Source: Candidatus Poribacteria bacterium (GTDB lineage: Bacteria > Poribacteria > WGA-4E > WGA-3G). Taken from it: a stretch of DNA of 64,000 bases. The DNA is taken from the NCBI GenBank assembly GCA_028820635.1, contig JAPPIG010000071.1:92508-156507 (forward strand), in the 5' to 3' direction. Below, one piece after another: positions 1-64,000 of the stretch (positions are counted from its first letter, which is position 1; the number at the start of each line of letters is the position of its first letter). The translations under genes and the position numbers were made by a program. The notes beneath the pieces were generated by a model. It did not search any database. It saw only the letters and a list, made by a program, of their open reading frames with translations, and was not told where the DNA came from.

Positions 1-357
1 GAATAGGCTTAGGAAAATGCTTAGGAAGATAACTTTCTGGGTTTTCATATTGATTCCTCCTTAAAGAGGTATTCCAAAATTTGGAAGGTAGGAAACTACT
101 TTGTTAGCACTAATTGGAATGAAACAGAGGCGGGTCCTGCGACCCACCACACAACAGAATTGGAAAAATTATAGTAAAATCCATAATTATTTATACACTA
201 CGAATCAACGCCTCATGCGCGTATGGCATTCAGCGGGTTCGGTTTCCTAACCGAACCGTGTTTATTCAGTCCCATAGATGCGGTTAGGAAACCGCATCTA
301 CCAGGGAGTGTGCACATATTTTGGATTTAACTATAAACAACAGTGATGTGTTCAGGT
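1..357. other. Intergenic region with two palindromes
   Basis: No gene is visible here. The stretch lies downstream of the LamG gene that ends at 358. It holds two perfect hairpins: 236-257 (9-bp arms, 4-nt loop TCCT) and 275-300 (11-bp arms, 4-nt loop AGGA). Both have the core GGTTAGGAAACC, or its complement, which recurs at 7865-7876 with different outer arms. They look like REP-type dispersed palindromes. They may also act as transcription stops for the minus-strand gene, but no T-run follows them. Confidence 0.55.
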
Positions 358-1125
358 TTACTTCTTTAGATTTGCCCAGGTTGTGGCGAGTTTGCCACTT
401 GGATCAACTGCAAAGAATACACCATTGTTCATATCCTGATTGATTTCGTCTTCGGAGAGGGCGCGACTGTAGATTGCAACTTCGTCAACATAACCCACCA
501 TGCCTTCAAGGCCTGTTTGGCCTTTACCGATGCGAAATACGACTTCAACGCTGTTTATCTTACCAGCAGGCGGTTTGTATGCGATATCTAATTTGCCGTC
601 AATGTATTGGCGAATCATATCGCCATCGTAGGTAGAAGCAACGTGATGCCATTCTTTTAAGGCGGGCTTAATTGTCTGTTTATTTCGCGATCCTTGCCAC
701 CCACCAATGTTAATCCATGTCTCAATTTGCGGTGCACCTGTAAACCGCGAACTCCATTGGAGACAATATCCGCCAGTGTTGCCCGCAGTTCTACGTCCCA
801 TCAGGTTAGAATCACCTTGGTCTTGTTCTGGAAAAAACCAAGCTTGAATCGTGAGTTCATCGGTAATATCAAGTTCAGGGACAGCATCAACTTCAACATA
901 TTTTCCGTTATCTGGGAGGTGTACACAACCACCTAATTTGCCATCTTTCGACCAAGTTGCGCCATGCAGGACAGCCTCAATGTTGTTCCCGCTTGCATCT
1001 TTGGCTTTTTCGCCCGCACCTTCGTCAAAAGGAAGATACATCATGAGTGCCTTGTCATCGTTTAATGCCCAAGCATTGACACTGAGGCTTAGGGCAATGA
1101 GGAGAACAGCAGTAATAAGTTTCAT
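358..1125 (-). CDS. Secreted LamG-domain protein
   Basis: This is a 255-residue exported protein with an N-terminal signal peptide (MKLITAVLLIALSLSVNAWA, likely cut after the Ala). A single concanavalin-like LamG/laminin-G jelly roll follows (about residues 25-235), with the typical YLPFDEG, LTIQAWFFP, EWHHVA, YIDG and GYVDEVAIYSRALS blocks. LamG domains usually bind glycans or extracellular polymers; the ligand here is unknown. I set the start at 1125 because AAAGGAG sits just upstream and the signal peptide begins there; the open frame continues further upstream but overlaps the next gene. The C-terminus is VDPSGKLATTWANLKK, a tail shared with four other secreted proteins in this window. 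It is a monocistron or the last gene after the ThDP enzyme (46-bp gap). Confidence 0.85.
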   Translation of the reverse strand: MKLITAVLLIALSLSVNAWALNDDKALMMYLPFDEGAGEKAKDASGNNIEAVLHGATWSKDGKLGGCVHLPDNGKYVEVDAVPELDITDELTIQAWFFPEQDQGDSNLMGRRTAGNTGGYCLQWSSRFTGAPQIETWINIGGWQGSRNKQTIKPALKEWHHVASTYDGDMIRQYIDGKLDIAYKPPAGKINSVEVVFRIGKGQTGLEGMVGYVDEVAIYSRALSEDEINQDMNNGVFFAVDPSGKLATTWANLKK

Positions 1126-1171
1126 CTCAAACTCCTTTGTCACGATCACGAGGTTTCTCTGATCGGACGGG

Positions 1172-2806
1172 TTAGAACTTAGAAATCTGAATTTCTTTCG
1201 CTGTGATAAATTCAAGCAGCGCAGGAACGCCTTCCTGTGTTTTTTGGATGCCGCGTTGGATAGCGGGAATAATTTGGTCCGGTGTTTCGACTCGCTCGCC
1301 GTAGCCACCGAACGCCTTTGCCATGTCTGCGTAGTTGCCCGAAATGTCTGTTGCCCGATATTTCTCGGTAGATACGGGCATGATTGGAATTTCAATTGCC
1401 ATAGAGAAATTGTTAAATAGGACAGATAAAATCGGAATTCGTTCACGCACTGCAGTTTCAAAGTCCATGCCGGTAAACCCGATTGCTGCATCTCCCCAAA
1501 CGTTGATACAGAGAGCGTCCGGTTTTGCGAGTTTTGCCCCCATCGCGAGACCGAGACCGTAGCCAAGTTGGGTTGTCTTTCCCCAACCGATATAGGAGAG
1601 TGGACTTTCGCATTGCCAAAACGGAGATAGTTGATCGCGAGGGCTGCCTGCATCATGCGTGATTATTGTGTTTTTGATGTCAACGGTGTGCATCAAATCC
1701 CAGATAACGCGATAAGGTGTCATCGGCACTTCGTCAGATGTGAGTTTCGGTGTCCACTCTTCCAACCACTCGGCTTTGACGTTACTAATTTCTTCTGTAA
1801 TGGCAGCCGTGCGACTATCAGGTGCGTCACCCGAACGTTCACGTACAACTTCTACCAATCCCTCTAAAATTAGGCGTGCATCGCCGACAAGCGCTGCCTC
1901 AACTGGTACATCTTTATTGATGTCTGCTGGATCCAACGTTGCATGGATAACGCGTTTACCTTCTGGTATTGTTACACCGAAGTTTGTTCTGCTGAAACTG
2001 CATCCGATACCGAAAAGGAGATCAGTTTTTTGGAGGAAATGATGCACTGGTTTTGGGATGGAGCGTCCACCGGAACCTAAAGCCAATGGATGGTTTTCTG
2101 GAAAAGCACTTTTCCCCCCCAAACTCGTTGTGACAGGTGCAGCGAGGAGTTCTGCGAGTTCCTTCAACGCATCCCATGCTTGTGCGTAGTGAACCCCTTG
2201 TCCCGCATAAATGACGGGGCATTCTGCTTCAATGAGAGCATCTGCAACTGCTTCAATCTCGACGCTGTCAGGACCGTAACGCACAGTGGGAACAGGTGTC
2301 GGCTCAAACGGTTCTGGCACTTCCTGCGACATTAAATCACCTGGAATTTCAACAAGCGCGGGTCTTGGTCTGCCGTTTCGCGCTTGTGTGAAGGCACGCC
2401 GCATCACTTCTGGTAACGCTTCTGGCACCGTGAGTTGTTCACAGGACTTTGTCACGTGCCGATAGTTCAACGCTGAATTGAAATTTGGTTGAATTTGGGA
2501 CAATGGTCGTGAATATCCCATCGGTAAAACGACAATTGGGGCAGAATCACCATAAGCCTGCGCAACTCCGCCGAATGCGTTTTCGGAACCTGGGCCGCTC
2601 TGCATGCAGAAGACGCCAATTTGTTGTCCAGAGGTCATGCGGCTCATTGCGTCTGCCATGTGAAGTCCGATGCGTTCTTGGCGAACAATAATGGTGCGGA
2701 TATCCAATTTCGCGGCTGCTTCAATAATTGGGTTAACAGGATATGCAAATAGGTATTCCACACCCTCTGCCTTCAGGACTTTTGCAACCGCATCAACAAC
2801 TTTCAT
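1172..2806 (-). CDS. Thiamine-diphosphate-dependent enzyme (acetolactate synthase-like)
   Basis: The 544-residue protein has the three-domain layout of the acetolactate synthase/benzoylformate decarboxylase superfamily. An N-terminal pyrimidine-binding domain carries the activating Glu (about E44, in VRQERIG). A central DHS-like domain follows. The C-terminal pyrophosphate-binding domain has a GDA...NN motif (about residues 437-465: GDAAIGF to LFNNFS) in place of the usual GDG...NN. Members decarboxylate or ligate 2-oxo acids; the substrate cannot be told from sequence. The start has a good AGGAG site. It lies 22 bp downstream of a PhyH oxygenase gene and probably shares its transcript, which hints at a catabolic or 2-hydroxyacyl-cleavage role. 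Family-level identity is firm and the specific reaction is unknown. Confidence 0.85.
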   Translation of the reverse strand: MKVVDAVAKVLKAEGVEYLFAYPVNPIIEAAAKLDIRTIIVRQERIGLHMADAMSRMTSGQQIGVFCMQSGPGSENAFGGVAQAYGDSAPIVVLPMGYSRPLSQIQPNFNSALNYRHVTKSCEQLTVPEALPEVMRRAFTQARNGRPRPALVEIPGDLMSQEVPEPFEPTPVPTVRYGPDSVEIEAVADALIEAECPVIYAGQGVHYAQAWDALKELAELLAAPVTTSLGGKSAFPENHPLALGSGGRSIPKPVHHFLQKTDLLFGIGCSFSRTNFGVTIPEGKRVIHATLDPADINKDVPVEAALVGDARLILEGLVEVVRERSGDAPDSRTAAITEEISNVKAEWLEEWTPKLTSDEVPMTPYRVIWDLMHTVDIKNTIITHDAGSPRDQLSPFWQCESPLSYIGWGKTTQLGYGLGLAMGAKLAKPDALCINVWGDAAIGFTGMDFETAVRERIPILSVLFNNFSMAIEIPIMPVSTEKYRATDISGNYADMAKAFGGYGERVETPDQIIPAIQRGIQKTQEGVPALLEFITAKEIQISKF

Positions 2807-2828
2807 AAAAATCTCCTATAACGTTAAA

Positions 2829-3635
2829 CTATGGGGCGATTGGACTACCACCTTCCATTACAAGTGGAAAATGGTCGCCAGCCAATTTTTCGCCATTATT
2901 GACTGTGACAAAGGGTTTCATTACATGGCTTCCGCTTTCATCATAGAGAGTTTCGCTCGTCATATAATGCACTGCGATTGCGCGTCGTGGTTGTTTACTT
3001 GTGTTGTCATGTGACCCGTGCCATGTCAGTGAATGATGATAATGCACATGTCCTTTCGGCACAGGACAGAGTTCTACATCCAATTCATACTCTTCAAAGC
3101 GGTCTGGCATTGAATGGATGTCTTTGACGGAATGCAGGAAGGAAATCTGGTTCCCCCAATGGTATGATCCGGGAACCATACGCATACACCCGTTATTTTC
3201 ATCAACATCGTCTAAAGCGACCCAACCTGTTACCTGACTGGTCTTCGGTGTAAGTATTGGCCAATAGGGGGAATCCTGATGCCACATATTAACACCACCG
3301 ACTTGTGCTGGTTTGTACTGGATTTGGTCATGCCAGACGCGCACCTCTGTCGCAGATGTCAGTTGTCCAATTTCTTCAACGATAATGGGGTTATGAACAA
3401 GTTTATGATAGGCAGAACTTGCCTCCCAGATGTTAACAATCTGCCAGACAGGTGTTTCTTCCCTGCCGCCGAGGTTTGCGATATGAACAGGTTGTGGAAT
3501 ATCGTCTTTTTTGTAGTCATCAATAACGCGAGCCAATTCTGACCGCAATTCCTCAACTTGTTCGTCGTTTAAAACACGACTTCCAAGCAGAAAGCCCTTC
3601 TTACGAAATGCGTCGATTTGGGCTTTGTTAAGCAT
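2829..3635 (-). CDS. Phytanoyl-CoA dioxygenase (PhyH) family protein, copy 1
   Basis: This 268-residue protein is a putative Fe(II)/2-oxoglutarate-dependent oxygenase. The double-stranded beta-helix is shown by the HxD iron ligands in WHQDSPYW (about residues 118-120) and the distal His with a following Arg in LTWHGSHDN...RRAIAVHYM (about 206-223). The family hydroxylates lipids or small metabolites; the substrate is unknown. AGGAG precedes the ATG. It is a close tandem paralogue of the gene at 3807-4619 (same length and motifs, identical in many blocks), separated by 171 bp that contain a GGGCTTACAAAGCCC hairpin at 3737-3751. It is probably co-transcribed with the ThDP enzyme downstream. Confidence 0.9.
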   Translation of the reverse strand: MLNKAQIDAFRKKGFLLGSRVLNDEQVEELRSELARVIDDYKKDDIPQPVHIANLGGREETPVWQIVNIWEASSAYHKLVHNPIIVEEIGQLTSATEVRVWHDQIQYKPAQVGGVNMWHQDSPYWPILTPKTSQVTGWVALDDVDENNGCMRMVPGSYHWGNQISFLHSVKDIHSMPDRFEEYELDVELCPVPKGHVHYHHSLTWHGSHDNTSKQPRRAIAVHYMTSETLYDESGSHVMKPFVTVNNGEKLAGDHFPLVMEGGSPIAP

Positions 3636-3806
3636 ATTTTTCTCCTAAAACATGTATTTGTAGAGAAAGGTATTCAATTTTATCTCAAGAATGTTTATGG
3701 TAAAGAATTATTGCAAACTGACTTTGAATCAAAATCGGGCTTACAAAGCCCTCCTACAAGAGATTTAACGAGAATCGAATGACTCCGATTTGTACGGATT
3801 GAAATA

Positions 3807-4619
3807 TTAATCCATGGGGTTTGTAGGTGTTCCACTTTCCATTACAAGCGGAAAATGAGCACCCGCTAATTTTTCACCGCCATTCACAGTAACAAAAGAT
3901 TTCATGAGGTGATTACCTTCTTCATGGTAAATCGTTTCGCTTGTCATATAATGCACTGCAATAGCGCGTCGTGCAGCATCGCTGGCATTATCGTGTGACC
4001 CGTGCCATGTCAATGAATGATGAAAATGCACATGCCCTTTCGGTACCGGACAAAGTTCTACGGATAGTTTATTTTCTTCAAAGTTGTCATGCATTGTGTG
4101 GATGTCTCCGACACTGCCCAAAAACTTCATCTGAGGACCCCAGTGATAGGAACCGGGGACCATACGCATACATCCGTTGCTTTCATTCGCATCGTCTAAT
4201 GCGACCCAAGCAGTTACCTGACTCGTTTTCGGCATAAGTATTCCCCACAATGGCGAATCCTGATGCCATCTGTTGACACCACCAATCTGAGGGGGTTTGT
4301 ATTGAATCTGGTCGTGCCAGACGCGCAATTCTGTGGCTGATGTGAGTTGTCCAATTTCCTCTACGATCACCGGATTGTAGAGGAGTCGGTGGTAGGCAGA
4401 ACTCGCCTCCCATATATTCACGATTTGCCAGACAGGACTTTCTTCTCGTCCACCAAGGTTCGCAATTCGTACTGGCTGCGGGACATCAGCCTTTTCATAA
4501 TCATCAATAACGCGAGCCAATTCTGACCGTAATTCTTCGACCTGTTCGTCAGTTAGGACACGATTTCCGAGCAGAAACCCTTTCTTATGAAATGTGTCAA
4601 CCTGGGTTTGGGTGAGCAT
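3807..4619 (-). CDS. Phytanoyl-CoA dioxygenase (PhyH) family protein, copy 2
   Basis: This 270-residue protein is a tandem duplicate of the PhyH gene at 2829-3635. Both start with a ML(T/N)(Q/K)xQ(V/I)D block followed by KKGFLLG and keep the same iron-binding signature, here WHQDSPLW with the distal WHGSHDN. The copies differ in scattered conservative positions and at the C-terminus (SGTPTNPMD versus GGSPIAP), so the duplication is not brand new. Role: Fe(II)/2-oxoglutarate oxygenation of an unidentified substrate. The start is supported by a nearby purine-rich site (AGGAGACAAAT). The Gfo/Idh/MocA gene lies 64 bp upstream on the same strand. Confidence 0.9.
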   Translation of the reverse strand: MLTQTQVDTFHKKGFLLGNRVLTDEQVEELRSELARVIDDYEKADVPQPVRIANLGGREESPVWQIVNIWEASSAYHRLLYNPVIVEEIGQLTSATELRVWHDQIQYKPPQIGGVNRWHQDSPLWGILMPKTSQVTAWVALDDANESNGCMRMVPGSYHWGPQMKFLGSVGDIHTMHDNFEENKLSVELCPVPKGHVHFHHSLTWHGSHDNASDAARRAIAVHYMTSETIYHEEGNHLMKSFVTVNGGEKLAGAHFPLVMESGTPTNPMD

Positions 4620-4683
4620 ATTTGTCTCCTATGGAATTTTGTCTGAGGCATTATAGCATCTTCATATCTTTCTGTCAAATTAG

Positions 4684-5727
4684 TTAACCTGCATTATTCC
4701 CAACTACACGATTCTTTAGTTCTACCCATTCATCGTCAGAAAGTTTTGGAGGCCAGGCTATTCGTTCACCGATTAGTGCAGAGCGGTATGCCGCCATAAC
4801 CAGATCAAAACCGAGCAAAGCGAACTCTAACCTATTGCGATGCGGTTGATTTTCGTCATCAAGCCATGTAGCGATAGCCTGTGTAAAGGCACGTTGCCCG
4901 TCTCTGTCATCTATTCCAAAATCGGTCTTCTCAACGAAAGTCTCTGCCGTACCATCAAGTTGGTATCCCCATGAACCGTTTTCACGCCACCACATACGCC
5001 CCTTCGTTCCCCAAAAATCAAGATTACAGCGCGGATTGCTACCGGGAAAGTCAATTGTGCCATAAGCATTTCGCGCAGATTCAAAAAATACGCGTGCCCC
5101 GTTTTCAAATGTATAAATTGCCATTAAATCTTCTGGACACTGAAGGATTGGAACGTCGTAGGTTTCTCCACCTTCAACAGCACCCCACACGTGCGTAATA
5201 GGAATATCCTTAAGGGCAAAAAGCACGACATCCATCAAATGTGTGTCCATATCAGTTATCTCACCTTGTGTGGAGGCTCGAATGAAGTGTATGTCGCCAA
5301 GACTATCTTCAGCAAAAAACTCTAATAGTTTTTCAGCAAACGGAAGATATCTGCGTTGATGATTGACAATAATCTTTAATCCCGTTTTTTCGTGTGCGGC
5401 GGCAAGTGCCTCGGCTTCGCTGGGTCTGAGGGCGATCGGTTTTTCTATTACCAACGCTTTTACACCCGCTTCGGCGGCAGGTTCTACCCATATATGTCGT
5501 GGCACTGTCGGTTGGGTAACTGCATGTACTATATCAGGTTTCTCTGCTTCTAACATCTCTGTGTAGTCTGAATAACCATTAACGTTCAATTCTGCGACAG
5601 CTTCTTTTAGTCTATCGGCGTCAATTTCGCAGATTGCTATAACCTGCATGTTTTCAATGCCAGCATAGCATTGTGCGTGGTGAACACCGCGTCTGCCTCC
5701 TGCGATTGCAGTCCTATACGTTGCCAT
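4684..5727 (-). CDS. Gfo/Idh/MocA family oxidoreductase
   Basis: This 347-residue NAD(P)-dependent dehydrogenase belongs to the glucose-fructose oxidoreductase/inositol dehydrogenase family. It has an N-terminal Rossmann domain (TAIAGGRRGVHHAQCY, then VIAICEID), the conserved catalytic Lys in VIEKPIAL (about residue 95) and a C-terminal alpha/beta substrate domain. I chose the ATG at 5727 because GGAGG sits 5 nt upstream; an in-frame ATG four codons earlier overlaps that site and lacks its own. Such enzymes oxidise sugars, inositols or their acids; substrate unknown. It heads the minus-strand group with two PhyH genes and the ThDP enzyme, and its promoter region abuts the MITE at 5822-6136. 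Confidence 0.9.
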   Translation of the reverse strand: MATYRTAIAGGRRGVHHAQCYAGIENMQVIAICEIDADRLKEAVAELNVNGYSDYTEMLEAEKPDIVHAVTQPTVPRHIWVEPAAEAGVKALVIEKPIALRPSEAEALAAAHEKTGLKIIVNHQRRYLPFAEKLLEFFAEDSLGDIHFIRASTQGEITDMDTHLMDVVLFALKDIPITHVWGAVEGGETYDVPILQCPEDLMAIYTFENGARVFFESARNAYGTIDFPGSNPRCNLDFWGTKGRMWWRENGSWGYQLDGTAETFVEKTDFGIDDRDGQRAFTQAIATWLDDENQPHRNRLEFALLGFDLVMAAYRSALIGERIAWPPKLSDDEWVELKNRVVGNNAG

Positions 5728-5821
5728 AATATCCTCCATTTCGTTCTTAATGCGTAAGTTACAATTGCATTATATCAAAATTTAACCGAAAATGTTATAA
5801 ATGTCTATAGATTTGCTTAAA

Positions 5822-6136
5822 GGGTGTGTAAAGTTTTTGTCACTAATTATTCTTTGAAAATTAACTTGACAAACCAATATATTTATGTTAATATTATTAT
5901 CACGTAATTAAATAATGTTCTCAATACACTCAAAATTTCTAATGAATAAAGAGAAGAAAAACAAAAAAGCTGAAAAATCACGTCACATTCCTTGTCCTGA
6001 CTGGGTTTTCGCACGTCACTGTGACGTGCAAAACGTCCTAAATGTGACGTGCAAACGTCCTAATTGAAGGTGTCCATCGGGAAGGAGAAGCGAAACTCAA
6101 CCAACAATATACTTTGTACCAAAACTTTACACACCC
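5822..6136. mobile_element. 315-bp MITE-like element with inverted repeats and 8-bp target duplication
   Basis: Perfect 16-bp terminal inverted repeats (GGGTGTGTAAAGTTTT at 5822-5837, complement at 6121-6136) are flanked by the direct repeat TGCTTAAA (5814-5821 and 6137-6144). Ends of this type and 8-bp duplications are typical of IS256-like elements, but no transposase is present. The interior holds a TTGACA at 5866-5871 with an AT-rich candidate -10, a 41-codon Lys-rich ORF (5942-6067, with CPDWVFARHC) and a 22/23-bp tandem repeat of TGTGACGTGCAAA(A)CGTCCTAA at 6020-6064. It is best read as a deletion derivative moved in trans. Confidence 0.8.
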
Positions 6137-6151
6137 TGCTTAAAGTAGGAT

Positions 6152-6180
6152 TTGACAATTGTATGATAATAGTGTATAAT
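6152..6180 (+). promoter_or_regulatory. Consensus sigma-70 promoter for the Fe-S gene pair
   Basis: TTGACA (6152-6157) and TATAAT (6175-6180) are both perfect and separated by exactly 17 bp. The predicted transcript starts near 6187, about 47 nt before the ATG at 6234. It lies just outside the MITE, so the element has not displaced it. Confidence 0.85.
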
Positions 6181-6233
6181 ATGCAATAAAATATATCTTG
6201 GCGATACGTTGTCCGTTTGGATAGATAGTTGTT

Positions 6234-6596
6234 ATGCATACCCCGCAGGTGACGGAGCATTTTGAAAATCCTCGCAATATCGGCACAATACCTGATGCCG
6301 ATGGCACAGCAACTATCGGTTCCGCCGCAAGCGGAGAGATGTTAAAACTGACATTGAAAATAGAAGATGGAACAGTCGTTTCAGCAAAGTTTAGGGCTTT
6401 TGGATGCCCTACAGCAATCGCAAGCGGTTCTGTCCTAACCGAATTGGTCACTGGAAGAATAATAACTGATGCATTGGAGATCACAGCATCGCATATCTCA
6501 AATGCTTTAGGTGAACTGCCAGCGGATAAGCAACGTTATGCCACTTATGCCGAAGCGGCACTAAAAACAGCGATTGAGAATTCGCTTTCAAAATAG
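6234..6596 (+). CDS. IscU/NifU-N-like Fe-S scaffold protein lacking canonical cysteines
   Basis: The 120-residue protein aligns along its whole length with IscU/NifU N-domain scaffolds: HFENPRNIG, KIEDGTVVSAKFRAFGC, AIASGSVLTELV and LGELPADK. The scaffold normally uses three Cys and a nearby Asp. Here the first Cys is Ser33 (ASGE for CGD), the second is kept (C58 in FGC), and the His-Cys pair near the end is Arg101-Tyr102. It therefore cannot assemble a cluster in the standard way and may be a regulatory, carrier or inactive paralogue. The ATG has only a weak SD (GGATAG). An A-type carrier gene follows 11 bp downstream under the same consensus promoter. The fold assignment is firm, the activity doubtful. 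Confidence 0.8.
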   Translation: MHTPQVTEHFENPRNIGTIPDADGTATIGSAASGEMLKLTLKIEDGTVVSAKFRAFGCPTAIASGSVLTELVTGRIITDALEITASHISNALGELPADKQRYATYAEAALKTAIENSLSK

Positions 6597-6607
6597 GAGA
6601 CGCACCA

Positions 6608-6937
6608 ATGATTACTATAACAGAATCTGCAGCAGAAAAAGCGATGACGCTCATAAACAGCAACGAAAGTAACGCAGAAGCGGAACTCGGTTTGCGCATG
6701 CAGGTTATCGGCGGCGGTTGTTCAGGTTTCCAATATAACCTTGAGTTTGGTGAAGCGAAAGGCACAGATAGGGTCTTTGAATTTCACGGTTTAAAGGTGT
6801 TCATTGATCCACGCAGTTCGCTATATCTCGCGGGTTCGGTGCTGGATTACAACGACGGTTTAATGGATTCGGGTTTTAAGATTACCAATCCAAACGCCAA
6901 AAACACTTGCGGATGCGGCGAATCGTTTAGCGTTTGA
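6608..6937 (+). CDS. A-type iron-sulfur carrier (IscA/ErpA/HesB family)
   Basis: This 109-residue HesB-fold protein carries all three invariant cysteines: C38 in GGGCSGFQY and C101/C103 in the C-terminal CGCGESFSV. A-type carriers receive [2Fe-2S] or [4Fe-4S] clusters from a scaffold and hand them to apo-enzymes. The length is the family norm. TAGGAGA lies 7-8 nt before the ATG. It forms a two-gene operon with the IscU-like gene upstream, so the degenerate scaffold and an apparently intact carrier are co-produced. No cysteine desulfurase (IscS/SufS) or SufBCD lies in this window. Confidence 0.92.
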   Translation: MITITESAAEKAMTLINSNESNAEAELGLRMQVIGGGCSGFQYNLEFGEAKGTDRVFEFHGLKVFIDPRSSLYLAGSVLDYNDGLMDSGFKITNPNAKNTCGCGESFSV

Positions 6938-6944
6938 AAGAAAA

Positions 6945-6974
6945 TCCGGTAGACCTATTCTTAAGCCTACCGGA
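6945..6974 (+). terminator. Hairpin downstream of the Fe-S operon
   Basis: An 8-bp perfect stem (TCCGGTAG/CTACCGGA) with a 14-nt loop begins 8 bp after the stop codon of the A-type carrier gene. The run of T that marks a strong intrinsic terminator is poor (AACCTCCCAATTTT), so termination may be weak. It could also serve the converging gene that ends at 7026. Confidence 0.5.
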
Positions 6975-7025
6975 ACCTCCCAATTTTAATCTCTAATAGG
7001 TTACCAATCCTTGAAGATTTTTGGT

Positions 7026-7784
7026 TTAGAGTGTTTTGTATAGTTCGGCGTGCCTTTGCAGCACCGCATCCGAATCCTTTGGATTGATAACCTCTATAGA
7101 GATAAACCCTGTATATCCATCTTGCGCGAGAAGTGTGAGAGAATCTCTTTCTGTATCGGGCATTGGACCTTCATCGCCAAAGTTGACATGTGCATGTCGC
7201 ACCTTATCCCGTAGATGCACATAAGCGACATCTACAGGTTGCCCGTGTCGGACATGATGTGCTGCATGCCAATTCACAAACGTATTCTGCGCTTCTGATC
7301 GATAAAGGACTTCAGCCAAGTAACTCGCTAATAGATTGCCGTGTGTTTCCAAACAGAGTGCAACCCCCGCCTCACCCGCTAACGCATCACATTGTCGTAT
7401 ACCATCCGCTTCCCAATCCAATGTTTGATCCACTTCAGTAGGTGTTTTCGGCACAGGATCGCCGAAGATACGAATGTTTTTTGCCTCCATCTTTTCAGAA
7501 AGTTCAATATATCGCTTGAGTAGATCAACTTGTTCTGCTCGTACTTGGGCATCCGGATTAACGAATCTCACCCCAGTTGCGATACAAGATAGCGTTATTC
7601 CGCTGTCTGCTAAGCGATTCTTCGCATCGTTGAGTTGTTGTGGTGTTGAATCCAATTCAACACCGTGACCGTGGTCCCATTCTACACGAAGTTCTAAGTG
7701 TTCGTAGTTATAGTGTTTTGCTTTGTCAATAAGTTCTGCCAGCGTTAGTGGTGGACAGACTGACGACATGAAACCAAATTGCAT
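7026..7784 (-). CDS. Sugar phosphate isomerase/epimerase (AP endonuclease family 2 TIM barrel)
   Basis: This 252-residue TIM-barrel protein of the xylose-isomerase-like/AP-endonuclease-2 family shows LELRVEWDHG, RIFGDPVP, LCLETHGN (metal-binding Glu and His), YVHLRDK and FISIEV blocks. These match the metal-binding strands of hydroxypyruvate isomerase and tagatose epimerase relatives. It probably isomerises or epimerises a keto-sugar; the substrate is not deducible. CTGGAGG lies just before the ATG. It stands alone between the converging Fe-S operon and a 135-bp palindromic element. Confidence 0.85.
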   Translation of the reverse strand: MQFGFMSSVCPPLTLAELIDKAKHYNYEHLELRVEWDHGHGVELDSTPQQLNDAKNRLADSGITLSCIATGVRFVNPDAQVRAEQVDLLKRYIELSEKMEAKNIRIFGDPVPKTPTEVDQTLDWEADGIRQCDALAGEAGVALCLETHGNLLASYLAEVLYRSEAQNTFVNWHAAHHVRHGQPVDVAYVHLRDKVRHAHVNFGDEGPMPDTERDSLTLLAQDGYTGFISIEVINPKDSDAVLQRHAELYKTL

Positions 7785-7819
7785 ATATAGCCTCCAGTTT
7801 TATTTAAAGTAATTTTCTG

Positions 7820-7954
7820 CGTGCTTACATGAAGATTAAGTAATTAAATCGGTAATTTCGGCGAGGTTAGGAAACCTCGCCAGCAGGTGAAGTACACCCG
7901 TCTCGTGCAGACAGAAAATTACCCAATTAATAAATTAATCTTCATCAAAGCACG
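7820..7954. repeat. 135-bp long-palindrome element
   Basis: Imperfect inverted arms of 39 bp (7820-7858 and 7916-7954, both containing GATGAAGATTAA or its near match) enclose a perfect hairpin GGCGAGGTT-AGGA-AACCTCGCC at 7860-7881. The hairpin core GGTTAGGAAACC is also found at 281-292. The element occupies most of the gap between the isomerase gene and sbcC. It is non-coding and resembles a small MITE or REP doublet. Confidence 0.6.
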
Positions 7955-7991
7955 TCTACCTGTACTTGCTAATATTTCACGATGATATGCG

Positions 7992-10900
7992 TTAATCTCG
8001 GATTTCGATATATGAACTTCCATTTCCCTGTTTCTTAACATTGATTTTAACAGGCAATCGTCTCGTTAATTCCTGTATATGACTGATAAGGTAGATGCTT
8101 CGTCCCTGCATGCGGAGTCCTTCCAACGCTGCGATGGCGATGTCAAGCGTTTCTGTGTCAAGTGTTCCAAACCCCTCATCAAGGAATAGCGAATTGAGTT
8201 GTGCGCGGCCTTGGCTAAGTTCCGAGAGTGCCAGTGCCAGTGCCAGACTTGTCAAGAACGATTCTCCTCCTGAGAGTGTTTCAACAGGGCGTTTTTCATT
8301 TGCATTCCACCGATCAATGACGGTTAGCTTACCGATAGTTTCTACATCAAGTTGGTAACGTTCTGAGGTTAGATATGCTAACTGAACATTTGCGATGCGG
8401 CTGACCTGTTGAAACATAATATCTAATGCGAAATCTCGGAGTTCGTTTCTGGGGATTATCTCCTGCAGATTTTTCCAACGTTCCATTTCTTGGTTCGCCG
8501 CCTGCACTTCGCTATCAAGTTCCTCACGTTTTTCAAGGTTATCTTTCAGGTTGTCAATTTTCTCATTTTGCCTGCCAATTTCTTTCTGTGCACTTTGTAT
8601 CTCTGCTGCAATTCCTTCTGCTTGGGATATAATTAGTTTTAATACCTCAAGGTCAAATGGTGCTTTTTTAAACTGCGTTCGTAATGCGACAATTTCCACA
8701 TCAAGTTTCTGTTTTTCGCTTACATGAGTGTCTATTTTTTCGGTTAGTGTTTGTATGTGTGTTTCTTCTCGAAATGCGTCATTGTGTGCGTCTGGTGAAT
8801 CAAATCCTGCTTTGTTTAACTTACCAAAGTAAACCTCGCGCGCTACTTCAAAATCCTCACTTTTTTCCTTCAACTGTTCTTCTCGAAATTCCTGAGTCGT
8901 TTCTTTTTCAGTTAATTGTGTACGACTTTCTTCTAACTGTAGTTTAGCCTCATCACGAGCGTTTTCCTTAGTCTGCAATTCAGCGTCCAACTTGTTAGTT
9001 GCTGCGTTGATATCGTCTACCGTTTCTAAGCCATCAGTTTTTTCACGGACAGCCTCTAAAAACATTTCACCTTCGTTTTGATAACGTTCGATTTCAGCTT
9101 CAAGTTCTTTGCTGTTTTCTTTCAAACCTTTGAGTTTGTCTTGATCCCCCTGAATTTCGGTGTTAAGCACATTAAGTTGGTTGCTTTTCATGGTGAGTTC
9201 CTGATCACGTAGATCGACTGCCTTGATCTTATCGTCAAATTGTTTGACAGCTTCATCTGGTGTAAAGTCGTGAAAAACTTCGGGCATTAAAGTCCAAAAA
9301 TCTTTCTCAGTATCAGAAATATCCAATTTCAAGACTTCAATTTCATCTGTTACAGTCTCTAATTCCTGTTTTGTATCGTTCAACAGTTCGCTTTCTCGCT
9401 TACAATCACGTGCACAAGTAGTGAGTTCTTGAGAAACTTGATTTAACTCATTAGAGATTTGATTGTAAGTCTCTTGAGTGGTATTGAGATTATCAATCGC
9501 GGTGTCTGCTTCATTATATCTTTCATCAACCCATTCGGATGAGATGTCAACAGATTCATAGAGCTTTTGCCACTTTGCACAGAGGTCTTCGGTTTCAGTA
9601 TTTAGGTTTTCTATTTCTTCAATACATTCATCAACTTGTTCAGTAGTGTTGGATTTATCTTGTTGGAGACGCACTTGATTCTGTTCTAATTTTTGCTTCT
9701 GTTTCTGTGCCTTTTTCGCCTCTGTTTCGGCATCGTCTAATGCTTTTTCAATACCTTCAAGTAACGCCTCGCTTTCATGCTCAACTTTATCAGCATAAGG
9801 ATGATCTGTAGCACCACATACGCGGCATGGTTTCCCTTCCTCTAACTGCTGTCGAAGCGCATTAACGGGTTCTGCTAAAAGCACTAATTCTTTTTCAGAT
9901 TCTAATTTCTCAACTTCTGCATCTGCTCGCTTGCAGAGTAGAGATTGGACCTCAAGGTTTCCCTTAAGGTCATCAAGGGATTCATCAAGTCCGATGATAT
10001 TTTCCTTTAATTCCGAGAGATCGTCCCCTTTTTCACCGAGTTGCTCGACCAAATTTTCATACTGTTGCGCTATCGGTTGCGCTTTCCTGGCATTATCTCT
10101 TCGGCTTTGCCAATCCTCAAGTGTGCCGGTATCTTGAAGTTCTTTGAATTCGGCTTTTGCTTGTTTAAGTGAGTTCTTTACAGTTTTTTCTTTCAAAAGC
10201 AGTTCTTTGCTATTCTCAGTTAATTCTTTTAACTTTTCTTCTAACTTTCCTATTTGTGACTCGTACTCCGACTGGTCATTTTCTTTTTCCTTTTGCAGTT
10301 GGCATTTTGAGTTGAGTTCTGACAGAAGAACACTTGTTCGGTTAAAACGTAACTGCCGATCCGATGGGAGAAGGTTTTCATCTAAAAAAGTTTGCGCCTC
10401 CGCAATTTGTTCTTGCAATTCAGCTTGATAAGTTTCCCTCTCAGTTAACTTGTTTAACGTTGTCTCGATTTGGTCGTCTATTTTTTTCTTATCGGTTATT
10501 CGGTTATTTGCTTGTTCAAATTGGTTTTTTGCCTGACTTATCTCTAACTTTGCCGTATTAAAGGTGTCAATTTTCTGATCGCGTTCAGATAGTGCTAATT
10601 GATAAATCTCATCTTTTTTATCAAAATCGGCTTGGTTAATCTCTACTTGCCTTTGTGAACCCACAAGTTCGGTTTCAGCCTTTTGTAGATCATCTGCTGC
10701 TTTTTCATGATCAGATTTTGCGGAGTCAAATACCTGTTTTTCTGGGCGAAGCTGGTTTGCACGTTCAGCACGTTTACGCTCCGATTTCAGTTTGTTAATT
10801 ATTGGTTGCTGATTGATAAGTTCTTTTTCATTTTCTTTAGAAGTCTGCAGTTTTTCATAGTCCTCTTTACGTTTTGTCTCATGCTCTCTTTCCGCTTGAA

Positions 10901-11591
10901 TTTGCTGATTTTTTCCACCTAATTTCTCTGCTTCTGCTTGCAATCTGCCAAGCTCTGCTTCTGCTTCTGATAGTTGTTCAAGTGAGGCTTCAGGAACAGC
11001 CTCCAGTTTTTGCAAAACATTCTGATATTCAGTTTCAACAATTGCAACCTTATCGTTTAATGTCCTTTTTAGTTCATCGTAGATATCAACACTCGCAGCT
11101 GCTTCCAAAATTGTTCGCCGCTCTTCGTCCTTTGCTTTTAAAAACGCAGCAAATTCACCTTGTGCTAACATGATAGAACGTTTGAATGCTTCAAAATCAA
11201 GCCCTAAAATAGATTTTATTTCTTGATTAACATCAGTAGTGATTAACTCACCGGAACTATCAAATAATTGTGTTCTGGGAGGATAGTTGCGTTTAATTGT
11301 CCAAGTAGCATGGTATCGTTTTTTGTTTGCCTCAAAATAGACTTCAGCAAAACCCTCATTTTCACCATGGCTGATGAGATGTTTAGGATTGCGTGTGTCG
11401 CGTCCTGTTAAACGAGGTGTTTTACCGTAAAGTGCAACGCAAATCGCATCTAACAACGTTGTTTTTCCTGCCCCTGTAGGACCGGTAATTGCTACAAGTG
11501 ATGCATCGTCTAACGGAGGTGCATCAAAATCAAGTTCAATCTCACCACGAAAACTATTTAGATTTTTTATTTTTAGTTTACATAATTTCAT
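7992..11591 (-). CDS. sbcC: SbcC, ATPase subunit of the SbcCD exonuclease
   Basis: This 1199-residue SMC/Rad50-like protein has Walker A GPTGAGKTT near residue 37. Two very long coiled-coil arms meet at the zinc-hook CRVC (about residue 588). The C-terminal ATPase half has the LSGGES signature (about 1103) and Walker B LFLDEGFGTLD (about 1133). With SbcD it opens DNA hairpins and cleaves protein-blocked or double-strand ends. The ATG overlaps the sbcD stop (TAATG), so translation is coupled. The length is within the family's range. The compact palindromes seen in this window are the kind of substrate that SbcCD limits. Confidence 0.97.
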   Translation of the reverse strand: MKLCKLKIKNLNSFRGEIELDFDAPPLDDASLVAITGPTGAGKTTLLDAICVALYGKTPRLTGRDTRNPKHLISHGENEGFAEVYFEANKKRYHATWTIKRNYPPRTQLFDSSGELITTDVNQEIKSILGLDFEAFKRSIMLAQGEFAAFLKAKDEERRTILEAAASVDIYDELKRTLNDKVAIVETEYQNVLQKLEAVPEASLEQLSEAEAELGRLQAEAEKLGGKNQQIQAEREHETKRKEDYEKLQTSKENEKELINQQPIINKLKSERKRAERANQLRPEKQVFDSAKSDHEKAADDLQKAETELVGSQRQVEINQADFDKKDEIYQLALSERDQKIDTFNTAKLEISQAKNQFEQANNRITDKKKIDDQIETTLNKLTERETYQAELQEQIAEAQTFLDENLLPSDRQLRFNRTSVLLSELNSKCQLQKEKENDQSEYESQIGKLEEKLKELTENSKELLLKEKTVKNSLKQAKAEFKELQDTGTLEDWQSRRDNARKAQPIAQQYENLVEQLGEKGDDLSELKENIIGLDESLDDLKGNLEVQSLLCKRADAEVEKLESEKELVLLAEPVNALRQQLEEGKPCRVCGATDHPYADKVEHESEALLEGIEKALDDAETEAKKAQKQKQKLEQNQVRLQQDKSNTTEQVDECIEEIENLNTETEDLCAKWQKLYESVDISSEWVDERYNEADTAIDNLNTTQETYNQISNELNQVSQELTTCARDCKRESELLNDTKQELETVTDEIEVLKLDISDTEKDFWTLMPEVFHDFTPDEAVKQFDDKIKAVDLRDQELTMKSNQLNVLNTEIQGDQDKLKGLKENSKELEAEIERYQNEGEMFLEAVREKTDGLETVDDINAATNKLDAELQTKENARDEAKLQLEESRTQLTEKETTQEFREEQLKEKSEDFEVAREVYFGKLNKAGFDSPDAHNDAFREETHIQTLTEKIDTHVSEKQKLDVEIVALRTQFKKAPFDLEVLKLIISQAEGIAAEIQSAQKEIGRQNEKIDNLKDNLEKREELDSEVQAANQEMERWKNLQEIIPRNELRDFALDIMFQQVSRIANVQLAYLTSERYQLDVETIGKLTVIDRWNANEKRPVETLSGGESFLTSLALALALSELSQGRAQLNSLFLDEGFGTLDTETLDIAIAALEGLRMQGRSIYLISHIQELTRRLPVKINVKKQGNGSSYIEIRD

Positions 11592-12760
11592 TAGGATTTC
11601 TCAACCATCTGGAGTAATTCGTTAAACGTTTGCGCTAAGGTTTCATCGGGTGGTTTACCGTCATGGTTTGCCTTATGGAATTGTTCAAAGATTTCCTCGG
11701 GACGTTTCATATCTTCAACCTGAATAACTGGAATGTCATTTGCTTCTGGCAGCTCAACTTGAACAATTAAAACATCGCCCCCACGATCACTGAACGCTTT
11801 TCGAATTTCGTCGCTGATGCCGGTTCGCACAGAGTCCAATTTCAAATTTACCTGAATATACTTACCATCCCACTTTTCTATCATCGCCTCCGAAAGGACA
11901 GAGGTTTCATCTCCTTCAACAGTACATAACTCTTTGAAAATAGGAATTTCAATGTCTTTATCTTGTATCAATGTTCCATCGTCAGAAAGTTCCAGCAGAT
12001 AAAGTTTTTTACGATAATTTGCCTCGTTGAACCGCATCGGAATTGGCGAGCCTGCGTATCGGATTGGATAAGCACTGTCTTCTATCGTTTGTGGTCTGTG
12101 GAGGTGACCAAGCGCAACATAACCTACACCATCAGGAAAATCGCTTGTACGTATAGCAGAAGCCCCACCAATTTGGATATTTCGTTCAGAATCGGTTTCT
12201 TTTGCGCCATCAACAAAGAGGTGCCCCATCAAGATTTTTGGAAGGGTCGTAGGCATGTAAGACACACAATCCGCATAGAACGTTTTGAGTCGTTCTCGAT
12301 ACCGTTCGTTCTTCTCTATCTCAGATTCATAGGAAACGTGTGGGAGTTCGTTTTCTGAGAGATATGGCACGGCAGCAACAGCAACGCGAGGGTTTTCGTC
12401 TGGAATGCGAATCACACAGTCACCTGATTCTTTTGCAAGACCAACAACGTGGATCCGACCCATTTTGAGGAATTCTCGTGGTGCTTCCAAGTGTCGTGGT
12501 GAGTCGTGGTTGCCTGCTATAATTACCGTGTCCGTCTCGGTCTCATTATAGAGGCGAAAAAGAAACTCATAATAGAGATTTGTTGCTTCTGCTGACGGAA
12601 GGGAGGTGTCAAAAATATCACCTGAAACGAGAAGAAGTTCAACCTCATGTTCTTGGATTGTGTGTAGAAGCCAATTTAGAAATTCTTTATGTTCGTCATG
12701 CCGTTGGCGTTCGTGAAGGCGTTGCCCGATATGCCAATCGGCAGTGTGCAAAATGCGCAT
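11591..12760 (-). CDS. sbcD: SbcD, nuclease subunit of the SbcCD exonuclease
   Basis: This 389-residue calcineurin-like metallophosphoesterase carries the Mre11/SbcD metal motifs in order: DWHIG (residues 8-12), GDIFD, GNHDSPRH, GHLF and GHLHRPQ. It supplies the Mn2+-dependent nuclease of the SbcCD complex. I start it at the ATG at 12760, where the typical MRILHTADWH begins after AAGAGG; the open frame runs further upstream but has no family similarity there. It is the first gene of the sbcDC operon, one base overlapping with sbcC. It is divergent from a secreted-protein gene at 12855, so promoters for both lie in the 94-bp gap. Confidence 0.97.
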   Translation of the reverse strand: MRILHTADWHIGQRLHERQRHDEHKEFLNWLLHTIQEHEVELLLVSGDIFDTSLPSAEATNLYYEFLFRLYNETETDTVIIAGNHDSPRHLEAPREFLKMGRIHVVGLAKESGDCVIRIPDENPRVAVAAVPYLSENELPHVSYESEIEKNERYRERLKTFYADCVSYMPTTLPKILMGHLFVDGAKETDSERNIQIGGASAIRTSDFPDGVGYVALGHLHRPQTIEDSAYPIRYAGSPIPMRFNEANYRKKLYLLELSDDGTLIQDKDIEIPIFKELCTVEGDETSVLSEAMIEKWDGKYIQVNLKLDSVRTGISDEIRKAFSDRGGDVLIVQVELPEANDIPVIQVEDMKRPEEIFEQFHKANHDGKPPDETLAQTFNELLQMVEKS

Positions 12761-12854
12761 GCATGCCTCTTTTGTTAGTCTATTTGATGTTTTTATGATA
12801 TAATTGTTATCGTAAATTTTCAAGTGAAATATGATCAAGTCTAAGGAGGAAAAA

Positions 12855-13595
12855 ATGCGTTTCACAATGTTATTTATTTTGTGCACCGTGGTAGTGTTAA
12901 CTCTGTTTGCTTCAATGAGTGCTTCAGCAGAGTTGTTGTTCCATGACGATTTTGAGAAAGATACCATTGACCAAGAACCCAAGAAATGGGAAATCGGATT
13001 TGCAGGCAAAACGAAGGCTATAGTTGTTGCCGATCCGAAAGATGCAGGTAATAAGGTGCTTAAGACTTCTAATAATCCATCTAATGATTCACGACATGAT
13101 GGACCCGGCGGTTCCATCTATGTCTGTGGGGATGCCGATTGGGACGATTATATCGCTGAATGGGATATGATGTTTCCTGATGATTTCTATATGGGTGTCG
13201 TTTTCCGTTTTCAAGATGGTGAGAAGTTCTATCTGAGTGATCGACGTCAAGGTGGAAAGATATATCGATTCTATAAACGTAAAAACGGCTGGCCGCTTAT
13301 AGGGGATGGGTCGGTAGATAACAAACCGCAGGTTTGGTATCGCGCACAACTTACGTTAGACGGCGATTCATTCACTTTTAAGCTCAAGGAACGCGATGAT
13401 AAGACACCTTTTAAAAATGTCGATCCAGCCACCGAAGCGAAAGATGGTGACTATAAAACCGGTAAGTTCGGCAATTACGGTCTTGTTTATATTGATAACC
13501 TTTTTATTGGCGATTCCGTTGAAGATTTGGTTTTGCCTGTGGAACCGCAGGATAAGTTAAGCACGAGTTGGGGCAGTATTAAAGCTGCATATTAA
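12855..13595 (+). CDS. Secreted concanavalin-fold-like protein with the KLxTxWGxLK tail
   Basis: The 246-residue protein has a signal peptide (hydrophobic core FTMLFILCTVVVLTLFA, cut near SASA). The beta-rich body (LFHDDFEKD, WDDYIAEWDMMF, YMGVVFRFQDGEKFY, WYRAQLTLDGDSFTF, YGLVYIDNLFIGD) resembles the DUF1080/3-keto-disaccharide hydrolase or other LamG-like jelly rolls. The ATG at 12855 has AAGGAGG at ideal distance. The C-terminus VEPQDKLSTSWGSIKAAY belongs to the tail family seen on the LamG proteins of this window. It probably binds or acts on a polysaccharide at the cell surface. A stem-loop follows at 13607. Confidence 0.8.
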   Translation: MRFTMLFILCTVVVLTLFASMSASAELLFHDDFEKDTIDQEPKKWEIGFAGKTKAIVVADPKDAGNKVLKTSNNPSNDSRHDGPGGSIYVCGDADWDDYIAEWDMMFPDDFYMGVVFRFQDGEKFYLSDRRQGGKIYRFYKRKNGWPLIGDGSVDNKPQVWYRAQLTLDGDSFTFKLKERDDKTPFKNVDPATEAKDGDYKTGKFGNYGLVYIDNLFIGDSVEDLVLPVEPQDKLSTSWGSIKAAY

Positions 13596-13606
13596 TTTGA
13601 AATGTT

Positions 13607-13636
13607 AGAGGGCGAGACATCTGTTTTTCGCCCTCT
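13607..13636 (+). terminator. Stem-loop between the secreted-protein and LarA-like genes
   Basis: Perfect 9-bp arms AGAGGGCGA/TCGCCCTCT enclose a 12-nt loop. The T-run lies inside the loop rather than after the stem, so it may terminate imperfectly or stabilise the upstream mRNA. It also supports starting the next gene downstream at 13668 rather than at upstream in-frame codons. Confidence 0.5.
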
Positions 13637-13667
13637 CTATCCAATAGACAACTGTGAGATTTACACT

Positions 13668-14945
13668 ATGTCAACTTACATTGCCCACGGTGGAAAAGAC
13701 ACTGTTATTACAACCGAAGAAAAGCGCGCATTAATTCAAGAAGTGCTGCTCAAATTAGGAGGTATCCCGAAAAAGATTCTGGTAATTCCGCCAGATATAA
13801 CGCGCCTCCATTCAAATGCAGGAGAACTCACGCGTATACTCTATGAACTTTGGGATACTGCAAATGGAACAATTTTTGATATTCTGCCTGCTATCGGCAC
13901 GCATGCGCCTATGACTGAAGCACAGATTGCGGAAATGTACGGCGATCTGCCAAAAGCAACATATCACGTGCATCATTGGCGGACGGGACTTTACCACTTT
14001 GGCGAAGTGCCATCTGATTTTATTCGTGAGGTGTCTGGCGGCAAGCTTAATTATAGTATTCCTGTGGCAGTCAATCAAAAACTTATAGAAGGGGATTATG
14101 AACTCATTATCTCTGTTGGGCAGGTGATTCCGCATGAAGTTATTGGCATCGCAAATGGATTTAAAAATGTTCTTGTCGGAGCAGGTGGCGTTGAGATGAT
14201 CAACAAATCTCATTTCCTCGGTGCAGTAGACGGTATGGAGCGACTAATGGGACACACGGATACCTCTGTCAGAAGGGTGCTGAATTATGCGCATACGCAT
14301 TTTCTGAAACAACTCGGTATTGTTTATGTGATGAGCGTTATGGATGTTGAGGAAAATGGGGATCGTGTGATGCGGGGACTTTACGTCGGTGATGATGCGC
14401 GCACTTTTGAGACTGCGGCGGAATTAAGCAGAAACGTTAATATGACATTTTTAGATGAACCGTTAAAAAAGGTAGTTGTCTACTTGGATCCGAAGGAGTT
14501 TAGAAGCACATGGCTTGGGAATAAGGCTATCTATCGCACACGGATGGCAATGGCCGACGATGGCGAGTTAATCATCATCGCACCAGGGTTGCGTGAATTC
14601 GGTGAGGATGCTGAAATCGACAGACTTATTCGGAAGTATGGCTATCGCGGCACACCTGCAACACTCAACGCAGTTGAAGAGAATTCGGAATTGCAAAATA
14701 ACCTCTCCGCAGCAGCACATTTAATTCACGGCAGTACCGAGGGGCGTTTCAAGGTTGTCTACGCAACTGAACACCTTACTCAAAAAGAGATTGAATCAGT
14801 TGGCTACGAATGGGCGTCTTTAGACGAAGTTATTGCTAAATACAACCCAGAAACAATTGTTGATGGTTTCAATAATGGTGACTTTTTCTATATTAGTGAA
14901 CCGGGGCAAGGTCTGTGGGCACTGCACTCACAATTTAGTGAATAA
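13668..14945 (+). CDS. LarA-like nickel-dependent lactate racemase family (DUF2088) protein
   Basis: The 425-residue protein matches the lactate racemase LarA/DUF2088 family. It has an N-terminal PPDITRLHS block, GTHAPMT (the TH that binds the nickel-pincer site), and PHEVIGIANGFK, corresponding to the PH-x4-G-x3-G-x-K motif whose His and Lys contact the cofactor and substrate. Family members racemise or epimerise 2-hydroxy acids and need the LarB/C/E-made nickel-pincer cofactor; those genes are not in this window. The start at the ATG 13668 lies beyond the hairpin, though its SD is weak. The substrate may differ from lactate. Confidence 0.85.
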   Translation: MSTYIAHGGKDTVITTEEKRALIQEVLLKLGGIPKKILVIPPDITRLHSNAGELTRILYELWDTANGTIFDILPAIGTHAPMTEAQIAEMYGDLPKATYHVHHWRTGLYHFGEVPSDFIREVSGGKLNYSIPVAVNQKLIEGDYELIISVGQVIPHEVIGIANGFKNVLVGAGGVEMINKSHFLGAVDGMERLMGHTDTSVRRVLNYAHTHFLKQLGIVYVMSVMDVEENGDRVMRGLYVGDDARTFETAAELSRNVNMTFLDEPLKKVVVYLDPKEFRSTWLGNKAIYRTRMAMADDGELIIIAPGLREFGEDAEIDRLIRKYGYRGTPATLNAVEENSELQNNLSAAAHLIHGSTEGRFKVVYATEHLTQKEIESVGYEWASLDEVIAKYNPETIVDGFNNGDFFYISEPGQGLWALHSQFSE

Positions 14946-14998
14946 ATGAATTTCCATGCACAACCTAACAGGTTATGCTACATTAAAAGGAGGATAGA

Positions 14999-15217
14999 AT
15001 GCAGCCGTTTAAAGTGATTGTTGAAAAACATATTGATGGTTATGTCGCCTATCCTCTTGGACTCAAAGGTGTTGTCATAGGGCAGGGCGATACATACCAA
15101 GAAAGTATTGCAGACGTAACTTCTGCAATTCGGTTTTATATTGAGACTTTTGAAAAAGAAGAGCTGGAAGTAGAGGAACCTGCCTTAGACGTTTTTGTAA
15201 CTGAAGTGAATATCTGA
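14999..15217 (+). CDS. HicB-like small protein (orphan antitoxin-type)
   Basis: This 72-residue protein has the partial RNase-H fold typical of HicB/UPF0150: YVAYPLGLKGVVIGQGDTYQESIADVTSAI. A very good AAAGGAGG precedes the ATG. HicB usually neutralises a HicA RNase, but no HicA-like frame with its short dsRBD fold is found on either side. It also lacks the C-terminal DNA-binding helix of full HicB proteins. It may be a solitary regulator or a remnant. It lies between the LarA-like gene and a Uma2 nuclease gene. Confidence 0.75.
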   Translation: MQPFKVIVEKHIDGYVAYPLGLKGVVIGQGDTYQESIADVTSAIRFYIETFEKEELEVEEPALDVFVTEVNI

Positions 15218-15315
15218 TGCAGCGTTTTACTTGATTTCTGCGGAAAACTAATATAGAATTTGTTGACATTCAAGGAATAAAGAACTTTCTACTCTCAAAC
15301 TAAGGAGATGCGATC

Positions 15316-16074
15316 ATGGCAGATAAAAAAAGAAAACCTTCAATAGATAATTCCGCCTATCAAACGCGCTATGCTCCAACAGTAGATACGGATATCTATT
15401 ATCCAGAATCGGATGGAAAACCCATGGCTGAAACTGAACTTCATCGTGATGGAATTACTACGTCAATTCAAACACTTTCTCTACATTACATAGATGATAT
15501 GGATGTTTGTGTTTCAGGCAACCTCATGATGTATTATGAAGAAGGAAATCCTCGAAAATCTATATCACCAGATGTGTTTGTTGCGTTTGGTGTGGGTAAG
15601 AAACAGAGACGTATTTACCAAATATGGAACGAAGGGAAACCCCCTGATTTTGTTTTAGAGTTTTCAAGCGAAAAAACATACCGGAAAGATTTACGAGAAA
15701 AGAAAGAACTCTATGCGGAAATAGGGATATTGGACTACTTTCTTTATGATGCGGAAAGACGATTACTCCCCGAACCGATTATGGGTTTTCGTCTTGTGGA
15801 TGGTAAATATGTACCTATTCCTCAGGATGCTGATGGGAGCGTGTATTCCGAGACTTTGGCTTTAGAGTTGCGTTTGCATGGTAATGAATTGGGTTTTTAC
15901 GATCTTACCAATGAGAAGCGGTTAGTGACACCAGCTGAAGCAAATTTAAAACGTGCTGAGGAAGCGGAAAATAAAGTTGAAGAAGAAACTGCGGCACGTC
16001 TACATGCCGAAGCAGAATTGGTACAACTGCGGGAGGAAATTGAACGGTTGAAAACGCAAACGACATCATCTTAG
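15316..16074 (+). CDS. Uma2 family endonuclease-fold protein (DUF820) with coiled-coil tail
   Basis: The 252-residue protein has the PD-(D/E)xK core of Uma2/DUF820: SPDVFVAFG (Asp), PDFVLEFSS (Glu) and KDLREKKELYAEIGILDYFLYD. The last ~50 residues are a charged heptad-rich coiled coil (AEANLKRAEEAENKVEEE...). Uma2 proteins are expanded in cyanobacteria, planctomycetes and related lineages; their biological role is unsettled. AAGGAGA precedes the ATG. It is a single gene converging on the HAD hydrolase, with a 60-bp gap. Confidence 0.88.
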   Translation: MADKKRKPSIDNSAYQTRYAPTVDTDIYYPESDGKPMAETELHRDGITTSIQTLSLHYIDDMDVCVSGNLMMYYEEGNPRKSISPDVFVAFGVGKKQRRIYQIWNEGKPPDFVLEFSSEKTYRKDLREKKELYAEIGILDYFLYDAERRLLPEPIMGFRLVDGKYVPIPQDADGSVYSETLALELRLHGNELGFYDLTNEKRLVTPAEANLKRAEEAENKVEEETAARLHAEAELVQLREEIERLKTQTTSS

Positions 16075-16134
16075 GCAAATCATCAAAAGTAACAATACTT
16101 CTAAAAACAGAACCTGTCATAACTATTAGGACAT

Positions 16135-16830
16135 TTAAATCAGTTCCGGCAACTCCGCAAGACTCCGAATCGTTTCATTCCACCTGCCGACTTGCGAACC
16201 TTCCCTATCAATCAGTATTGGACGAATACCTACTCCTTGTGCGCCTATGATGTCAGCTTCAAAAGTATCGCCTACATGCACTGTTTCTTTTGCCGAAACT
16301 CCAACTGCTTTTAGCGTGTACTTAAATATATGTGGGTCTGGTTTTGCTGACCGAACGCGCACGTCATGTGAGGCAACAATTATGTCAAAAAAGTGTGCAA
16401 TACCGAGTCGTTCTGCCAGTGGATCCAAGGGTGTATCCCAATTGGAGACAATCGCTAACTTGTATCCATCATCCTTTAGTCGTTGGAGTGTTGGAACAGT
16501 ATCGTCGTAGAGCGAGGCAACATTGGCAGCAAAGAGCGAATGTCCAGCTTGAAGCAATTCCCAAGCCATCTGATCTGCATGTTCCCTAACACCGAGATTT
16601 TTCATAAAATCGCAGTAACTTTCAACAATTTTATCCATCGTTGCTAACAGTGAATGATTGGAAGGATCGGTGTCAGACGCTTCAGCAAACAGATTCAGGA
16701 CGACCTCATCATAGAGAGCCCAATCAATATCAAATTTATATCTTTCAGCTATTTTTTGCAGACTTTCCTCAAGTGGTAGTCCCCAAACACATAAAGTATA
16801 ATAAAAATCAAAAAATACTGCTTTTGTCAT
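16135..16830 (-). CDS. HAD family hydrolase
   Basis: This 231-residue HAD-superfamily protein has motif I FFDFYYTL (nucleophile Asp, with Tyr at the usual second Asp position as in haloacid-dehalogenase-like members). Motif II is IVSNWD, and motif III/IV is AKPDPHIF...HVGDTFEADIIGA. A helical cap lies between about residues 15 and 90. It probably dephosphorylates a small phosphometabolite; the Tyr replacement leaves phosphatase chemistry less certain. It lies 17 bp downstream of queC on the same strand and may share its transcript. Confidence 0.88.
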   Translation of the reverse strand: MTKAVFFDFYYTLCVWGLPLEESLQKIAERYKFDIDWALYDEVVLNLFAEASDTDPSNHSLLATMDKIVESYCDFMKNLGVREHADQMAWELLQAGHSLFAANVASLYDDTVPTLQRLKDDGYKLAIVSNWDTPLDPLAERLGIAHFFDIIVASHDVRVRSAKPDPHIFKYTLKAVGVSAKETVHVGDTFEADIIGAQGVGIRPILIDREGSQVGRWNETIRSLAELPELI

Positions 16831-16847
16831 ATTTGTAGATGCCTATT

Positions 16848-17570
16848 CTATTTATAACGGGTGGGATCAGAGATACCTGCGTCTTCAAAACCTTTTTTGC
16901 GGAGGATACAACTATCGCATTCGCCACACGCTCTCCCATCCATATCTGGATCGTAGCAGCTAAGTGTGAGACTATAATCAACACCAAGGGCAGTTCCAAT
17001 TTGGATTATTTCTGCTTTTGTTTTTTCAATAAGTGGGGCACGGATTGTCAGTTTCGTTTTACCTTCCACACCGACTTGTGTTGCGAGGTTTGCCATTTTT
17101 TGATAGGCACTAATATACTCCGGACGACAATCTGGATATCCGCTATAGTCAATAACATTCGCGCCAATAAAAATGGTTTCCGCAGTAAGCACCTCTGCCC
17201 AAGCGAGCGCGTAAGAAAGAAATATAGTGTTCCGGGCAGGAACATAAGTAATTGGTATGCTCCCACCCATTTCAGTTTCTAATCCACCTTTGGGCACTTC
17301 AATATCTGTTGTCAAGGCTGAAGCACCAAAGAATCTCAGGTCAATATCAATAATGGTGTGTTGTTTTGCGCCAAGTGACTTAGTGATGTTTTGTGCACAT
17401 CGGAGTTCTACCTTGTTTCGTTGACCATACCGAAAACTCATCACATAGCAATCATAACCCTCGTCAAGAGCGATAGCGAAGGTGGTAGTGGAATCTAAAC
17501 CGCCACTTAGTAGGACAACTGCTTTTGGTGTATCTTGAGAGTTGTTGAGATGTGTTGTTTTTGTAGACAA
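16848..17570 (-). CDS. queC: 7-cyano-7-deazaguanine synthase QueC
   Basis: QueC converts 7-carboxy-7-deazaguanine to preQ0 with ATP and ammonia, in queuosine/7-deazaguanine synthesis. The ATP PP-loop is SGGLDSTTT. Other family blocks are [29 protein letters not shown], and a C-terminal zinc motif with four Cys ([17 protein letters not shown]). No ATG or GTG lies upstream of the PP-loop in frame, so the start is uncertain. I chose the TTG at 17570; another TTG at 17612 would put the first codons into the hairpin at 17585-17609. No queD, queE or queF is nearby. Confidence 0.93.
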
Positions 17571-17584
17571 TTTATTATGTATTA

Positions 17585-17609
17585 TGGGGACAGCAAAAAG
17601 CCGTCCCCA
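17585..17609 (-). terminator. Hairpin between the sugar-binding-like gene and queC
   Basis: Arms TGGGGAC/GTCCCCA (7 bp, plus a mismatch and two more pairs) surround a 5-nt loop, 15 bp after the stop codon of the gene at 17625. It is followed by AT-rich sequence on the minus strand but no pure T-run. It probably separates the queC transcript from the MFS pair. Confidence 0.5.
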
Positions 17610-17624
17610 CAAAGATTAGACAGG

Positions 17625-18152
17625 TTATTCGTTTTCAAATTCAAGCTTCGCGAAACGGAGAAAAATACCGCCTCCCGGTCTTGCAAGAGGACCGTTGATA
17701 GCCAAACATGCGATGACATGTTTAGTCCCTGGTTCAGCACTTTCGGATACAACAACGCGTTGTGGCGTATTGAAACCTGAAGCAGCGCCGCGTCCAGACT
17801 CTCCAAAAGCTAAGTCAATTTCACCATTAACCCAAACTTCACCGTAGTCGTCAATACAGGTATGAAACCAAACCTTTGAACCAGCAACGGATTTTCCATC
17901 AACTTCTTCAGGAATGGTGACAGTAATCCGATACCAACCGAAACAGAGACCTGTTAAAACGATTTCTTGAATATTTTCACAAATTGCCCAACCAGAATCA
18001 TCATAATCTGCCAAGCGTGCTGGTGTTTCAGGCATCTGGTCAACTAAACCACCATTCGGTTCACCGGGGACAAGTCCTTCGGCAAAACGCCATTGTGCAT
18101 TTGTGAGTTCAAGATGTTCAGCATTTTCTAAATCGAGTTCAGCAATAATCAT
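17625..18152 (-). CDS. Galactose-binding-like beta-sandwich protein (GH2 sugar-binding-like)
   Basis: The 175-residue protein is a single jelly-roll domain similar to the sugar-binding domain of family 2 glycosidases: DSGWA, FGWYRITVTIPE, GSKVWFHTCIDDYGEVWVNGE and GGIFLRFAKLEF. It has no signal peptide and no catalytic domain, so it is probably a carbohydrate-binding or structural protein in the cytoplasm. GGAAGGAA precedes the ATG. It starts 13 bp after the MFS transporter gene and is almost certainly in its operon, suggesting a link to the transported substrate. The function is otherwise unknown. Confidence 0.7.
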   Translation of the reverse strand: MIIAELDLENAEHLELTNAQWRFAEGLVPGEPNGGLVDQMPETPARLADYDDSGWAICENIQEIVLTGLCFGWYRITVTIPEEVDGKSVAGSKVWFHTCIDDYGEVWVNGEIDLAFGESGRGAASGFNTPQRVVVSESAEPGTKHVIACLAINGPLARPGGGIFLRFAKLEFENE

Positions 18153-18165
18153 AGGTGTTCCTTCC

Positions 18166-19344
18166 TTACATTATATAAGTGTGCCAAAGTTTATAGGCTA
18201 TACTTGTTGAACAAATCAGGAAAAATCCTGCGACAATAAATGGTACATAAACAGAAATGTTAATTAAAAATCCACTTGCGACGTAACCGAGAAGAAATCC
18301 GGTGCTCCATGCTAAATGTGTTATCCCAACCCCGTGTCCCTTCTCGTCGGGATTAGTAAATTCGTTGATAAACCGCGGGATTGTGGTTGAAAGTGCCCAT
18401 GCAGCCCCCGCACCGAGTATCCCAAAGATTTCCAAGCCAACTAACGAGTTATGAAAGAATGCCAATCCAAAAGCGAGAATTGTAACGACTACATTTGCTA
18501 CTAAAGCAGGGATACGATGACCGACTGCATCACATATTTTTCCGGTAGCCAATTGACAGGCAAAAGCAAATAGTAAGCTGACAGCACCGTAATATCCAGT
18601 TGCTTTATCCCCCGCGATACGAAATATTAGGATCGGCATCAATAGGTTGACTGATCCCCAATAGTAGGTTGGGAAAACGCGCAGACCGATCAACATTTTA
18701 ATTTCCGATCTACGCCATAAGTTGGTATACTTTCCGATGTTTAAGGTTGATTTCCAAATTCCGCCTCGTTTCTGTTGACTGTTGCCAACATTTTGTTTGA
18801 GACGAGGTAAAAAGAGACACGCGCCAATAAACAGCAAACCCGACAGAAGGACTGCTCCTGTTCCGAAGGTTCTAAAGTTGATTCGATCAATTATCTCGCC
18901 AGCGATAGCGTTTCCAACAGCACTTCCGACAGTACTACTTATAAAGTATAGTCCTGTTGCCATTCCTAATTGCTTTGGTGACACCGAACTGATGAGATAC
19001 GATTGTCCTCCTGCTGTTTTGAATCCAGAAGCAATGCCTTCGTAGCATAGGATTCCCCAAATAAACAAAGGTATATGTGTAGTAAAAAGTCCTCCTATTA
19101 CAACAGCACCGGTCACCCCAATTAACAGTGTCGGTTTTCGTCCAAATCGGTCACTTAGTGTCCCACCAATAAGTGCCGTGATCCCACCGAGGCCGATAGG
19201 TATGGCACGCAATAACCCTGCGAAAAAAGGGTTTTCTCCTAAAACCGATTCGGCATATACCGGAAAGAACAGATGTACTGGTCCAGTAATCAAGCCGATC
19301 ACAAACACGATGAGACAGAGCGAAATAAATCCTCGTGTCCACAT
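18166..19344 (-). CDS. Major facilitator superfamily transporter
   Basis: The 392-residue membrane protein has about 12 predicted transmembrane helices. It has the MFS loop 2-3 signature GGTLSDRFGRKP (residues about 60-72) and a partial repeat in the second half (GKICDAVGHRIPA). The profile is that of small-molecule or drug efflux/uptake carriers; substrate unknown. The start codon has little SD. A jelly-roll protein gene follows 13 bp downstream, and the NuoEF-like gene ends 64 bp upstream. Confidence 0.9.
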   Translation of the reverse strand: MWTRGFISLCLIVFVIGLITGPVHLFFPVYAESVLGENPFFAGLLRAIPIGLGGITALIGGTLSDRFGRKPTLLIGVTGAVVIGGLFTTHIPLFIWGILCYEGIASGFKTAGGQSYLISSVSPKQLGMATGLYFISSTVGSAVGNAIAGEIIDRINFRTFGTGAVLLSGLLFIGACLFLPRLKQNVGNSQQKRGGIWKSTLNIGKYTNLWRRSEIKMLIGLRVFPTYYWGSVNLLMPILIFRIAGDKATGYYGAVSLLFAFACQLATGKICDAVGHRIPALVANVVVTILAFGLAFFHNSLVGLEIFGILGAGAAWALSTTIPRFINEFTNPDEKGHGVGITHLAWSTGFLLGYVASGFLINISVYVPFIVAGFFLICSTSIAYKLWHTYIM

Positions 19345-19408
19345 TAGAACATGCCAGAAAATGTGATCATAGTAGAAATCCTGTCCAACCTGTCAAATCA
19401 GTTTCAAT

Positions 19409-21037
19409 TTACGGATTTATTCGCATCAAAGTCTCTGTAATATTGGGTGCAGCGGTGCCAAGTCCACAAGCACTTGTTGCCTTCATCACTGCTCCAATTT
19501 CCGTAATCAGATCTTTTGATTTCTCGTTCAACGGTTCAGACAATAATTCTGTAAGCCGATGTGTGCCGATGCGGCATGGAAAACACTTTCCACAAGATTC
19601 TTCAGCGAAAAATTCCATTGCGTTGTGTGCTACATCAAGCATATCTCGTGTGTCATCAAACACCATAATACCTGCTGCACCCAGCATCGCGCCGACCTTT
19701 TGAAAACTCGGTTCGTCAATAGTGATGTCAAGGTCTTTTTCACCGATAAACCCACCTGATAACCCCGCAGATGTAATCGCTTGAATTGAGTGTCCTTCTA
19801 ACGGACCACCCGCCCATTCGTAAAGCAGTGTCTTTAGTGGAAGTCCAAATGGCACCTCGTAATTCCCAGGTCTTTGTATGTCACCTGAGAGACTGATGAT
19901 TTTTGTGCCTGCCAGATTTTTGTCGTAACTCAGGTTTTTATACCATTCTGCACCGTGTCGTAAAATCTGTGTAGCGGCGGCGAGTGTTTCCACATTGTTT
20001 ACCACGGTAGGTAGATTTTCAAAGCCGTGTGTCACAGGGTAAGGTGGTCGGTTTCTCGGAAAAGGATGTTTTCCTTCCAAACTGTTCAACAACGAACCTT
20101 CTTCACCACAGACGTAAGCACCCGCACCACGACGAATATAGATATGAAAACTAAACTGTTTTCCTAAAATCTCATCACCTATTAACCCTTCGGCTTCAGC
20201 TTCTGCAAGTGCCTGTTCAAGTATTTTTAAAGTTTCTGGATATTCATATCGAAGGTAGATAAAGCCTCGCGTCGCCCCTGTTGCGTAAGCGGCAAGTGTC
20301 ATCCCTTCAATTACCGTGTGAGGCGCATAATCGAGAATTACCCGATCCTTGAAACAACCTGGTTCACCTTCGTCTGCATTGCAGACAATCGTTTTCGGAT
20401 CACCGGGGGCATTCAGCACCGATTCCCACTTCATGCCTGTGGGGAATCCAGCACCACCTCTACCAGCAAGTTGACTCTCTTTTAGTATATCAATAACCTC
20501 TTCGGAGGTTAGGGATGTCACCGTGTGTTTTAGTCCTTCATAGCCACCTGTGCGTTGGTAGCCCTCAAGCGTCCTGCGGTTTGGTTCGCGAATCTCTGCA
20601 AAGATACATTCTTCGCTATCACCTGGGTATGGCGGCGGTAAAGGAGTGGGTTGGACAGAAAGCGCATCTGCTTGTTTTCCAGTGAGGACTTGATGCCCTT
20701 TTAGAACGGGGACACAATCATCGCATCTTCCTGCACACGGCATTGGGGTAGCCCCTTCGGTTTTGAGTGCCTCAAGGATTTCTAATCCACCCTGCAACCG
20801 ACAAACAGGTCCGGTACAAACGCGCGGCGCGCTCTGTCCTGGTGCTTCACGTGCAAAGTGATGGTAAAAGGTTAAGGTGCCGAAAAGTTCTGCAAGTGGA
20901 ATTCGAAATCCGATTGCAATATCACGGAGAGATGTTTCCGATATAAATCCATCCCTGTCATGGAACGCGTGTAATATGCTGAGCAATGGCGCGGGCGCGT
21001 CACGCCAGTCTGCAATCAGTTTTGCATTCGTTGGCAT
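19409..21037 (-). CDS. Fused NuoE-NuoF-like NADH-binding flavoprotein
   Basis: The 542-residue fusion combines an N-terminal NuoE-type thioredoxin-like [2Fe-2S] domain with a NuoF-type FMN/NADH domain. The NuoE domain has Cys at CTGPVC and CAGRCDDC. The NuoF domain has the glycine-rich GRGGAGFPTGMKW and CNADEGEPGCFKDR blocks. The C-terminal [4Fe-4S] site is SCGKCFPC plus a later Cys in ACGLG. Such fusions (HoxF/FdsB/HndC-like) feed electrons between NADH and a hydrogenase, formate dehydrogenase or other partner. No complex I or catalytic partner gene is adjacent, so the partner is unknown. GGAGAG precedes the ATG. Confidence 0.92.
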   Translation of the reverse strand: MPTNAKLIADWRDAPAPLLSILHAFHDRDGFISETSLRDIAIGFRIPLAELFGTLTFYHHFAREAPGQSAPRVCTGPVCRLQGGLEILEALKTEGATPMPCAGRCDDCVPVLKGHQVLTGKQADALSVQPTPLPPPYPGDSEECIFAEIREPNRRTLEGYQRTGGYEGLKHTVTSLTSEEVIDILKESQLAGRGGAGFPTGMKWESVLNAPGDPKTIVCNADEGEPGCFKDRVILDYAPHTVIEGMTLAAYATGATRGFIYLRYEYPETLKILEQALAEAEAEGLIGDEILGKQFSFHIYIRRGAGAYVCGEEGSLLNSLEGKHPFPRNRPPYPVTHGFENLPTVVNNVETLAAATQILRHGAEWYKNLSYDKNLAGTKIISLSGDIQRPGNYEVPFGLPLKTLLYEWAGGPLEGHSIQAITSAGLSGGFIGEKDLDITIDEPSFQKVGAMLGAAGIMVFDDTRDMLDVAHNAMEFFAEESCGKCFPCRIGTHRLTELLSEPLNEKSKDLITEIGAVMKATSACGLGTAAPNITETLMRINP

Positions 21038-21399
21038 CTATCTCTCCAATTGCATTGGTAAATATCTGGTTGGACTCCGATATATGGTGAATTATTGAAA
21101 TAATTATACATGCCACATGTAGGAGCGATCTCCGAATCGCGACAAAACACTTTGATAGTCGGGAATCGGAGTTCCCTCCTACAGATCAATACTGGTCTAA
21201 TAAATTCAAAAATCTACCATAATATGTTCTAAATGCAAACATCATTCATAGAAATTGGGTCTGTAATTAGAGTATCAGATTTTCAAGTTATGGTCAACTT
21301 TTTTCAGGGTTATTTAGTTTTCCATATTTCTGGCGCATTTTATCACATCCGTTAATGATTTGATATTATCGTAGGTTGGGTTGAGGGTCGAAACCCCAT

Positions 21400-21430
21400 A
21401 AATCAACGGTATGAATGCCATCAGGCATTC
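21400..21430. repeat. Dispersed hairpin repeat, copy 1
   Basis: A 20-bp sequence beginning AAATCAACGG (21400-21419) recurs exactly at 58866-58885. In both places it leads into a GAATGC.../...GCATTC hairpin followed by CCCC. Here the hairpin is GAATGCC-ATCA-GGCATTC (21413-21430). Confidence 0.6.
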
Positions 21431-21470
21431 CCCGGGTGTCAACTTAAGCAATTTTCAAACAGGGAAAACC

Positions 21471-21643
21471 CTCTTGAGCCCCGTCGGGGCGGTATGTTTA
21501 TAGAAAACGGATAATCCATCTCTTGAGCCCCGTAGGGGCGGTATGTTGTCGCCTCAGTCCACCAGTCAGATATGTCGTTCCTACGGAACTCAAGAGGCGG
21601 TGGGTAACATATTTCTATAAACATAGCGTCCCTACGGGACTAA
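21471..21643. repeat. Palindromic repeat island A (four units)
   Basis: There are four related units of about 26-35 bp at 21471-21505, 21520-21547, 21571-21596 and 21614-21643, in alternating orientations. Each has a small GC-rich palindrome (for example GTCCCTACGGGAC or GCCCCGTAGGGGC) next to ATATGTTTATAGA or its complement. The same family forms island B at 55664-55837. Confidence 0.7.
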
Positions 21644-22035
21644 ATATGGGACAGTTTCAATCACTATAAGGGTTGAGAAGCACTCGCCAAAACGTAGATG
21701 TCTTCTTAAGTTGACACCTATGGGTTGAGGGCCGAAACCCATAGGTGTCAACTTAAGAAAAAATGCTGTATTTTCTCTTGTTGGAGGGCTTTGTAAGCCC
21801 GATATTGTGAGACCTAACCAATAAAATCGGGGTTGAAAACCCCTCCAACAATGGGAAATATCCTTAAGTTGACACTTATGGGGTTGAGGACCGAAACCCA
21901 ACATGTAACGCTTTACATACAGGAAATGTTGGGTTTCACCTGCGGTTCAACCCAACCTACGATATAAACTTTCAGTAACACCCATCAATTGATAATTCTT
22001 AAAACTAAATAACCCTAACTTTTTTGTGTACTAAG

Positions 22036-22828
22036 CAGGGTAATTTAGTTTTATGTTTTTCGGGCAGTTTCTATCACAGTTGTTAATATTATGTATAGCA
22101 GATGTAGCTTGACTTGCATGCTACATCTGCTATACTTCACTTTAAAACTACCCTATTTGAGGTGAATAATGACAAGAGATGTATCTTGCCACTTGATAGA
22201 TATGTTAGCAAAACTTAGAGACCCACGCAAGGATAAAGGGAAACGACATCCGCTAAAATCAATCCTCGCACTACTCGTCTGCGATTGAGAAACTTTTTCA
22301 AGACATACCTGATACGCTTTCTGATGACACGACACATCCTATTTTGACAGACCGTATTCACATTCACGAGACAGTTGAAAAATCGCAAGGTAGACTACAA
22401 ACAAGGTGTTTGAGAGCAAGCACAAGTCTCAATGACTATCTGGACTGGCTGGGTGTAGCACAAGTCATCCAATATCGTTATATTTACAAAAACCTGAAAA
22501 CAGGAGAAGAAACACACAAAGTTCACTATGGGATAACAAGTCTAAGTCCCGAAGCAGCATCTGCAAAGCGCTTACTTGCTTTACGGCGTGGACATTGGTC
22601 AATAGAGAACAAGTCCCACTGGATGGGGACACGCTGCTCGGAGAAGATGCCTCTCCTGTCAGATGCGGTGCTATTCCAGAAGTTATGGCAGCATTACGCA
22701 ATACGGCATTATCCGTATTCCGATTTGCAGGGTATACGGCTATTTCTGATACAATCAAATATCTTGCTTCAAAACCTAAACTCGCAGTTAATATGATAAA
22801 ATAAGAATCTATAAAACTAAATGATCCT
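22036..22828. mobile_element. ISAs1-type insertion sequence remnant
   Basis: The left end AGGGTAATTTAGTTTT (22037-22052) and right end (22813-22828, complement AGGATCATTTAGTTTT) form a 14/16 inverted repeat. They enclose a degraded ISAs1-family transposase. At about 793 bp it is shorter than a full ISAs1 element (about 1.2 kb), owing to loss of the transposase middle. No flanking direct repeat is visible. It abuts the MITE at 21305-22016, which has the same ends. Confidence 0.75.
22169..22804 (+). pseudogene. Broken ISAs1-family transposase
   Basis: Three pieces of one transposase are visible. The N-terminus from ATG 22169 (LIDMLAKLRDPRKDKGKRHP, typical of ISAs1 'DPRR..GKRHPL') reads to a TGA at 22286. 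A second piece in another frame (about 22286-22615) has VEKSQGRLQTR, NDYLDWLGV, ITSLSPEAAS and RRGHWSIENKSHW. A third, frame-shifted piece (about 22615-22804) has GEDASPVRCG and PEVMAALRNTALSVFRFAGY. The central DDE part of the protein is missing. At about 210 residues versus about 380 for intact relatives, it cannot be active. Confidence 0.85.
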
Positions 22829-22851
22829 GGAGTTCAATAATCCTACCTCAT

Positions 22852-22881
22852 TTGACATTCGTTCAGCAGATATGTTATTAT
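22852..22881 (+). promoter_or_regulatory. Sigma-70-type promoter for the AlkC-like gene
   Basis: TTGACA (22852-22857) is followed after 18 bp by TATTAT (22876-22881). It lies about 100 nt before the ATG at 22982, just outside the transposase remnant. Confidence 0.6.
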
Positions 22882-22981
22882 TTTCACCACAGACGGTATC
22901 CATCTGTTTTGGAAGGAATATCACACTAAACATAATAGTTGAAATTCTCTGTGGACTTTGAGGATATAATAGAGGTAGTCA

Positions 22982-24160
22982 ATGGCTCAGATACCACAAC
23001 AAACACTTTTCGATCTGACACAAGATGGCTTAGTTATTGGTGAAAAAATTCAGCGTATCTATCCTGAATTTGATGTGTCCACTTTTGTTATGGACGTTCG
23101 GAAAGAGATGGAGGGACAGACGATTTACAACGTGACGAAAGCCATCGGACGTGTATTACGCCATCACCTTCCCCAAAACTATTCTGAGGCACTTGCCATC
23201 TTAATGAATTATGTTGATGCCGAAGCCATACCAATACCGACATCATATCCCACCGCTGAAACTGAGACGTGTCTGAGACCGATTTCCCACTTCATCCGTT
23301 TATACGGACTTGCTAATTTTGACGCATCTCTGGATGCTTTCGCTCTACTCTCAAAATACCGCTGCACTCGCGGCGGAGAAATCCGTGAGTTTATCATTAA
23401 AGACGCTAATCGATGTTTTCAACGTTTTAGTGAATGGGTCAAAGACGAAAATGCAAACCTTCGTTTGTTTGTTGCTGCTGCCCTTTGCACACGTGGCACA
23501 TGGCAAAAATGGTTGCGTCCGTTTATTCAAGACCCGCAGCCAATTTTGGCACTTTTGGAAACACTAAAAGATGACCCTGATGCACGCGTTCGAGAGCACG
23601 TTGCAAAAGATATGCGCGACATTGTGAAGGACTATCCAGAAATAGGATATACTACGTTGGAACAATGGAGTCAGGACGGTAGCGCAGAAACAGAGAAGAT
23701 TCTTCGGCAAGCACTTAAATATCAAGTGAAGATTGGTGATAAACGCGCTTATAAATTACTCGGTTTAGGAATGCCGCAGGAGTTAGGAAAGGCGGAAATT
23801 GCTTTAATTGAATTGCAGTCTGAATCCCAAAGCCAACCAATCAACGTACCATTTCGTTTTTCGTTTAGTTTTCAAAGTGGATCTGATGAACCCCAAACGA
23901 TTCTTACTTACTATATAATCGCCTATAAACGCCCAACTGGACACATCACGCGCAAACGCTATCGATTCAGTCAGAGGAAGTTGAAACCGAAACAACGCGT
24001 TGCTTACGAAAAATCCCTTTTTCCTTTGCCATCGCTAAAGCAGTTTGATGACGGGAAAGCGTGCCTCGGATGGCATCGTTTTGAACTTGAGGTGAACGGT
24101 GATGTGATTGGCGGCTTTGATTTTGAAGTGACTGCACCAAAAGATCATAAGCATAGTTAA
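22982..24160 (+). CDS. AlkC-like DNA alkylation repair glycosylase
   Basis: The 392-residue protein consists of HEAT-like helical repeats (about residues 20-270; for example ENANLRLFVAAAL, DPDARVREHVAKDM) followed by an Ig-like beta domain (about 285-385: FRFSFSFQSG, YYIIAYKRPTG, HRFELEVNGDVIGGFDFEV). That combination is characteristic of AlkC, a glycosylase removing cationic N-alkylated bases such as N3-methyladenine. AlkD relatives lack the Ig-like domain. The start is the ATG at 22982, with weak SD (GAGGTAGTCA). A PhyH gene follows 57 bp downstream, possibly on the same transcript. Confidence 0.8.
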   Translation: MAQIPQQTLFDLTQDGLVIGEKIQRIYPEFDVSTFVMDVRKEMEGQTIYNVTKAIGRVLRHHLPQNYSEALAILMNYVDAEAIPIPTSYPTAETETCLRPISHFIRLYGLANFDASLDAFALLSKYRCTRGGEIREFIIKDANRCFQRFSEWVKDENANLRLFVAAALCTRGTWQKWLRPFIQDPQPILALLETLKDDPDARVREHVAKDMRDIVKDYPEIGYTTLEQWSQDGSAETEKILRQALKYQVKIGDKRAYKLLGLGMPQELGKAEIALIELQSESQSQPINVPFRFSFSFQSGSDEPQTILTYYIIAYKRPTGHITRKRYRFSQRKLKPKQRVAYEKSLFPLPSLKQFDDGKACLGWHRFELEVNGDVIGGFDFEVTAPKDHKHS

Positions 24161-24217
24161 ACCTATAATTATTGACTGCGTGAAAACAACACCTTGGCAT
24201 TAGGAGGAATTCTGTAA

Positions 24218-24958
24218 ATGACAGGTGAAGAAAAATTTAAAGTTGACCTTGAAGGGTATCTCGTCATTAAGAATGTTTTGACTAAAGATGAAGTCGCAGA
24301 AATGAACGCCTTTATTGACAAAGGTGAAACAAATGGACGACCAAGTCTTTGGGGAGAACCGTTTAAGAATCTGATTGACCATCCAAAAATACTTCCATAC
24401 CTTATTGAATTGTTGGGACCACATGTGCGTCTGGATCACGATTATGCACTCTTCATGGATACAGGCGGTAAAAGGGGTGGATTGCATGGGGGTGAAGATG
24501 GTGGACACGCACGTGGAAACGTAGGCGATCATTGGTATAAGTATCGTGACGGAGTCATGCGGAACGGATTATGTGTTATGACATACAATTTGGCAGATGC
24601 CCCTGAAGGTGCTGGCGGGTTTGCCTGTATCCCAGCGAGTCATAAAAGTAACTTCGCACCAGAAATTCCGAGAGAGGTTCGCAGTTTTGAACGTGCAGCA
24701 CATTATGTCGTTCAACCACCGCTTGAAGCAGGGGATGTGCTGTTTTTCACTGAAGCACTTATTCATGGCACAATGCCATGGACAGCAACGCATCAGCGGC
24801 GTGCCTTGCTATATAAATATAGTCCTGGACATTCCGCGTGGTCAGGGAATTACTACGACATTAGCCAATATACCGACTTGACCGAACAACAGATACGGAT
24901 GCTTCTGCCGCCTTCTATCGGTCGGAGGCCGCGCGTTGTAGAACAAAGGGAAAATTAA
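24218..24958 (+). CDS. Phytanoyl-CoA dioxygenase (PhyH) family protein, copy 3
   Basis: This 246-residue putative Fe(II)/2-oxoglutarate oxygenase belongs to a different PhyH subgroup from the pair at 2829-4619. Its N-terminus is DLEGYLVIKNVLTKDE. The proximal metal region is GGLHGGEDGG (about residues 85-94), with an acidic residue spaced from His unlike the simple HxD. The distal part is LIHGTMPW with RRALLYKYSPGHSAW. GAGGAATTC lies upstream of the ATG. It has a close tandem duplicate 35 bp downstream (24994-25728). Substrate unknown. Confidence 0.88.
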   Translation: MTGEEKFKVDLEGYLVIKNVLTKDEVAEMNAFIDKGETNGRPSLWGEPFKNLIDHPKILPYLIELLGPHVRLDHDYALFMDTGGKRGGLHGGEDGGHARGNVGDHWYKYRDGVMRNGLCVMTYNLADAPEGAGGFACIPASHKSNFAPEIPREVRSFERAAHYVVQPPLEAGDVLFFTEALIHGTMPWTATHQRRALLYKYSPGHSAWSGNYYDISQYTDLTEQQIRMLLPPSIGRRPRVVEQREN

Positions 24959-24993
24959 CTGATAACTACCACATTGAAAGGAATTCAAATCCA

Positions 24994-25728
24994 ATGACAG
25001 GTGAAGAAAAATTTGCTGTAGACCTTGAGGGTTATCTGATAATAAAAGACGTTTTGACAGATGATGAAGTCGCAGAGATGAACGCTTTTATTGACAAAGG
25101 TGAAATGCAGGGAGCTCCGAGTCTGTGGGGAGAACCGTTTAAACGGCTCATTGATCATCCGAAAATTCTACCCTATCTTGTAGAGATGTTGGGTCCAAAT
25201 GTCCGCCTTGATCACGATTATCCTATTTTTATGAAAGATGGTGACGGGCGCGGTGGACTCCACGGTGGTGAAGATGGTGGTCGTCCTGGTGGTCCCGAAG
25301 GGGATCACTGGTACAAGTATCGGGACGGTGTAATGCGTAATGGGTTGTGCGTAATGACTTATAATCTTGCTGATGCTCCCGAAGGTGCAGGCGGGTTTGC
25401 ATGCATTCCAGGAAGTCATAAAAGCAATTTTTTGAGAGAAATACCACCAGACGTTCGCAATTTTGAGCGTCCAGTACACTATGTTGTTCAGCCGGCCCTT
25501 GGAGCAGGAGATGTGTTGTTTTTCACGGAGGCACTTGTTCACGGGACAATGCCATGGAAAGCGGGACATCAACGTCGTTCTTTGTTATACAAATACAGTC
25601 CGGGACATTCCGCGTGGTCTGGAAATTATTACGACATCAGCAAATATGGAGAATTAACCGATCAACAGAAACGGATGCTGATGGCGCCTTCAATTGGTGG
25701 AAGACCCCGCGTCGTAGATTCGAATTGA
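24994..25728 (+). CDS. Phytanoyl-CoA dioxygenase (PhyH) family protein, copy 4
   Basis: This 244-residue tandem duplicate of the gene at 24218 shares near-identical blocks, such as YKYRDGVMRNGLCVMTYNLA and EGAGGFACIP. It has the same GLHGGEDGG and VHGTMPW metal-site regions. Differences cluster in the mid-region (DGDGRGG versus DTGGKRGG) and the C-terminal tail. GAAAGGAATTC precedes the ATG. The pair and the ankyrin gene 29 bp further on are tightly spaced and probably one operon. Substrate unknown. Confidence 0.88.
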   Translation: MTGEEKFAVDLEGYLIIKDVLTDDEVAEMNAFIDKGEMQGAPSLWGEPFKRLIDHPKILPYLVEMLGPNVRLDHDYPIFMKDGDGRGGLHGGEDGGRPGGPEGDHWYKYRDGVMRNGLCVMTYNLADAPEGAGGFACIPGSHKSNFLREIPPDVRNFERPVHYVVQPALGAGDVLFFTEALVHGTMPWKAGHQRRSLLYKYSPGHSAWSGNYYDISKYGELTDQQKRMLMAPSIGGRPRVVDSN

Positions 25729-25757
25729 GAAGAAACCACTAAAATGAGGACTGTGTA

Positions 25758-26924
25758 ATGCCAAAAACCCAACTGACAGGCAAACAGAGCGACTTTCTTA
25801 AAATCGTTGTTGCTGCGGCAGGTCGTGGTGACCTTGAGGCAGTTCGGCAATTTTTAGAATACAAACCTGAATGGCTTCACACTATCGGTTCGCATGGCAG
25901 AACGATGCTGTGGGAAGCAGCATATCGCGGTAAGTTGGAAGTCGTTAAATTTCTGGTAGAACAAGGTGCCGATATGAATCTTCCAGGTTGCCACCTTAGC
26001 CAACACGATCTTGAAATAACGCCTTACTGTGTTGCGCGGCACGAAGGACGCGACGAGGTCGCGGATTATCTGTTACAGCAAGGTGCAATAGTTGATATTC
26101 ATACTGCTGCCTATCTTGGTGATTTTGATACGACGCTTTCGCTCCTTGATAACGATCCCAATCTTGTCAATAGCGGATACCTTCAATCTGAGATGCTGCC
26201 GTCAGGAGAACTAGACTCATTTGAATACCGAGATACCGAGTGGGCTACACCGCTCTGCTATGCTATCGTTGGAGGAAACATACGGATTGTTGAATTGCTT
26301 ATCTCAAGGGGTGCAATAATTGAATCGCACAGTAAACTCTTGCTGGATCACGCTGTATCTGCAGATAGAGTAGACATAGTTAAATTACTATTCGAAAATG
26401 GTGCCGATCCAAGCGAAGCACCGAGAATTTATGATGATAATTCTGAGATGAGTGTGCTGCTCAAGTCTCATGGAGTCCCGTCCAAGGACATAAACGCCTT
26501 TGACTGGATGGGTTGGCCTCCACTTCCTTATGCATGCCGTGGGGATAAAGGCGAACATCCCGAAAAAGTTTTGAGCCTTTTGAAACTCGGTGCGGATATT
26601 GATGTCCGAAGTAGCAAAGGGAAAACAGCCCTGCACTGTGCTGCAAAGGCAGGATTTCTCAAAGTCATCAATGTGTTGTTAGAAAATGATGCGACTATTG
26701 ATGCTATTGACAACAATGGTGAAACGCCTCTGTATGAGGCGATCCGATCCACAATAAAGAATCGTGAAAAGCAGCGTGCTGCTTTAGAAGCGTTGCTCAT
26801 CAAAGGTGCAAATCCCAATGTCAAAAACCGTAGAGGGTTAACGCCGCTACAAGTTGCTCAGCAAATGCGAAGGACAGATGCCGAAGAAGTCGTTGAAATA
26901 TTGAAAAAGTATGGTGCCACCTAA
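25758..26924 (+). CDS. Ankyrin-repeat protein
   Basis: The 388-residue protein is built from about nine ankyrin repeats, for example GRTMLWEAAYRGKLEVVKFL, TPLCYAIVGGNIRIVELLI, GKTALHCAAKAGFLKVINVLL and GETPLYEAI...LEALLIKGANP. There is no signal peptide or membrane segment, so it should be a cytoplasmic protein-binding scaffold. Sponge symbionts often carry many ankyrin proteins thought to affect host phagocytosis, but without an export signal that role is speculative here. It sits between two PhyH genes and an AAC(3)-like acetyltransferase gene, all on the plus strand with short gaps. Confidence 0.9.
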   Translation: MPKTQLTGKQSDFLKIVVAAAGRGDLEAVRQFLEYKPEWLHTIGSHGRTMLWEAAYRGKLEVVKFLVEQGADMNLPGCHLSQHDLEITPYCVARHEGRDEVADYLLQQGAIVDIHTAAYLGDFDTTLSLLDNDPNLVNSGYLQSEMLPSGELDSFEYRDTEWATPLCYAIVGGNIRIVELLISRGAIIESHSKLLLDHAVSADRVDIVKLLFENGADPSEAPRIYDDNSEMSVLLKSHGVPSKDINAFDWMGWPPLPYACRGDKGEHPEKVLSLLKLGADIDVRSSKGKTALHCAAKAGFLKVINVLLENDATIDAIDNNGETPLYEAIRSTIKNREKQRAALEALLIKGANPNVKNRRGLTPLQVAQQMRRTDAEEVVEILKKYGAT

Positions 26925-26965
26925 TTGCTGAATCCACTTTGGTTTTGGAATCTGACTTTGTTAAA

Positions 26966-27697
26966 ATGAAAACTCCTTATACACGCGAAAAACTGATCCA
27001 AGATTTCTCCAATCTCGGCATTGAAAAAGCTGATACGCTTTTTATACATTCTTCATTCAAGAGTTTAGGGCAAGTTGAAGGGGGTGCTGGTACTGTTATT
27101 TCTGCGCTTGAAGCGGTCATCGGGCAAGATGGATTGATTTTGATGCCCTCATTCAACCTTTTGCCGAGTCGAGAAGAACGTGTGGGATCCTGGGATGTTG
27201 AAAAAACACCCTCCACAGTAGGATGGTTGACAGAGTTTTTCCGACAGATGCCCGGCACCTATCGTTCGGATCACTATTCACACTCCGTTGCTGCTCGTGG
27301 CCGAGGTGCGGAAGTGTTTGTCGCTGATCATCTCAGATGTGACGGCTATCAATCTCCGTGGGATTACCCGCCTTGGGGAAAGACTTACGGCACACATTCG
27401 CCGATGTTTCGTGCCTACAAGGCAAATGGTAAACTTCTCATGCTTGGTGTAGATTATGAAACCTCAACTTATATTCATCTGGTTGAGGTAATTTATTGGA
27501 ATAAACGTCTTGCTGATCATGCCGAAGCAAATTTTATTGGACTAAATCGACCAAAACTTGGTGCCTTTTGGGATGGACTCGGCAATCTGAGACGAGGAAA
27601 AGTTGGAGATTCAGACTGTCGCCTATCTAATATTAAGACTTATGTAGATACCCTTCTCGCAGAAGTTGAACGTAATCCTGAACCATACACTGGGTAA
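26966..27697 (+). CDS. AAC(3)/YokD-like aminoglycoside N3-acetyltransferase family protein
   Basis: This 243-residue acetyl-CoA-dependent N-acetyltransferase has the antibiotic N-acetyltransferase fold: LFIHSSFKSLGQVEGGA, DGLILMPSFN, TEFFRQMPGTYRSDHYSHSVAA and YGTHSPMFRAYKANGKLLMLGV. The usual 'HP' before the SVAA block is HY here. The family acetylates aminoglycosides or other amines. I start it at the ATG 26966; upstream in-frame codons are TTG without family similarity. It may modify sugars or natural products rather than give resistance. It lies 42 bp after the ankyrin gene. Confidence 0.85.
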   Translation: MKTPYTREKLIQDFSNLGIEKADTLFIHSSFKSLGQVEGGAGTVISALEAVIGQDGLILMPSFNLLPSREERVGSWDVEKTPSTVGWLTEFFRQMPGTYRSDHYSHSVAARGRGAEVFVADHLRCDGYQSPWDYPPWGKTYGTHSPMFRAYKANGKLLMLGVDYETSTYIHLVEVIYWNKRLADHAEANFIGLNRPKLGAFWDGLGNLRRGKVGDSDCRLSNIKTYVDTLLAEVERNPEPYTG

Positions 27698-27740
27698 GTA
27701 AACAACGGAAAAGGATTGTTTGTTTCTTGAGGAATTATTG

Positions 27741-28334
27741 ATGACCGACAAAGAGATTGTTGAACATTCCCGTTCACTACGAGACGAAGCAAGCGACTTA
27801 CTTAATACCGAAGGCTTGCTGTCAATGCTTAACTCCTTCGGAACTACACGGGTTATCGGAAGTTACACACTGGATACGATGACATGGCGTGATATTGATA
27901 TTAGTATGAAACTACCGGATGAACAAGATGTTGAACTTTTCTTTGAAATCGGGAACAAGATCGCAACGAAGTTTCAAGTAACGAAAATGTCGTATTCAAA
28001 CCACTTTATTCGGAACTTTCCCGGTTTCGATCACGGACTCTACTGGGGTATTCAACTTCTTTATGCAGATCAGGAATGGAAGATAGACCTATGGGGTTAC
28101 GGCGAAACAGATTATCATAAGCACATGGCTGAATTTGATGCGTTGCACAACCAAATTCAGCAGGCAGATCGCACAGCAATCTTACATATAAAACACGCCA
28201 TATCTCAACGCTCTGATTATCGGGGAGATATCTACAACAGTATGGCAGTCTACCGCGCAGTTTTAACGAAAAAGGTTAAATCTTTAGAGGAATTCAACGC
28301 CTGGATTGAAAGGAATTTGCATGCTAACACCTGA
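27741..28334 (+). CDS. Nucleotidyltransferase-fold protein
   Basis: The 197-residue protein appears to carry a minimal nucleotidyltransferase core. The motif GSYTLDTMTWRDIDI (about residues 38-52) corresponds to GS-x(n)-D-x-D, and a third acidic strand, WKIDLWGY, lies about 65 residues later. The C-terminal half is helical. Relatives transfer NMP to small molecules or proteins, but no substrate domain is recognisable. The ATG at 27741 has GAGGAA at good spacing. Its stop overlaps the start of the next PhyH gene by 14 bp, indicating coupled translation. Identification rests on the motif pattern only. Confidence 0.6.
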   Translation: MTDKEIVEHSRSLRDEASDLLNTEGLLSMLNSFGTTRVIGSYTLDTMTWRDIDISMKLPDEQDVELFFEIGNKIATKFQVTKMSYSNHFIRNFPGFDHGLYWGIQLLYADQEWKIDLWGYGETDYHKHMAEFDALHNQIQQADRTAILHIKHAISQRSDYRGDIYNSMAVYRAVLTKKVKSLEEFNAWIERNLHANT

Positions 28335-29106
28335 AGAAAAATGGTTTTTTGACCACCATGGGTTCATCATCCTACGCAAAGTCGTGCCGCCCGAAGATAT
28401 ACAATTGATGATTGAATTAGGCAATCGCTGGCACGACATGAAGTTAGAGGAATTACCACCACCATTGACTTCAACCTCGCGCACCAATGATTATAATTCA
28501 ACGATTGCACACTGGATTAACAATGTGCAGTATGGTGATGCTGTCTTCCAACGGTTGGTGCTTAATATTGAGGTTATGCGTGTTGTTATCGCACTGACGC
28601 GAGCAGCACCTTGCCTCGTAGACTGTGCCTTGACCAAAAACTACACAACCTCTGATGACATCAACTTTCATGCGTCTGGACAAGATTACGACGTTGAAAA
28701 TGGTGAACCACACGCGGGGTTTATCAATGCTGGTACCTCTTTAGTTGATGTTCCTAAAGGGACAGGTTTTGTTTGCCTACCCGGAAGCCATAAACGTAAT
28801 TTTGACCCTCCCGAAAATCTGTCCATTTACGACGGTCCTCCGACAGTAATAAATGTTCCTGTCAATGCAGGCGATTGTGTCATCTTCACTGAGGCACTCT
28901 ATCACGGTGCAAGACGTTGGACAGAAGATTATCCCCGCTTTACTGTTTTCAACCGATACATTGATAACGGGTCGCATGGTGGGCTACCCAAAGAGGAACA
29001 TAGACATTTAATCTCGGATGAAGTCTACGAACTGGAGCAGCCAGCTATTCGGGGACAACAGAAACAGGTTGTAAAACGTATTTTAAATGATTTGGACTCG
29101 GATTAA
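28321..29106 (+). CDS. Phytanoyl-CoA dioxygenase (PhyH) family protein, copy 5
   Basis: This 261-residue member forms a third PhyH subgroup in the window. The N-terminal block is EKWFFDHHGFIILRKVVPPED. The cofactor region is GEPHAGFINAGTSL, PKGTGFVCLPGSHKRNF leads to the distal YHGARRW, and then RFTVFNRYI. I chose the ATG at 28321 (AAAGGA upstream) over an in-frame TTG five codons earlier. It overlaps the nucleotidyltransferase-fold gene by 14 bp. The proximal His-x-Asp is replaced by a different arrangement (HAGF), so metal binding should be checked. Substrate unknown. Confidence 0.85.
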   Translation: MLTPEEKWFFDHHGFIILRKVVPPEDIQLMIELGNRWHDMKLEELPPPLTSTSRTNDYNSTIAHWINNVQYGDAVFQRLVLNIEVMRVVIALTRAAPCLVDCALTKNYTTSDDINFHASGQDYDVENGEPHAGFINAGTSLVDVPKGTGFVCLPGSHKRNFDPPENLSIYDGPPTVINVPVNAGDCVIFTEALYHGARRWTEDYPRFTVFNRYIDNGSHGGLPKEEHRHLISDEVYELEQPAIRGQQKQVVKRILNDLDSD

Positions 29107-29159
29107 AACTTCCCTCCTATAGATAAACCACAAATTACGATTTCTTACCAAAAGCAAAT

Positions 29160-29199
29160 TGCACCATATTGTGCAGCACTATACCTATATTGTGCAGCA
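29160..29199 (+). promoter_or_regulatory. NtrC-like upstream activator sites
   Basis: TGCAC-CATATT-GTGCA (29160-29175) is a near-dyad resembling NtrC sites. The 12-bp TATTGTGCAGCA occurs twice (29167-29178 and 29188-29199), exactly 21 bp apart, i.e. two DNA turns. Relative to the predicted start at about 29303 the two centres are near -135 and -109. Confidence 0.5.
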
Positions 29200-29276
29200 A
29201 AAATAAAAACTGTCCATTTTTTGATCAGTTTTTCACCTTTATGATTACGGAATCTGTGTATATCAAGGTTTTTGCG

Positions 29277-29294
29277 TTGGCATAAAAATTGCTT
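29277..29294 (+). promoter_or_regulatory. Sigma-54-type promoter for the LamG gene cluster
   Basis: TTGGCA-N6-TTGC matches the -24/-12 sigma-54 pattern, with GG at 29279-29280 and GC at 29291-29292 and the required 12-bp register. The first LamG start codon lies at 29351. No other promoter-like element is evident in the 244-bp gap. Confidence 0.6.
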
Positions 29295-29350
29295 ATGATT
29301 ATTCAGTAAGCACAATTTTGTATTTGCGATCTGACAATAGGAGTACTAAA

Positions 29351-30202
29351 ATGAGAAGATTAACCATTTTCTTATCATGCATGATTGTTAGCGTAACGTT
29401 GTCTCTACAAGTTTTTGCAAACACCTTTATCACTGATGGTCTGGTGAGTTATTGGACCTTTGATAGAAAAGATATTAGGAACAACGAGATCAAAGATGTT
29501 TGGGGTAACAATGATGGAAAAAGTGACGGGAATCCAAAAATTATTTCTGGTCATATAGGGGAAGCACTTCAATTTGATGGAACCGATGATTACGTGAACC
29601 TGACTAATCTCGGTGATTTTGGCAGTCAACTCGGTTCATCAACATTTGAAGCATGGATCATCGTTGATCAAAAGAACGATCCGATGACTCTATTTAAAAT
29701 TCAAGACGGATGTATTCTTTGGGGTTTTATAATCAATAATGTTATGAAAGGCACTAATGATAATCTTCAACATATTATCTCCCATAAAGTAGGAAATGGA
29801 TGTCACAGCTACAGTATGGGACTAAAACCGATCAAGTTTTCTGACGGTAAGTGGCATCATTTCGTGATTACAATTGATATTGTAATTGGAGATGCTCCAG
29901 CTAAAGAGAAAAAGTTACAATCCCGTTTTTACAGAGACGGAAAACTTTTTAGCTCTTTGGCATTACCATTGAGACAACCAGGAACCTTTGTTCCTTTTGT
30001 AAAATCTTTCTATCTCGGTTCTGAAGGAAAACACGGAAATCAAACCCGCTTTTTCAAGGGTGCTATTGATGAAGTCCGAATCTATAATAGAACTCTTACC
30101 GAAACTGAAGTCATCCAAAACTTTGAATCCAGAATCGGGTACAGCGTTGAACCTAACAACAAGTTACCTATTACTTGGGGATTCTTAAAAACATCTTTTT
30201 AA
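29351..30202 (+). CDS. Secreted LamG-domain protein, tandem copy 1
   Basis: The 283-residue exported protein has a signal peptide (MRRLTIFLSCMIVSVTLSLQ, cleaved near VFA-N) and one LamG jelly roll: GLVSYWTFDRKDI, QFDGTDDYVNLT, STFEAWIIVDQ, GKWHHFVITIDI, KGAIDEVRIYNRTLTETEV. Two Cys (in QDGC and GNGC) could form a disulfide. TAGGAGT precedes the ATG at 29351. The C-terminal tail is VEPNNKLPITWGFLKTSF. It is the first gene behind the sigma-54-like promoter and is closely similar to tandem copy 3 at 31193, with a more divergent copy 2 between. Probably binds extracellular polysaccharide; ligand unknown. Confidence 0.88.
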   Translation: MRRLTIFLSCMIVSVTLSLQVFANTFITDGLVSYWTFDRKDIRNNEIKDVWGNNDGKSDGNPKIISGHIGEALQFDGTDDYVNLTNLGDFGSQLGSSTFEAWIIVDQKNDPMTLFKIQDGCILWGFIINNVMKGTNDNLQHIISHKVGNGCHSYSMGLKPIKFSDGKWHHFVITIDIVIGDAPAKEKKLQSRFYRDGKLFSSLALPLRQPGTFVPFVKSFYLGSEGKHGNQTRFFKGAIDEVRIYNRTLTETEVIQNFESRIGYSVEPNNKLPITWGFLKTSF

Positions 30203-30241
30203 ACTTAACACGGTTCCATTTCTGTGTTTAGGAGTATTGCA

Positions 30242-31126
30242 ATGAAAAGACTAATCCTTTTTCTAATGTTTTCTGCAGTAAATATCACGCTGTCTTTCTC
30301 TGTTTATGCGGCACCTATCGTAACTGATGGTCTCGTGAGTTATTGGACCTTTGATCGACTTGATATTAAGGATGGATTCGCTGAAGACGTTTGGGGTGAA
30401 AATGATGCGAAGATCAAGGGAAATCCGATATTAGTAAATGGACATCGGAAATATGGACTGAAATTTGATGGTGATGGTGATTACGTTATATTGAAAGACA
30501 CCGGTAATTTTGGAAAACAACAGGGTCCATCAACTTTTGAAGTATGGCTCAAAACCAGTGAAAAAAGAATCTGGAGTACAATTTACACAACTGTTGAGCA
30601 ACCATGTGATGAGATTGACGAAGGTAATGGCATCCTTATTAACGCTTATTGGGATCCTCCAGAGGCCGATCTTCATACCAAAAAGGATTATATACTTATT
30701 AAATTTCAACGTAGAAGCAATGGAAAAAATTGTGGAGGCTATTCATCCCATAGCACTAAGTTTCCTATTTCTGATGGTCAATGGCATCACTTTGTTTTCG
30801 TACACGGGTTTCGAATTAAACATGTAACTGGTTTGGAATTGGAAGAAACAGTACTCTATATAGATAGTATTCCAATAAGGAGGATTAGATTCAAGGTTTC
30901 GAATCCTATAACTACAATTCCATATACACAACCAGTTTTTCTCGGTGCTATCAACAATAATGGTAAAGCACAAAGTTTTTATTATGGTATTTTCGATGAG
31001 GTGCGAATTTACAATCGCGCGCTCTCTCAGGACGAAGTGACTCGTAATTTCAAATCTACTACAGGTCTTGCTGTTAAACTTACACATAAGTTGTCAACTG
31101 TTTGGGGAGCATTAAAGCAAAAATAG
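30242..31126 (+). CDS. Secreted LamG-domain protein, tandem copy 2
   Basis: This 294-residue secreted LamG protein has the signal peptide MKRLILFLMFSAVNITLSFS, cut near VYA-A, and the same domain order as its neighbours: GLVSYWTFDRLDI, FDGDGDYV, STFEVWLKTS, GQWHHFVFVHGF, GIFDEVRIYNRALSQDEV. It differs from copies 1 and 3 in the middle (residues about 95-170) and lacks their DPMTLF block. It ends VKLTHKLSTVWGALKQK, keeping the tail motif. TAGGAGT precedes the ATG at 30242, 39 bp after copy 1. It is the odd member of an A-B-A' arrangement. Confidence 0.88.
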   Translation: MKRLILFLMFSAVNITLSFSVYAAPIVTDGLVSYWTFDRLDIKDGFAEDVWGENDAKIKGNPILVNGHRKYGLKFDGDGDYVILKDTGNFGKQQGPSTFEVWLKTSEKRIWSTIYTTVEQPCDEIDEGNGILINAYWDPPEADLHTKKDYILIKFQRRSNGKNCGGYSSHSTKFPISDGQWHHFVFVHGFRIKHVTGLELEETVLYIDSIPIRRIRFKVSNPITTIPYTQPVFLGAINNNGKAQSFYYGIFDEVRIYNRALSQDEVTRNFKSTTGLAVKLTHKLSTVWGALKQK

Positions 31127-31192
31127 TATACCATCCTATTCTGTAGTTGCAGATCACTGTCCCTCTTTATTTTAGATTCAAGGAATATAACA

Positions 31193-32044
31193 ATGAAAAA
31201 ACTATACTGTTTACTTACAATTGCGATGACTACCGTTTTATTTATCCTAAACGTTACTGCATCGAATTTCGTAAAAGATGGTCTTGTGAGTTATTGGTCG
31301 TTTGACAAGCAACATGTCAGAAATAACAAAGTTAAAGATATCTGGGGTGAAAATCATGGAGAAACTGGCGGGAATCCAAAAATTATTTCTGGTCATATAG
31401 AGGAAGCATTTCAATTTGATGGAACCGATGATTACGTGAATCTGACTAATCTCGGTGATTTTGGCAGTCAACTCGGTTCATCAACATTTGAAGCGTGGAT
31501 TATCGTTGATCAAAAGAACGATCCGATGACTCTATTTAGAATTCAAGATACATGTATGCGTTGGGGTTTTACAATCAACAATGTTATGAAAGGCACTAAT
31601 GATCAACTTCAACATACTATTGCCCATAAATTAGGGAATCTATGTCACGGCTACAGTATGGGACTAAAACCGGCAAAGTTCTCTGATGGCAAGTGGCATC
31701 ATTTCGTAAATACAATTGATATTGTAGTTGGAGATGCTCCAGCAAAAGAGAAGAAGTTACAAGCCCGTTTTTATAAAGACGGTGAACTTTTTAATTCTAT
31801 AGCGTTACCATTGAGACAACCTGCAACCTTTGTTCCTTTTATGAAACCTTTTTATCTTGGTTCTGAAGGGAAGCACGGGAATCAAACGCGCTTTTTCAAG
31901 GGTGCTATTGATGAAGTCCGAATCTATAATAGAACTCTTACCGAAGCTGAAGTCATCCAGAACTTTGAATCCAGAATAGGATATAGCGTTGAACCTCTCA
32001 AAAAGCTGCCGATCATTTGGGCAACTTTAAAATCAAAATTATAG
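31193..32044 (+). CDS. Secreted LamG-domain protein, tandem copy 3
   Basis: This 283-residue near-duplicate of copy 1 (29351-30202) matches it over long blocks at the DNA level, including the LTNLGDFGSQLGSSTFEAW stretch and the WHHF to DEVRIYNRTLTE half. Only the signal peptide and the first ~25 mature residues differ strongly. Signal peptide: MKKLYCLLTIAMTTVLFILN, cut near TAS. Tail: VEPLKKLPIIWATLKSKL. AAGGAATA precedes the ATG. The 67-bp gap from copy 2 has no terminator, so the three genes probably form one transcript, converging on the enolase-superfamily gene. Confidence 0.88.
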   Translation: MKKLYCLLTIAMTTVLFILNVTASNFVKDGLVSYWSFDKQHVRNNKVKDIWGENHGETGGNPKIISGHIEEAFQFDGTDDYVNLTNLGDFGSQLGSSTFEAWIIVDQKNDPMTLFRIQDTCMRWGFTINNVMKGTNDQLQHTIAHKLGNLCHGYSMGLKPAKFSDGKWHHFVNTIDIVVGDAPAKEKKLQARFYKDGELFNSIALPLRQPATFVPFMKPFYLGSEGKHGNQTRFFKGAIDEVRIYNRTLTEAEVIQNFESRIGYSVEPLKKLPIIWATLKSKL

Positions 32045-32079
32045 GTATATCCACATTCCATAAAAATGCAAGATATTGC

Positions 32080-33093
32080 TTACTTGATTCTATACTTTTC
32101 AACCGCATCCATGTCCAAACTAATACCCAATCCCGGTTCGTCTGATAGATGGATCGCACCATTTGTGAGGTTCATGCTACCACCTGATAGATCATCAACA
32201 CGAATGTGTGGCAGTTCATCAATTGGCATCGTGCAGTTTGGAATTGTGGATACCAAGTGTGCAGCAAAAGTCGATGCAACACAACAGCCGAACGCGAAGC
32301 ACTGCACCCAAATTGGTAAATCGGCTGCTTCTGCTACAGCAGCACTTCTGCGGAGTCCTGACACATTTCCTTGTGTGTTTATTGCATCCACGGCATCAGC
32401 ACGGATGTTCTTTAATATCTCCTGCTGTCCACCTACATGTCTCGCGACTGGGACATCTGTATGTTCTCTAAGTTCACGGTACCAAGATAAATCTTCAAAT
32501 TTGATTGGGTCTTCATAGACTTCAATGTTATACGGTAGCAATTCATTGGCAAGTCGTATTCCAGTTTCCAAGTCTCCAAACTCCGTATTTGGATCGACAC
32601 GAATCGCGAAATCAGGGCCGCATGCTTCTTCGGTTAAACGGGCAGTTTCAACGATGGTCGCACTCCGAGCTTTGAGTTTATGTACTCGAAAGCCTAAGTT
32701 TGCAGCGCGTTCTGCTTCTGCTGCAGTGGCTTCAGGAGGCATCGGTGGTGACCAATAGGCGAGTTCAACACTGTCTCTATGTTTTCGTCCGATTAACTTA
32801 TGTGCAGGTACACCTAATGCTTGTCCTGCAATGTCATAAAATGCAGACTGAAAAGTAAACGATTCATCAGCAAGATCAATATCCCAGATGTTTTTGCCGA
32901 CATATCTTTCGGCAATCTGCTCTGCTTGCTCTGTAATATCACTATGAACAGCATTGCTCTCGCCTAATCCCGTTATTCCTTCGTCTGTGTGTACCCAAAT
33001 CAGTGTAGTTGGATAAACCATCCCTGAATGCTCTTCTATCGCTGGAATAAACGGGATGGAAACGGTACGGTATTCTATGTTTGTAATTTTCAT
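32080..33093 (-). CDS. Mandelate racemase/muconate lactonizing (enolase superfamily) enzyme
   Basis: The 337-residue enzyme has the capping domain (YPTTLIWVHTDEGITGLGE) and the TIM-like barrel of the enolase superfamily. A KxK-type catalytic block (HKLKAR, about residues 155-160) is followed by metal ligands in RVDPN (Asp), YEDPI (Glu) and the third strand region (ARHVGGQQE). Such enzymes abstract a proton next to a carboxylate and dehydrate or racemise sugar acids. The actual substrate is unknown. The start codon ATG at 33093 follows AAGGAGCTGC. It may work with the nearby membrane protein, but they are separated by 183 bp. Confidence 0.88.
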   Translation of the reverse strand: MKITNIEYRTVSIPFIPAIEEHSGMVYPTTLIWVHTDEGITGLGESNAVHSDITEQAEQIAERYVGKNIWDIDLADESFTFQSAFYDIAGQALGVPAHKLIGRKHRDSVELAYWSPPMPPEATAAEAERAANLGFRVHKLKARSATIVETARLTEEACGPDFAIRVDPNTEFGDLETGIRLANELLPYNIEVYEDPIKFEDLSWYRELREHTDVPVARHVGGQQEILKNIRADAVDAINTQGNVSGLRRSAAVAEAADLPIWVQCFAFGCCVASTFAAHLVSTIPNCTMPIDELPHIRVDDLSGGSMNLTNGAIHLSDEPGLGISLDMDAVEKYRIK

Positions 33094-33276
33094 AACGTCG
33101 CAGCTCCTTAAATTTCCATTGAAATAAACATTTGAGGTTTATGCTCTTCTACGATTAGTTCAATAACATTTTTATACACGTCGCTGCTCTCTATTGTGTT
33201 TCACAGGTTATCATAGAACATCTTTGCGAGTCAAGTTAGATCTAAGAATATTTGTCAACGGTGTCGTAGAAACTTA

Positions 33277-35205
33277 TCAAATGAAAATTTTATAAGTGCG
33301 TAATCCAGATAGCGGTCCAATAATTGCCCACGTACTTCCAATCACATAATCACCTAAAATTAATCCTAAAAAGAGTGGTGCCACTCGTCGATGTAGTCTC
33401 AAACCACCGTGCCGTAAAATCATGTATTTCAGAAACCACGCCACGAAGAAAGCAAACCAAAAATAATCCATCGCAAAACTGATAGCAAGTGCGTAACCTG
33501 CCGGATGGAAGGGCCACCACAGGAAATGCATACGCATATACATCATCACAAACGTTAGCAGCGCACCGATGCCCATAAAACCGATGCCAATCAGATTCGG
33601 TTCAGATGGATTATGTAACCACCGCTGAAGCCGACCAAACGACTCTCTGCCTACCCATCCCTTGAATCCACCAGCTTTTGCAACTGCCCCGTTCCGAAAG
33701 GTGATGTCAAGATTCGCCCAAAAAGTTGCTAAAATCCCTATCACGATTGCAATTAACATTGCTACCCATAGACGGCGGTTTCCCATCCCAGTCGATTCCG
33801 CCAACTTAAACGCTTCTATTTGATTCGGCATTGGGTGATTTCGGTAACCACGATTGAACCAATAGAATAGCGACATAATCGTGAGACTGCTTGTGTCAAA
33901 TTGCCGAGTGCCGCCAACCATCGCCAACATATCGTGCGGGTTGACAAAGTAAATTTCATGTGGCGTGCCGAGTTCAGCACGTACACGCGTTATCGCAAAA
34001 GAGAGTAAGAAATAAATCCCAAAGAAAATCCCCGCAATCCATAATGCCATACCTGCTATGTTTGCAAAAATACCGAGCGCGATCAGCGACCCGATAATGC
34101 CTAACAGCGCAGCGCGATATGGCATCGGTTCATCTGAATCGTCTAAGTGCGATTTAAAACCGAGTGCTTTTTTTAATACCTCCGTTAAATGCCGACGGGT
34201 CACCCAAATTGCAAGCATGAAAAGCGCTACCCATGCCCCGTAAGCCTGTTCGTTCAATGCAGGAAAATATCGCGTGCCAAGTGCCGCTGCGATAACATAT
34301 TCTGCCAAACGTACTACAAAGAAAAACCAACACGAAAACGATAGATCAAGTGGCAGGAAAAACGCTAATCCAACTGCAAACGGATAGACAGAGATACGTG
34401 TCCCTCGGATTGCACTCCAAGGGCGTTCCGTGAAGATATTTTGAAACACAGCTGTTCGTTTGATATACGGTATCTCTGGAAACTGCGGGAACAGATAATG
34501 AACCCCGTTAATTACCCCAATAACTACTGCGATACTAAAACCTGCCCACATCATCCGATTTTTCAGCAAGCGAGTGCCACCCTCTTCCGAGAGTCGTAGC
34601 GGTAGTTGTATAATCGGATATGCCAACTTCTCCTGCTCTGCCCATCGCTTCCGAACAAGTGTGTTGATGCAAAGCATCATAAACATCATGATAAGGAAAA
34701 AGAGTCCCCAAAACAGAAGGGGTTTCAGCCACACAGTGAAGTTGTGGTTGGTATAAAAACTGGATTCTCCTTCATAAAATCCTTGTAAACTCTGCGGATC
34801 AGAAATGGTAAGCCACGAAGGTAGATACCGAAAAAAGAGCGTCTGCCATTCATTTTCTTCTGTCGCAAACCGGAAGGGGTGCGCGATACTTCCAAACATA
34901 TTCTGCATCGTGTCGTGACCAGCAAACGTGCAGGAGATCGCAACCATGATGTAAACAGTAAGCAACTCTCCCTGTTGTAACATCTGTTGCGGTGAAATAC
35001 GTCTCAATATAAAGTTTGCAGCGACACACACAAACATTATGAAAACTGGCTGGATAAAAAGCGGAAGACAGGAACCGTCGAGGGAGTAATATTTTACCTC
35101 AACTATCGTCATCCAATACACATTTATAGGAATGAGTAAAACGCCCAACAGAAGCGAACGTCCCGTGATGCGTGTGGATGAAATTGGACTTCCCTGAGTA
35201 TTCAT
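33277..35205 (-). CDS. DUF6785/DUF6784-like polytopic membrane protein
   Basis: The 642-residue protein has about 14 hydrophobic helices, the first at about residues 17-37 (SLLLGVLLIPINVYWMTIVE). The blocks NMFGSIAHPFRFA, WAEQEKLAYPIIQLPLRLSE, ALGTRYFPALNEQAYG and ITRVRAELGTPHE recall the DUF6785/6784 membrane family of planctomycetes and related bacteria, distantly OPT-transporter-like. I recognise the family by pattern; its transport function is unproven. The homocysteine methyltransferase-MTHFR gene is 29 bp upstream on the same strand, suggesting co-transcription. Confidence 0.75.
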   Translation of the reverse strand: MNTQGSPISSTRITGRSLLLGVLLIPINVYWMTIVEVKYYSLDGSCLPLFIQPVFIMFVCVAANFILRRISPQQMLQQGELLTVYIMVAISCTFAGHDTMQNMFGSIAHPFRFATEENEWQTLFFRYLPSWLTISDPQSLQGFYEGESSFYTNHNFTVWLKPLLFWGLFFLIMMFMMLCINTLVRKRWAEQEKLAYPIIQLPLRLSEEGGTRLLKNRMMWAGFSIAVVIGVINGVHYLFPQFPEIPYIKRTAVFQNIFTERPWSAIRGTRISVYPFAVGLAFFLPLDLSFSCWFFFVVRLAEYVIAAALGTRYFPALNEQAYGAWVALFMLAIWVTRRHLTEVLKKALGFKSHLDDSDEPMPYRAALLGIIGSLIALGIFANIAGMALWIAGIFFGIYFLLSFAITRVRAELGTPHEIYFVNPHDMLAMVGGTRQFDTSSLTIMSLFYWFNRGYRNHPMPNQIEAFKLAESTGMGNRRLWVAMLIAIVIGILATFWANLDITFRNGAVAKAGGFKGWVGRESFGRLQRWLHNPSEPNLIGIGFMGIGALLTFVMMYMRMHFLWWPFHPAGYALAISFAMDYFWFAFFVAWFLKYMILRHGGLRLHRRVAPLFLGLILGDYVIGSTWAIIGPLSGLRTYKIFI

Positions 35206-35234
35206 AATATGTTTACGGGATTTGGGATAATCCG

Positions 35235-37115
35235 CTAACGGTAGGCTTTAACGATCTCTGAGATGACACCGCGCCTATTCTTCCAATTTAGACGGGCAGG
35301 CGGGATAAGATAAATTCCATCAATTTCGATTGTATCCTGATTGCGGATTTCGCGAACAAGGTCAAGAGTTAATTGCATGCCGAGTTCATTGCCTGCTGTG
35401 TCTCCAAGGTCCCGGAATTTGTCTACGATAAATTCCGGAATGTAAAGACCCAAATTATCGCGAAGATAGGATGCGCTACGGTAACTTGTGAGTGGAAGGA
35501 TACCGTAAAGGGTTTTTATGCCGAGATGTGCAGTTGCTTCTTGTGCACGTGCTATGTCTTCAAAAGTCCATACAGGTTGTGTATAGGCAAATTTTGCACC
35601 TTCTGCTACCTTATTTGTCAAGTGCTTAACGTGAGGATCCAGATTCTCTGCTATTGTGAATCCACCGCCATAGTAGAAACCACACGGATCTCCTATTGAT
35701 GTGCCATCAGCAAGTTCACCCTGATTTAACCGAGAGATGAGTTTCATGAGTTGGACGGCACCGCGCACATCCGGCACAAGACTTGCTGCTTCGTACGGAC
35801 CGGCTTTGGGATGGTCACCAGATAACGCGACTATACCGCGAATCCCTAACGCTTCTGCCTCTAACAGATGTGACTGCATACTAATAAGATTGCGGGACCG
35901 CGTTGTCCAATGGATTAGTGTCGGGATATGGGTTGCTTGCTGCAATCGAAATGCTGTTCCGACTGCTCCGATATTCACTGCAGCACCAGAATTGTCGGTG
36001 ACATCAAATAGATCAACACCAATAGCAGCCAAAACCTTAGCTTCCTTCAATAACGCCCTCAGTTGTGGAAAGGTATTTGCCCGTGCTTCAACGCTTACAA
36101 TACGTTCGCGGGTTTCAAATACCTGCTGCACCGGGTTTTCTCTGTGTGATTTATATGTCGGTGAACGTTTCGGCAGAACAAAGATACGAGGATGTCGCTT
36201 AACAGGTTTTCTACCTGCAACTGCTTGTCGAATTTTGGCGATGTACTCTGGGGTCGTCCCGCAACAACCCCCAATCATGTTCGCGCCAAGATTAATCAAT
36301 TTATGGACATAATCACTGAAAACATCCGCGCCGACGGTATATGAGACAGCAATCTCACCTTGTTCCACCCTTGGATTTCCTGCGTTGGGTTGCACAACAA
36401 GCGGTACTCTAATGACAGGTGCGAGAAGTTCCATCGCTTGAACAAGGTCATGTGGCCCCCTACAATTGATACCAACGGCATTTGCACCGAGTTGTTCCAA
36501 TTCTTGAGCAAAGACGCGAACATCCAGACCTGTCCCAACAGTCCCTCCTGAAATACCGCTTATTTCTACAATGACCGGTATATCGTAGGTAAGAGCCTGT
36601 TTCGTGGCAATCTCTGCTTGTTTAGAAGATACAAACGTCTCTAATAACAGCAGATCAGCACCTTCATCTGCAAGCGCGTCCATCTGCTCCTTGAAAAGCA
36701 GACGTACTTGTTTAGTTGGCGGCTCACTGCTTGATTCAGTTGTATCATCTGTATTAAACGGAATTGGACCGACCGATCCTGCAATATAGCATGACTTACC
36801 CACTCCCTGGCGTGCTAATCTTACGCCTGCACGGTTAATCTCTTCAACTTGATCGGCTAACCCGTGTATTGCCAACGCCTCCCTATTTGCCTGATAGGTG
36901 TTGGTTTGGATTACATCAGCCCCCACGTCAGCGTAGGTGCGATGGATATCTAAAACCTTGTCGGCATGTTCATCAGAGACATTACATACATCCACACAAG
37001 GCAAATTCGCAGGAATACGTTTCCGCAGTTCTGTTCCGATAGCACCGTCACACACTAACACACGATGCTTTAAAGATTCCAAGAAGTTTTCTTTTGTTGT
37101 AGGAGTGATAGTCAT
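35235..37115 (-). CDS. Bifunctional homocysteine S-methyltransferase/5,10-methylenetetrahydrofolate reductase
   Basis: This 626-residue two-domain enzyme resembles Bacillus YitJ. The N-terminal Hcy methyltransferase domain (about residues 10-300) has DGAIGTEL, GINCRGP and GGCCGTTP; the three Cys bind zinc. The C-terminal MTHFR domain (about 330-615) has VSVEARAN, LSGDHP, FYYGGGFTIAENLD and KFAYTQPVW. It makes methyl-THF and may pass methyl groups to homocysteine, linking folate and methionine metabolism. I set the start at the ATG 37115; upstream GTG at 37142 adds nine residues without similarity. SD is weak for either. Confidence 0.93.
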   Translation of the reverse strand: MTITPTTKENFLESLKHRVLVCDGAIGTELRKRIPANLPCVDVCNVSDEHADKVLDIHRTYADVGADVIQTNTYQANREALAIHGLADQVEEINRAGVRLARQGVGKSCYIAGSVGPIPFNTDDTTESSSEPPTKQVRLLFKEQMDALADEGADLLLLETFVSSKQAEIATKQALTYDIPVIVEISGISGGTVGTGLDVRVFAQELEQLGANAVGINCRGPHDLVQAMELLAPVIRVPLVVQPNAGNPRVEQGEIAVSYTVGADVFSDYVHKLINLGANMIGGCCGTTPEYIAKIRQAVAGRKPVKRHPRIFVLPKRSPTYKSHRENPVQQVFETRERIVSVEARANTFPQLRALLKEAKVLAAIGVDLFDVTDNSGAAVNIGAVGTAFRLQQATHIPTLIHWTTRSRNLISMQSHLLEAEALGIRGIVALSGDHPKAGPYEAASLVPDVRGAVQLMKLISRLNQGELADGTSIGDPCGFYYGGGFTIAENLDPHVKHLTNKVAEGAKFAYTQPVWTFEDIARAQEATAHLGIKTLYGILPLTSYRSASYLRDNLGLYIPEFIVDKFRDLGDTAGNELGMQLTLDLVREIRNQDTIEIDGIYLIPPARLNWKNRRGVISEIVKAYR

Positions 37116-37210
37116 GCTGTTTCTACATAGGATTCCCCGCACCTACAGCATAGGCACGGGGAACTATAGAGGTGTAAAAAATGGTTAACGTTCAGTCCAA
37201 TGCAAGGACA

Positions 37211-38824
37211 CTATTGAATTATCTCTCCTGCTTTTTCCACAGGAATATAATAATAACCAAAGATAATACACATCTCATCTTCGGATGTTAGCCCGAATTG
37301 GAGAGGCACATTTTTATCGTAGTTATAATGCGTGCACAGGAATCTAAGAGCGTCGTCCGGACCTAAGACAAGTACTGGATCAAAGAGGTCAATAGGAGCA
37401 TCATCATAAGCGATACTGCGATGGAGCAATTTGCCTGTCGAATTCTGGAAAATCTCGAACAATTCACCGTGCCGATGCATGTGAGATGTGAGCAAGAAAA
37501 CAGACAACTCGGTATCCGGGTCGTGTCCGCGTGCTTTCAATTCATCTTCAACGTACCAAGTTAATTTTGTTACGCGCGTTAATCCGGGTGGCACGTTTAT
37601 CCCTCGGTTAGAAACAAAAATCTCTACAGCTTCGTACTTTACATCTTCCTCTGGAATTGTGTAAATATTGACATAGGTTTCACCAATCAAGGTTTCATCA
37701 CCGAGAAGATTGATGTAATGCGAATTCAGATCGTAAACAGTATCACCGGGTAGACGTAAACCAACACCTTCGGGAAACTGAAATACCGTATCATCGGTCT
37801 GTGTTCCAACAACGAACAGCCTATCTACTCCGAAATGTCCAAGCACATCTGGATTTTCGGGATCAAGTTCTCGGAATTGATCTTCCGGATTAACGCTTAT
37901 GCTTGGGTCTATACCCCTATATTGAACACCATTTGCCACACCCTCCTCTGTGAGTCGGTACAAGATGAAGTGATGGCTTCCAGATGGATAGAATATCTCA
38001 ACTCTGTTAATATAGATATCCCCTTCTATCGGTTCTCCATTTTCATCCTTTATCTGTGTTGCGTAGTAAACCTCACGTTCGGTACCTGGCTCAATTTTAA
38101 ATGGTGGTAGACGAAGTTGATACCCTTCGCCAGGTGCGGGTGGTGCGGGTGGATTAAACACCTCTTCTGGGTCACGGAGTACGCCAAGGTCCCCAACACC
38201 TGCGACTTTTCCTTGTTGTGGTGCTCCTGCGGCTATCCATGTGCGGATTGCATCTATCTTTCCTTTGTGGACGGGTCCCATACCAAAAGGCATGCGCCTT
38301 CCGAATTCTGGTGCTTCTGGTTCCATTAACTTTTTTAAAAGGAAACTATTATCTGGGTTGCCGGGATCAATAAGTTTCATCCCCATAGCTGCCGCTGCAC
38401 CGTTGCGTGGGATTTTATTGACCAAATCATGATAGGACTGACCGTAGGTGAGATTCAAATTAGCAGAATTTGAAGGAGACGCGTGGCAAGCACTGTTAGC
38501 ACAACTCTTATCAAATATATTATCCTGAATCTCATGATAGGTTGAGTTATCTTCTTGTTCAGTTTTCCCAAAACTGTTAGCAACGCGAACAAGATCAAGC
38601 ACATTCACAGTACTATCACGATTGACATCAGGGTTCTGTTCAGCGTTCCGGTCCCCCGATTGTCCAATTGAATTGGCAACCAACACAAGGTCTTGGATGT
38701 TTACGGTGCCATCATTATTGACATCTTCCAGCAAAGTAGACTCTTCGTCGTGGGCAAATACCGAAAGCGACACACCACCCATAAGCAATACGACCAGTGA
38801 AAAATAAACAATTTTTTTATACAT
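37211..38824 (-). CDS. Secreted dockerin/cytochrome-like/copper type II monooxygenase fusion
   Basis: The 537-residue protein has an N-terminal signal peptide (to about SVFA). Two dockerin-type Ca-binding repeats follow (DVNNDGTVNIQDL at about 34-46, DVNRDSTVNVLDL at about 67-79), then a planctomycete-type cytochrome-like domain whose CANSACH (108-114) is a CX4CH variant of the heme motif. The C-terminal half resembles PHM/DBM copper monooxygenases: SGSHHFILY (CuH ligands), TSHMHRHGE (HxH of CuM) and TSEDEMCII (Met ligand). It could oxidise an extracellular substrate using electrons delivered through the heme. The start codon has GGAGG but 14 nt away. Confidence 0.8.
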   Translation of the reverse strand: MYKKIVYFSLVVLLMGGVSLSVFAHDEESTLLEDVNNDGTVNIQDLVLVANSIGQSGDRNAEQNPDVNRDSTVNVLDLVRVANSFGKTEQEDNSTYHEIQDNIFDKSCANSACHASPSNSANLNLTYGQSYHDLVNKIPRNGAAAAMGMKLIDPGNPDNSFLLKKLMEPEAPEFGRRMPFGMGPVHKGKIDAIRTWIAAGAPQQGKVAGVGDLGVLRDPEEVFNPPAPPAPGEGYQLRLPPFKIEPGTEREVYYATQIKDENGEPIEGDIYINRVEIFYPSGSHHFILYRLTEEGVANGVQYRGIDPSISVNPEDQFRELDPENPDVLGHFGVDRLFVVGTQTDDTVFQFPEGVGLRLPGDTVYDLNSHYINLLGDETLIGETYVNIYTIPEEDVKYEAVEIFVSNRGINVPPGLTRVTKLTWYVEDELKARGHDPDTELSVFLLTSHMHRHGELFEIFQNSTGKLLHRSIAYDDAPIDLFDPVLVLGPDDALRFLCTHYNYDKNVPLQFGLTSEDEMCIIFGYYYIPVEKAGEIIQ

Positions 38825-38872
38825 TATCTACGATTTAACCTCCAGATGTTAGTATTAACACAATTTACCATG

Positions 38873-39580
38873 TCATGTGTTATTGAAAATCTTTGTCTTT
38901 GAAATAAACCTATATTTTAAGAGCGTCCATGCTGCAAACAATCCATCCGACCAGAAACGAAGTTTTTTGCCTTCTTTTTTTGTCCGTGGAAAATAAGAAA
39001 CTGGCACTTCATGGATCTGATAGCCTGCACGCAAAATTTTCGCTGTGACTTCCGGGCAAAATTCAAAACCTTCACAAGTCAAATTCAAGTCCTTTAATAA
39101 ATCAGTTGAAAATGCTTTATACCCAGTAGATTCATCCGTGATTTTGCATCCGTAAAGAAGGTTTGTGTAAATGGCAAGTACCCGATTTGCAATAAAATTA
39201 TGGATACTTGCATTCCCTCTACCATTTAGGAAACGCGAGCCGTAGACAACTTCAACTTTTTCATTTTTCAACGGTTCAACCAGATGCAAAATGTCATTTG
39301 GGGAAAGTTCCATATCTGCATCTTGTATTACGACAACTTTTCCTTCAACGGACGAAATTCCACTCCGAATCGCTGACCCTTTACCACGGTTCTCCTCACA
39401 ATGCACGATAGTTAAATTCTTATCGCTACCAAGTTCCTCAAGGATACTAAAAGTTTCATCAGTTGACCCGTCATTAACAACTATAATCTGTTTTTCAAGT
39501 GGCAGTGCTTGCACAGCTTCAAGTACCTGTCGGATCGTTTTCTCTTCATTATACGCAGGGATGATAACAGATACTAACAT
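38873..39580 (-). CDS. Family 2 glycosyltransferase (dolichyl-phosphate mannosyltransferase-like)
   Basis: This 235-residue GT-A fold enzyme opens with SVIIPAYNEEKTI, then VNDGSTDETF, a DxD-type metal site in IQDADMELSP (about residues 90-99), and GSRFLNGRGN. The pattern fits polyprenyl-phosphate mannosyl/glucosyl transferases of the DPM1-like class, though no C-terminal membrane helix is present. It would transfer a sugar from a nucleotide donor to a lipid or polysaccharide at the membrane. It stands between the Cu-monooxygenase gene and an SDR gene, all on the minus strand with short gaps. Confidence 0.88.
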   Translation of the reverse strand: MLVSVIIPAYNEEKTIRQVLEAVQALPLEKQIIVVNDGSTDETFSILEELGSDKNLTIVHCEENRGKGSAIRSGISSVEGKVVVIQDADMELSPNDILHLVEPLKNEKVEVVYGSRFLNGRGNASIHNFIANRVLAIYTNLLYGCKITDESTGYKAFSTDLLKDLNLTCEGFEFCPEVTAKILRAGYQIHEVPVSYFPRTKKEGKKLRFWSDGLFAAWTLLKYRFISKTKIFNNT

Positions 39581-39675
39581 TGTGCATTACTTAATGGCTA
39601 TCGGCAGTCAGTTTTCAGCAATCAGTAAAGAGAAATCAAATACCTGAAGTCTCTACCTTTGATTATCACATGCGA

Positions 39676-40467
39676 TTAGAGCAAGGATTTGACCATACCA
39701 CCGTCTGCCTGAATCGTCGCTCCTGTAATATAACTTGCCCGTTCAGAGGCGAGGAAAACAACTAAGTTGGCGAATTCTTCTGGATCCCCAATTCTACCGA
39801 GAGGAATATCCGCTGTCATTTTTTCAAGTGCAGCATCAAACGAGATGCCTGCTTCTTCAGCACGTACTGTTGCTAATTGCTTTATCCGATCTGTAAAGAT
39901 TATCCCGGGACATACGTTATTGACTAATATTTTGTCGGGTGCCAGTTCTGTGGCAAGCGTTTTGGCAAACCCGATCACACCTGTTCGCGCCATGTTTGAT
40001 AACATCAGCCCGTCCACAGGTTGTTTGACAGAAACAGATGTTAGATTGATAATTCGTCCACCACCGCGTGCTTGCATCGTTGGGACTACAGCACGACATA
40101 GGTTAATAGTGCTCATCAGATTCAGATGCACTGCAGTCAGATAATCTTCTGCAGACAGGTCATCAAACCGTCCTGCTTTGGGACCACCTGCATTGTTAAC
40201 TAAAATATCAATACCACCAAAGTGCGATATTGCCTTACTTATCAGAGATTCGACCTGCTCTGGTTGACTAACATCTGTCGGCACTGCCAACACTTCAGAG
40301 CCTGTTTGGTCACGAATTTCCTCCGCTGTTGTTTCCAGTGTCTCGCTATTTCTGGCGCAGATGGTTACTTTTGCGCCTTCTTTTGCTAAACCGAGCGCAA
40401 TTGCTTTCCCAAGCCCTTTGCTTGATGCGCCTACAACTGCAATTTTGTCTGTAAGTCCAAGGTTCAT
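39676..40467 (-). CDS. SDR-family protein with replaced catalytic Tyr/Lys
   Basis: The 263-residue Rossmann protein has the NAD(P) motif VVGASSKGLGKAIA (residues about 11-24), NNAGG (91-95) and the C-terminal SDR ending ITGATIQADGGM. The catalytic YxxxK is S157-N-M-A-R161, with the upstream Ser144 kept. It belongs to a known divergent SDR subgroup with this SNxxR-like pattern and is predicted to bind NAD(P), but standard proton relay chemistry is unlikely. No SD is obvious before the ATG. Role unknown; it may be an oxidoreductase with altered mechanism. Confidence 0.88.
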   Translation of the reverse strand: MNLGLTDKIAVVGASSKGLGKAIALGLAKEGAKVTICARNSETLETTAEEIRDQTGSEVLAVPTDVSQPEQVESLISKAISHFGGIDILVNNAGGPKAGRFDDLSAEDYLTAVHLNLMSTINLCRAVVPTMQARGGGRIINLTSVSVKQPVDGLMLSNMARTGVIGFAKTLATELAPDKILVNNVCPGIIFTDRIKQLATVRAEEAGISFDAALEKMTADIPLGRIGDPEEFANLVVFLASERASYITGATIQADGGMVKSLL

Positions 40468-40688
40468 ACGTTGTCAATTTGGGCAGCAAGCTACCCTTAA
40501 TCCTTTCTAAATGCTGAATCTACCTTACTTGATTTAAGTATACTATTTTTGCTATACATTGTCAATGGTAATCCTTTGTAGTATGTAAAGGCTTTGCCAA
40601 CAGGTATGGATGACGCTGATTAAAGCACTTATCTGAATCGCGGAGCGCGCGGAGGACACAGAAGACGCGGAAAATGCTATTGTGTCTT

Positions 40689-43600
40689 CTACATTTCCTT
40701 TCGCAAGAGACGGGACAAATCCGAGATTGAGACACTCCTCTCTACAATCGCAATCTCATCGTCGGTTAAACCGTATAAGGCGTATATCAGTTTATCAATT
40801 TTATCTTCAAGGGAGGAAGTGTCTGATTCGGAGTCGGTATGTTTAGCTGTGATTATTTGATCAACTAAGGTTGCAATTGGTGTCTGTTCTTCAGGTGAAG
40901 GTGATATTAGAGGTATCGCTAATAAAGGTTGTTTATCTATTTGATAATTTGTCCCTTGCATTTTGCCTCTATGCTTCAACCAAAAAGTGACAAGTCTTGA
41001 ATTCAGTATACCTGTTAAGAATTTTAGATTGATGCGTTTAGTTTTGATTATATTGATTGCCATCATCACATATGCTGGTATATCAGTGTAAACAAAGGTT
41101 GGTGTCTCACATTTTCTGACGCTTAATATTTTTGCTCCTTCCTGAAAAAACATTTCATTTCTTGGCCAGTGTAAATGGAAAAAATCCCGCTTCCCATTGA
41201 TATTTTCTCGTCTTGCTTCCATTATCTCTCGATACTTATCTAAGTGCTCCATCAAAGTTTTCAAGTCTAGTTTCCAATTTTCTTTTGTTAAGTAGATAAT
41301 ATCTTTACGACTTTCCTGTGGGATAAAGTATTTACTTAAATCAGTGGGTTCATATACTGGTTTAATATAATCCTTCTCTTCTACTGATAAATTAGGTAAG
41401 AATCCTTTTGGAATTACAAACACACTGTCTCCAACAGACAATCCCAGCTTTTTAACCTTATGATTGGAAATTAGATTCAAAGATTTCTCAGATACCACAT
41501 CTGGATTTGGGACGATTCCTTGAGCAATTTCATTTTCGCTAAGAGTAAAATCACGTTTTAATGAAATCTTATCAAGAGTCAATTCAACTTCAGGATAGTT
41601 AAATGTCAAAGTCGTATTTGTATATCTGCTTCTTTTTATTATTGGGTTTATGTACTCTGCTTTGTTATTCTGGTCCCTATTAAGAAGTGCCATTACGTCG
41701 TTTATATTTAAATCCTTACCAAAAAGTCTTCTATAATCAAATGGATAATTGTCAGTATCAATATTTTTCTTGAAAGCCATAATCATCGTTTGAATACCAG
41801 ATGAAAATATCTTAAAACTACCAAAATCTACGAGACTGAGAATCTGTGCGCCTTGAATCACTTTATTTCTCATTTTTGAAGCCCCATAACTGGTTATCCA
41901 ATTATTTTGTGCAATATATGTGACTAAACCTTGACCTTTTTTTACGAGGTCTAATCCTTCACAGGCAAACATATACCAGATATCCATTTTGCCTTTATAG
42001 TACGGAGAGTCTCGGAGGCCATCAAACGCCTTTTTATCTGTATATTCTTTAATATATGGAGGATTACCAATGACTATATCAAATCCATCCATAATCCCGA
42101 ACATTCTTTCGGAGTTATACCAATTGGCAGTAGCATTTTGGTTATATGGATCCCATGAGGCGATCTTTCCAGCTATACCGCTTTCCAACCCCTCGGCAAT
42201 GAGCAATTTACTAATCTCCTTGCGAATATCCGTGTAACGCTTTCGATATTTGTCTTTTGTTTTTGGCGTGCGAGCTGTGAAAATCCGCCTTCGCACTTCA
42301 TCAAGCTCCTTCTCTTTCTTAATAATCTCTGGGGTGCGGAATGGCAATTGTCCTGTGATACCGAGAAGTGTGTTTGCTGCAATGAAATTCGTTTCTATAT
42401 TTGGCAAAGGTCGCACACCACGATTTTCTTTAGTATCGTCAATACGTTGATCTACGACTAAAGATATAAAGAAACGTAGCCTGGAAATTTGTGCCGCTAT
42501 AGGTTGTTTATCTACGCCGTAGATGCAGTTCTCTATTAGGTATAGTTTTCTACCATAGTCCAACTGGTTCTGTGTAAATGCATTATTTATGTTATCAATT
42601 TCCGCTTCAAGTTCTGCAATTGTATTTTCGCGTATGGTGCTATCGTCAATATCTTCAGCTGCCTTGATGATATTTTGAACTTTGTCAATCTGCCGTTGTT
42701 TCCACTGCTCGTTGTCAGGATCAAGTTTTCCGAGGATAAAGACCAGTTTTTGTAAAATACCCATTGGGAAAGCACCCGACCCACAAGCGGGATCAAGAAT
42801 TTTGAGGGTGTCAATTGTATTTATCAATAGTTCTGTCTCTGCTGCCTTGAATTTATGTTGTTCATCGTTATATGCTACTAAATGACGTAACTTGTTCTCA
42901 ATTTTGGACTTCTGTTTATCGTTTAGTTCAACATCTGGACTTTGGGCGATGTGATAGCCAATAAATTTATTTTTTAGATATGCAATTAGAGATTCGTCAA
43001 CCATATAGTTAACAATCTCGCGCGGTGTATAATAGGATCCTGTCTGCTTTCGTGCTGTAGTTCGTGTTTCGGGGTTGTAGGCAGCAAGTAGGTTTTCGAA
43101 CACTTTACCGAGTAGTTCTGGGTCAAGTGCAACCTCTTCTTCAATAGGTGTGTTCTCGGTTATAGTAAATTTGTAGCGGCGGAGAATTTCAATCAGTCCG
43201 CGCACCTTATACCGCTTGCCTCTTGTGCCATAAACATTGTTGAGATCAACATTTTTTTCATCGGAAAAGAATAGAAAATTGGGAACAGATAGCTGGTTGT
43301 CTTTACGGTCAGAAAAACCGTCTATTCTTAACAAATTATCGTCCTCGTCTTTCTTATCAAGACATTCAAAAAGACCTCCATTCAAGAATGGGATTGTCTC
43401 AAACTGACGTAGTGCCTTGTCAGGATTTTTAAAATGTTTTTTGTAGCGGTAAAGCGTTGTAATATTATAGTGTTGTCGCCTTTCGCCTCGGAATTTACGG
43501 TTATTAGGTTTTGCAGGCGTGTTCATTTCTTGGTTAAGTGTTGCAAAGAAAAGATTCTGGAGAATCGCTTTGTAATATGTGCTTTCCTGTGGATCAATGC

Positions 43601-44489
43601 TCTTAAGAATATTCTCTATTTTTTCCTGATTAAAAAAAGTATCTGGCACTAAATTTCTCTCTTTGATAAACCAGACAAAGATTAACCTTGTAATTAGGCG
43701 TATTACACTGGTGGCATTGCGAACCTCTACGTCTTCCCCCGCATCCTCAGGAAACGTCACATTATCCACCGCCCAGAAATACCAATTAGAAAGTTCGCTG
43801 TAGAACCGCTTGTTAAGTTCTTGAATATCCAACATTTTCTTCCACGCTTGATGCAACTCAACAAAGTTGCTGAAGTTATGTACTCTGAATAATTCCTCGC
43901 GAGAGAGATCAAACAGAATTTTGATGTGTGCTCGGTGGGCATCCTTAAAGTCGATGTCTTTAATCAGTGTCACCTTCTTTAGAACATCCTTCGTTTGGTC
44001 ACGCTTGTGTAGACGTCTATCAATGACAGCGAAGGTCAAGGTTTGCCCGTGTTGGAAGATAATCATCGCTGGCATTGGCAGAATTTTATTTATCTCTCTG
44101 GTAATGGTTGATAACTCCGTGCGGTTATATTCGCTTTTTCGTAATTTCACAGCAAAGAACAGATACGATTCTATCCGATTCTTATCAATAGAATTATTTC
44201 TGGAGCTATCTTCTTCAGAAGTATCGTTATCAAAGATATTTTCCTCTTTCAATTGAAACAGGAAGTCAATTGACTCCCATTCTTTTATCATTGCCCGTTC
44301 TCTGTTGAGTACGCCATACTCCTTGAAATCTTCAACAAAATCTTCTGGTAGATTCGAGTGTAAATCCATTTTCACTGGACTATCGTAGCCGAGTGAATTT
44401 AACAGATTTCGCGCGTTATCTATTAAAGCACCGTCTTCAAAAGCTTTTAGTGTTTGATTAATCTTTTCTGATATTTCTCGTTCATTCAT
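40689..44489 (-). CDS. Eco57I-type DNA adenine methylase of a two-gene defence module
   Basis: The 1266-residue protein contains an N6-adenine methyltransferase core: SAM motif LDPACGSGAFPMGI (about residue 567) and catalytic DIVIGNPPYI (about 808). A C-terminal TaqI/Eco57I-like target-recognition region follows (FSSGIQTMIMAF, KILSVRKCETPTFVY, LTGILNSRLVTFWLKH, QIDKQPLLAIPL). The first ~450 residues include a conserved but unassigned domain (YLFFAVKLRKSEYNRTEL, IIFQHGQTLTFAVIDRRLHKRD); I see no sure nuclease motif in it. I start it at ATG 44489, which overlaps the helicase TGA as ATGA; the ATG 15 bp earlier has no better SD. It is co-translated with the PLD-SNF2 helicase. Confidence 0.85.
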   Translation of the reverse strand: MNEREISEKINQTLKAFEDGALIDNARNLLNSLGYDSPVKMDLHSNLPEDFVEDFKEYGVLNRERAMIKEWESIDFLFQLKEENIFDNDTSEEDSSRNNSIDKNRIESYLFFAVKLRKSEYNRTELSTITREINKILPMPAMIIFQHGQTLTFAVIDRRLHKRDQTKDVLKKVTLIKDIDFKDAHRAHIKILFDLSREELFRVHNFSNFVELHQAWKKMLDIQELNKRFYSELSNWYFWAVDNVTFPEDAGEDVEVRNATSVIRLITRLIFVWFIKERNLVPDTFFNQEKIENILKSIDPQESTYYKAILQNLFFATLNQEMNTPAKPNNRKFRGERRQHYNITTLYRYKKHFKNPDKALRQFETIPFLNGGLFECLDKKDEDDNLLRIDGFSDRKDNQLSVPNFLFFSDEKNVDLNNVYGTRGKRYKVRGLIEILRRYKFTITENTPIEEEVALDPELLGKVFENLLAAYNPETRTTARKQTGSYYTPREIVNYMVDESLIAYLKNKFIGYHIAQSPDVELNDKQKSKIENKLRHLVAYNDEQHKFKAAETELLINTIDTLKILDPACGSGAFPMGILQKLVFILGKLDPDNEQWKQRQIDKVQNIIKAAEDIDDSTIRENTIAELEAEIDNINNAFTQNQLDYGRKLYLIENCIYGVDKQPIAAQISRLRFFISLVVDQRIDDTKENRGVRPLPNIETNFIAANTLLGITGQLPFRTPEIIKKEKELDEVRRRIFTARTPKTKDKYRKRYTDIRKEISKLLIAEGLESGIAGKIASWDPYNQNATANWYNSERMFGIMDGFDIVIGNPPYIKEYTDKKAFDGLRDSPYYKGKMDIWYMFACEGLDLVKKGQGLVTYIAQNNWITSYGASKMRNKVIQGAQILSLVDFGSFKIFSSGIQTMIMAFKKNIDTDNYPFDYRRLFGKDLNINDVMALLNRDQNNKAEYINPIIKRSRYTNTTLTFNYPEVELTLDKISLKRDFTLSENEIAQGIVPNPDVVSEKSLNLISNHKVKKLGLSVGDSVFVIPKGFLPNLSVEEKDYIKPVYEPTDLSKYFIPQESRKDIIYLTKENWKLDLKTLMEHLDKYREIMEARRENINGKRDFFHLHWPRNEMFFQEGAKILSVRKCETPTFVYTDIPAYVMMAINIIKTKRINLKFLTGILNSRLVTFWLKHRGKMQGTNYQIDKQPLLAIPLISPSPEEQTPIATLVDQIITAKHTDSESDTSSLEDKIDKLIYALYGLTDDEIAIVERSVSISDLSRLLRKEM

Positions 44490-47400
44490 AGAATTACCAA
44501 CCATGTAATTAGTTCAAAATCGGTTATATTGCTGACCTGTTTATCTTGTTCAACTAACTTACCGCCCCGTCCTGATAACAGCTCAGTAATGGCTTTTTTC
44601 TGGTATGTGCGACTGAGCGAACTAATCGCTTTTTTGAACAACTCGTTATAGTGATCCATGTTTTTTCCGTCGTCTGTTTCCCTGTCAAACAAGTCGCACA
44701 GTTGCTCATACGGCTTTTTCACGCCAGCACATAATAACCGAAACATTTCAAGTATTTGCTTTGGTTGCGCAAAAGTAAATCTGACTTCTCCGTCATCTCG
44801 AACATAGACTAAAAAATAGGGTTGTAATGGGTTTATCTTCTCGTTTCCTGTTGAATCACCGTTCTGGCGGAGACAAAACACTACTCCTTTTTTAATCATC
44901 TGGTAATCTGGATCCGGAGGCACAACGGCATAAAGTCCGAAGGGGGCATCCTCAAGCGTTTTTCGTTCACTCTCAATATAATTCATCAGCTCAATACGAA
45001 AATCATCAAGTGTAAATTCGTTGAGTGCGACGCTTTCATTAATTTCTTCAAGGTCTAATACCTCATCCTTTAGTCGTAGCAGTTGTTTATCTCGGTATTT
45101 TAGATCTGCTTCGATCATGTCTTCAATCTCCGAAGGTTGAAGCAGATTATCTCCTTGAGTTGCCGAAATATCCACCAACGCCATACGTGCCTCAACACGA
45201 TTTTTTAGTCTGATGTATCGATTCAAATCAGGCGTTGGCCAGAAGTTGACAAGCTGTACACTTTTATTGATACTTCCAATTCGGTCAATTCGTCCAAATC
45301 GTTGGATAATACGCACAGGATTCCAGTGAATATCGTAGTTAATTAGATAATCACAGTCTTGCAGGTTTTGCCCTTCCGAGATACAATCGGTACCAATCAA
45401 AAGGTCTATTTCATCTTCCTGTGGCATGGATTTTATGAGTGAACGATTTTTAGAATGTGGAGAGAAATTCGTTAGGATATGCACAAAGTCGCTGCTATCA
45501 AACGTTGTTTTATTACCGCCTGTGCCACCCGTTACCAAAGCGATATTAATTCCGATTTCATTTTTTGCCCAGTCTTCTAAAGCATTGTAGAGATAGGTGG
45601 CTGTATCTGCAAAAGCAGTAAATACGAGAACCTTGCGATTGGGTTTTCCTTTCTTATCTTCTGTCGGTTCTTTAACCTTTTCGGCAATAAGTTCTTTGAG
45701 TTTAGCGAGTTTGGCATCACGATCTATGCTAACATCTTTTGCGTATAAGTGTGGCAACTCAAGCTGCTCTCGGTCGCGTTTTAGGTCTTTCAGCCACGCC
45801 TCAACGTTAAGGTGTGCCATCTTGAAAACTAATTTTTTTCCGACCTGCATTGCTTCCTGCAATTCTTCATCTTCAAGTGCATCAATTTCTACCTCTTCCA
45901 AGTTCATATCAGGATTTTCGTCGCGAAACTCTTGGAACCGTTTAATCCGTTCTTCAAGTTTCTCAATTTTCTCAATCGTGCGTTCCATCGTAATGCCGAA
46001 GGAGTGGACAGAACTTTCCAACCGTTTAAGGAAGTTCACCTTCATCATACCGATTAGGTAGTTTTCACGTGCACTTTGCGTGAATTGACTGATTTCACCT
46101 ATATCATATTGGGATTGAAATTCGGGTCGTAAGTATTTTGATGGGTTGAACAAGGAGAGTTGGTAATTGGATATTTCATCATTCAGTTCGTCATAAGACA
46201 TGAATTTACCATCCAAATCAATCTCAGTATAGACAGGAATTGGCTTGCTCCGATGTGGAAAACCTCCGAGTTTTTTATAGGATTTAGGATAATATTCCTG
46301 AATATGTTTACGAGAACGGGCGATGGTGAGTTCATCAAGTAGTTTAAAGAACGCAGAACTGAGACTTTCTAATAAGTCTCGCGTGTGCCGTTCACCTTCG
46401 GCTTTTGCCCATTGTGTAAATGTCCTTTGTGCGGCAGAAAGTGTGTTTTTTAAACTTTCTATCCCAAACGTTTCAGAAAAAGCGTCATCTTGTCCTTCCG
46501 TAAAGAAATATATCTGGTTGCGAAGGTCTTTCAGGTCATTATTCACTGGCGTTGCAGAAAGCAGTAGCACTTTTGTTTTAATTCCACTTTGTATAATGTC
46601 TTCCATCAGACGTTGGTATCTGCTCTTGCGAATCAGATTACCGTCCTCGTCCTTTCTGCCCTGCGTATTGTTTCGGAAATTATGTGACTCATCAATCACA
46701 ACCAGATCGTAGTTGCCCCAATTGATAGTTTCAAGGTTGATGTCGCCTGACATTCCACTATCACGGCTTAGGTCAGTATGTGACAGCACTGTATAAGCGA
46801 AACGATCTTTGAGGAAGGGATTCAGTTCGCTATTATTTTCTGCACGGTAAATCGTCCAGTTTTCTCGTAATTTCTTAGGACATAACACAAGCACCCTATC
46901 ATTTAGAAGTTCAAAGTATTTTATTACCGCTAATGCCTCAAAAGTTTTACCCAAACCAACACTATCCGCAATGATACATCCGTTGTGTTGACGAATTTTA
47001 TTAATCGCACCTTTCACGCCATCTCTTTGGAACTCATATAGTGCTTTCCATATTTCTGTATCAATTAGTTTTATTTCGTCAGCGAGCAACCCACTTTTCT
47101 CTTGTTCGTCTAAAAATTGCTCAAAGATGTGAAACAGTGTTTTATAGTAGATAAACTCAGGGGCATTGTTCTGATAAAGTTGATCTATATACAATAAAAC
47201 ATCTTCTTTAACGTCTTCAACAAGTTTTTTGTCATTCCAAATTTCATCAAACCACCGTTTCACGTCGCTGCGATCTCGATTACTATCTACCTCCAAGTTA
47301 AGCTCAATATTGTTTCTTGTCGAACTGAGCCCGAGTCCCCTTGCGGTAAAGTTGGAACTGCCGATTATTGCATCATTAACACCATTATTGGAGATATGAT

Positions 47401-47788
47401 ACATCTTACCGTGCATCAAATTAGACTGTTTGATTGACCGAATTTGTACCTCCTTTTCTCTTATCCAGTCTGCACACTCTTTAGCAATCCAATTCTGTTT
47501 TAGTCGGTCTTCAAATTTCAGACCTTCGTCTTCAATCTTAAAAGTTTTCTTATCTGTCTCACCTGCGTTAATATTTTTTATGAAACGGGGTTCACCGTAT
47601 AGGAATCGGAGTTCCTCAATATCTATAAGAGATTCTTTTAGGGCATGATATGCGTAAATTGTAAAGTACGCAGAAACAAAGGAAAGTGATGAGCCATCTT
47701 TGATTTTGTTTTTTAAAAAATCCCCAACGCTTTCCCCAAGGTAGTTGTCTCGGATATTAGATTTAGAAAACAGTTTTTTATCTACCAT
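44486..47788 (-). CDS. PLD-nuclease/SNF2 helicase fusion of a defence module
   Basis: The 1100-residue protein has an N-terminal phospholipase-D-type nuclease-like domain with HGKMYHI...GSSNFTARGL (about residues 124-150, one HxK-type motif). A SNF2/superfamily-2 helicase follows: Walker A ADSVGLGKTFEAL (about 275), DESH box (about 364), SATPVNN (about 409), then QNLQDCDYLINYDIHWNP and QRFGRIDRIG (about 830). The architecture resembles DISARM- and restriction-associated helicases that act on foreign DNA with a partner methylase. GAGG precedes the ATG. It is the first gene of the pair; the methylase start overlaps its TGA by 4 bp. Confidence 0.88.
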   Translation of the reverse strand: MVDKKLFSKSNIRDNYLGESVGDFLKNKIKDGSSLSFVSAYFTIYAYHALKESLIDIEELRFLYGEPRFIKNINAGETDKKTFKIEDEGLKFEDRLKQNWIAKECADWIREKEVQIRSIKQSNLMHGKMYHISNNGVNDAIIGSSNFTARGLGLSSTRNNIELNLEVDSNRDRSDVKRWFDEIWNDKKLVEDVKEDVLLYIDQLYQNNAPEFIYYKTLFHIFEQFLDEQEKSGLLADEIKLIDTEIWKALYEFQRDGVKGAINKIRQHNGCIIADSVGLGKTFEALAVIKYFELLNDRVLVLCPKKLRENWTIYRAENNSELNPFLKDRFAYTVLSHTDLSRDSGMSGDINLETINWGNYDLVVIDESHNFRNNTQGRKDEDGNLIRKSRYQRLMEDIIQSGIKTKVLLLSATPVNNDLKDLRNQIYFFTEGQDDAFSETFGIESLKNTLSAAQRTFTQWAKAEGERHTRDLLESLSSAFFKLLDELTIARSRKHIQEYYPKSYKKLGGFPHRSKPIPVYTEIDLDGKFMSYDELNDEISNYQLSLFNPSKYLRPEFQSQYDIGEISQFTQSARENYLIGMMKVNFLKRLESSVHSFGITMERTIEKIEKLEERIKRFQEFRDENPDMNLEEVEIDALEDEELQEAMQVGKKLVFKMAHLNVEAWLKDLKRDREQLELPHLYAKDVSIDRDAKLAKLKELIAEKVKEPTEDKKGKPNRKVLVFTAFADTATYLYNALEDWAKNEIGINIALVTGGTGGNKTTFDSSDFVHILTNFSPHSKNRSLIKSMPQEDEIDLLIGTDCISEGQNLQDCDYLINYDIHWNPVRIIQRFGRIDRIGSINKSVQLVNFWPTPDLNRYIRLKNRVEARMALVDISATQGDNLLQPSEIEDMIEADLKYRDKQLLRLKDEVLDLEEINESVALNEFTLDDFRIELMNYIESERKTLEDAPFGLYAVVPPDPDYQMIKKGVVFCLRQNGDSTGNEKINPLQPYFLVYVRDDGEVRFTFAQPKQILEMFRLLCAGVKKPYEQLCDLFDRETDDGKNMDHYNELFKKAISSLSRTYQKKAITELLSGRGGKLVEQDKQVSNITDFELITWLVIL

Positions 47789-48173
47789 TTAGATACCTCT
47801 ATTTATAGTGTAACGTGAGTTTGATAAATGATTTTCTATTTATGTGACAGAAGGACATCTTTTAGTATTATGAAATAACTACATTCATCATTGAATGTGT
47901 TCTTAAATAAATTTTCGAACTTTTAACACCGTATGCAATGGAATGAATTATACCATGCTTGAGTAAAAGAGGCAAGCAAATCAAATTGGATGAAATGCAT
48001 TTTCCGTTGACATACTCATCATAAAGTGATAAAATATAACTGGAATTTTGATTGAGGAAAGTATCGCTGAAACACAACAGAATTCAGATTTACTCAAACA
48101 GAAATACACAAAATTAAGAATACCAGAGGTCTACTAAAAGTGATACTCTGGCAGAGGAGTTTTACATAAAATC
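47789..48173. other. Divergent intergenic region between defence pair and PQQ-propeller gene
   Basis: This 385-bp gap between divergent genes holds no credible ORF. It contains a perfect dyad ACATTCA-TCAT-TGAATGT (47881-47898), placed like an operator for the leftward helicase promoter. The rightward promoter lies at 48007-48035. Confidence 0.5.
48007..48035 (+). promoter_or_regulatory. Sigma-70-type promoter for the PQQ-propeller gene
   Basis: TTGACA (48007-48012), a 17-bp spacer and TAAAAT (48030-48035) predict a start near 48042. That leaves a leader of about 130 nt before the ATG at 48174. Confidence 0.6.
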
Positions 48174-49472
48174 ATGAAACATTTTACATGCCTTTTCATT
48201 ACGTTTTTTGCCGTAATATTGATGCAAGGACAATTGGCAACCGCCGATGACTGGTCTCAGTGGCGCGGAGATAACCGAGATGGTGTTTGGAAAGAAACCG
48301 GTATTATTGAAAAATTTGATGGGGAACAAATCCCTATTCGGTGGAGTGTTCCCATCGGCAGTGGATATAGTGGGCCGAGCGTTGCCGATGGACGCGTTTA
48401 TATTACCGATAGACTCACAAAACCAAAACAGGTTGAGCGCGTTCACTGCTTCGATTGGGAAACAGGAGAAGAAATCTGGTCTTACACTTACGATTGTCTA
48501 TACACAATCCAATATACAGCGGGTCCCCGTGCGAATGTCACTGTACACGATGGCTTTGCTTATGCTTTAGGGTCTATGGGACATCTGCACTGTTTTGATG
48601 CCGTTGCGGGCGACATTGTGTGGAAAAGAGACCTAAATACCGAGTATGACATCAATATGCCGATCTGGGGAATCGCATGTGCACCTATTGTTGAAGCAGA
48701 TAACCTGATTGTCCAGATTGGAGGAAAGCCGGATGCTTGTATCGTTGCGTTTGACAGAAAAACGGGTGAGGAAAAGTGGAAAGCACTTAATGATAACGCT
48801 TCATATTCTGCCCCGATTATTATTACGCAGGCGGGTGAACGAGTCTTAATTTGCTGGACAGGTGCTAATATCGCTGCTCTTGACCCACAAACAGGTGCTG
48901 TGCATTGGCTTTTTCCGCTTCCACCAAAACGTTTTGAGATTGCAATTGCTACACCTGTTTTTGACCAGAACGAATTATTTATGACTCACTTTATTCAAGG
49001 TTCACTTATGCTGAAGTTGGCACAAGACAAACTGGATGTGGAACTCGACTGGCACCGTAAAGGTACAGACGAGCGGAACACAGAGGCACTCCATACAACG
49101 ATGGCAACACCGGTACGCATTGGGAATTATATTTACGGTGTGGACAGTTATGGTGAACTTCGTTGTATAGATGCCAGAAACGGAGATCGGATTTGGGAAG
49201 ATCTTTCCGCTGTTAAAGTGGCGCGTTGGAGCAATATCCACTTTGTTCAAAACGACGATAAAGTATGGATGTTCAATGAGCATGGTGAACTTCTCATCAC
49301 AGAACTGACTCCTGAAGGACTAAATGTTATCAGTCGTGCCAAATTGATTGAACCGACGCGAGACCAATTGAACCAAAGAGGCGGGGTTACATGGGCACAT
49401 CCAGCGTTTGCTTATAAGCACGTCTTCGCGCGAAATGACAATGAATTGGTTTGTGCCAATTTAGCAAAATAA
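48174..49472 (+). CDS. Secreted PQQ-binding-like beta-propeller repeat protein, copy 1
   Basis: This 432-residue exported protein (signal peptide MKHFTCLFITFFAVILMQG, cut near ATA) consists of seven or eight PQQ-type WD-like blades: DWSQWRGDNRDG, CFDWETGEEIWSYTY, CFDAVAGDIVWKRDL, AFDRKTGEEKWKAL, ALDPQTGAVHWLF, CIDARNGDRIWEDL. The DWSQWRG opening is typical of secreted planctomycete/Poribacteria propellers. No dehydrogenase catalytic residues or PQQ ligands are evident, so it is probably a binding or scaffold propeller. It lies 28 bp before the first M16C protease gene and likely shares its promoter. Confidence 0.88.
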   Translation: MKHFTCLFITFFAVILMQGQLATADDWSQWRGDNRDGVWKETGIIEKFDGEQIPIRWSVPIGSGYSGPSVADGRVYITDRLTKPKQVERVHCFDWETGEEIWSYTYDCLYTIQYTAGPRANVTVHDGFAYALGSMGHLHCFDAVAGDIVWKRDLNTEYDINMPIWGIACAPIVEADNLIVQIGGKPDACIVAFDRKTGEEKWKALNDNASYSAPIIITQAGERVLICWTGANIAALDPQTGAVHWLFPLPPKRFEIAIATPVFDQNELFMTHFIQGSLMLKLAQDKLDVELDWHRKGTDERNTEALHTTMATPVRIGNYIYGVDSYGELRCIDARNGDRIWEDLSAVKVARWSNIHFVQNDDKVWMFNEHGELLITELTPEGLNVISRAKLIEPTRDQLNQRGGVTWAHPAFAYKHVFARNDNELVCANLAK

Positions 49473-49500
49473 TATGTAAAACCTACCCATTGAGGTAAAA

Positions 49501-52500
49501 ATGGATACAAAACTCGCAGCTGATAGTGGCGGGGCCTCACACCCGCCCGTTGATTTACAACAAGGGCAAAAACTTCACGGATTTGAGGTTAAAGCCATCA
49601 CACCTATTGAAGAATTGCGGGCAGTAGCAATAGAACTCTTGCATCCACATAGCGGAGCGCGACTGCTGCATCTCTGGACAGACGACTCCAGAAACCTGTT
49701 TTCAATCAGTCCAATAACACCAACATTTGATGATACAGGATTAACACATATCCTTGAACACTCCGTAACGAAAGGATCTCGGAACTATCCGATAAAAGGT
49801 GTGTTCTTTGAGATAATGAAGATGAGTCTGGCGACTTATGATAGTACGAATGCAATGAACTGGCCTGGTCATGCCTTGTACTACACCTCAAACAATGTTA
49901 AAAAAGACCTATTTAATGTTGCAGAAGTCCACTTTGATTCGGTTTTTCATCCACTGCTGACCGAGGAGACCTTTAAACGTGAAGGACACCATCTTGAACC
50001 TGTGGACCCGGATCAACCAACAGGAGATTTAAAAATAAACGGGATCGTTTATAATGAGGTGAAAATTGGCTTGTCCCATCCGAGATACTGCTTGACTCTT
50101 GCGGTGGTCGGTGGACTTCTGCCTGATACCTGCTATGCCTACAATGGTGGTGGAAATTATCTGGTTATGCCCGACTTAACTTACGAACAATTGAAAACTT
50201 ATCACCAAACCTACTACCATCCACACAACAGTCACTTCTTCTTCTACGGCAATATCCCAACACAAGATTATCTCTTATTTCTCGCCGATAAACTGGCGGC
50301 TATACCAAAGACAGATACAAATAGGTACCTACATCCCCTCCGACCAGAAATCACACATCAACCAAAGTGGAAATCTCCACGGACTGTAACGGGTACCTAC
50401 CCAATTGGTGCTGATGAACCCCTCACCGAAAAGACATACTTGATGCTCAGTTGGATTATCGGAGGGACAACGGATCCTGAAGAAGCTATCTTGTGCAGAA
50501 TATTACGCAGGATACTACTCGGTAATGAAGGCGCTCCGCTCCGCAAGGCAATTATCGATTCAAAACTTGGCACTGATATCCGATACAATATCTTTGATGG
50601 TAAGATAGGACCAAATAGAACATTTAGTGTCGGTTTAGTTGGAAGTGAAGCAGATCGCGTTGACGTTTTCACAGAATTGGTCATCAAGACACTCACGCAA
50701 ATTGCAGACGCAGAAATTGACAAAGAGATAGTGGAAGCCGCATTCCAACAAATCACTTATGACTATCAGGAAGTCACACCGGGTTTTCCGTTTCAAATGA
50801 TGATGCGTGTCATAAACACATGGATATATGAAAAGGAACCGACCCTCTTTTTAAAGATGGGGACTCACCTATCTGCTGTCCGTCAACAATGGGAACAAAA
50901 TCCACAAATTTTCAATGAGTTGATTCGTGAGCGGCTTCTTGACAATCCACATCGGTTGACAACCATCCTGACTCCTGACCCAGATATGCAGGCAAGGTTT
51001 GATGCGACAGAAAATAAACGTCTAAAAGCAATTCGCGCACAATTCACTGATGAACAGATGCGGCAGCTTGCCGCCGATGCCGCTGAACTTGAACGTCTGA
51101 GCGGAAAACCCAACTCACCGGAAGATTTAGCGAAGTTGCCGCAATTACACGTTTCAGATCTGCCCGAAGAACCACTACACATTCCGACAACTGTTGAGAC
51201 GGTTAGTGAACGCCCTCTGCTTCGGAACGACATTTTTTCAAACGGTGTGAACTACCTCACGTTGAACTTCGACTTGCAGGGGTTACCGCAACACCTTTGG
51301 CAGTATCTACCCAAATATACTGATGCTATCAACAAACTCGGCGTGGGTAAGATGAATTATGAACAGATGGCGCAGCGCAAAGCAGCAGCTACCGGCAGCA
51401 TTGGATGCTCACCGAACTTTACCACTCACGCACTTGATCCAAATCGTCATGTGTGGGATATGCAATTTCGACTCAAAGCACTTGACAGTAAAATTGAAGA
51501 TGCGTTGAGCGTTTTGCGCGATTTAATTTTCGATGTGAACCCACGCGATAAAGATCGACTCTACGACGTTCTTTATCAGGCAGTGGATTCTAAATACGAT
51601 TATTATGATGCATCTGTTGCAAACCGTCGTGCTGCCCGCGGGCTCTCACAACGGGGATTTCTCACAGATATTGTCTACGGACTACCACGACTCCGCACGA
51701 GTGAAATGTTGTTCGAAAGTTTTGACGAATCTTATGAAGAACTTACCGGTTATATTGAACAGATTCGAGAGTTCTTATTAGTCCGAGATCGCGTAACCGC
51801 CAGTTTTACCGGTTCTGACGCATCTTATGAGGTGTTTAGAGAACAGTTTGCTGAATGGATTGGCGATATGCGTGATGAACCGATAGTTCCAGCACCGATA
51901 GGTTTTAAATATTTTGATATGCCACCGCGTGAAGGATTAGCGGCTCCTATTCCAATAGCACATTGCACACAGATGATGCCAGCACCCCACTACGCACATC
52001 CAGATTCAGGACTTTTGACAATCGGATCGCATATATTAGAAAATGATTATATGTTGCCCGAAATCCGGTTCAAAGGCAATGCCTACGGTTTTTCTTTCTC
52101 ATATAACGCATTTGAACCTATGTTGTACCAAGGATCACAGTTTGATCCGCACGTCGCTCGTACACTTGATGTTTTCGCACGGACAATTGACTATGTTAAA
52201 CAGATAGAGTGGACACAGACTGATATTGACCGGGCGATTATTGCTAAATCGTCAGATTACCTAAAAACAGTTCGGCCAAATCAAACCTCAACTGATGCCA
52301 TCTGGCATTATGTTAAGGGGCAGACAAGCGAAGTCGTTGAAGAAAAATATGCACAACTCCGACGCGCAACTCCCAAAGAAGTTAAACGAGCACTCCTTGA
52401 AACTTTAGAAGGAAACAAGGATAAAGCCTCAATTTGCGTCATCGCAAGTCGTGAGAAATTAGAGGCAGAAAATCAGAAAATGGATCAACCGCTTGAAATT

Positions 52501-52512
52501 GAGGACATATAA
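49501..52512 (+). CDS. M16C (PreP-like) insulinase family protease, divergent copy
   Basis: The 1003-residue protein aligns end to end with presequence-protease-type M16C peptidases. The zinc motif HILEH (83-87) and the third-ligand Glu in YNEVK (about 183) are kept, as is the C-terminal EIRFKGNAYG block that holds the substrate. However, the usual FxNAxT loop is ATYDSTNAMNWPGHALYYTSN, and NEMKGVFSDPES has become NEVKIGLSHPRYC, so substrate handling is probably changed. No signal peptide. AGGTAAAA lies before the ATG. It is followed 57 bp later by a more canonical paralogue. Confidence 0.9.
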   Translation: MDTKLAADSGGASHPPVDLQQGQKLHGFEVKAITPIEELRAVAIELLHPHSGARLLHLWTDDSRNLFSISPITPTFDDTGLTHILEHSVTKGSRNYPIKGVFFEIMKMSLATYDSTNAMNWPGHALYYTSNNVKKDLFNVAEVHFDSVFHPLLTEETFKREGHHLEPVDPDQPTGDLKINGIVYNEVKIGLSHPRYCLTLAVVGGLLPDTCYAYNGGGNYLVMPDLTYEQLKTYHQTYYHPHNSHFFFYGNIPTQDYLLFLADKLAAIPKTDTNRYLHPLRPEITHQPKWKSPRTVTGTYPIGADEPLTEKTYLMLSWIIGGTTDPEEAILCRILRRILLGNEGAPLRKAIIDSKLGTDIRYNIFDGKIGPNRTFSVGLVGSEADRVDVFTELVIKTLTQIADAEIDKEIVEAAFQQITYDYQEVTPGFPFQMMMRVINTWIYEKEPTLFLKMGTHLSAVRQQWEQNPQIFNELIRERLLDNPHRLTTILTPDPDMQARFDATENKRLKAIRAQFTDEQMRQLAADAAELERLSGKPNSPEDLAKLPQLHVSDLPEEPLHIPTTVETVSERPLLRNDIFSNGVNYLTLNFDLQGLPQHLWQYLPKYTDAINKLGVGKMNYEQMAQRKAAATGSIGCSPNFTTHALDPNRHVWDMQFRLKALDSKIEDALSVLRDLIFDVNPRDKDRLYDVLYQAVDSKYDYYDASVANRRAARGLSQRGFLTDIVYGLPRLRTSEMLFESFDESYEELTGYIEQIREFLLVRDRVTASFTGSDASYEVFREQFAEWIGDMRDEPIVPAPIGFKYFDMPPREGLAAPIPIAHCTQMMPAPHYAHPDSGLLTIGSHILENDYMLPEIRFKGNAYGFSFSYNAFEPMLYQGSQFDPHVARTLDVFARTIDYVKQIEWTQTDIDRAIIAKSSDYLKTVRPNQTSTDAIWHYVKGQTSEVVEEKYAQLRRATPKEVKRALLETLEGNKDKASICVIASREKLEAENQKMDQPLEIEDI

Positions 52513-52569
52513 CGTAAACTTGTTAAGTATATACTTGTAAAATGTTAGATCAAATAAACTGGAGGCAAA

Positions 52570-55500
52570 ATGGATTCAAAACTCGCAGCTGATAACGGCG
52601 GGTCACAGCACCCGCCCGTCGACCTTGAACTCGGACAACAATTACACGGATTTGAAGTTAAAGTTATCACACCGATTGATGAATTGCGTGCTGTAACGAT
52701 TGAATTATCTCACCAACATAGCGGTGCTCGCTTGTTACATCTTTATACTAACGATTCCGAAAACCTTTTCTCAATCAATTTTCCTACGCCACCGACAGAC
52801 GATACTGGTGTTCCACACATCCTTGAACACGCTGTCTTGGCAGGATCACAAAAATTCCCGGTTAAAGAGCCATTTTTTGAAATGATTAAGATGAGCATGG
52901 CGACTTTTATTAACGCCATGACAAGCTCAGACCATACCTATTATCCGGTCGCAAGCAATGTCAAAAAAGACCTCTTCAACCTTGCAGAAGTTTACTTTGA
53001 TGCTGTGTTCCATCCATTGCTAACAGAAGAAACTTTCAAACGCGAAGGACACCATCTTGCGCCTGCCGATCCGGAAGACCCAACAGGTGCTCTGAAGATT
53101 ACTGGCATCGTTTACAATGAGATGAAGGGTGTTTTTTCTGATCCTGAATCTCGCTTATATCGCTCTATGACAAGCAGACTGCTCCCCGATACACTTTATG
53201 CGAAGGAGTCGGGTGGGGACCCAGATGCTATTCCTGACTTGACATATCAGCAACTCAAGGAATTCCACGAAACTTATTACCATCCCAGTAACGGATACTT
53301 CTTCCTCTATGGCGATATTCCAACGAGTGACTATCTCGCATTTCTCGCTGACAAATTGGATAAAATTCCCAGAAATGATGCCGTCGCTGCCTTACAACCA
53401 CTTAATGCGGAAGTTACACACCAACCGAGATGGAAATCACCGCAGACCGTAACAGATACCTATCCCGTTGCTCCTGATGAATCGCTTACTGAAAAGACAT
53501 ATCTGATGCTTAGCTGGCTCATCGGTGATGCGACTGATCCTGAAGATGTAGCGATGTGTTACATTCTAACCCTAATTCTTCTTGGTAATGAAGCAGCCCC
53601 ACTCAAAAAAGCCATAATTGACTCAAAATTGGGGACTGACCTTATTTATTCTGGTGTAAGTTCCATCGGTCCGAACAGTACTTTCTATGTTGGGCTCAAA
53701 GGGAGCGAAACAGACCGCGTTGACGCATTCATAAATTTAGTCACCGATACCCTCACTGAACTTGCTGAAAACGAGTTTGAAAGCGAATTGGTAGAAGCTG
53801 CATTCCAACAGTCAACCTATCACTACCAAGAAGTGGCACCGATGTTTCCACTTCGAATGCTTTTTCGTGTTGTTGATGCATGGATATACGATAAGGGGAC
53901 GGATACTTTCTTGAAGATGCGAGAGAGTCTCAATACCGTTCGTCAACGTTGGCAGGAAAATCCAAGTATTTTCAATGAAATAATCCGTGAGCGGCTTATT
54001 GAAAATCCACACCGTTTGACAAGTGTGCTTTCTCCTGACCCAAACATGCAGGCAAAGCTTGATGCTGAATTAGAACAATGCACAAAAGATATTCGCGCGC
54101 AACTTACCGATGAACAGGTGAGACAGATCGCTGCTGATGCTGCAGAATTGGAACGGATGAACGGTCAACCGAATCCGCCTGAAGCGTTGGCTAAGCTGCC
54201 ACAACTCCAAGTCAGTGATCTCCCTGACAAACCGAAACATATCCCCACTACTATTGAGAAAGTTTGTGGGCAAGACCTTCTCCACAATGATGTTTTTGCA
54301 AACGGGGTTAACTATTTTGTATTAGATTTTGATATACGGGGATTACCGCAACACCTCTGGACTTATGTACCGAGATATATTGACGCTATTCATAAACTCG
54401 GTGCGGCAGAAATGGATTTCGCTGAAATGGCACTGCGAAAATCGTCGGTTACTGGTGGAATCCGATGCGGTGTCGGATTTCGCACGCATGCGCTTGATCC
54501 AAACCGTTCACTGCAAAACGCATACTTTCATCTCAAAACACTTGATGCTAACATGGACGCAGCACTTGATGTGCTGCAAAATCTCGTTTTTTCTGTAAAC
54601 CCACGCGATACTGAACGGCTTCGCGATGTTATGGTACAAGCTGTTGCTGAATACCAAACAGAGATGGTTCAGGACGGATCAAGGACAGCAATTCATCATG
54701 CTTCCCGTGGACTTTCACCACAAGCACATCTCGCTGAAATCGTACACGGTCTTCCACAACTCAGACATAGTGAAAGTCTGCTGAACAGTTTTGACGAACT
54801 AAACACTGACCTTATGAGTCATATAGAAGAGATTCGTGATTTTTTATTAAATCGTGGACGTGTGACAGCAGGGTTCGCTGGTTCCGACTCAACTTATAAG
54901 ACAACACGCGCAAAACTCGGTGAATGGCTGAGTGCTATGCGAGATGAAGTGATTCCGAAAGATCCGATTGAATTTCAGACATACAACACACCGCCGCGCG
55001 AAGGATTAGCGGGACCGATTCAGATTGCACACTGCGCGCATGTGATGCCTGCACCACACTATTCACATCCAGATTCAACATTGCTCAGTATTGGCGCGCA
55101 CCTTGTCCGGATGGATTACATATTGAGTGAAATCCGATTTAAAGGTAATGCTTACGGTGCAGGGTTTTCTTATAATTCTTTTGATGCGGCACTCTGCCAA
55201 TCCTCGTTTAGAGATCCGCACGTAGCACGCACGATTAATGTCTTTGAACAGACAGTAGATTACATCAAGCAGGTCGAGTGGACGCAAACGGATATCGACC
55301 GTGCTATTATCGCAACCGCGAAAGATGCGGAAAAACCTATCCGTCCAAGTCAAGCAGTAAGTAGCGCGCAGTGGTACCATATCAGTGGACAGACGCGCGA
55401 AATACGGGAAGAACGTTACGCGCAACGCCTTAGTGCAACACCTGATGAGGTAAAACGCGCGTTGCTCCAACTTTTTGATGAAAACTTGGAAAAAGCCGCG

Positions 55501-55587
55501 GTTTGTGTCGTTTCAAGTCGTGAAAAACTTGAAGCCGCAAACAGTGAACTTGCGCAACCACTTGCGATTGAGGATATATTAACTTAA
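52570..55587 (+). CDS. M16C (PreP-like) insulinase family protease, canonical copy
   Basis: This 1005-residue zinc metalloprotease degrades short unstructured peptides. It has HILEH (83-87), catalytic loop FINAMTSSDHTYYPVAS, YNEMKGVFSDPESRLY with the third zinc-ligand Glu, and the EIRFKGNAYG block. All look intact, unlike the copy at 49501. Both begin with a MD(T/S)KLAAD leader and keep length and order, proving tandem duplication. GGAGG precedes the ATG. No signal peptide, so the site is probably cytoplasmic. A palindromic repeat island follows its stop. Confidence 0.95.
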   Translation: MDSKLAADNGGSQHPPVDLELGQQLHGFEVKVITPIDELRAVTIELSHQHSGARLLHLYTNDSENLFSINFPTPPTDDTGVPHILEHAVLAGSQKFPVKEPFFEMIKMSMATFINAMTSSDHTYYPVASNVKKDLFNLAEVYFDAVFHPLLTEETFKREGHHLAPADPEDPTGALKITGIVYNEMKGVFSDPESRLYRSMTSRLLPDTLYAKESGGDPDAIPDLTYQQLKEFHETYYHPSNGYFFLYGDIPTSDYLAFLADKLDKIPRNDAVAALQPLNAEVTHQPRWKSPQTVTDTYPVAPDESLTEKTYLMLSWLIGDATDPEDVAMCYILTLILLGNEAAPLKKAIIDSKLGTDLIYSGVSSIGPNSTFYVGLKGSETDRVDAFINLVTDTLTELAENEFESELVEAAFQQSTYHYQEVAPMFPLRMLFRVVDAWIYDKGTDTFLKMRESLNTVRQRWQENPSIFNEIIRERLIENPHRLTSVLSPDPNMQAKLDAELEQCTKDIRAQLTDEQVRQIAADAAELERMNGQPNPPEALAKLPQLQVSDLPDKPKHIPTTIEKVCGQDLLHNDVFANGVNYFVLDFDIRGLPQHLWTYVPRYIDAIHKLGAAEMDFAEMALRKSSVTGGIRCGVGFRTHALDPNRSLQNAYFHLKTLDANMDAALDVLQNLVFSVNPRDTERLRDVMVQAVAEYQTEMVQDGSRTAIHHASRGLSPQAHLAEIVHGLPQLRHSESLLNSFDELNTDLMSHIEEIRDFLLNRGRVTAGFAGSDSTYKTTRAKLGEWLSAMRDEVIPKDPIEFQTYNTPPREGLAGPIQIAHCAHVMPAPHYSHPDSTLLSIGAHLVRMDYILSEIRFKGNAYGAGFSYNSFDAALCQSSFRDPHVARTINVFEQTVDYIKQVEWTQTDIDRAIIATAKDAEKPIRPSQAVSSAQWYHISGQTREIREERYAQRLSATPDEVKRALLQLFDENLEKAAVCVVSSREKLEAANSELAQPLAIEDILT

Positions 55588-55943
55588 TTGTTGAGTTGCT
55601 GGGTTTCGTTGTGCCCTACCCATAGGTGTCAATTGAAGAAAAACGTTGCTATAAGGGATTGTTCTTTAGTCCCGTAGGGACGCAATGTTTATAGAAAAAC
55701 GAAATAAACGCTCCTCTTGAGTTCCATAGGAACGATATGCGGATACCAATGACAAGTCTATAAACATATCGTCCCTACGGGACTAAAGAGGTGAATTGAG
55801 CATGATTCTATAAACATATCGTCCCTACGGGACTGAAGAAGACACCCTATGTTTAGAAAATCCTAAAATTGAGGCCTATGGGTTTCGCTGCACTCTACCC
55901 AATCTATGAATTACCATAACAAAGATGAAAGGAAATTAAGATA
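55588..55943. other. Intergenic repeat region
   Basis: This 356-bp gap has no gene. It holds palindromic repeat island B (55664-55837) bracketed by ATAGGTGTCAATTGAAG at 55623 and related sequences near 55840-55900, including a GGGTTTCGxTG...CCTACCC motif also seen near 21720-21900. An AAAGGAAATT SD for the next gene lies at about 55929. Confidence 0.6.
55664..55837. repeat. Palindromic repeat island B (four units)
   Basis: Four units lie at 55664-55695, 55714-55739, 55757-55789 and 55807-55837. Each consists of a dyad such as GTCCCTACGGGAC beside ATATGTTTATAGA in alternating orientation. Units three and four are almost identical (TCTATAAACATATCGTCC...). The family also forms island A at 21471-21643. 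Confidence 0.75.
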
Positions 55944-57335
55944 ATGAAAAAATTGGCATCCTTGACAATATGTATCTGTGCTTCAGCAGTATTCGCAATA
56001 TTTACTTTAAATACCATTGCTGACCATCACGGAACTAAGACTGAACAAACCTCCAATTTTGAAAAAAACTGGCATTACTGGCGAGGTCCTCATTCAACGG
56101 GGATGGCAGTAACCGCTAATCCACCTACTACATGGAGCGAAACAGAAAATATCCGTTGGAAAGTGCCAATTCCCGGTTTAGGTCATGCTACGCCGATTAT
56201 TTGGGAAGACCTGATATTTATTCAGACAGCCATTAAAGGTGAGATGCCAGAAACTGAGAGCGCAGAAGATGAAAATACATCAGAAGAATCACAGTCTGAA
56301 AGAAGACGTAACAGAAGAAACAGGAATAGAAACATAGCCCCATATAAGTTTAATCTCCTTGCGCTGAAACGAAGTGATGGGAGTGTCTTATGGGAAAAAA
56401 CGCTCCGGGAAACTGCTCCCCACGAAGGTATGCACGGTCATTCAAGTTTCGCATCCAACTCACCAACAACCGATGGAAAACATATTTATGCATATTTCGG
56501 TTCTCGTGGACTCTACTGTTTGGATTTCAAAGGTAATCTGATATGGGAAAAAGATATTGGACAGATGCGTAAAGCGGGTACTTTCGGTGAAGGGAGCTGC
56601 CCAGTGATATATGGTGATGCCATTATTGTGCTACAGGACCATCAAGGACAATCCTTTATTACTGCTTTGGATAAACACACGGGTGATGAACTTTGGCGTA
56701 TGGATAGGGATGAACCTACTACATGGGCATCTCCTATTGTTGTAGATTACAACGACATCTCTCAAGTGATCGTTCCTGCAACAAACCGCACACGTAGTTA
56801 TGATTTAGCCAACGGTGCTTTGGTTTGGGAATGTGGAGGTATGACGCGGAATGTGATTCCATCACCCATGCATAAAGATGGACATATATATGTGATTAGT
56901 GGACATGGTGGAAGTTCACTACAATCCATTAACTTGGAACTTGCTTCTGGCGATATTACCGGTACCGAAGCAGTTAATTGGCATTATGACCGTGACACCC
57001 CTTATGTTCCTTCACCGCTATTGAGTGGGAATATAATCTATTTCTTGAAAAGAAATGGTAATTTACTCACCGCTATTGATAGAAATAGTGGAGAAGTGTT
57101 ATATGGACCTGAAAGGGTTAAAGGTGTATCCAATGTATATGCATCTATTGTTGGCGCGGCAGGCCGTGTGTATATTGCAGGTCGGGATGGAAATGTTGCA
57201 GTTTTAAAAGACGGGCCTGCACTGGAAGTAATTGCTCTGAATAACCTTAATGATAGTTTTAACGCATCACCTGCTATTGTCGGGTCAGAACTATATCTGC
57301 GTGGAACTAAATATCTATATTGTATAGCAGAATAA
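55944..57335 (+). CDS. Secreted PQQ-binding-like beta-propeller repeat protein, copy 2
   Basis: The 463-residue exported propeller has a signal peptide (KKLASLTICICASAVFAIFT, cut near IADH), then a WHYWRGPHSTGMA opening and repeated PQQ blades: RSDGSVLWEKTL, DFKGNLIWEKDIG, DKHTGDELWRMD, DLANGALVWECGG, DRNSGEVLYGPE. An insert of about 40 residues rich in Glu/Ser/Arg (SAEDENTSEESQSERRRNR) splits blade two. It is a tandem paralogue of copy 3 (57377), 41 bp downstream. No redox ligands are seen, so it is probably a binding scaffold. Confidence 0.88.
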   Translation: MKKLASLTICICASAVFAIFTLNTIADHHGTKTEQTSNFEKNWHYWRGPHSTGMAVTANPPTTWSETENIRWKVPIPGLGHATPIIWEDLIFIQTAIKGEMPETESAEDENTSEESQSERRRNRRNRNRNIAPYKFNLLALKRSDGSVLWEKTLRETAPHEGMHGHSSFASNSPTTDGKHIYAYFGSRGLYCLDFKGNLIWEKDIGQMRKAGTFGEGSCPVIYGDAIIVLQDHQGQSFITALDKHTGDELWRMDRDEPTTWASPIVVDYNDISQVIVPATNRTRSYDLANGALVWECGGMTRNVIPSPMHKDGHIYVISGHGGSSLQSINLELASGDITGTEAVNWHYDRDTPYVPSPLLSGNIIYFLKRNGNLLTAIDRNSGEVLYGPERVKGVSNVYASIVGAAGRVYIAGRDGNVAVLKDGPALEVIALNNLNDSFNASPAIVGSELYLRGTKYLYCIAE

Positions 57336-57376
57336 TCACATATACAATTTGATCAACTAAGAAGGAAGGTATCATA

Positions 57377-58786
57377 ATGAAAAAAACGACATTCTTGACG
57401 ATATTTGTATGTGTTTTGGCGATATTTGCTGTATATACATTGCAGACCATTGCTGATCAACATCCCTCTGAGACTAAACAGAATCTTAATTTTGAGAACA
57501 ACTGGCATCACTGGCGCGGACCACATGTGACAGGTGCCGCTGTTAACGCAAATCCTCCCACAACATGGAGTGAAACAGAAAACATTCGCTGGAAAGTCCG
57601 TATTCCCGGTATGGGACACGCCACACCAATAATCTGGGAAGATAAAATCTACATCCAGACAGCAATTAAGGGTGAAAAACCGGCAGTAGAAGAGGAAGCC
57701 GAAGAGGAAGAATCCGCTGATTTCAACCCATTTAGCGGTTTCCTAAACCAAGAGCAGGGGAGAGGACGAGGTAATGATCGAAATGCAGTTCCATATAAGT
57801 TCAACATTATGGCTCTCAACCGAAGCAACGGAGATGTCTTGTGGGAAAAAACTTTGCGGGAGGTGGTGCCTCATGAAGGGATACATAATACTGCCAGTTT
57901 CGCATCCAATTCACCAGTAACCGATGGGGAACACATTTACGCATATTTTGGTTCGCGCGGTCTATACTGCTTAGATATGCAAGGAAATCTCAAGTGGGAA
58001 AAGGACATCGGGCAAATGCGAAAAAGGAATACCTTCGGCGAAGGCAGCTGCCCTATCATTCACGGAAATACAATCGTTATCGTCCAAGACCATGAGGGTC
58101 CTTCTTTCATCGTTGCGCTTGATAAACGAACTGGCGATGAACTGTGGAAAATGGATAGAAATGAACGCACTACATGGACTTCACCAATTGTTGTGGAACA
58201 CGGTGGAAAAGCACAAGTAATTGTATCTGCTACAAATAGGTCGCGTAGTTATGATTTGGAAACAGGCGAAGTGTTATGGGAATGTGGCGGTATGACAGGA
58301 AACGTTATACCTACCCCTATAGCTGCCGATGGGTTCGTTTATCTTATCAGTGGTTTCAGAGGTGCTGCATTGCAAGCGGTTAATCTTGCAAACGCTATGG
58401 GAGACATTACTGAATCCGAAGAAGCCATCGCTTGGGAGCATGATCGCAACACACCTTATGTGCCATCGCCGCTGCTACATGGAGATATCCTATACTTTCT
58501 CAATCGTGACAATATTATATCAGCGATCAATAGTAAAACAGGCGTTCTACTCTATGGTCCTAATAGATTAGATGGTATAAGAGGGTTATATGCTTCAATT
58601 GTTGGGGCTGCTGACCGTGTCTATGTTGCAAGTCGTAACGGTGTTGTGGCTGTTATTCAACACGGACCTGAATTTCAAATTCTGGCGACAAACAAATTAG
58701 AAGATAGTTTTAATGCATCGCCTGTAATTGTCGGTTCAGAATTATACCTGCGTGGAAGCGAATATCTATACTGTATCGCAGAATAA
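57377..58786 (+). CDS. Secreted PQQ-binding-like beta-propeller repeat protein, copy 3
   Basis: This 469-residue tandem paralogue of copy 2 has a signal peptide (KKTTFLTIFVCVLAIFAVYT, cut near IADQ) and the WHHWRGPHVTGAA opening. Its blades follow: RSNGDVLWEKTL, DMQGNLKWEKDIG, DKRTGDELWKMD, DLETGEVLWECGG, NSKTGVLLYGPN. The acidic insert in blade two differs (EEEAEEEESADFNP plus GRGRGNDRN), so this loop is variable while the core is conserved. GAAGGAAGG precedes the ATG. An intrinsic terminator follows at 58811. Probably co-transcribed with copy 2. Confidence 0.88.
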   Translation: MKKTTFLTIFVCVLAIFAVYTLQTIADQHPSETKQNLNFENNWHHWRGPHVTGAAVNANPPTTWSETENIRWKVRIPGMGHATPIIWEDKIYIQTAIKGEKPAVEEEAEEEESADFNPFSGFLNQEQGRGRGNDRNAVPYKFNIMALNRSNGDVLWEKTLREVVPHEGIHNTASFASNSPVTDGEHIYAYFGSRGLYCLDMQGNLKWEKDIGQMRKRNTFGEGSCPIIHGNTIVIVQDHEGPSFIVALDKRTGDELWKMDRNERTTWTSPIVVEHGGKAQVIVSATNRSRSYDLETGEVLWECGGMTGNVIPTPIAADGFVYLISGFRGAALQAVNLANAMGDITESEEAIAWEHDRNTPYVPSPLLHGDILYFLNRDNIISAINSKTGVLLYGPNRLDGIRGLYASIVGAADRVYVASRNGVVAVIQHGPEFQILATNKLEDSFNASPVIVGSELYLRGSEYLYCIAE

Positions 58787-58810
58787 TCAGAGTCTCATTT
58801 AGATTCTACA

Positions 58811-58834
58811 AGCGGGTCTCTGTGCCCGCTTTTT
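58811..58834 (+). terminator. Rho-independent terminator after the PQQ-propeller pair
   Basis: The 6-bp stem AGCGGG/CCCGCT with an 8-nt loop runs directly into TTTTT. It lies 25 bp after the stop of the propeller gene. Confidence 0.85.
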
Positions 58835-58865
58835 CTGTATGAGCAAGGAAGATGTCGCGACCAGT

Positions 58866-58897
58866 AAATCAACGGTATGAATGCCTTTATAGCATTC
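58866..58897. repeat. Dispersed hairpin repeat, copy 2
   Basis: The same 20-bp sequence as at 21400-21419, beginning AAATCAACGG, leads into the hairpin GAATGC...GCATTC (58879-58897). It sits between the terminator and the converging SDR gene. Confidence 0.6.
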
Positions 58898-58926
58898 CCC
58901 AGGTCGCTCCTACAGAAGAGGTATGC

Positions 58927-59673
58927 CTAATACGTTGCCCTACCACCGCTTACATCGTAACACTGCCCTGTAACAAAACTCGCCTCATCTGACGCTAAAA
59001 AATTTACGACAGCAGCGACTTCCTCCGGTTTTCCAACGCGTCCCAACGGAATTTTACCTACCATATAGTCAATTGTTGACTGTGCCATACCCTCCAAAAT
59101 CGGTGTTCCAATTACTGCAGGCGATACAGCATTCACGCGGATGTTATAGTCCGTCACCTCTTTCGCAAGTGCCTTTGTCAAGCAGATAACCCCTGCTTTA
59201 GACACAGAATATGGAATAAGTGTTGGGTTGCCCTCTTTACCAGCAATTGAGGCGATATTCACTATTCTACCGTAATCCTGTGCAATCATCGTGTCAATAA
59301 CTGCCTTACAACAGAGGAAAACTCCCGTGAGATTTACGCCGATTACGGTATTCCAATCTGATTCTTCTAAATCCGTTAGTGGCAATGTACGCCCTGCGAT
59401 TCCAGCATTGTTGACGAGAATATCAACACGTCCGAATTCGGAGAGCACTTTGTCTACAGCAGCATTGACATCGGTAGACTGTGAAACATCCGCTTGAATT
59501 GGGAGTGCTTGTCGCCCAAGTTTTTCTATCTCCTTAGCAACAGCCTTGGCGGATGACAGGTTTAAATCCAGAATAGCAATATTAGCACCTGCATTCGCGA
59601 GTCTGATCGCAATCGCTTCACCGATGCCTTGTCCTGCGCCTGTCACAACTGCTATTTTATTGTTCAGGTTCAC
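58927..59673 (-). CDS. Short-chain dehydrogenase/reductase (FabG-like)
   Basis: This 248-residue classical SDR has NAD(P) motif VVTGAGQGIGEAIA, NNAG, catalytic Ser in NIASIAG and YSVSK (canonical YxxxK), with the ending FVTGQCYDVSGGRATY. It reduces or oxidises a carbonyl/alcohol; substrate unknown. It is unusual in this window for having an intact active site compared with the SDR at 39676. Its ATG (59673) overlaps the 3' end of the AhpD-like selenoprotein gene by 17 bp, so it is the third gene of that operon and translationally coupled. Confidence 0.93.
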   Translation of the reverse strand: MNLNNKIAVVTGAGQGIGEAIAIRLANAGANIAILDLNLSSAKAVAKEIEKLGRQALPIQADVSQSTDVNAAVDKVLSEFGRVDILVNNAGIAGRTLPLTDLEESDWNTVIGVNLTGVFLCCKAVIDTMIAQDYGRIVNIASIAGKEGNPTLIPYSVSKAGVICLTKALAKEVTDYNIRVNAVSPAVIGTPILEGMAQSTIDYMVGKIPLGRVGKPEEVAAVVNFLASDEASFVTGQCYDVSGGRATY

Positions 59674-60229
59674 TTGTCCACCTCTGTTCTAAAAAATCGT
59701 CTAATTCAATTCCAAATGCGTCTGCTATCCGATTGACATAACTGAAAAATCCTACAACCTCTACAATTGCGAACAATGCTTCATCAGTGAGGCCAAAATC
59801 ACGAAGTTTATTTAAATCTTCGGGGGTGACTGTATGCGCTGTCTCAGTTACCTTGACTGCAAATTCAAGGATAGCTTTCGTTACATCGTCAATATCAGCG
59901 GTTCGGAAATCTGAGGCAATTTGGGTTGCAATTCTTTTATCAGTGAGCTGATCACGCAACTCATCCGCATGCGCGACCGTTCAGTAGTGGCACTGATTTA
60001 CTTTTGAGACTACAGTAGCAATCATCTCGCGTTGTGCCCTACTTAGTGGTGAATCAGGGTCATGCATCACCACTTTGTAAAGCTCAACAAAAGCGCGCAT
60101 GCTTTTCGGACGAACACTAAATAACTTGACGATATTGTAAAGGTGACCAGCACGGGCAATTGCTGCGTCATATTCCTCTTTTACAATACCTGCCGCTTCT
60201 GCTTCGTCTACTGTTTGAATCCACGCCAT
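59657..60229 (-). CDS. AhpD-like peroxidase-related protein with in-frame TGA at the active-site Cys (putative selenoprotein)
   Basis: Read through one TGA (59981-59983), this is a 190-residue carboxymuconolactone/AhpD-fold protein of normal family length. The first half starts MAWIQTVDEAEAAGIVKEEYD and ends E68-x11-C80-H-Y. The TGA is codon 83, and T-V-A-H87 follows, giving E-x11-CxxU-x3-H, the exact AhpD active-site spacing with U in place of the activated second Cys. The remaining 107 codons keep the same frame to a stop at 59657 and read as the family's second half (VTEDLN-like helices, FFSYVNRIADAFGIELDDF). Alternatives: sequencing error or recent nonsense mutation. Overlaps the SDR gene by 17 bp; starts 3 bp after the repeat protein gene. 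Confidence 0.85.
59944..59963 (-). promoter_or_regulatory. Candidate bacterial SECIS hairpin
   Basis: Starting 17 nt after the TGA, UGAGUUG pairs with CAGCUCA (7 bp, one G-U) around the loop CGUGAU. The loop begins 24 nt after the TGA and has G among its first two bases, meeting the usual bacterial SECIS rules for spacing, small loop and G position. Confidence 0.65.
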
Positions 60230-60232
60230 TTC

Positions 60233-61459
60233 TTATTCACCAATGACAACACCGTATTCTCCAACAACAGCGCCTCTGTGTCCAGATTGATAATGCAGGT
60301 GCCTTTCACCAACAATGGGTTGTGAACTTTGCGCTTCAACAGAGCCGCGAATGTTCCCCATAGCGGCTTCGTCAACATCTGCACAACATCGCGGCTTGAT
60401 TCGCCGATGCAGCTGACGCCGGACTTCACCTTTTTTATTTCGGACAATAATGTTAACTAATGCATCATCTTCTCCGACATTAAGGAAACGGAACCAATCT
60501 CTTGCACCACTCGCTATTTCCGGGAAAAATAACCGAAGTCCAACATGTCCACCTTCTTCTGATGCCCCTGGCAGATCAATTACAGCAGTTCCACTGTGCA
60601 TGTGTCGTTCTGCCACAATCGGTTGATCACTACGTATCAATATGGAAGATTTGATTTTAATATCCTCCATCTTCGGAATCCAGCATTCAAAAGGATCCAA
60701 TTCTCGTTCCATCGTTGTCACCGGGTTTCCAGTTCCATCCTCATGTGCAATCATTGTTACCTCTGCCTGCTCTCTTCCAACATTGACAATAATTGCCCAG
60801 TCTCGCCATGCTGGGCCCACCTCTGGAAAGTATAGGGTTTTCGGTGCATCAGAGATAACTTGACCGTATTGTCCAACACAAGTTTTCCCACCTTGGTAAT
60901 GGAGATGCCGTTCACCAACAATGGGTTGCGTACTTTGTACCTCAAGCGTCCCTTGCACATTCCCCATCAAGCCTTCGGCAATATCCCAACAGCATAGTGG
61001 ATCAATTGCGTGGTGGCGTTGCCTGACAATATCGCCACGTCGGTTACGGACGATTATGTTTACTAACGCATCCGCCTCGCCAACGTTCAAAAATCGGAAC
61101 CAATCTAATGCTCCAGGAACCAATTCTGGAAAGAACAAACGCAAACCGACTGTTTCATATTCTTCCGCTGCACCTACGAAATCGAGGATATTTGTTTTAT
61201 TGTGCATGTGTCGTTCCGCCACAATCGGTTCATCCGCAGTAAGCTGCATTGAAGAATTCTGTTTAATTGCTTCTACGTTCGGTGTCCAACATTCAAATGG
61301 GGAAATCTCTTTTTCATCAGACCAAGTGGGTTGTCCGTTGGCAGCGTGTCTTGCTATTCCTGTCACACGGGTTTCTTCTGTACCTACATTGATTACTTGG
61401 ACCCAGTCTTCCCACTGAGGTCCTACTTCTGGAAAATATAACGTTGTTGCAAGTGCCAT
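60233..61459 (-). CDS. Novel four-repeat protein with ERHxH motifs
   Basis: The 408-residue protein consists of four repeats of about 101 residues, two A and two B types in an A-B-A-B order (202-residue tandem duplication). Each starts (L)xFPEVxPxxxDW..V/FLNVG and ends with ERHMH or ERHLH at 82-86, 183-187, 284-288 and 385-389. The A type carries PFECW, the B type a conserved CC (PLCCWD, PRCCAD) and GQYG/GEYG. No signal peptide. The beta-rich pattern suggests a sandwich with regular His sites that may bind metal. I do not recognise the family. AAGGAGA precedes the ATG; the AhpD-like gene starts 3 bp after its stop. Confidence 0.8.
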   Translation of the reverse strand: MALATTLYFPEVGPQWEDWVQVINVGTEETRVTGIARHAANGQPTWSDEKEISPFECWTPNVEAIKQNSSMQLTADEPIVAERHMHNKTNILDFVGAAEEYETVGLRLFFPELVPGALDWFRFLNVGEADALVNIIVRNRRGDIVRQRHHAIDPLCCWDIAEGLMGNVQGTLEVQSTQPIVGERHLHYQGGKTCVGQYGQVISDAPKTLYFPEVGPAWRDWAIIVNVGREQAEVTMIAHEDGTGNPVTTMERELDPFECWIPKMEDIKIKSSILIRSDQPIVAERHMHSGTAVIDLPGASEEGGHVGLRLFFPEIASGARDWFRFLNVGEDDALVNIIVRNKKGEVRRQLHRRIKPRCCADVDEAAMGNIRGSVEAQSSQPIVGERHLHYQSGHRGAVVGEYGVVIGE

Positions 61460-61586
61460 TTATTTCTCCTTCTATTTATTAGAACTGTTTTTACTTGATA
61501 TAATCTTATATTTCAACTACAATTCTAACTTAATCGGACATAATATTCCACTTAAATTTTGCACGTAATTCTTGCGGAGGTACCCG

Positions 61587-61871
61587 ATGGCACGAAAAAA
61601 ACTTACAGATTCTGAAATTCAGAAAAACTTAGAAAAACTTGACGGTTGGACTGTTGAAAATGGTAAATTGCATAAGGAATTCCAATTCGATAATTTCGTT
61701 GCGGCGTTCGGTTTCATGACACAACTTGCTTTAGTCGCTGAATCCATGAATCATCATCCTGAATGGTTCAATGTCTACAACCGCGTAACTATTGACATGA
61801 GTACACACGATGCAGGCGGCATCACTGAATTGGACTTTAAATTTGCTGAACATGCTGATGCACTTGAGTAA
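61587..61871 (+). CDS. Pterin-4a-carbinolamine dehydratase (PCD/DCoH family)
   Basis: The 94-residue protein has the PCD signature MNHHPEWFNVYNRVTIDMSTHDAGGIT (about residues 57-84), containing the three catalytic His. It dehydrates 4a-hydroxytetrahydrobiopterin in pterin recycling for aromatic amino acid hydroxylases, or binds pterin in molybdopterin/folate contexts. No hydroxylase gene lies nearby, as is common. I chose the ATG at 61587 with GGAGG at good distance; the upstream in-frame start would begin within the SD itself. It is divergent from the repeat-protein operon and 16 bp before a WD40 gene. Confidence 0.93.
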   Translation: MARKKLTDSEIQKNLEKLDGWTVENGKLHKEFQFDNFVAAFGFMTQLALVAESMNHHPEWFNVYNRVTIDMSTHDAGGITELDFKFAEHADALE

Positions 61872-61887
61872 TAGCGGAGATTAGTTG

Positions 61888-63915
61888 ATGGTTCAACATG
61901 ACTACACGCAATGGCATCTCCCTGAAGGTGCAACTGCACGTTTAGGGAAGGGCGAAGTCAACGATATAAAATTCTCTCCAGATGGCACACTTTTAGCCGT
62001 TGGGACTTCTATCGGGGTTTGGCTTTACGATGCTGAAACTGGTGCCGAAAAAGCGTTGCTCACCGAGAACAGTGATGTTAATCGTAAGCCAGGCAGATGC
62101 TACGTGTATACGCTTGCTTTTTCTTCTGATGGCAACACACTGGCAGTTGGAGTGACTAATGGAACTATAGAATTATGGGATATAGAGACAAGAAGTCTGG
62201 AATCAACTTTTGCTGGAAATTGCACACCAATCAAAACCCTAATGTTTACTGAAGATGACACAAAGATTGCGTGTGCAAGCGGTTGGGGTGGGACGCAGTG
62301 GGGAAACGAAGGGACTGCACGGTTATGGAATCTCTCCGATGGCACTTTTGAACCAATTGTCCCAGCATTGGAAAAGACCGGAGAAGAATTGGTAGTTGCC
62401 TTCTCTCCTGATGGACAGTTTATTGCAGTCGCATCTGCAAGTAGGTTTTGGGGTCGGAAAAACAAAATCCCTGCTATTCAGTTATGGGATATAGGTACTT
62501 GGCGGCAAGTGTTCAGGATTGATAATCAATCACAGAATATACAAGCATTGACATTTTCTCCAGATTGCAAAACACTTGCCAGTGCAGAAAGTTCTGACGG
62601 GGTTCGATTGTGGAATGTAGAAGATGGAACCCTTAAATCCACGATCAGAAATACCACGTTTTGTCATGTGTTAGAGTTTTCACCGTATAGTAGCCATCTT
62701 GCGATGGGAAATCCCGATGGCGTGATCCGACTTTGGGATACCCACAATGATGGTACGTCCTCAGCTATCAGACGTATTTTGAAGACTGTTCTCGGTCACC
62801 GACCCACTCGTATGTTCAATGGACATGCAGATAACTCACGATTTAAGGCACTCGCTTTTTCGCTGAATGGAAAAACATTAGCAAGTGCAAATTCAGACGG
62901 CACTGTCCGTTTGTGGGAAACTGACACAGGAGAACAACAATTTATCCTTACACAGCATACAAGCAAAATCTCTGCAATAGTATTCAATGGTATTAACAAC
63001 ACAAAACCACTTGATTCGGACGGAAAAACCAATCAGAATACTGTTACGAACAAGACACTAACAAGTCTAAGTTTGAGTAAACACCAAGTATATGCTACTG
63101 TATGGAATATAAATACAGCATCTGAAATCATAACCGACATCATTGATAATCGTGATGATACATCAGAAGTAGCATTATCACCTGACGGAAGTTTATTTGT
63201 AACCAGGGATATTATTGGAAATCGTAACAACGTTGTCCGATTGTGGGATGCCGCAACAAAACGCTTTCTTACTACCTTAGGGGGTCAGGAAGAGGGTAGT
63301 TTTCAACCGGAATTGGCTTTTTCTCCTGATGGTAAACTTCTTGCCGTAAGCTCACGTAAAGATAATACTATCCAACTGTGGGATATACCGAGTCGACGAA
63401 CAGTGTGTAGACTTGAAGGACATACGACTAATGTATACAGTTTGGTGTTCTCACCAGACAACAAGACTATTGTAAGTTCAGGCTGGACATACAAGGACAA
63501 GTTTACACGATTGTGGGATACGATGAACGGAGAACAGCTCGCTAAGTATGAAGATCAAGGAGCTGTTGCATTCTCGCCTGATGGAAACTCTTTTGCTGGT
63601 GGCTCACATATTTTTTACCTAAATCCTGCAACTGGCAATTACGATCATGCAATCCATCTGGAGGATCTAAGTGCTTCAGATGCGCCGACAGTGTCAACAT
63701 TTTCTCCCGATGGATCTATCCTTGTCAGTGGAATTAGGGGTGGATTTATTCAATTGCGAGATGTGAGTACTGGCAAAATTCTATCTACCCACACAGGACA
63801 TACAGGCTATGTTTCCGTGTTGAGATTCTCTGGAGATGGGACAATTCTTGCCACGGCAGGTGGGGATGGCACAATACTTCTACGGGATTGGTCGAAAATT
63901 GCTTCCAGAACTTAA
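61888..63915 (+). CDS. WD40-repeat protein
   Basis: The 675-residue protein is made of about 13-14 WD40 repeats with the bacterial FSPDG(K/T)xLAxxxxDxTIxLWD pattern, for example KFSPDGTLLAVGTSIGVWLYD, FSSDGNTLAVGVTNGTIELW, FSLNGKTLASANSDGTVRLW, FSPDGKLLAVSSRKDNTIQLW, FSGDGTILATAGGDGTILL. A stretch around residues 375-430 is degenerate. It would form two stacked beta-propellers as a protein-binding platform. No kinase, NTPase or signal peptide is fused. GGAGA precedes the ATG at 61888. It is 16 bp after the PCD gene, probably co-transcribed; function unknown. Confidence 0.9.
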   Translation: MVQHDYTQWHLPEGATARLGKGEVNDIKFSPDGTLLAVGTSIGVWLYDAETGAEKALLTENSDVNRKPGRCYVYTLAFSSDGNTLAVGVTNGTIELWDIETRSLESTFAGNCTPIKTLMFTEDDTKIACASGWGGTQWGNEGTARLWNLSDGTFEPIVPALEKTGEELVVAFSPDGQFIAVASASRFWGRKNKIPAIQLWDIGTWRQVFRIDNQSQNIQALTFSPDCKTLASAESSDGVRLWNVEDGTLKSTIRNTTFCHVLEFSPYSSHLAMGNPDGVIRLWDTHNDGTSSAIRRILKTVLGHRPTRMFNGHADNSRFKALAFSLNGKTLASANSDGTVRLWETDTGEQQFILTQHTSKISAIVFNGINNTKPLDSDGKTNQNTVTNKTLTSLSLSKHQVYATVWNINTASEIITDIIDNRDDTSEVALSPDGSLFVTRDIIGNRNNVVRLWDAATKRFLTTLGGQEEGSFQPELAFSPDGKLLAVSSRKDNTIQLWDIPSRRTVCRLEGHTTNVYSLVFSPDNKTIVSSGWTYKDKFTRLWDTMNGEQLAKYEDQGAVAFSPDGNSFAGGSHIFYLNPATGNYDHAIHLEDLSASDAPTVSTFSPDGSILVSGIRGGFIQLRDVSTGKILSTHTGHTGYVSVLRFSGDGTILATAGGDGTILLRDWSKIASRT

Positions 63916-64000
63916 AACACTTTAAAAATAATGACCAGCTACAATACCCACAGTAAGTGAATAGAATCACAAAGAAGGATTATTGAAATATAGTGGCACA

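Follow-up and report, generated by a model that had tools for sequence, protein, structure and literature searches.

The first AhpD-like selenoprotein with a CxxU motif was reported from the Sargasso Sea in 2005 by Zhang, Fomenko and Gladyshev (PMC1088965), and the Global Ocean Sampling study of 2008 included counts of AhpD-like 1 and 2 (PMC2398784). In Table 1 of a 2026 inventory, TIGR01926 'CxxU' is entered as an AhpD-like selenoprotein (PMC13188914). The first-pass annotation of the locus described here was thus right to state that AhpD-like CxxU proteins are known from marine metagenomes; they have already been catalogued. In M. tuberculosis AhpD the active site consists of Glu118, Cys130, His132, Cys133 and His137, arranged as a Glu-x11-Cys-x-x-Cys-x3-His proton-relay site (PMC3141380). 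The bacterial SECIS model describes an apical loop of 3-9 nt on an upper stem of 4-16 bp, a G within the first two loop positions that is mostly followed by G or U, a UGA-to-loop distance of 16-37 nt, and a minimum free energy of at most -7.5 kcal/mol (PMC13188914). SelA and SelB have been reported from most sponge symbiont bins (PMC5649159). We found no paper in the open-access literature that treats Poribacteria and a selenoprotein together.

Here we describe a locus in a 64,000-nucleotide stretch of contig JAPPIG010000071.1 of a Candidatus Poribacteria bacterium (assembly GCA_028820635.1), hereafter called the window. It carries a well-supported new member of the already known AhpD-like CxxU selenoprotein family. 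The gene shares with the known TIGR01926 CxxU selenoproteins the family model, the CxxU position and a predicted bacterial SECIS after the UGA, but differs from them in its occurrence in Poribacteria and in its fixed operon with a 408-aa protein and a short-chain dehydrogenase/reductase (SDR). The features of the locus are as follows.

59657..60229, minus strand: predicted AhpD-like/peroxidase-related selenoprotein gene, 190 aa plus stop, with selenocysteine (Sec) at residue 83 (from the translation with TGA as U and profile scores)
59981..59983, minus strand: in-frame TGA, Sec codon 83 (from the sequence; kept in homologues)
59945..59962, minus strand: bacterial-SECIS-like hairpin (from covariation, a synonymous-codon test, energies and pairing)
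60233..61459, minus strand: upstream gene of 408 aa, whose stop ends 3 nt before the selenoprotein ATG (conserved neighbour)
58927..59673, minus strand: downstream SDR gene (from a profile match; conserved neighbour)

The gene and its active site

The frame running from 60229 to 59657 on the minus strand is interrupted only once, by the TGA of codon 83 (TCA on the plus strand), and then stays open to a TAA. When TGA is translated as U, the product reads MAWIQTVDE...REMIATVVSKVNQCHY-U-TVAHADELRDQ... and the residues E68-x11-C80-H81-Y82-U83-x3-H87 extend across the TGA with the spacing of the AhpD active site. Ordinary ORF calling splits the gene into an 82-aa ORF and a 100-aa ORF that begins at an internal TTG. 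The first-pass annotation had described one gene cut by a single TGA, the E-x11-C-H-Y-U-x3-H pattern, a TGA lying on the second Cys of the CxxC motif (where homologues indeed have an aligned Cys) and a TTG as the upstream limit of the second half; each of these statements agreed exactly with our analysis, the TTG being the only other initiator that the ORF list gives for the second half. We scanned the whole window for TGA-split frames in which both parts have 70 codons or more and obtained eight cases; as judged by eye, a redox motif at the TGA was seen in one of the eight, the AhpD-like gene.

The read-through protein matched the TIGR01926 'peroxidase-related enzyme' model with 159.9 bits (cut-off 81.8) and the CMD domain PF02627 with 50.1 bits. 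Its best PDB relatives, both by sequence and by predicted fold, were the peroxidase-related proteins 3c1l, 2prr, 2pfx, 6k40 and 2oyo, which have the same helical fold and are about 31-36% identical in structural alignments, but have Cys instead of Sec. M. tuberculosis AhpD shares the proton-relay arrangement, whereas its identity to the window protein is 13-15%, its structural matches are weak, and the position of its His132 is occupied by Tyr82 here; P. aeruginosa PA0269 likewise has Tyr at this position. E68, C80, Y82, residue 83 and H87 were invariant in ten aligned members, including those from Planctomycetota. We also considered membership in AhpD_rel_CFYUT (NF041238, alkylhydroperoxidase-related (seleno)protein), which belongs to the same superfamily and has the CxYU motif. 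This assignment was rejected, as the score of 84.7 bits, obtained on the C-terminal half of the model and covering about half its length, is below the cut-off of 175.

Conservation of the TGA codon

We identified 21 homologous loci in the contig database, 19 from Poribacteria and two from Planctomycetota, and the codon was TGA in all of them. The nearest homologues came from metagenome-assembled genomes of Poribacteria (76-88% identity), and the Planctomycetota proteins were 40 and 49% identical to the window protein. In the phylum set of 85 genomes we found 43 loci, distributed over 42 genomes, that matched over the full length and contained a single internal stop, in every case TGA. A chance origin of the TGA is excluded because the same codon is TGA in the 21 homologues and the 43 phylum loci, although the two sets evidently share some assemblies and their counts are not additive. 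Cys is aligned with Sec83 in the solved relatives 3c1l and 2prr, and a paralogue from the same phylum (L085) has TGC (Cys) at the Sec codon, so that the Cys expected at position 83 of homologues was found in all three.

With the window as reference, the Ka/Ks values within the close family were about 0.02-0.07 upstream of the TGA (family f3 was left out here, since an indel before codon 83 shifts its codon register) and mostly 0.01-0.17 downstream of it where Ks was unsaturated. Purifying selection acts on both halves, and downstream of the TGA the selection as protein is strong.

Two further observations concern the distribution of related genes. A second TIGR01926-type gene, 34-37% identical, has a TGA at the CxYU position in five loci (L081, L082, L083, L084 and L086); it is followed by a different conserved hairpin, ACGCRG-AGUUY-CUGCGU, the loop of which starts 16 nt after the UGA. 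In addition, genome G018, which belongs to family f3 and has an f3-type gene, also contains, on a small contig (C8, locus L056), a gene of the f1 type whose neighbours are of that type too. This could be due to transfer or, more likely, to bin contamination.

The hairpin following the UGA

In the window, the UGA is followed by a hairpin with a 6-bp stem (GAGUUG/CAGCUC) and a loop of 6 nt, CGUGAU, the second position of which is G. The stem begins 18 nt and the loop 24 nt after the UGA. We aligned 28 distinct sequences, numbering them so that the U of the UGA is position 1, and observed that positions 22-27 and 34-39 were paired in 99.4% of the cells, compared with a shuffled mean of 85.2, while the covariation score was 0.433 versus 0.142; none of 500 shuffles reached either value. 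Double-sided changes occurred in three of the six stem pairs (24 cells in all), and pairing dropped to at most 44% when the partner arm was slid. The same hairpin was recovered by RNAalifold unprompted. The stems vary as units (GAGUUG/CAACUC, GAAUUG/CAAUUC and GACCUG/CAGGUC, with GACCUC/GAGGUC in Planctomycetota), and the loop has the form CG(U/G)G, its first three bases being CGU or CGG throughout the 28 aligned sequences. Synonymous codon choice also favours pairing: when the amino acids of ELQL-type stems were held fixed, full pairing arose in only about 4-5% of draws. In this test the rows are related, so that their values cannot be multiplied into a probability, and the stem codons are included in the codon table.

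The hairpin agrees with the bacterial SECIS model in loop size, stem length, loop G and UGA-to-loop distance (PMC13188914). As for the free energy, the window UGA together with the following 42 nt reaches -15.2 kcal/mol but in another shape, and the 27-nt hairpin alone gives -7.0 kcal/mol. The isolated hairpin energies range from -4 to -9.6 kcal/mol and are partly weaker than the limit of -7.5, although this limit perhaps applies to the element as a whole. In isolation, the window's own first 51 nt have a competing structure as their minimum-free-energy fold. Only when the first 12 nt were omitted did the mean pairing probability of the hairpin reach 0.77 in the window, with a median of 0.99 over the family. 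These 12 nt would presumably be covered by a ribosome that has paused at the UGA. The covariation within one gene family makes this predicted bacterial SECIS an unusually well-supported one.

Selenocysteine machinery and other readings of the TGA

The first-pass annotation had proposed to look for selA, selB, selC and selD in the genome, and all four were found in the same assembly, which thus holds the selenocysteine-decoding set: selA (531 bits), selB (349 bits), selD (370 bits, L097:2020-2964) and, immediately adjoining selB, the tRNA-Sec gene selC (78.1 bits) with the anticodon TCA (UCA). The selD gene has its own in-frame TGA in the motif KCAG-U-ASK (KCAGUASK), so that SelD of this genome is itself a predicted selenoprotein. 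SelD resembles the AhpD-like protein in having the in-frame TGA at an active-site Cys position, but it is an unrelated protein of a known selenoprotein class. Across the phylum, selB scored above the cut-off in 76 of the 85 genomes. Five carriers of the TGA gene are without a selB above this cut-off (G030, G033, G048, G059 and G060), which is uninformative because these genomes are 73-83% complete.

The designation of the gene as a probable selenoprotein is therefore supported by the fixed TGA, by selection, by the covarying hairpin and by the sel machinery. We consider it about 95% probable that the gene belongs to the TIGR01926 selenoproteins and that SelA, SelB, tRNA-Sec and SelD, together with the stem-loop, decode the UGA of codon 83 as Sec; that Sec is inserted in the cell is what we infer from this computational evidence.

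Other explanations of the TGA account for these observations less well. If the TGA disabled the gene, the downstream half would be that of a decaying pseudogene, and the lineage does contain cases of real loss: codons 94 and 166 are additional stops at one locus (L080), and genus g4 includes nine genomes that have no intact copy but apparently short remnants between the neighbours. However, the same TGA and no other stop is present at 43 loci in 42 genomes, the region downstream of it is under purifying selection, the hairpin covaries, and the true losses are deletions and not stops accumulating from the TGA onwards. Scattering of TGA codons among relatives, as expected of decay, was likewise not what we observed, since relatives keep the TGA at one codon. 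Because the single TGA is conserved and the downstream Ka/Ks is low, the pseudogene explanation is already refuted at the window locus, and we regard it as barely conceivable. An error in sequencing or assembly at 59981-59983 is a general possibility in metagenome assemblies and nothing more; independent assemblies of many related genomes share the same TGA, by which such an error is already refuted, and we give it practically no chance.

The UGA could also terminate translation deliberately after 82 residues, or the locus could encode two proteins, the second half being made from the TTG of codon 91, which lies 7 codons after the TGA and within the conserved stem. However, this TTG is not conserved, being CTC, CTG or CTA in Planctomycetota and family f3, and the family match spans the TGA, which moreover coincides with the catalytic Cys; we find both deliberate termination and two separate products very improbable. 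Finally, the UGA might be read as some other amino acid through a recoded code or a suppressor tRNA, as the frame is open whatever residue is placed there. The presence of tRNA-Sec(UCA), selA, selB and selD argues against this, as do the redox Cys position, the covarying SECIS-like hairpin that follows and the fact that the genome has a further TGA gene in selD, which encodes a classical selenoprotein. The likelihood of such a reading is, in our opinion, minute, and Sec at codon 83 is by far the better explanation.

Operon context

Family f1, the close family, has a fixed gene order: the 408-aa gene is followed by the selenoprotein gene and then by the SDR gene. The distance from the 408-aa gene to the selenoprotein gene is mostly 1-4 nt, and the SDR gene overlaps the end of the latter or starts a few nt beyond it. 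In the window, the SDR gene begins at a GTG, preceded by GAGGTGG, and shares its first 17 nt with the end of the selenoprotein gene.

Within family f1, conservation of the 408-aa protein is 75-96%, and by eye the protein appears to consist of about four repeats. No Pfam match was obtained up to an E value of 5, and when the PDB was searched with a profile, the single match was at chance level (E 0.38). Its structural model is beta-rich and of low confidence (mean pLDDT 55.6), too weak for a fold search. The protein is present as a single copy here and has relatives in 77 of the 85 phylum genomes, many of them without the selenoprotein; it is a phylum-typical protein matching no known family. 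The suggestion that the selenoprotein gene forms an operon with a novel partner therefore holds in part: the neighbour is conserved and has no Pfam match, but it also occurs in genomes that have no AhpD gene and is thus not dependent on that gene.

Loss of the gene in related genomes

In the five genomes of genus g1 that were examined and have no selenoprotein (L102-L106), the SDR gene directly follows the 408-aa gene. In genus g4, the nine genomes without an intact gene have a short sequence between the same neighbours, which in most of them is recognisable as a remnant. These remnants have several different junctions; in one of them (L108), 14 N-terminal codons are joined in frame to the C-terminal end. 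The C-terminal remnant often retains a purine-rich stretch ahead of the SDR start, and this may explain why it survives. Apparent in-place deletions with different junctions and with both neighbours conserved were observed at L089, L090, L091, L107-L110, L112 and L116. No Sec-to-Cys replacement was seen in this orthologous group. Since the neighbours are kept where the gene has been deleted, the selenoprotein is an accessory to a core two-gene unit and is lost by deletion.

Locus L080 (genome G023) has kept the Sec TGA and the hairpin, with the stop at codon 94 being a TAG that falls in the 3' arm of the hairpin; the paired base has changed too, giving A-U for G-C. L080 is apparently a recent pseudogene.

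Discussion

By analogy with the established chemistry of AhpD, Sec83 would stand where the CxxC motif has its second Cys (Cys133 of the M. tuberculosis enzyme). Its partner would be Cys80, and the putative proton relay would consist of Glu68, Tyr82 and His87. Sec83 would make the attack on the peroxide, leaving Cys80 to resolve the intermediate, so that a peroxide or another small oxidant would most likely be reduced via a selenenic acid and then a Cys80-Sec83 selenylsulfide. The peroxidase activity is predicted by homology, and the catalytic chemistry and the substrate are putative.

Because the start of the SDR gene and its likely ribosome-binding site lie inside the AhpD coding sequence, Sec insertion at codon 83 could set the ribosome flow to the SDR gene; selenium supply would then tune SDR production through translational coupling, and the three operon products would belong to one redox pathway. 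We consider this proposal distinctly unlikely.

What is new here is the fixed operon of family f1 and the in-place deletion of the gene in relatives that have kept both neighbours. As ordinary ORF calling splits the gene, the TGA, the hairpin and the operon can serve as markers that permit its correct annotation in dozens of genomes. Poribacteria are predicted to encode TIGR01926-type selenoproteins, and the locus illustrates the loss of a selenoprotein: the gene is deleted in place while the conserved operon genes on either side remain, and no Sec-to-Cys replacement was seen in this orthologous group.

Follow-up and report, generated by a model that had tools for sequence, protein, structure and literature searches.

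The minus-strand hairpin that follows an in-frame UGA in the window (the whole 64,000-nt stretch of DNA analyzed here) is very likely a bacterial SECIS element (bSECIS) within the coding sequence of a Candidatus Poribacteria gene for an AhpD-like, peroxidase-related selenoprotein, a designation made because comparative evidence settles what the single sequence leaves weak. Judging from the same sequence comparisons, Sec is almost certainly inserted at the UGA. The features on which this assignment is based are collected in Table 1.

Table 1. Positions in the window of the selenoprotein gene, its hairpin and associated features
Feature	Position	Strand	Remarks
AhpD-like peroxidase-related selenoprotein gene (predicted)	59660..60229	-	190 codons, UGA = Sec; TIGR01926; Pfam CMD
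In-frame UGA	59981..59983	-	Sec83 (predicted); TGA in every full-length orthologue found, TGC/TGT in distant homologues
SECIS stem 5' arm UGAGUUG	59957..59963	-	96.1% of cells paired; covariation 0.270 vs 0.092 when shuffled
SECIS apical loop CGUGAU	59951..59956	-	C28, G29 and G31 invariant in alignment A1
SECIS stem 3' arm CAGCUCA	59944..59950	-	covariation; RNAalifold
Lower stem 5' strand CGG + bulged A (59964)	59964..59967	-	fold; only partly conserved
Lower stem 3' strand CUG	59941..59943	-	fold; pairs with 59967-59965 in the window sequence
Competing free-RNA stem	59950..59978 (59978-59970 with 59958-59950)	-	complete in L017-L019 only; no conservation
Short-chain dehydrogenase gene, GTG start	58927..59673	-	17-base overlap with the 3' end of the selenoprotein gene

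Geometry and folding of the hairpin

Read on the minus strand, the segment runs UGA ACGGUCGCGCAUGCGGA UGAGUUG CGUGAU CAGCUCA, which gives a stem of 7 bp, a loop of 6 nt and a spacing of 24 nt between the UGA and the loop. The initial annotation had proposed this very stem and loop, with the loop starting 24 nt after the TGA and a G as its second base, and the letters, coordinates and distance proved to be exact: the spacing falls inside the 16-37 nt range, the G (G29) is invariant in orthologues and is followed by U or G, and the hairpin lies, as had also been stated, inside the coding sequence, within the frame 60229-59660. The loop in orthologues has the form CG[G/U]GNN, in which C28 and G29 also open the codon of a conserved Arg and G31 opens the codon after it. 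The bSECIS rules of Zhang and Gladyshev (bSECISearch; quoted in PMC13188914) specify a spacing of 16-37 nt, a loop of 3-9 nt and an upper stem of 4-16 bp. The usual free-energy cut-off is -7.5 kcal/mol.

All of the bSECIS features cited in the initial annotation are present in the hairpin, but taken alone they discriminate weakly, as some hairpin with bSECIS geometry follows 59% of the 2,525 TGAs on the two strands of the window. A legal hairpin of at least 7 bp follows 6.2% of these TGAs, and one of at least 7 bp that is equally or more stable follows 1.8%, so that as a single sequence the hairpin is just mildly unusual. The minimum-energy fold of the free RNA is a different stem, formed by GGUCGCGCA (59978-59970) with UGCGUGAUC (59958-59950), which is absent from the initial annotation. 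With a z of about -1.4, folding of the single sequence is uninformative, and the isolated 7-bp hairpin has a free energy of -6.4 kcal/mol. When the first 15 nt were left out, as a rough imitation of the part inside the ribosome, the claimed stem became the minimum-energy fold at -10.1 kcal/mol, a value that includes the 3 additional bp below the bulged A (59967-59965 with 59943-59941); the middle pair of this lower stem is unpaired in 31 of 37 sequences. An Rfam scan of positions 59500-60400 returned no SECIS match.

The predicted selenoprotein and the Sec machinery

The gene encodes the motif CHYU at residues 80-83 and ends at a stop codon at 59657-59659. Its product is assigned by sequence as an AhpD-like, peroxidase-related enzyme of family TIGR01926 with putative peroxidase activity: it scores 159.9 bits against the TIGR01926 profile (cut-off 81.8) and matches the Pfam CMD domain. 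Consistent with this assignment, the predicted model (pLDDT 79.7) has an all-helical, AhpD-like fold, with the AhpD-like structures 3c1l, 6k40 and 2pfx at TM 0.77-0.78. No variation was seen among 18 homologues at Glu68, Cys80, Tyr82, residue 83 or His87, and the spacing of E68, C80, Y82, U83 and H87 equals that of E36, C48, Y50, C51 and H55 in PA0269, a protein for which, as for AhpD of M. tuberculosis, the AhpD proton relay has been described (PMC3141380). The codon of residue 83 aligns with Cys in homologues, not with Trp, and in the AhpD CxxC motif the predicted Sec83 stands in the second Cys position. The predicted fold is shared with the CxxC debrominase Bmp8, and the protein might be read as a selenium version of that enzyme, acting not as a peroxidase but in the reductive dehalogenation of brominated compounds, which are abundant in sponges, loosely parallel to the Sec deiodinases; we consider this role very unlikely.

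The genome from which the window derives encodes a tRNA-Sec with anticodon UCA (78.1 bits) that adjoins selB, a SelB with the C-terminal winged-helix domains SelB-wing_2 and SelB-wing_3, and both selA and selD. The selD gene (L069 1484-2410) is itself interrupted by a UGA, within the motif KCAGU, and has a small hairpin with a CGGGU loop. One TGA is present in all of the selD genes found in the Poribacteria group, and in the f4 genera the selD hairpin is a different one, AGUCC-AGUU-GGACU. The genes selA and selB have been reported to be common in sponge symbionts (PMC5649159).

The short-chain dehydrogenase gene lies 3' of the selenoprotein gene in every f1-family orthologue checked and is not in this position in most f4 orthologues. 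Just upstream of the selenoprotein gene, at 60233-61459 on the minus strand, is a gene for a protein of 408 aa with two similar halves (TLYFPEVGP... is repeated), for which no Pfam match was obtained. Most of the genomes of the window's own genus (G001-G017) are without the AhpD-like selenoprotein gene, the distribution of which is thus patchy, and nearly all of them keep the Sec-encoding selD.

Conservation, covariation and alternative explanations

Besides a single decayed copy (L059) and homologues at greater distance, a search over 97 genomes yielded 42 full-length orthologues with 57-99% identity, a count that includes the gene in the window. The TGA occupies the same codon in 42/42 of the full-length Candidatus Poribacteria orthologues, and their alignment 3' of it is gap-free. 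Across 41 Poribacteria orthologues, the cells of the stem were paired at the frequency given in Table 1, versus 24-40% when the partners were slid by 1-3 columns, and the covariation of the stem was not reached in any of 500 shuffles, relatedness being uncorrected in this comparison. RNAalifold, unaided, picked pairs 22-27/34-39, which correspond to the claimed stem.

Since the shuffles ignore relatedness, three further controls were applied, namely a tree, a codon shuffle and a gene-wide scan. A gene tree inferred from codons outside the hairpin calls for 8 or more changes of pair 24/37, which occurs as G-C, A-U, C-G, G-U and U-G and was paired in all 46 sequences. The full 6-bp stem is present in 41/42 genes; when synonymous codons were shuffled within each gene (2,000 trials), the mean was 7.3 and the maximum 16 of 42. 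One orthologue, L052, has lost the basal G-C pair. Along ~490 nt of the gene, the hairpin was the best-conserved legal 6-bp hairpin at a fixed position (41/42), and the next unrelated place reached 19/42. Comparison of the stem among TGA-keeping orthologues, a check that the initial annotation had named, thus revealed compensatory changes, with pair 24/37 never broken, and by these sequence-based measures conservation places the hairpin far beyond chance.

The Planctomycetota homologues L090 and L091 have the TGA and a full stem in the same register but written with other letters, for example CGACCTC/GAGGTCG, and the f4 genes likewise remake the stem with different letters. The initial annotation had also foreseen that equally good hairpins in relatives with Cys codons would speak against the element; the 6-bp stem was found in 0 of 17 Cys/Ser homologues, controls that are distant, and include plasmid-borne Cys homologues, because a close Cys orthologue was not found. 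In a distant AhpD-like Sec clade in the same class (L061-L064 and L066), the claimed stem is absent and ACGCRGA-GUU-UCUGCGU or a close variant is located instead 16-17 nt after the TGA, which implies that the SECIS has been moved or rebuilt and that the element is not universal across the wider family.

These comparisons bear on two other explanations for the hairpin. It could be a by-product of codon and amino acid constraint in the sequence E-L-R-x-Q-L/F with no role as RNA, in keeping with the fact that 3 of the 7 pairs are invariant in alignment A1 and that the residues around them are conserved at the protein level, but synonymous shuffling falls far short of the 41 genes observed, a silent GAG/GAA change is matched on the opposite arm by a Leu/Phe exchange via G-U intermediates, and the stem is spelled with different letters in the Planctomycetota and f4 genes, all of which leaves this explanation with hardly any likelihood. 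We judge it highly improbable that the functional SECIS is instead the more stable competing stem, with its bulged U and GGAUGA loop, even though the segment folds into that stem at minimum energy and the stem by eye resembles the element of E. coli fdhF, in which a bulged U is located two pairs below the loop. Only 61% of its cells are paired, it shows fewer pair types than shuffles and no covariation clearly beyond them, and it is complete only in L017-L019; furthermore, the 14 nt between the UGA and its loop fall short of the 16-37 nt range, and the ribosome would enclose its 5' arm.

Two further readings concern the UGA itself. One takes it as a genuine stop codon and the gene as a pseudogene or the product of a sequencing error. 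The state of one relative would agree with this: in the decayed copy L059 (genome G065) the frame is broken near the C terminus and a TAG lies in the 3' hairpin arm, although the stem happens to be still paired. The probability of this reading is nevertheless vanishingly small given that 42 orthologues in separate genomes have the TGA at the same codon with the later frame conserved, that residues 3' of the TGA are invariant across phyla, and that the start of the downstream gene overlaps. L059 was also considered as an additional compensatory case (A-U at 27/34) and was rejected since the gene is decayed. Alternatively, the UGA could be read in another way, by general reassignment or leaky readthrough, and the hairpin would then act as no more than a stimulator of readthrough, as stem-loops can in other systems. 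This is extremely unlikely in view of the alignment of the codon with Cys rather than Trp, the presence of tRNA-Sec, SelA, SelB and SelD together, and the listing of Sec members of the family in the literature (PMC13188914).

Proposed mechanism and comparison with known elements

For the favored reading as a bSECIS, we propose that with the UGA in the A site the stem-loop would be positioned just outside the mRNA entry channel, where, as we infer from established bacterial Sec insertion, the C-terminal winged helix of SelB would grip the CG(U/G)G loop. SelB-GTP-Sec-tRNA, bound while the UGA is in the A site, would then deliver Sec, and no stop would occur. Since the 5' arm of the competing stem begins 3 nt after the UGA, the ribosome would probably unfold this stem as it advances. 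In the finished protein, Sec83 would be placed beside Cys80, Glu68, Tyr82 and His87, where it may take part in redox chemistry.

The comparisons make it very probable that sponge-symbiont Poribacteria produce an AhpD-like selenoprotein, and automatic annotation is liable to end its gene at codon 83 or to start it late, at 59959. A literature search found no paper naming both Poribacteria and selenoproteins; this type of element is already known, and the Poribacteria example is new and well-supported. Because bSECIS geometry alone is passed by so large a share of TGAs, the covariation test can serve as a template for other candidates. The hairpin also provides a clean comparative case, in which a coding-region SECIS is held by compensatory change in two phyla and a distant Sec clade has a different hairpin.

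Relative to the bacterial SECIS consensus of Zhang and Gladyshev, the hairpin agrees in its spacing (24 nt), loop (6 nt) and upper stem (7 bp), as well as in a loop with G second and then U or G, but it reaches -7.5 kcal/mol or lower only with the lower extension, and it is not among the FDH-type elements. The selD of the same genome likewise has a hairpin after its UGA, with a loop that starts with CGGG as it does in most orthologues of the gene described here, but the selD hairpin has a 4-bp stem and a 16-nt spacing. The Sargasso Sea survey (PMC1088965) described AhpD-like selenoproteins with CxxU as a family, together with its bacterial SECIS; the Global Ocean Sampling data (PMC2398784) yielded AhpD-like CxxU families once more, and a 2026 inventory (PMC13188914) lists the family under TIGR01926. 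The gene described here belongs to the same family (PMC1088965, PMC13188914), with Sec predicted at the second Cys and the hairpin directly after the UGA, and differs in coming from sponge-associated Poribacteria and in having a short-chain dehydrogenase gene as its downstream neighbor.
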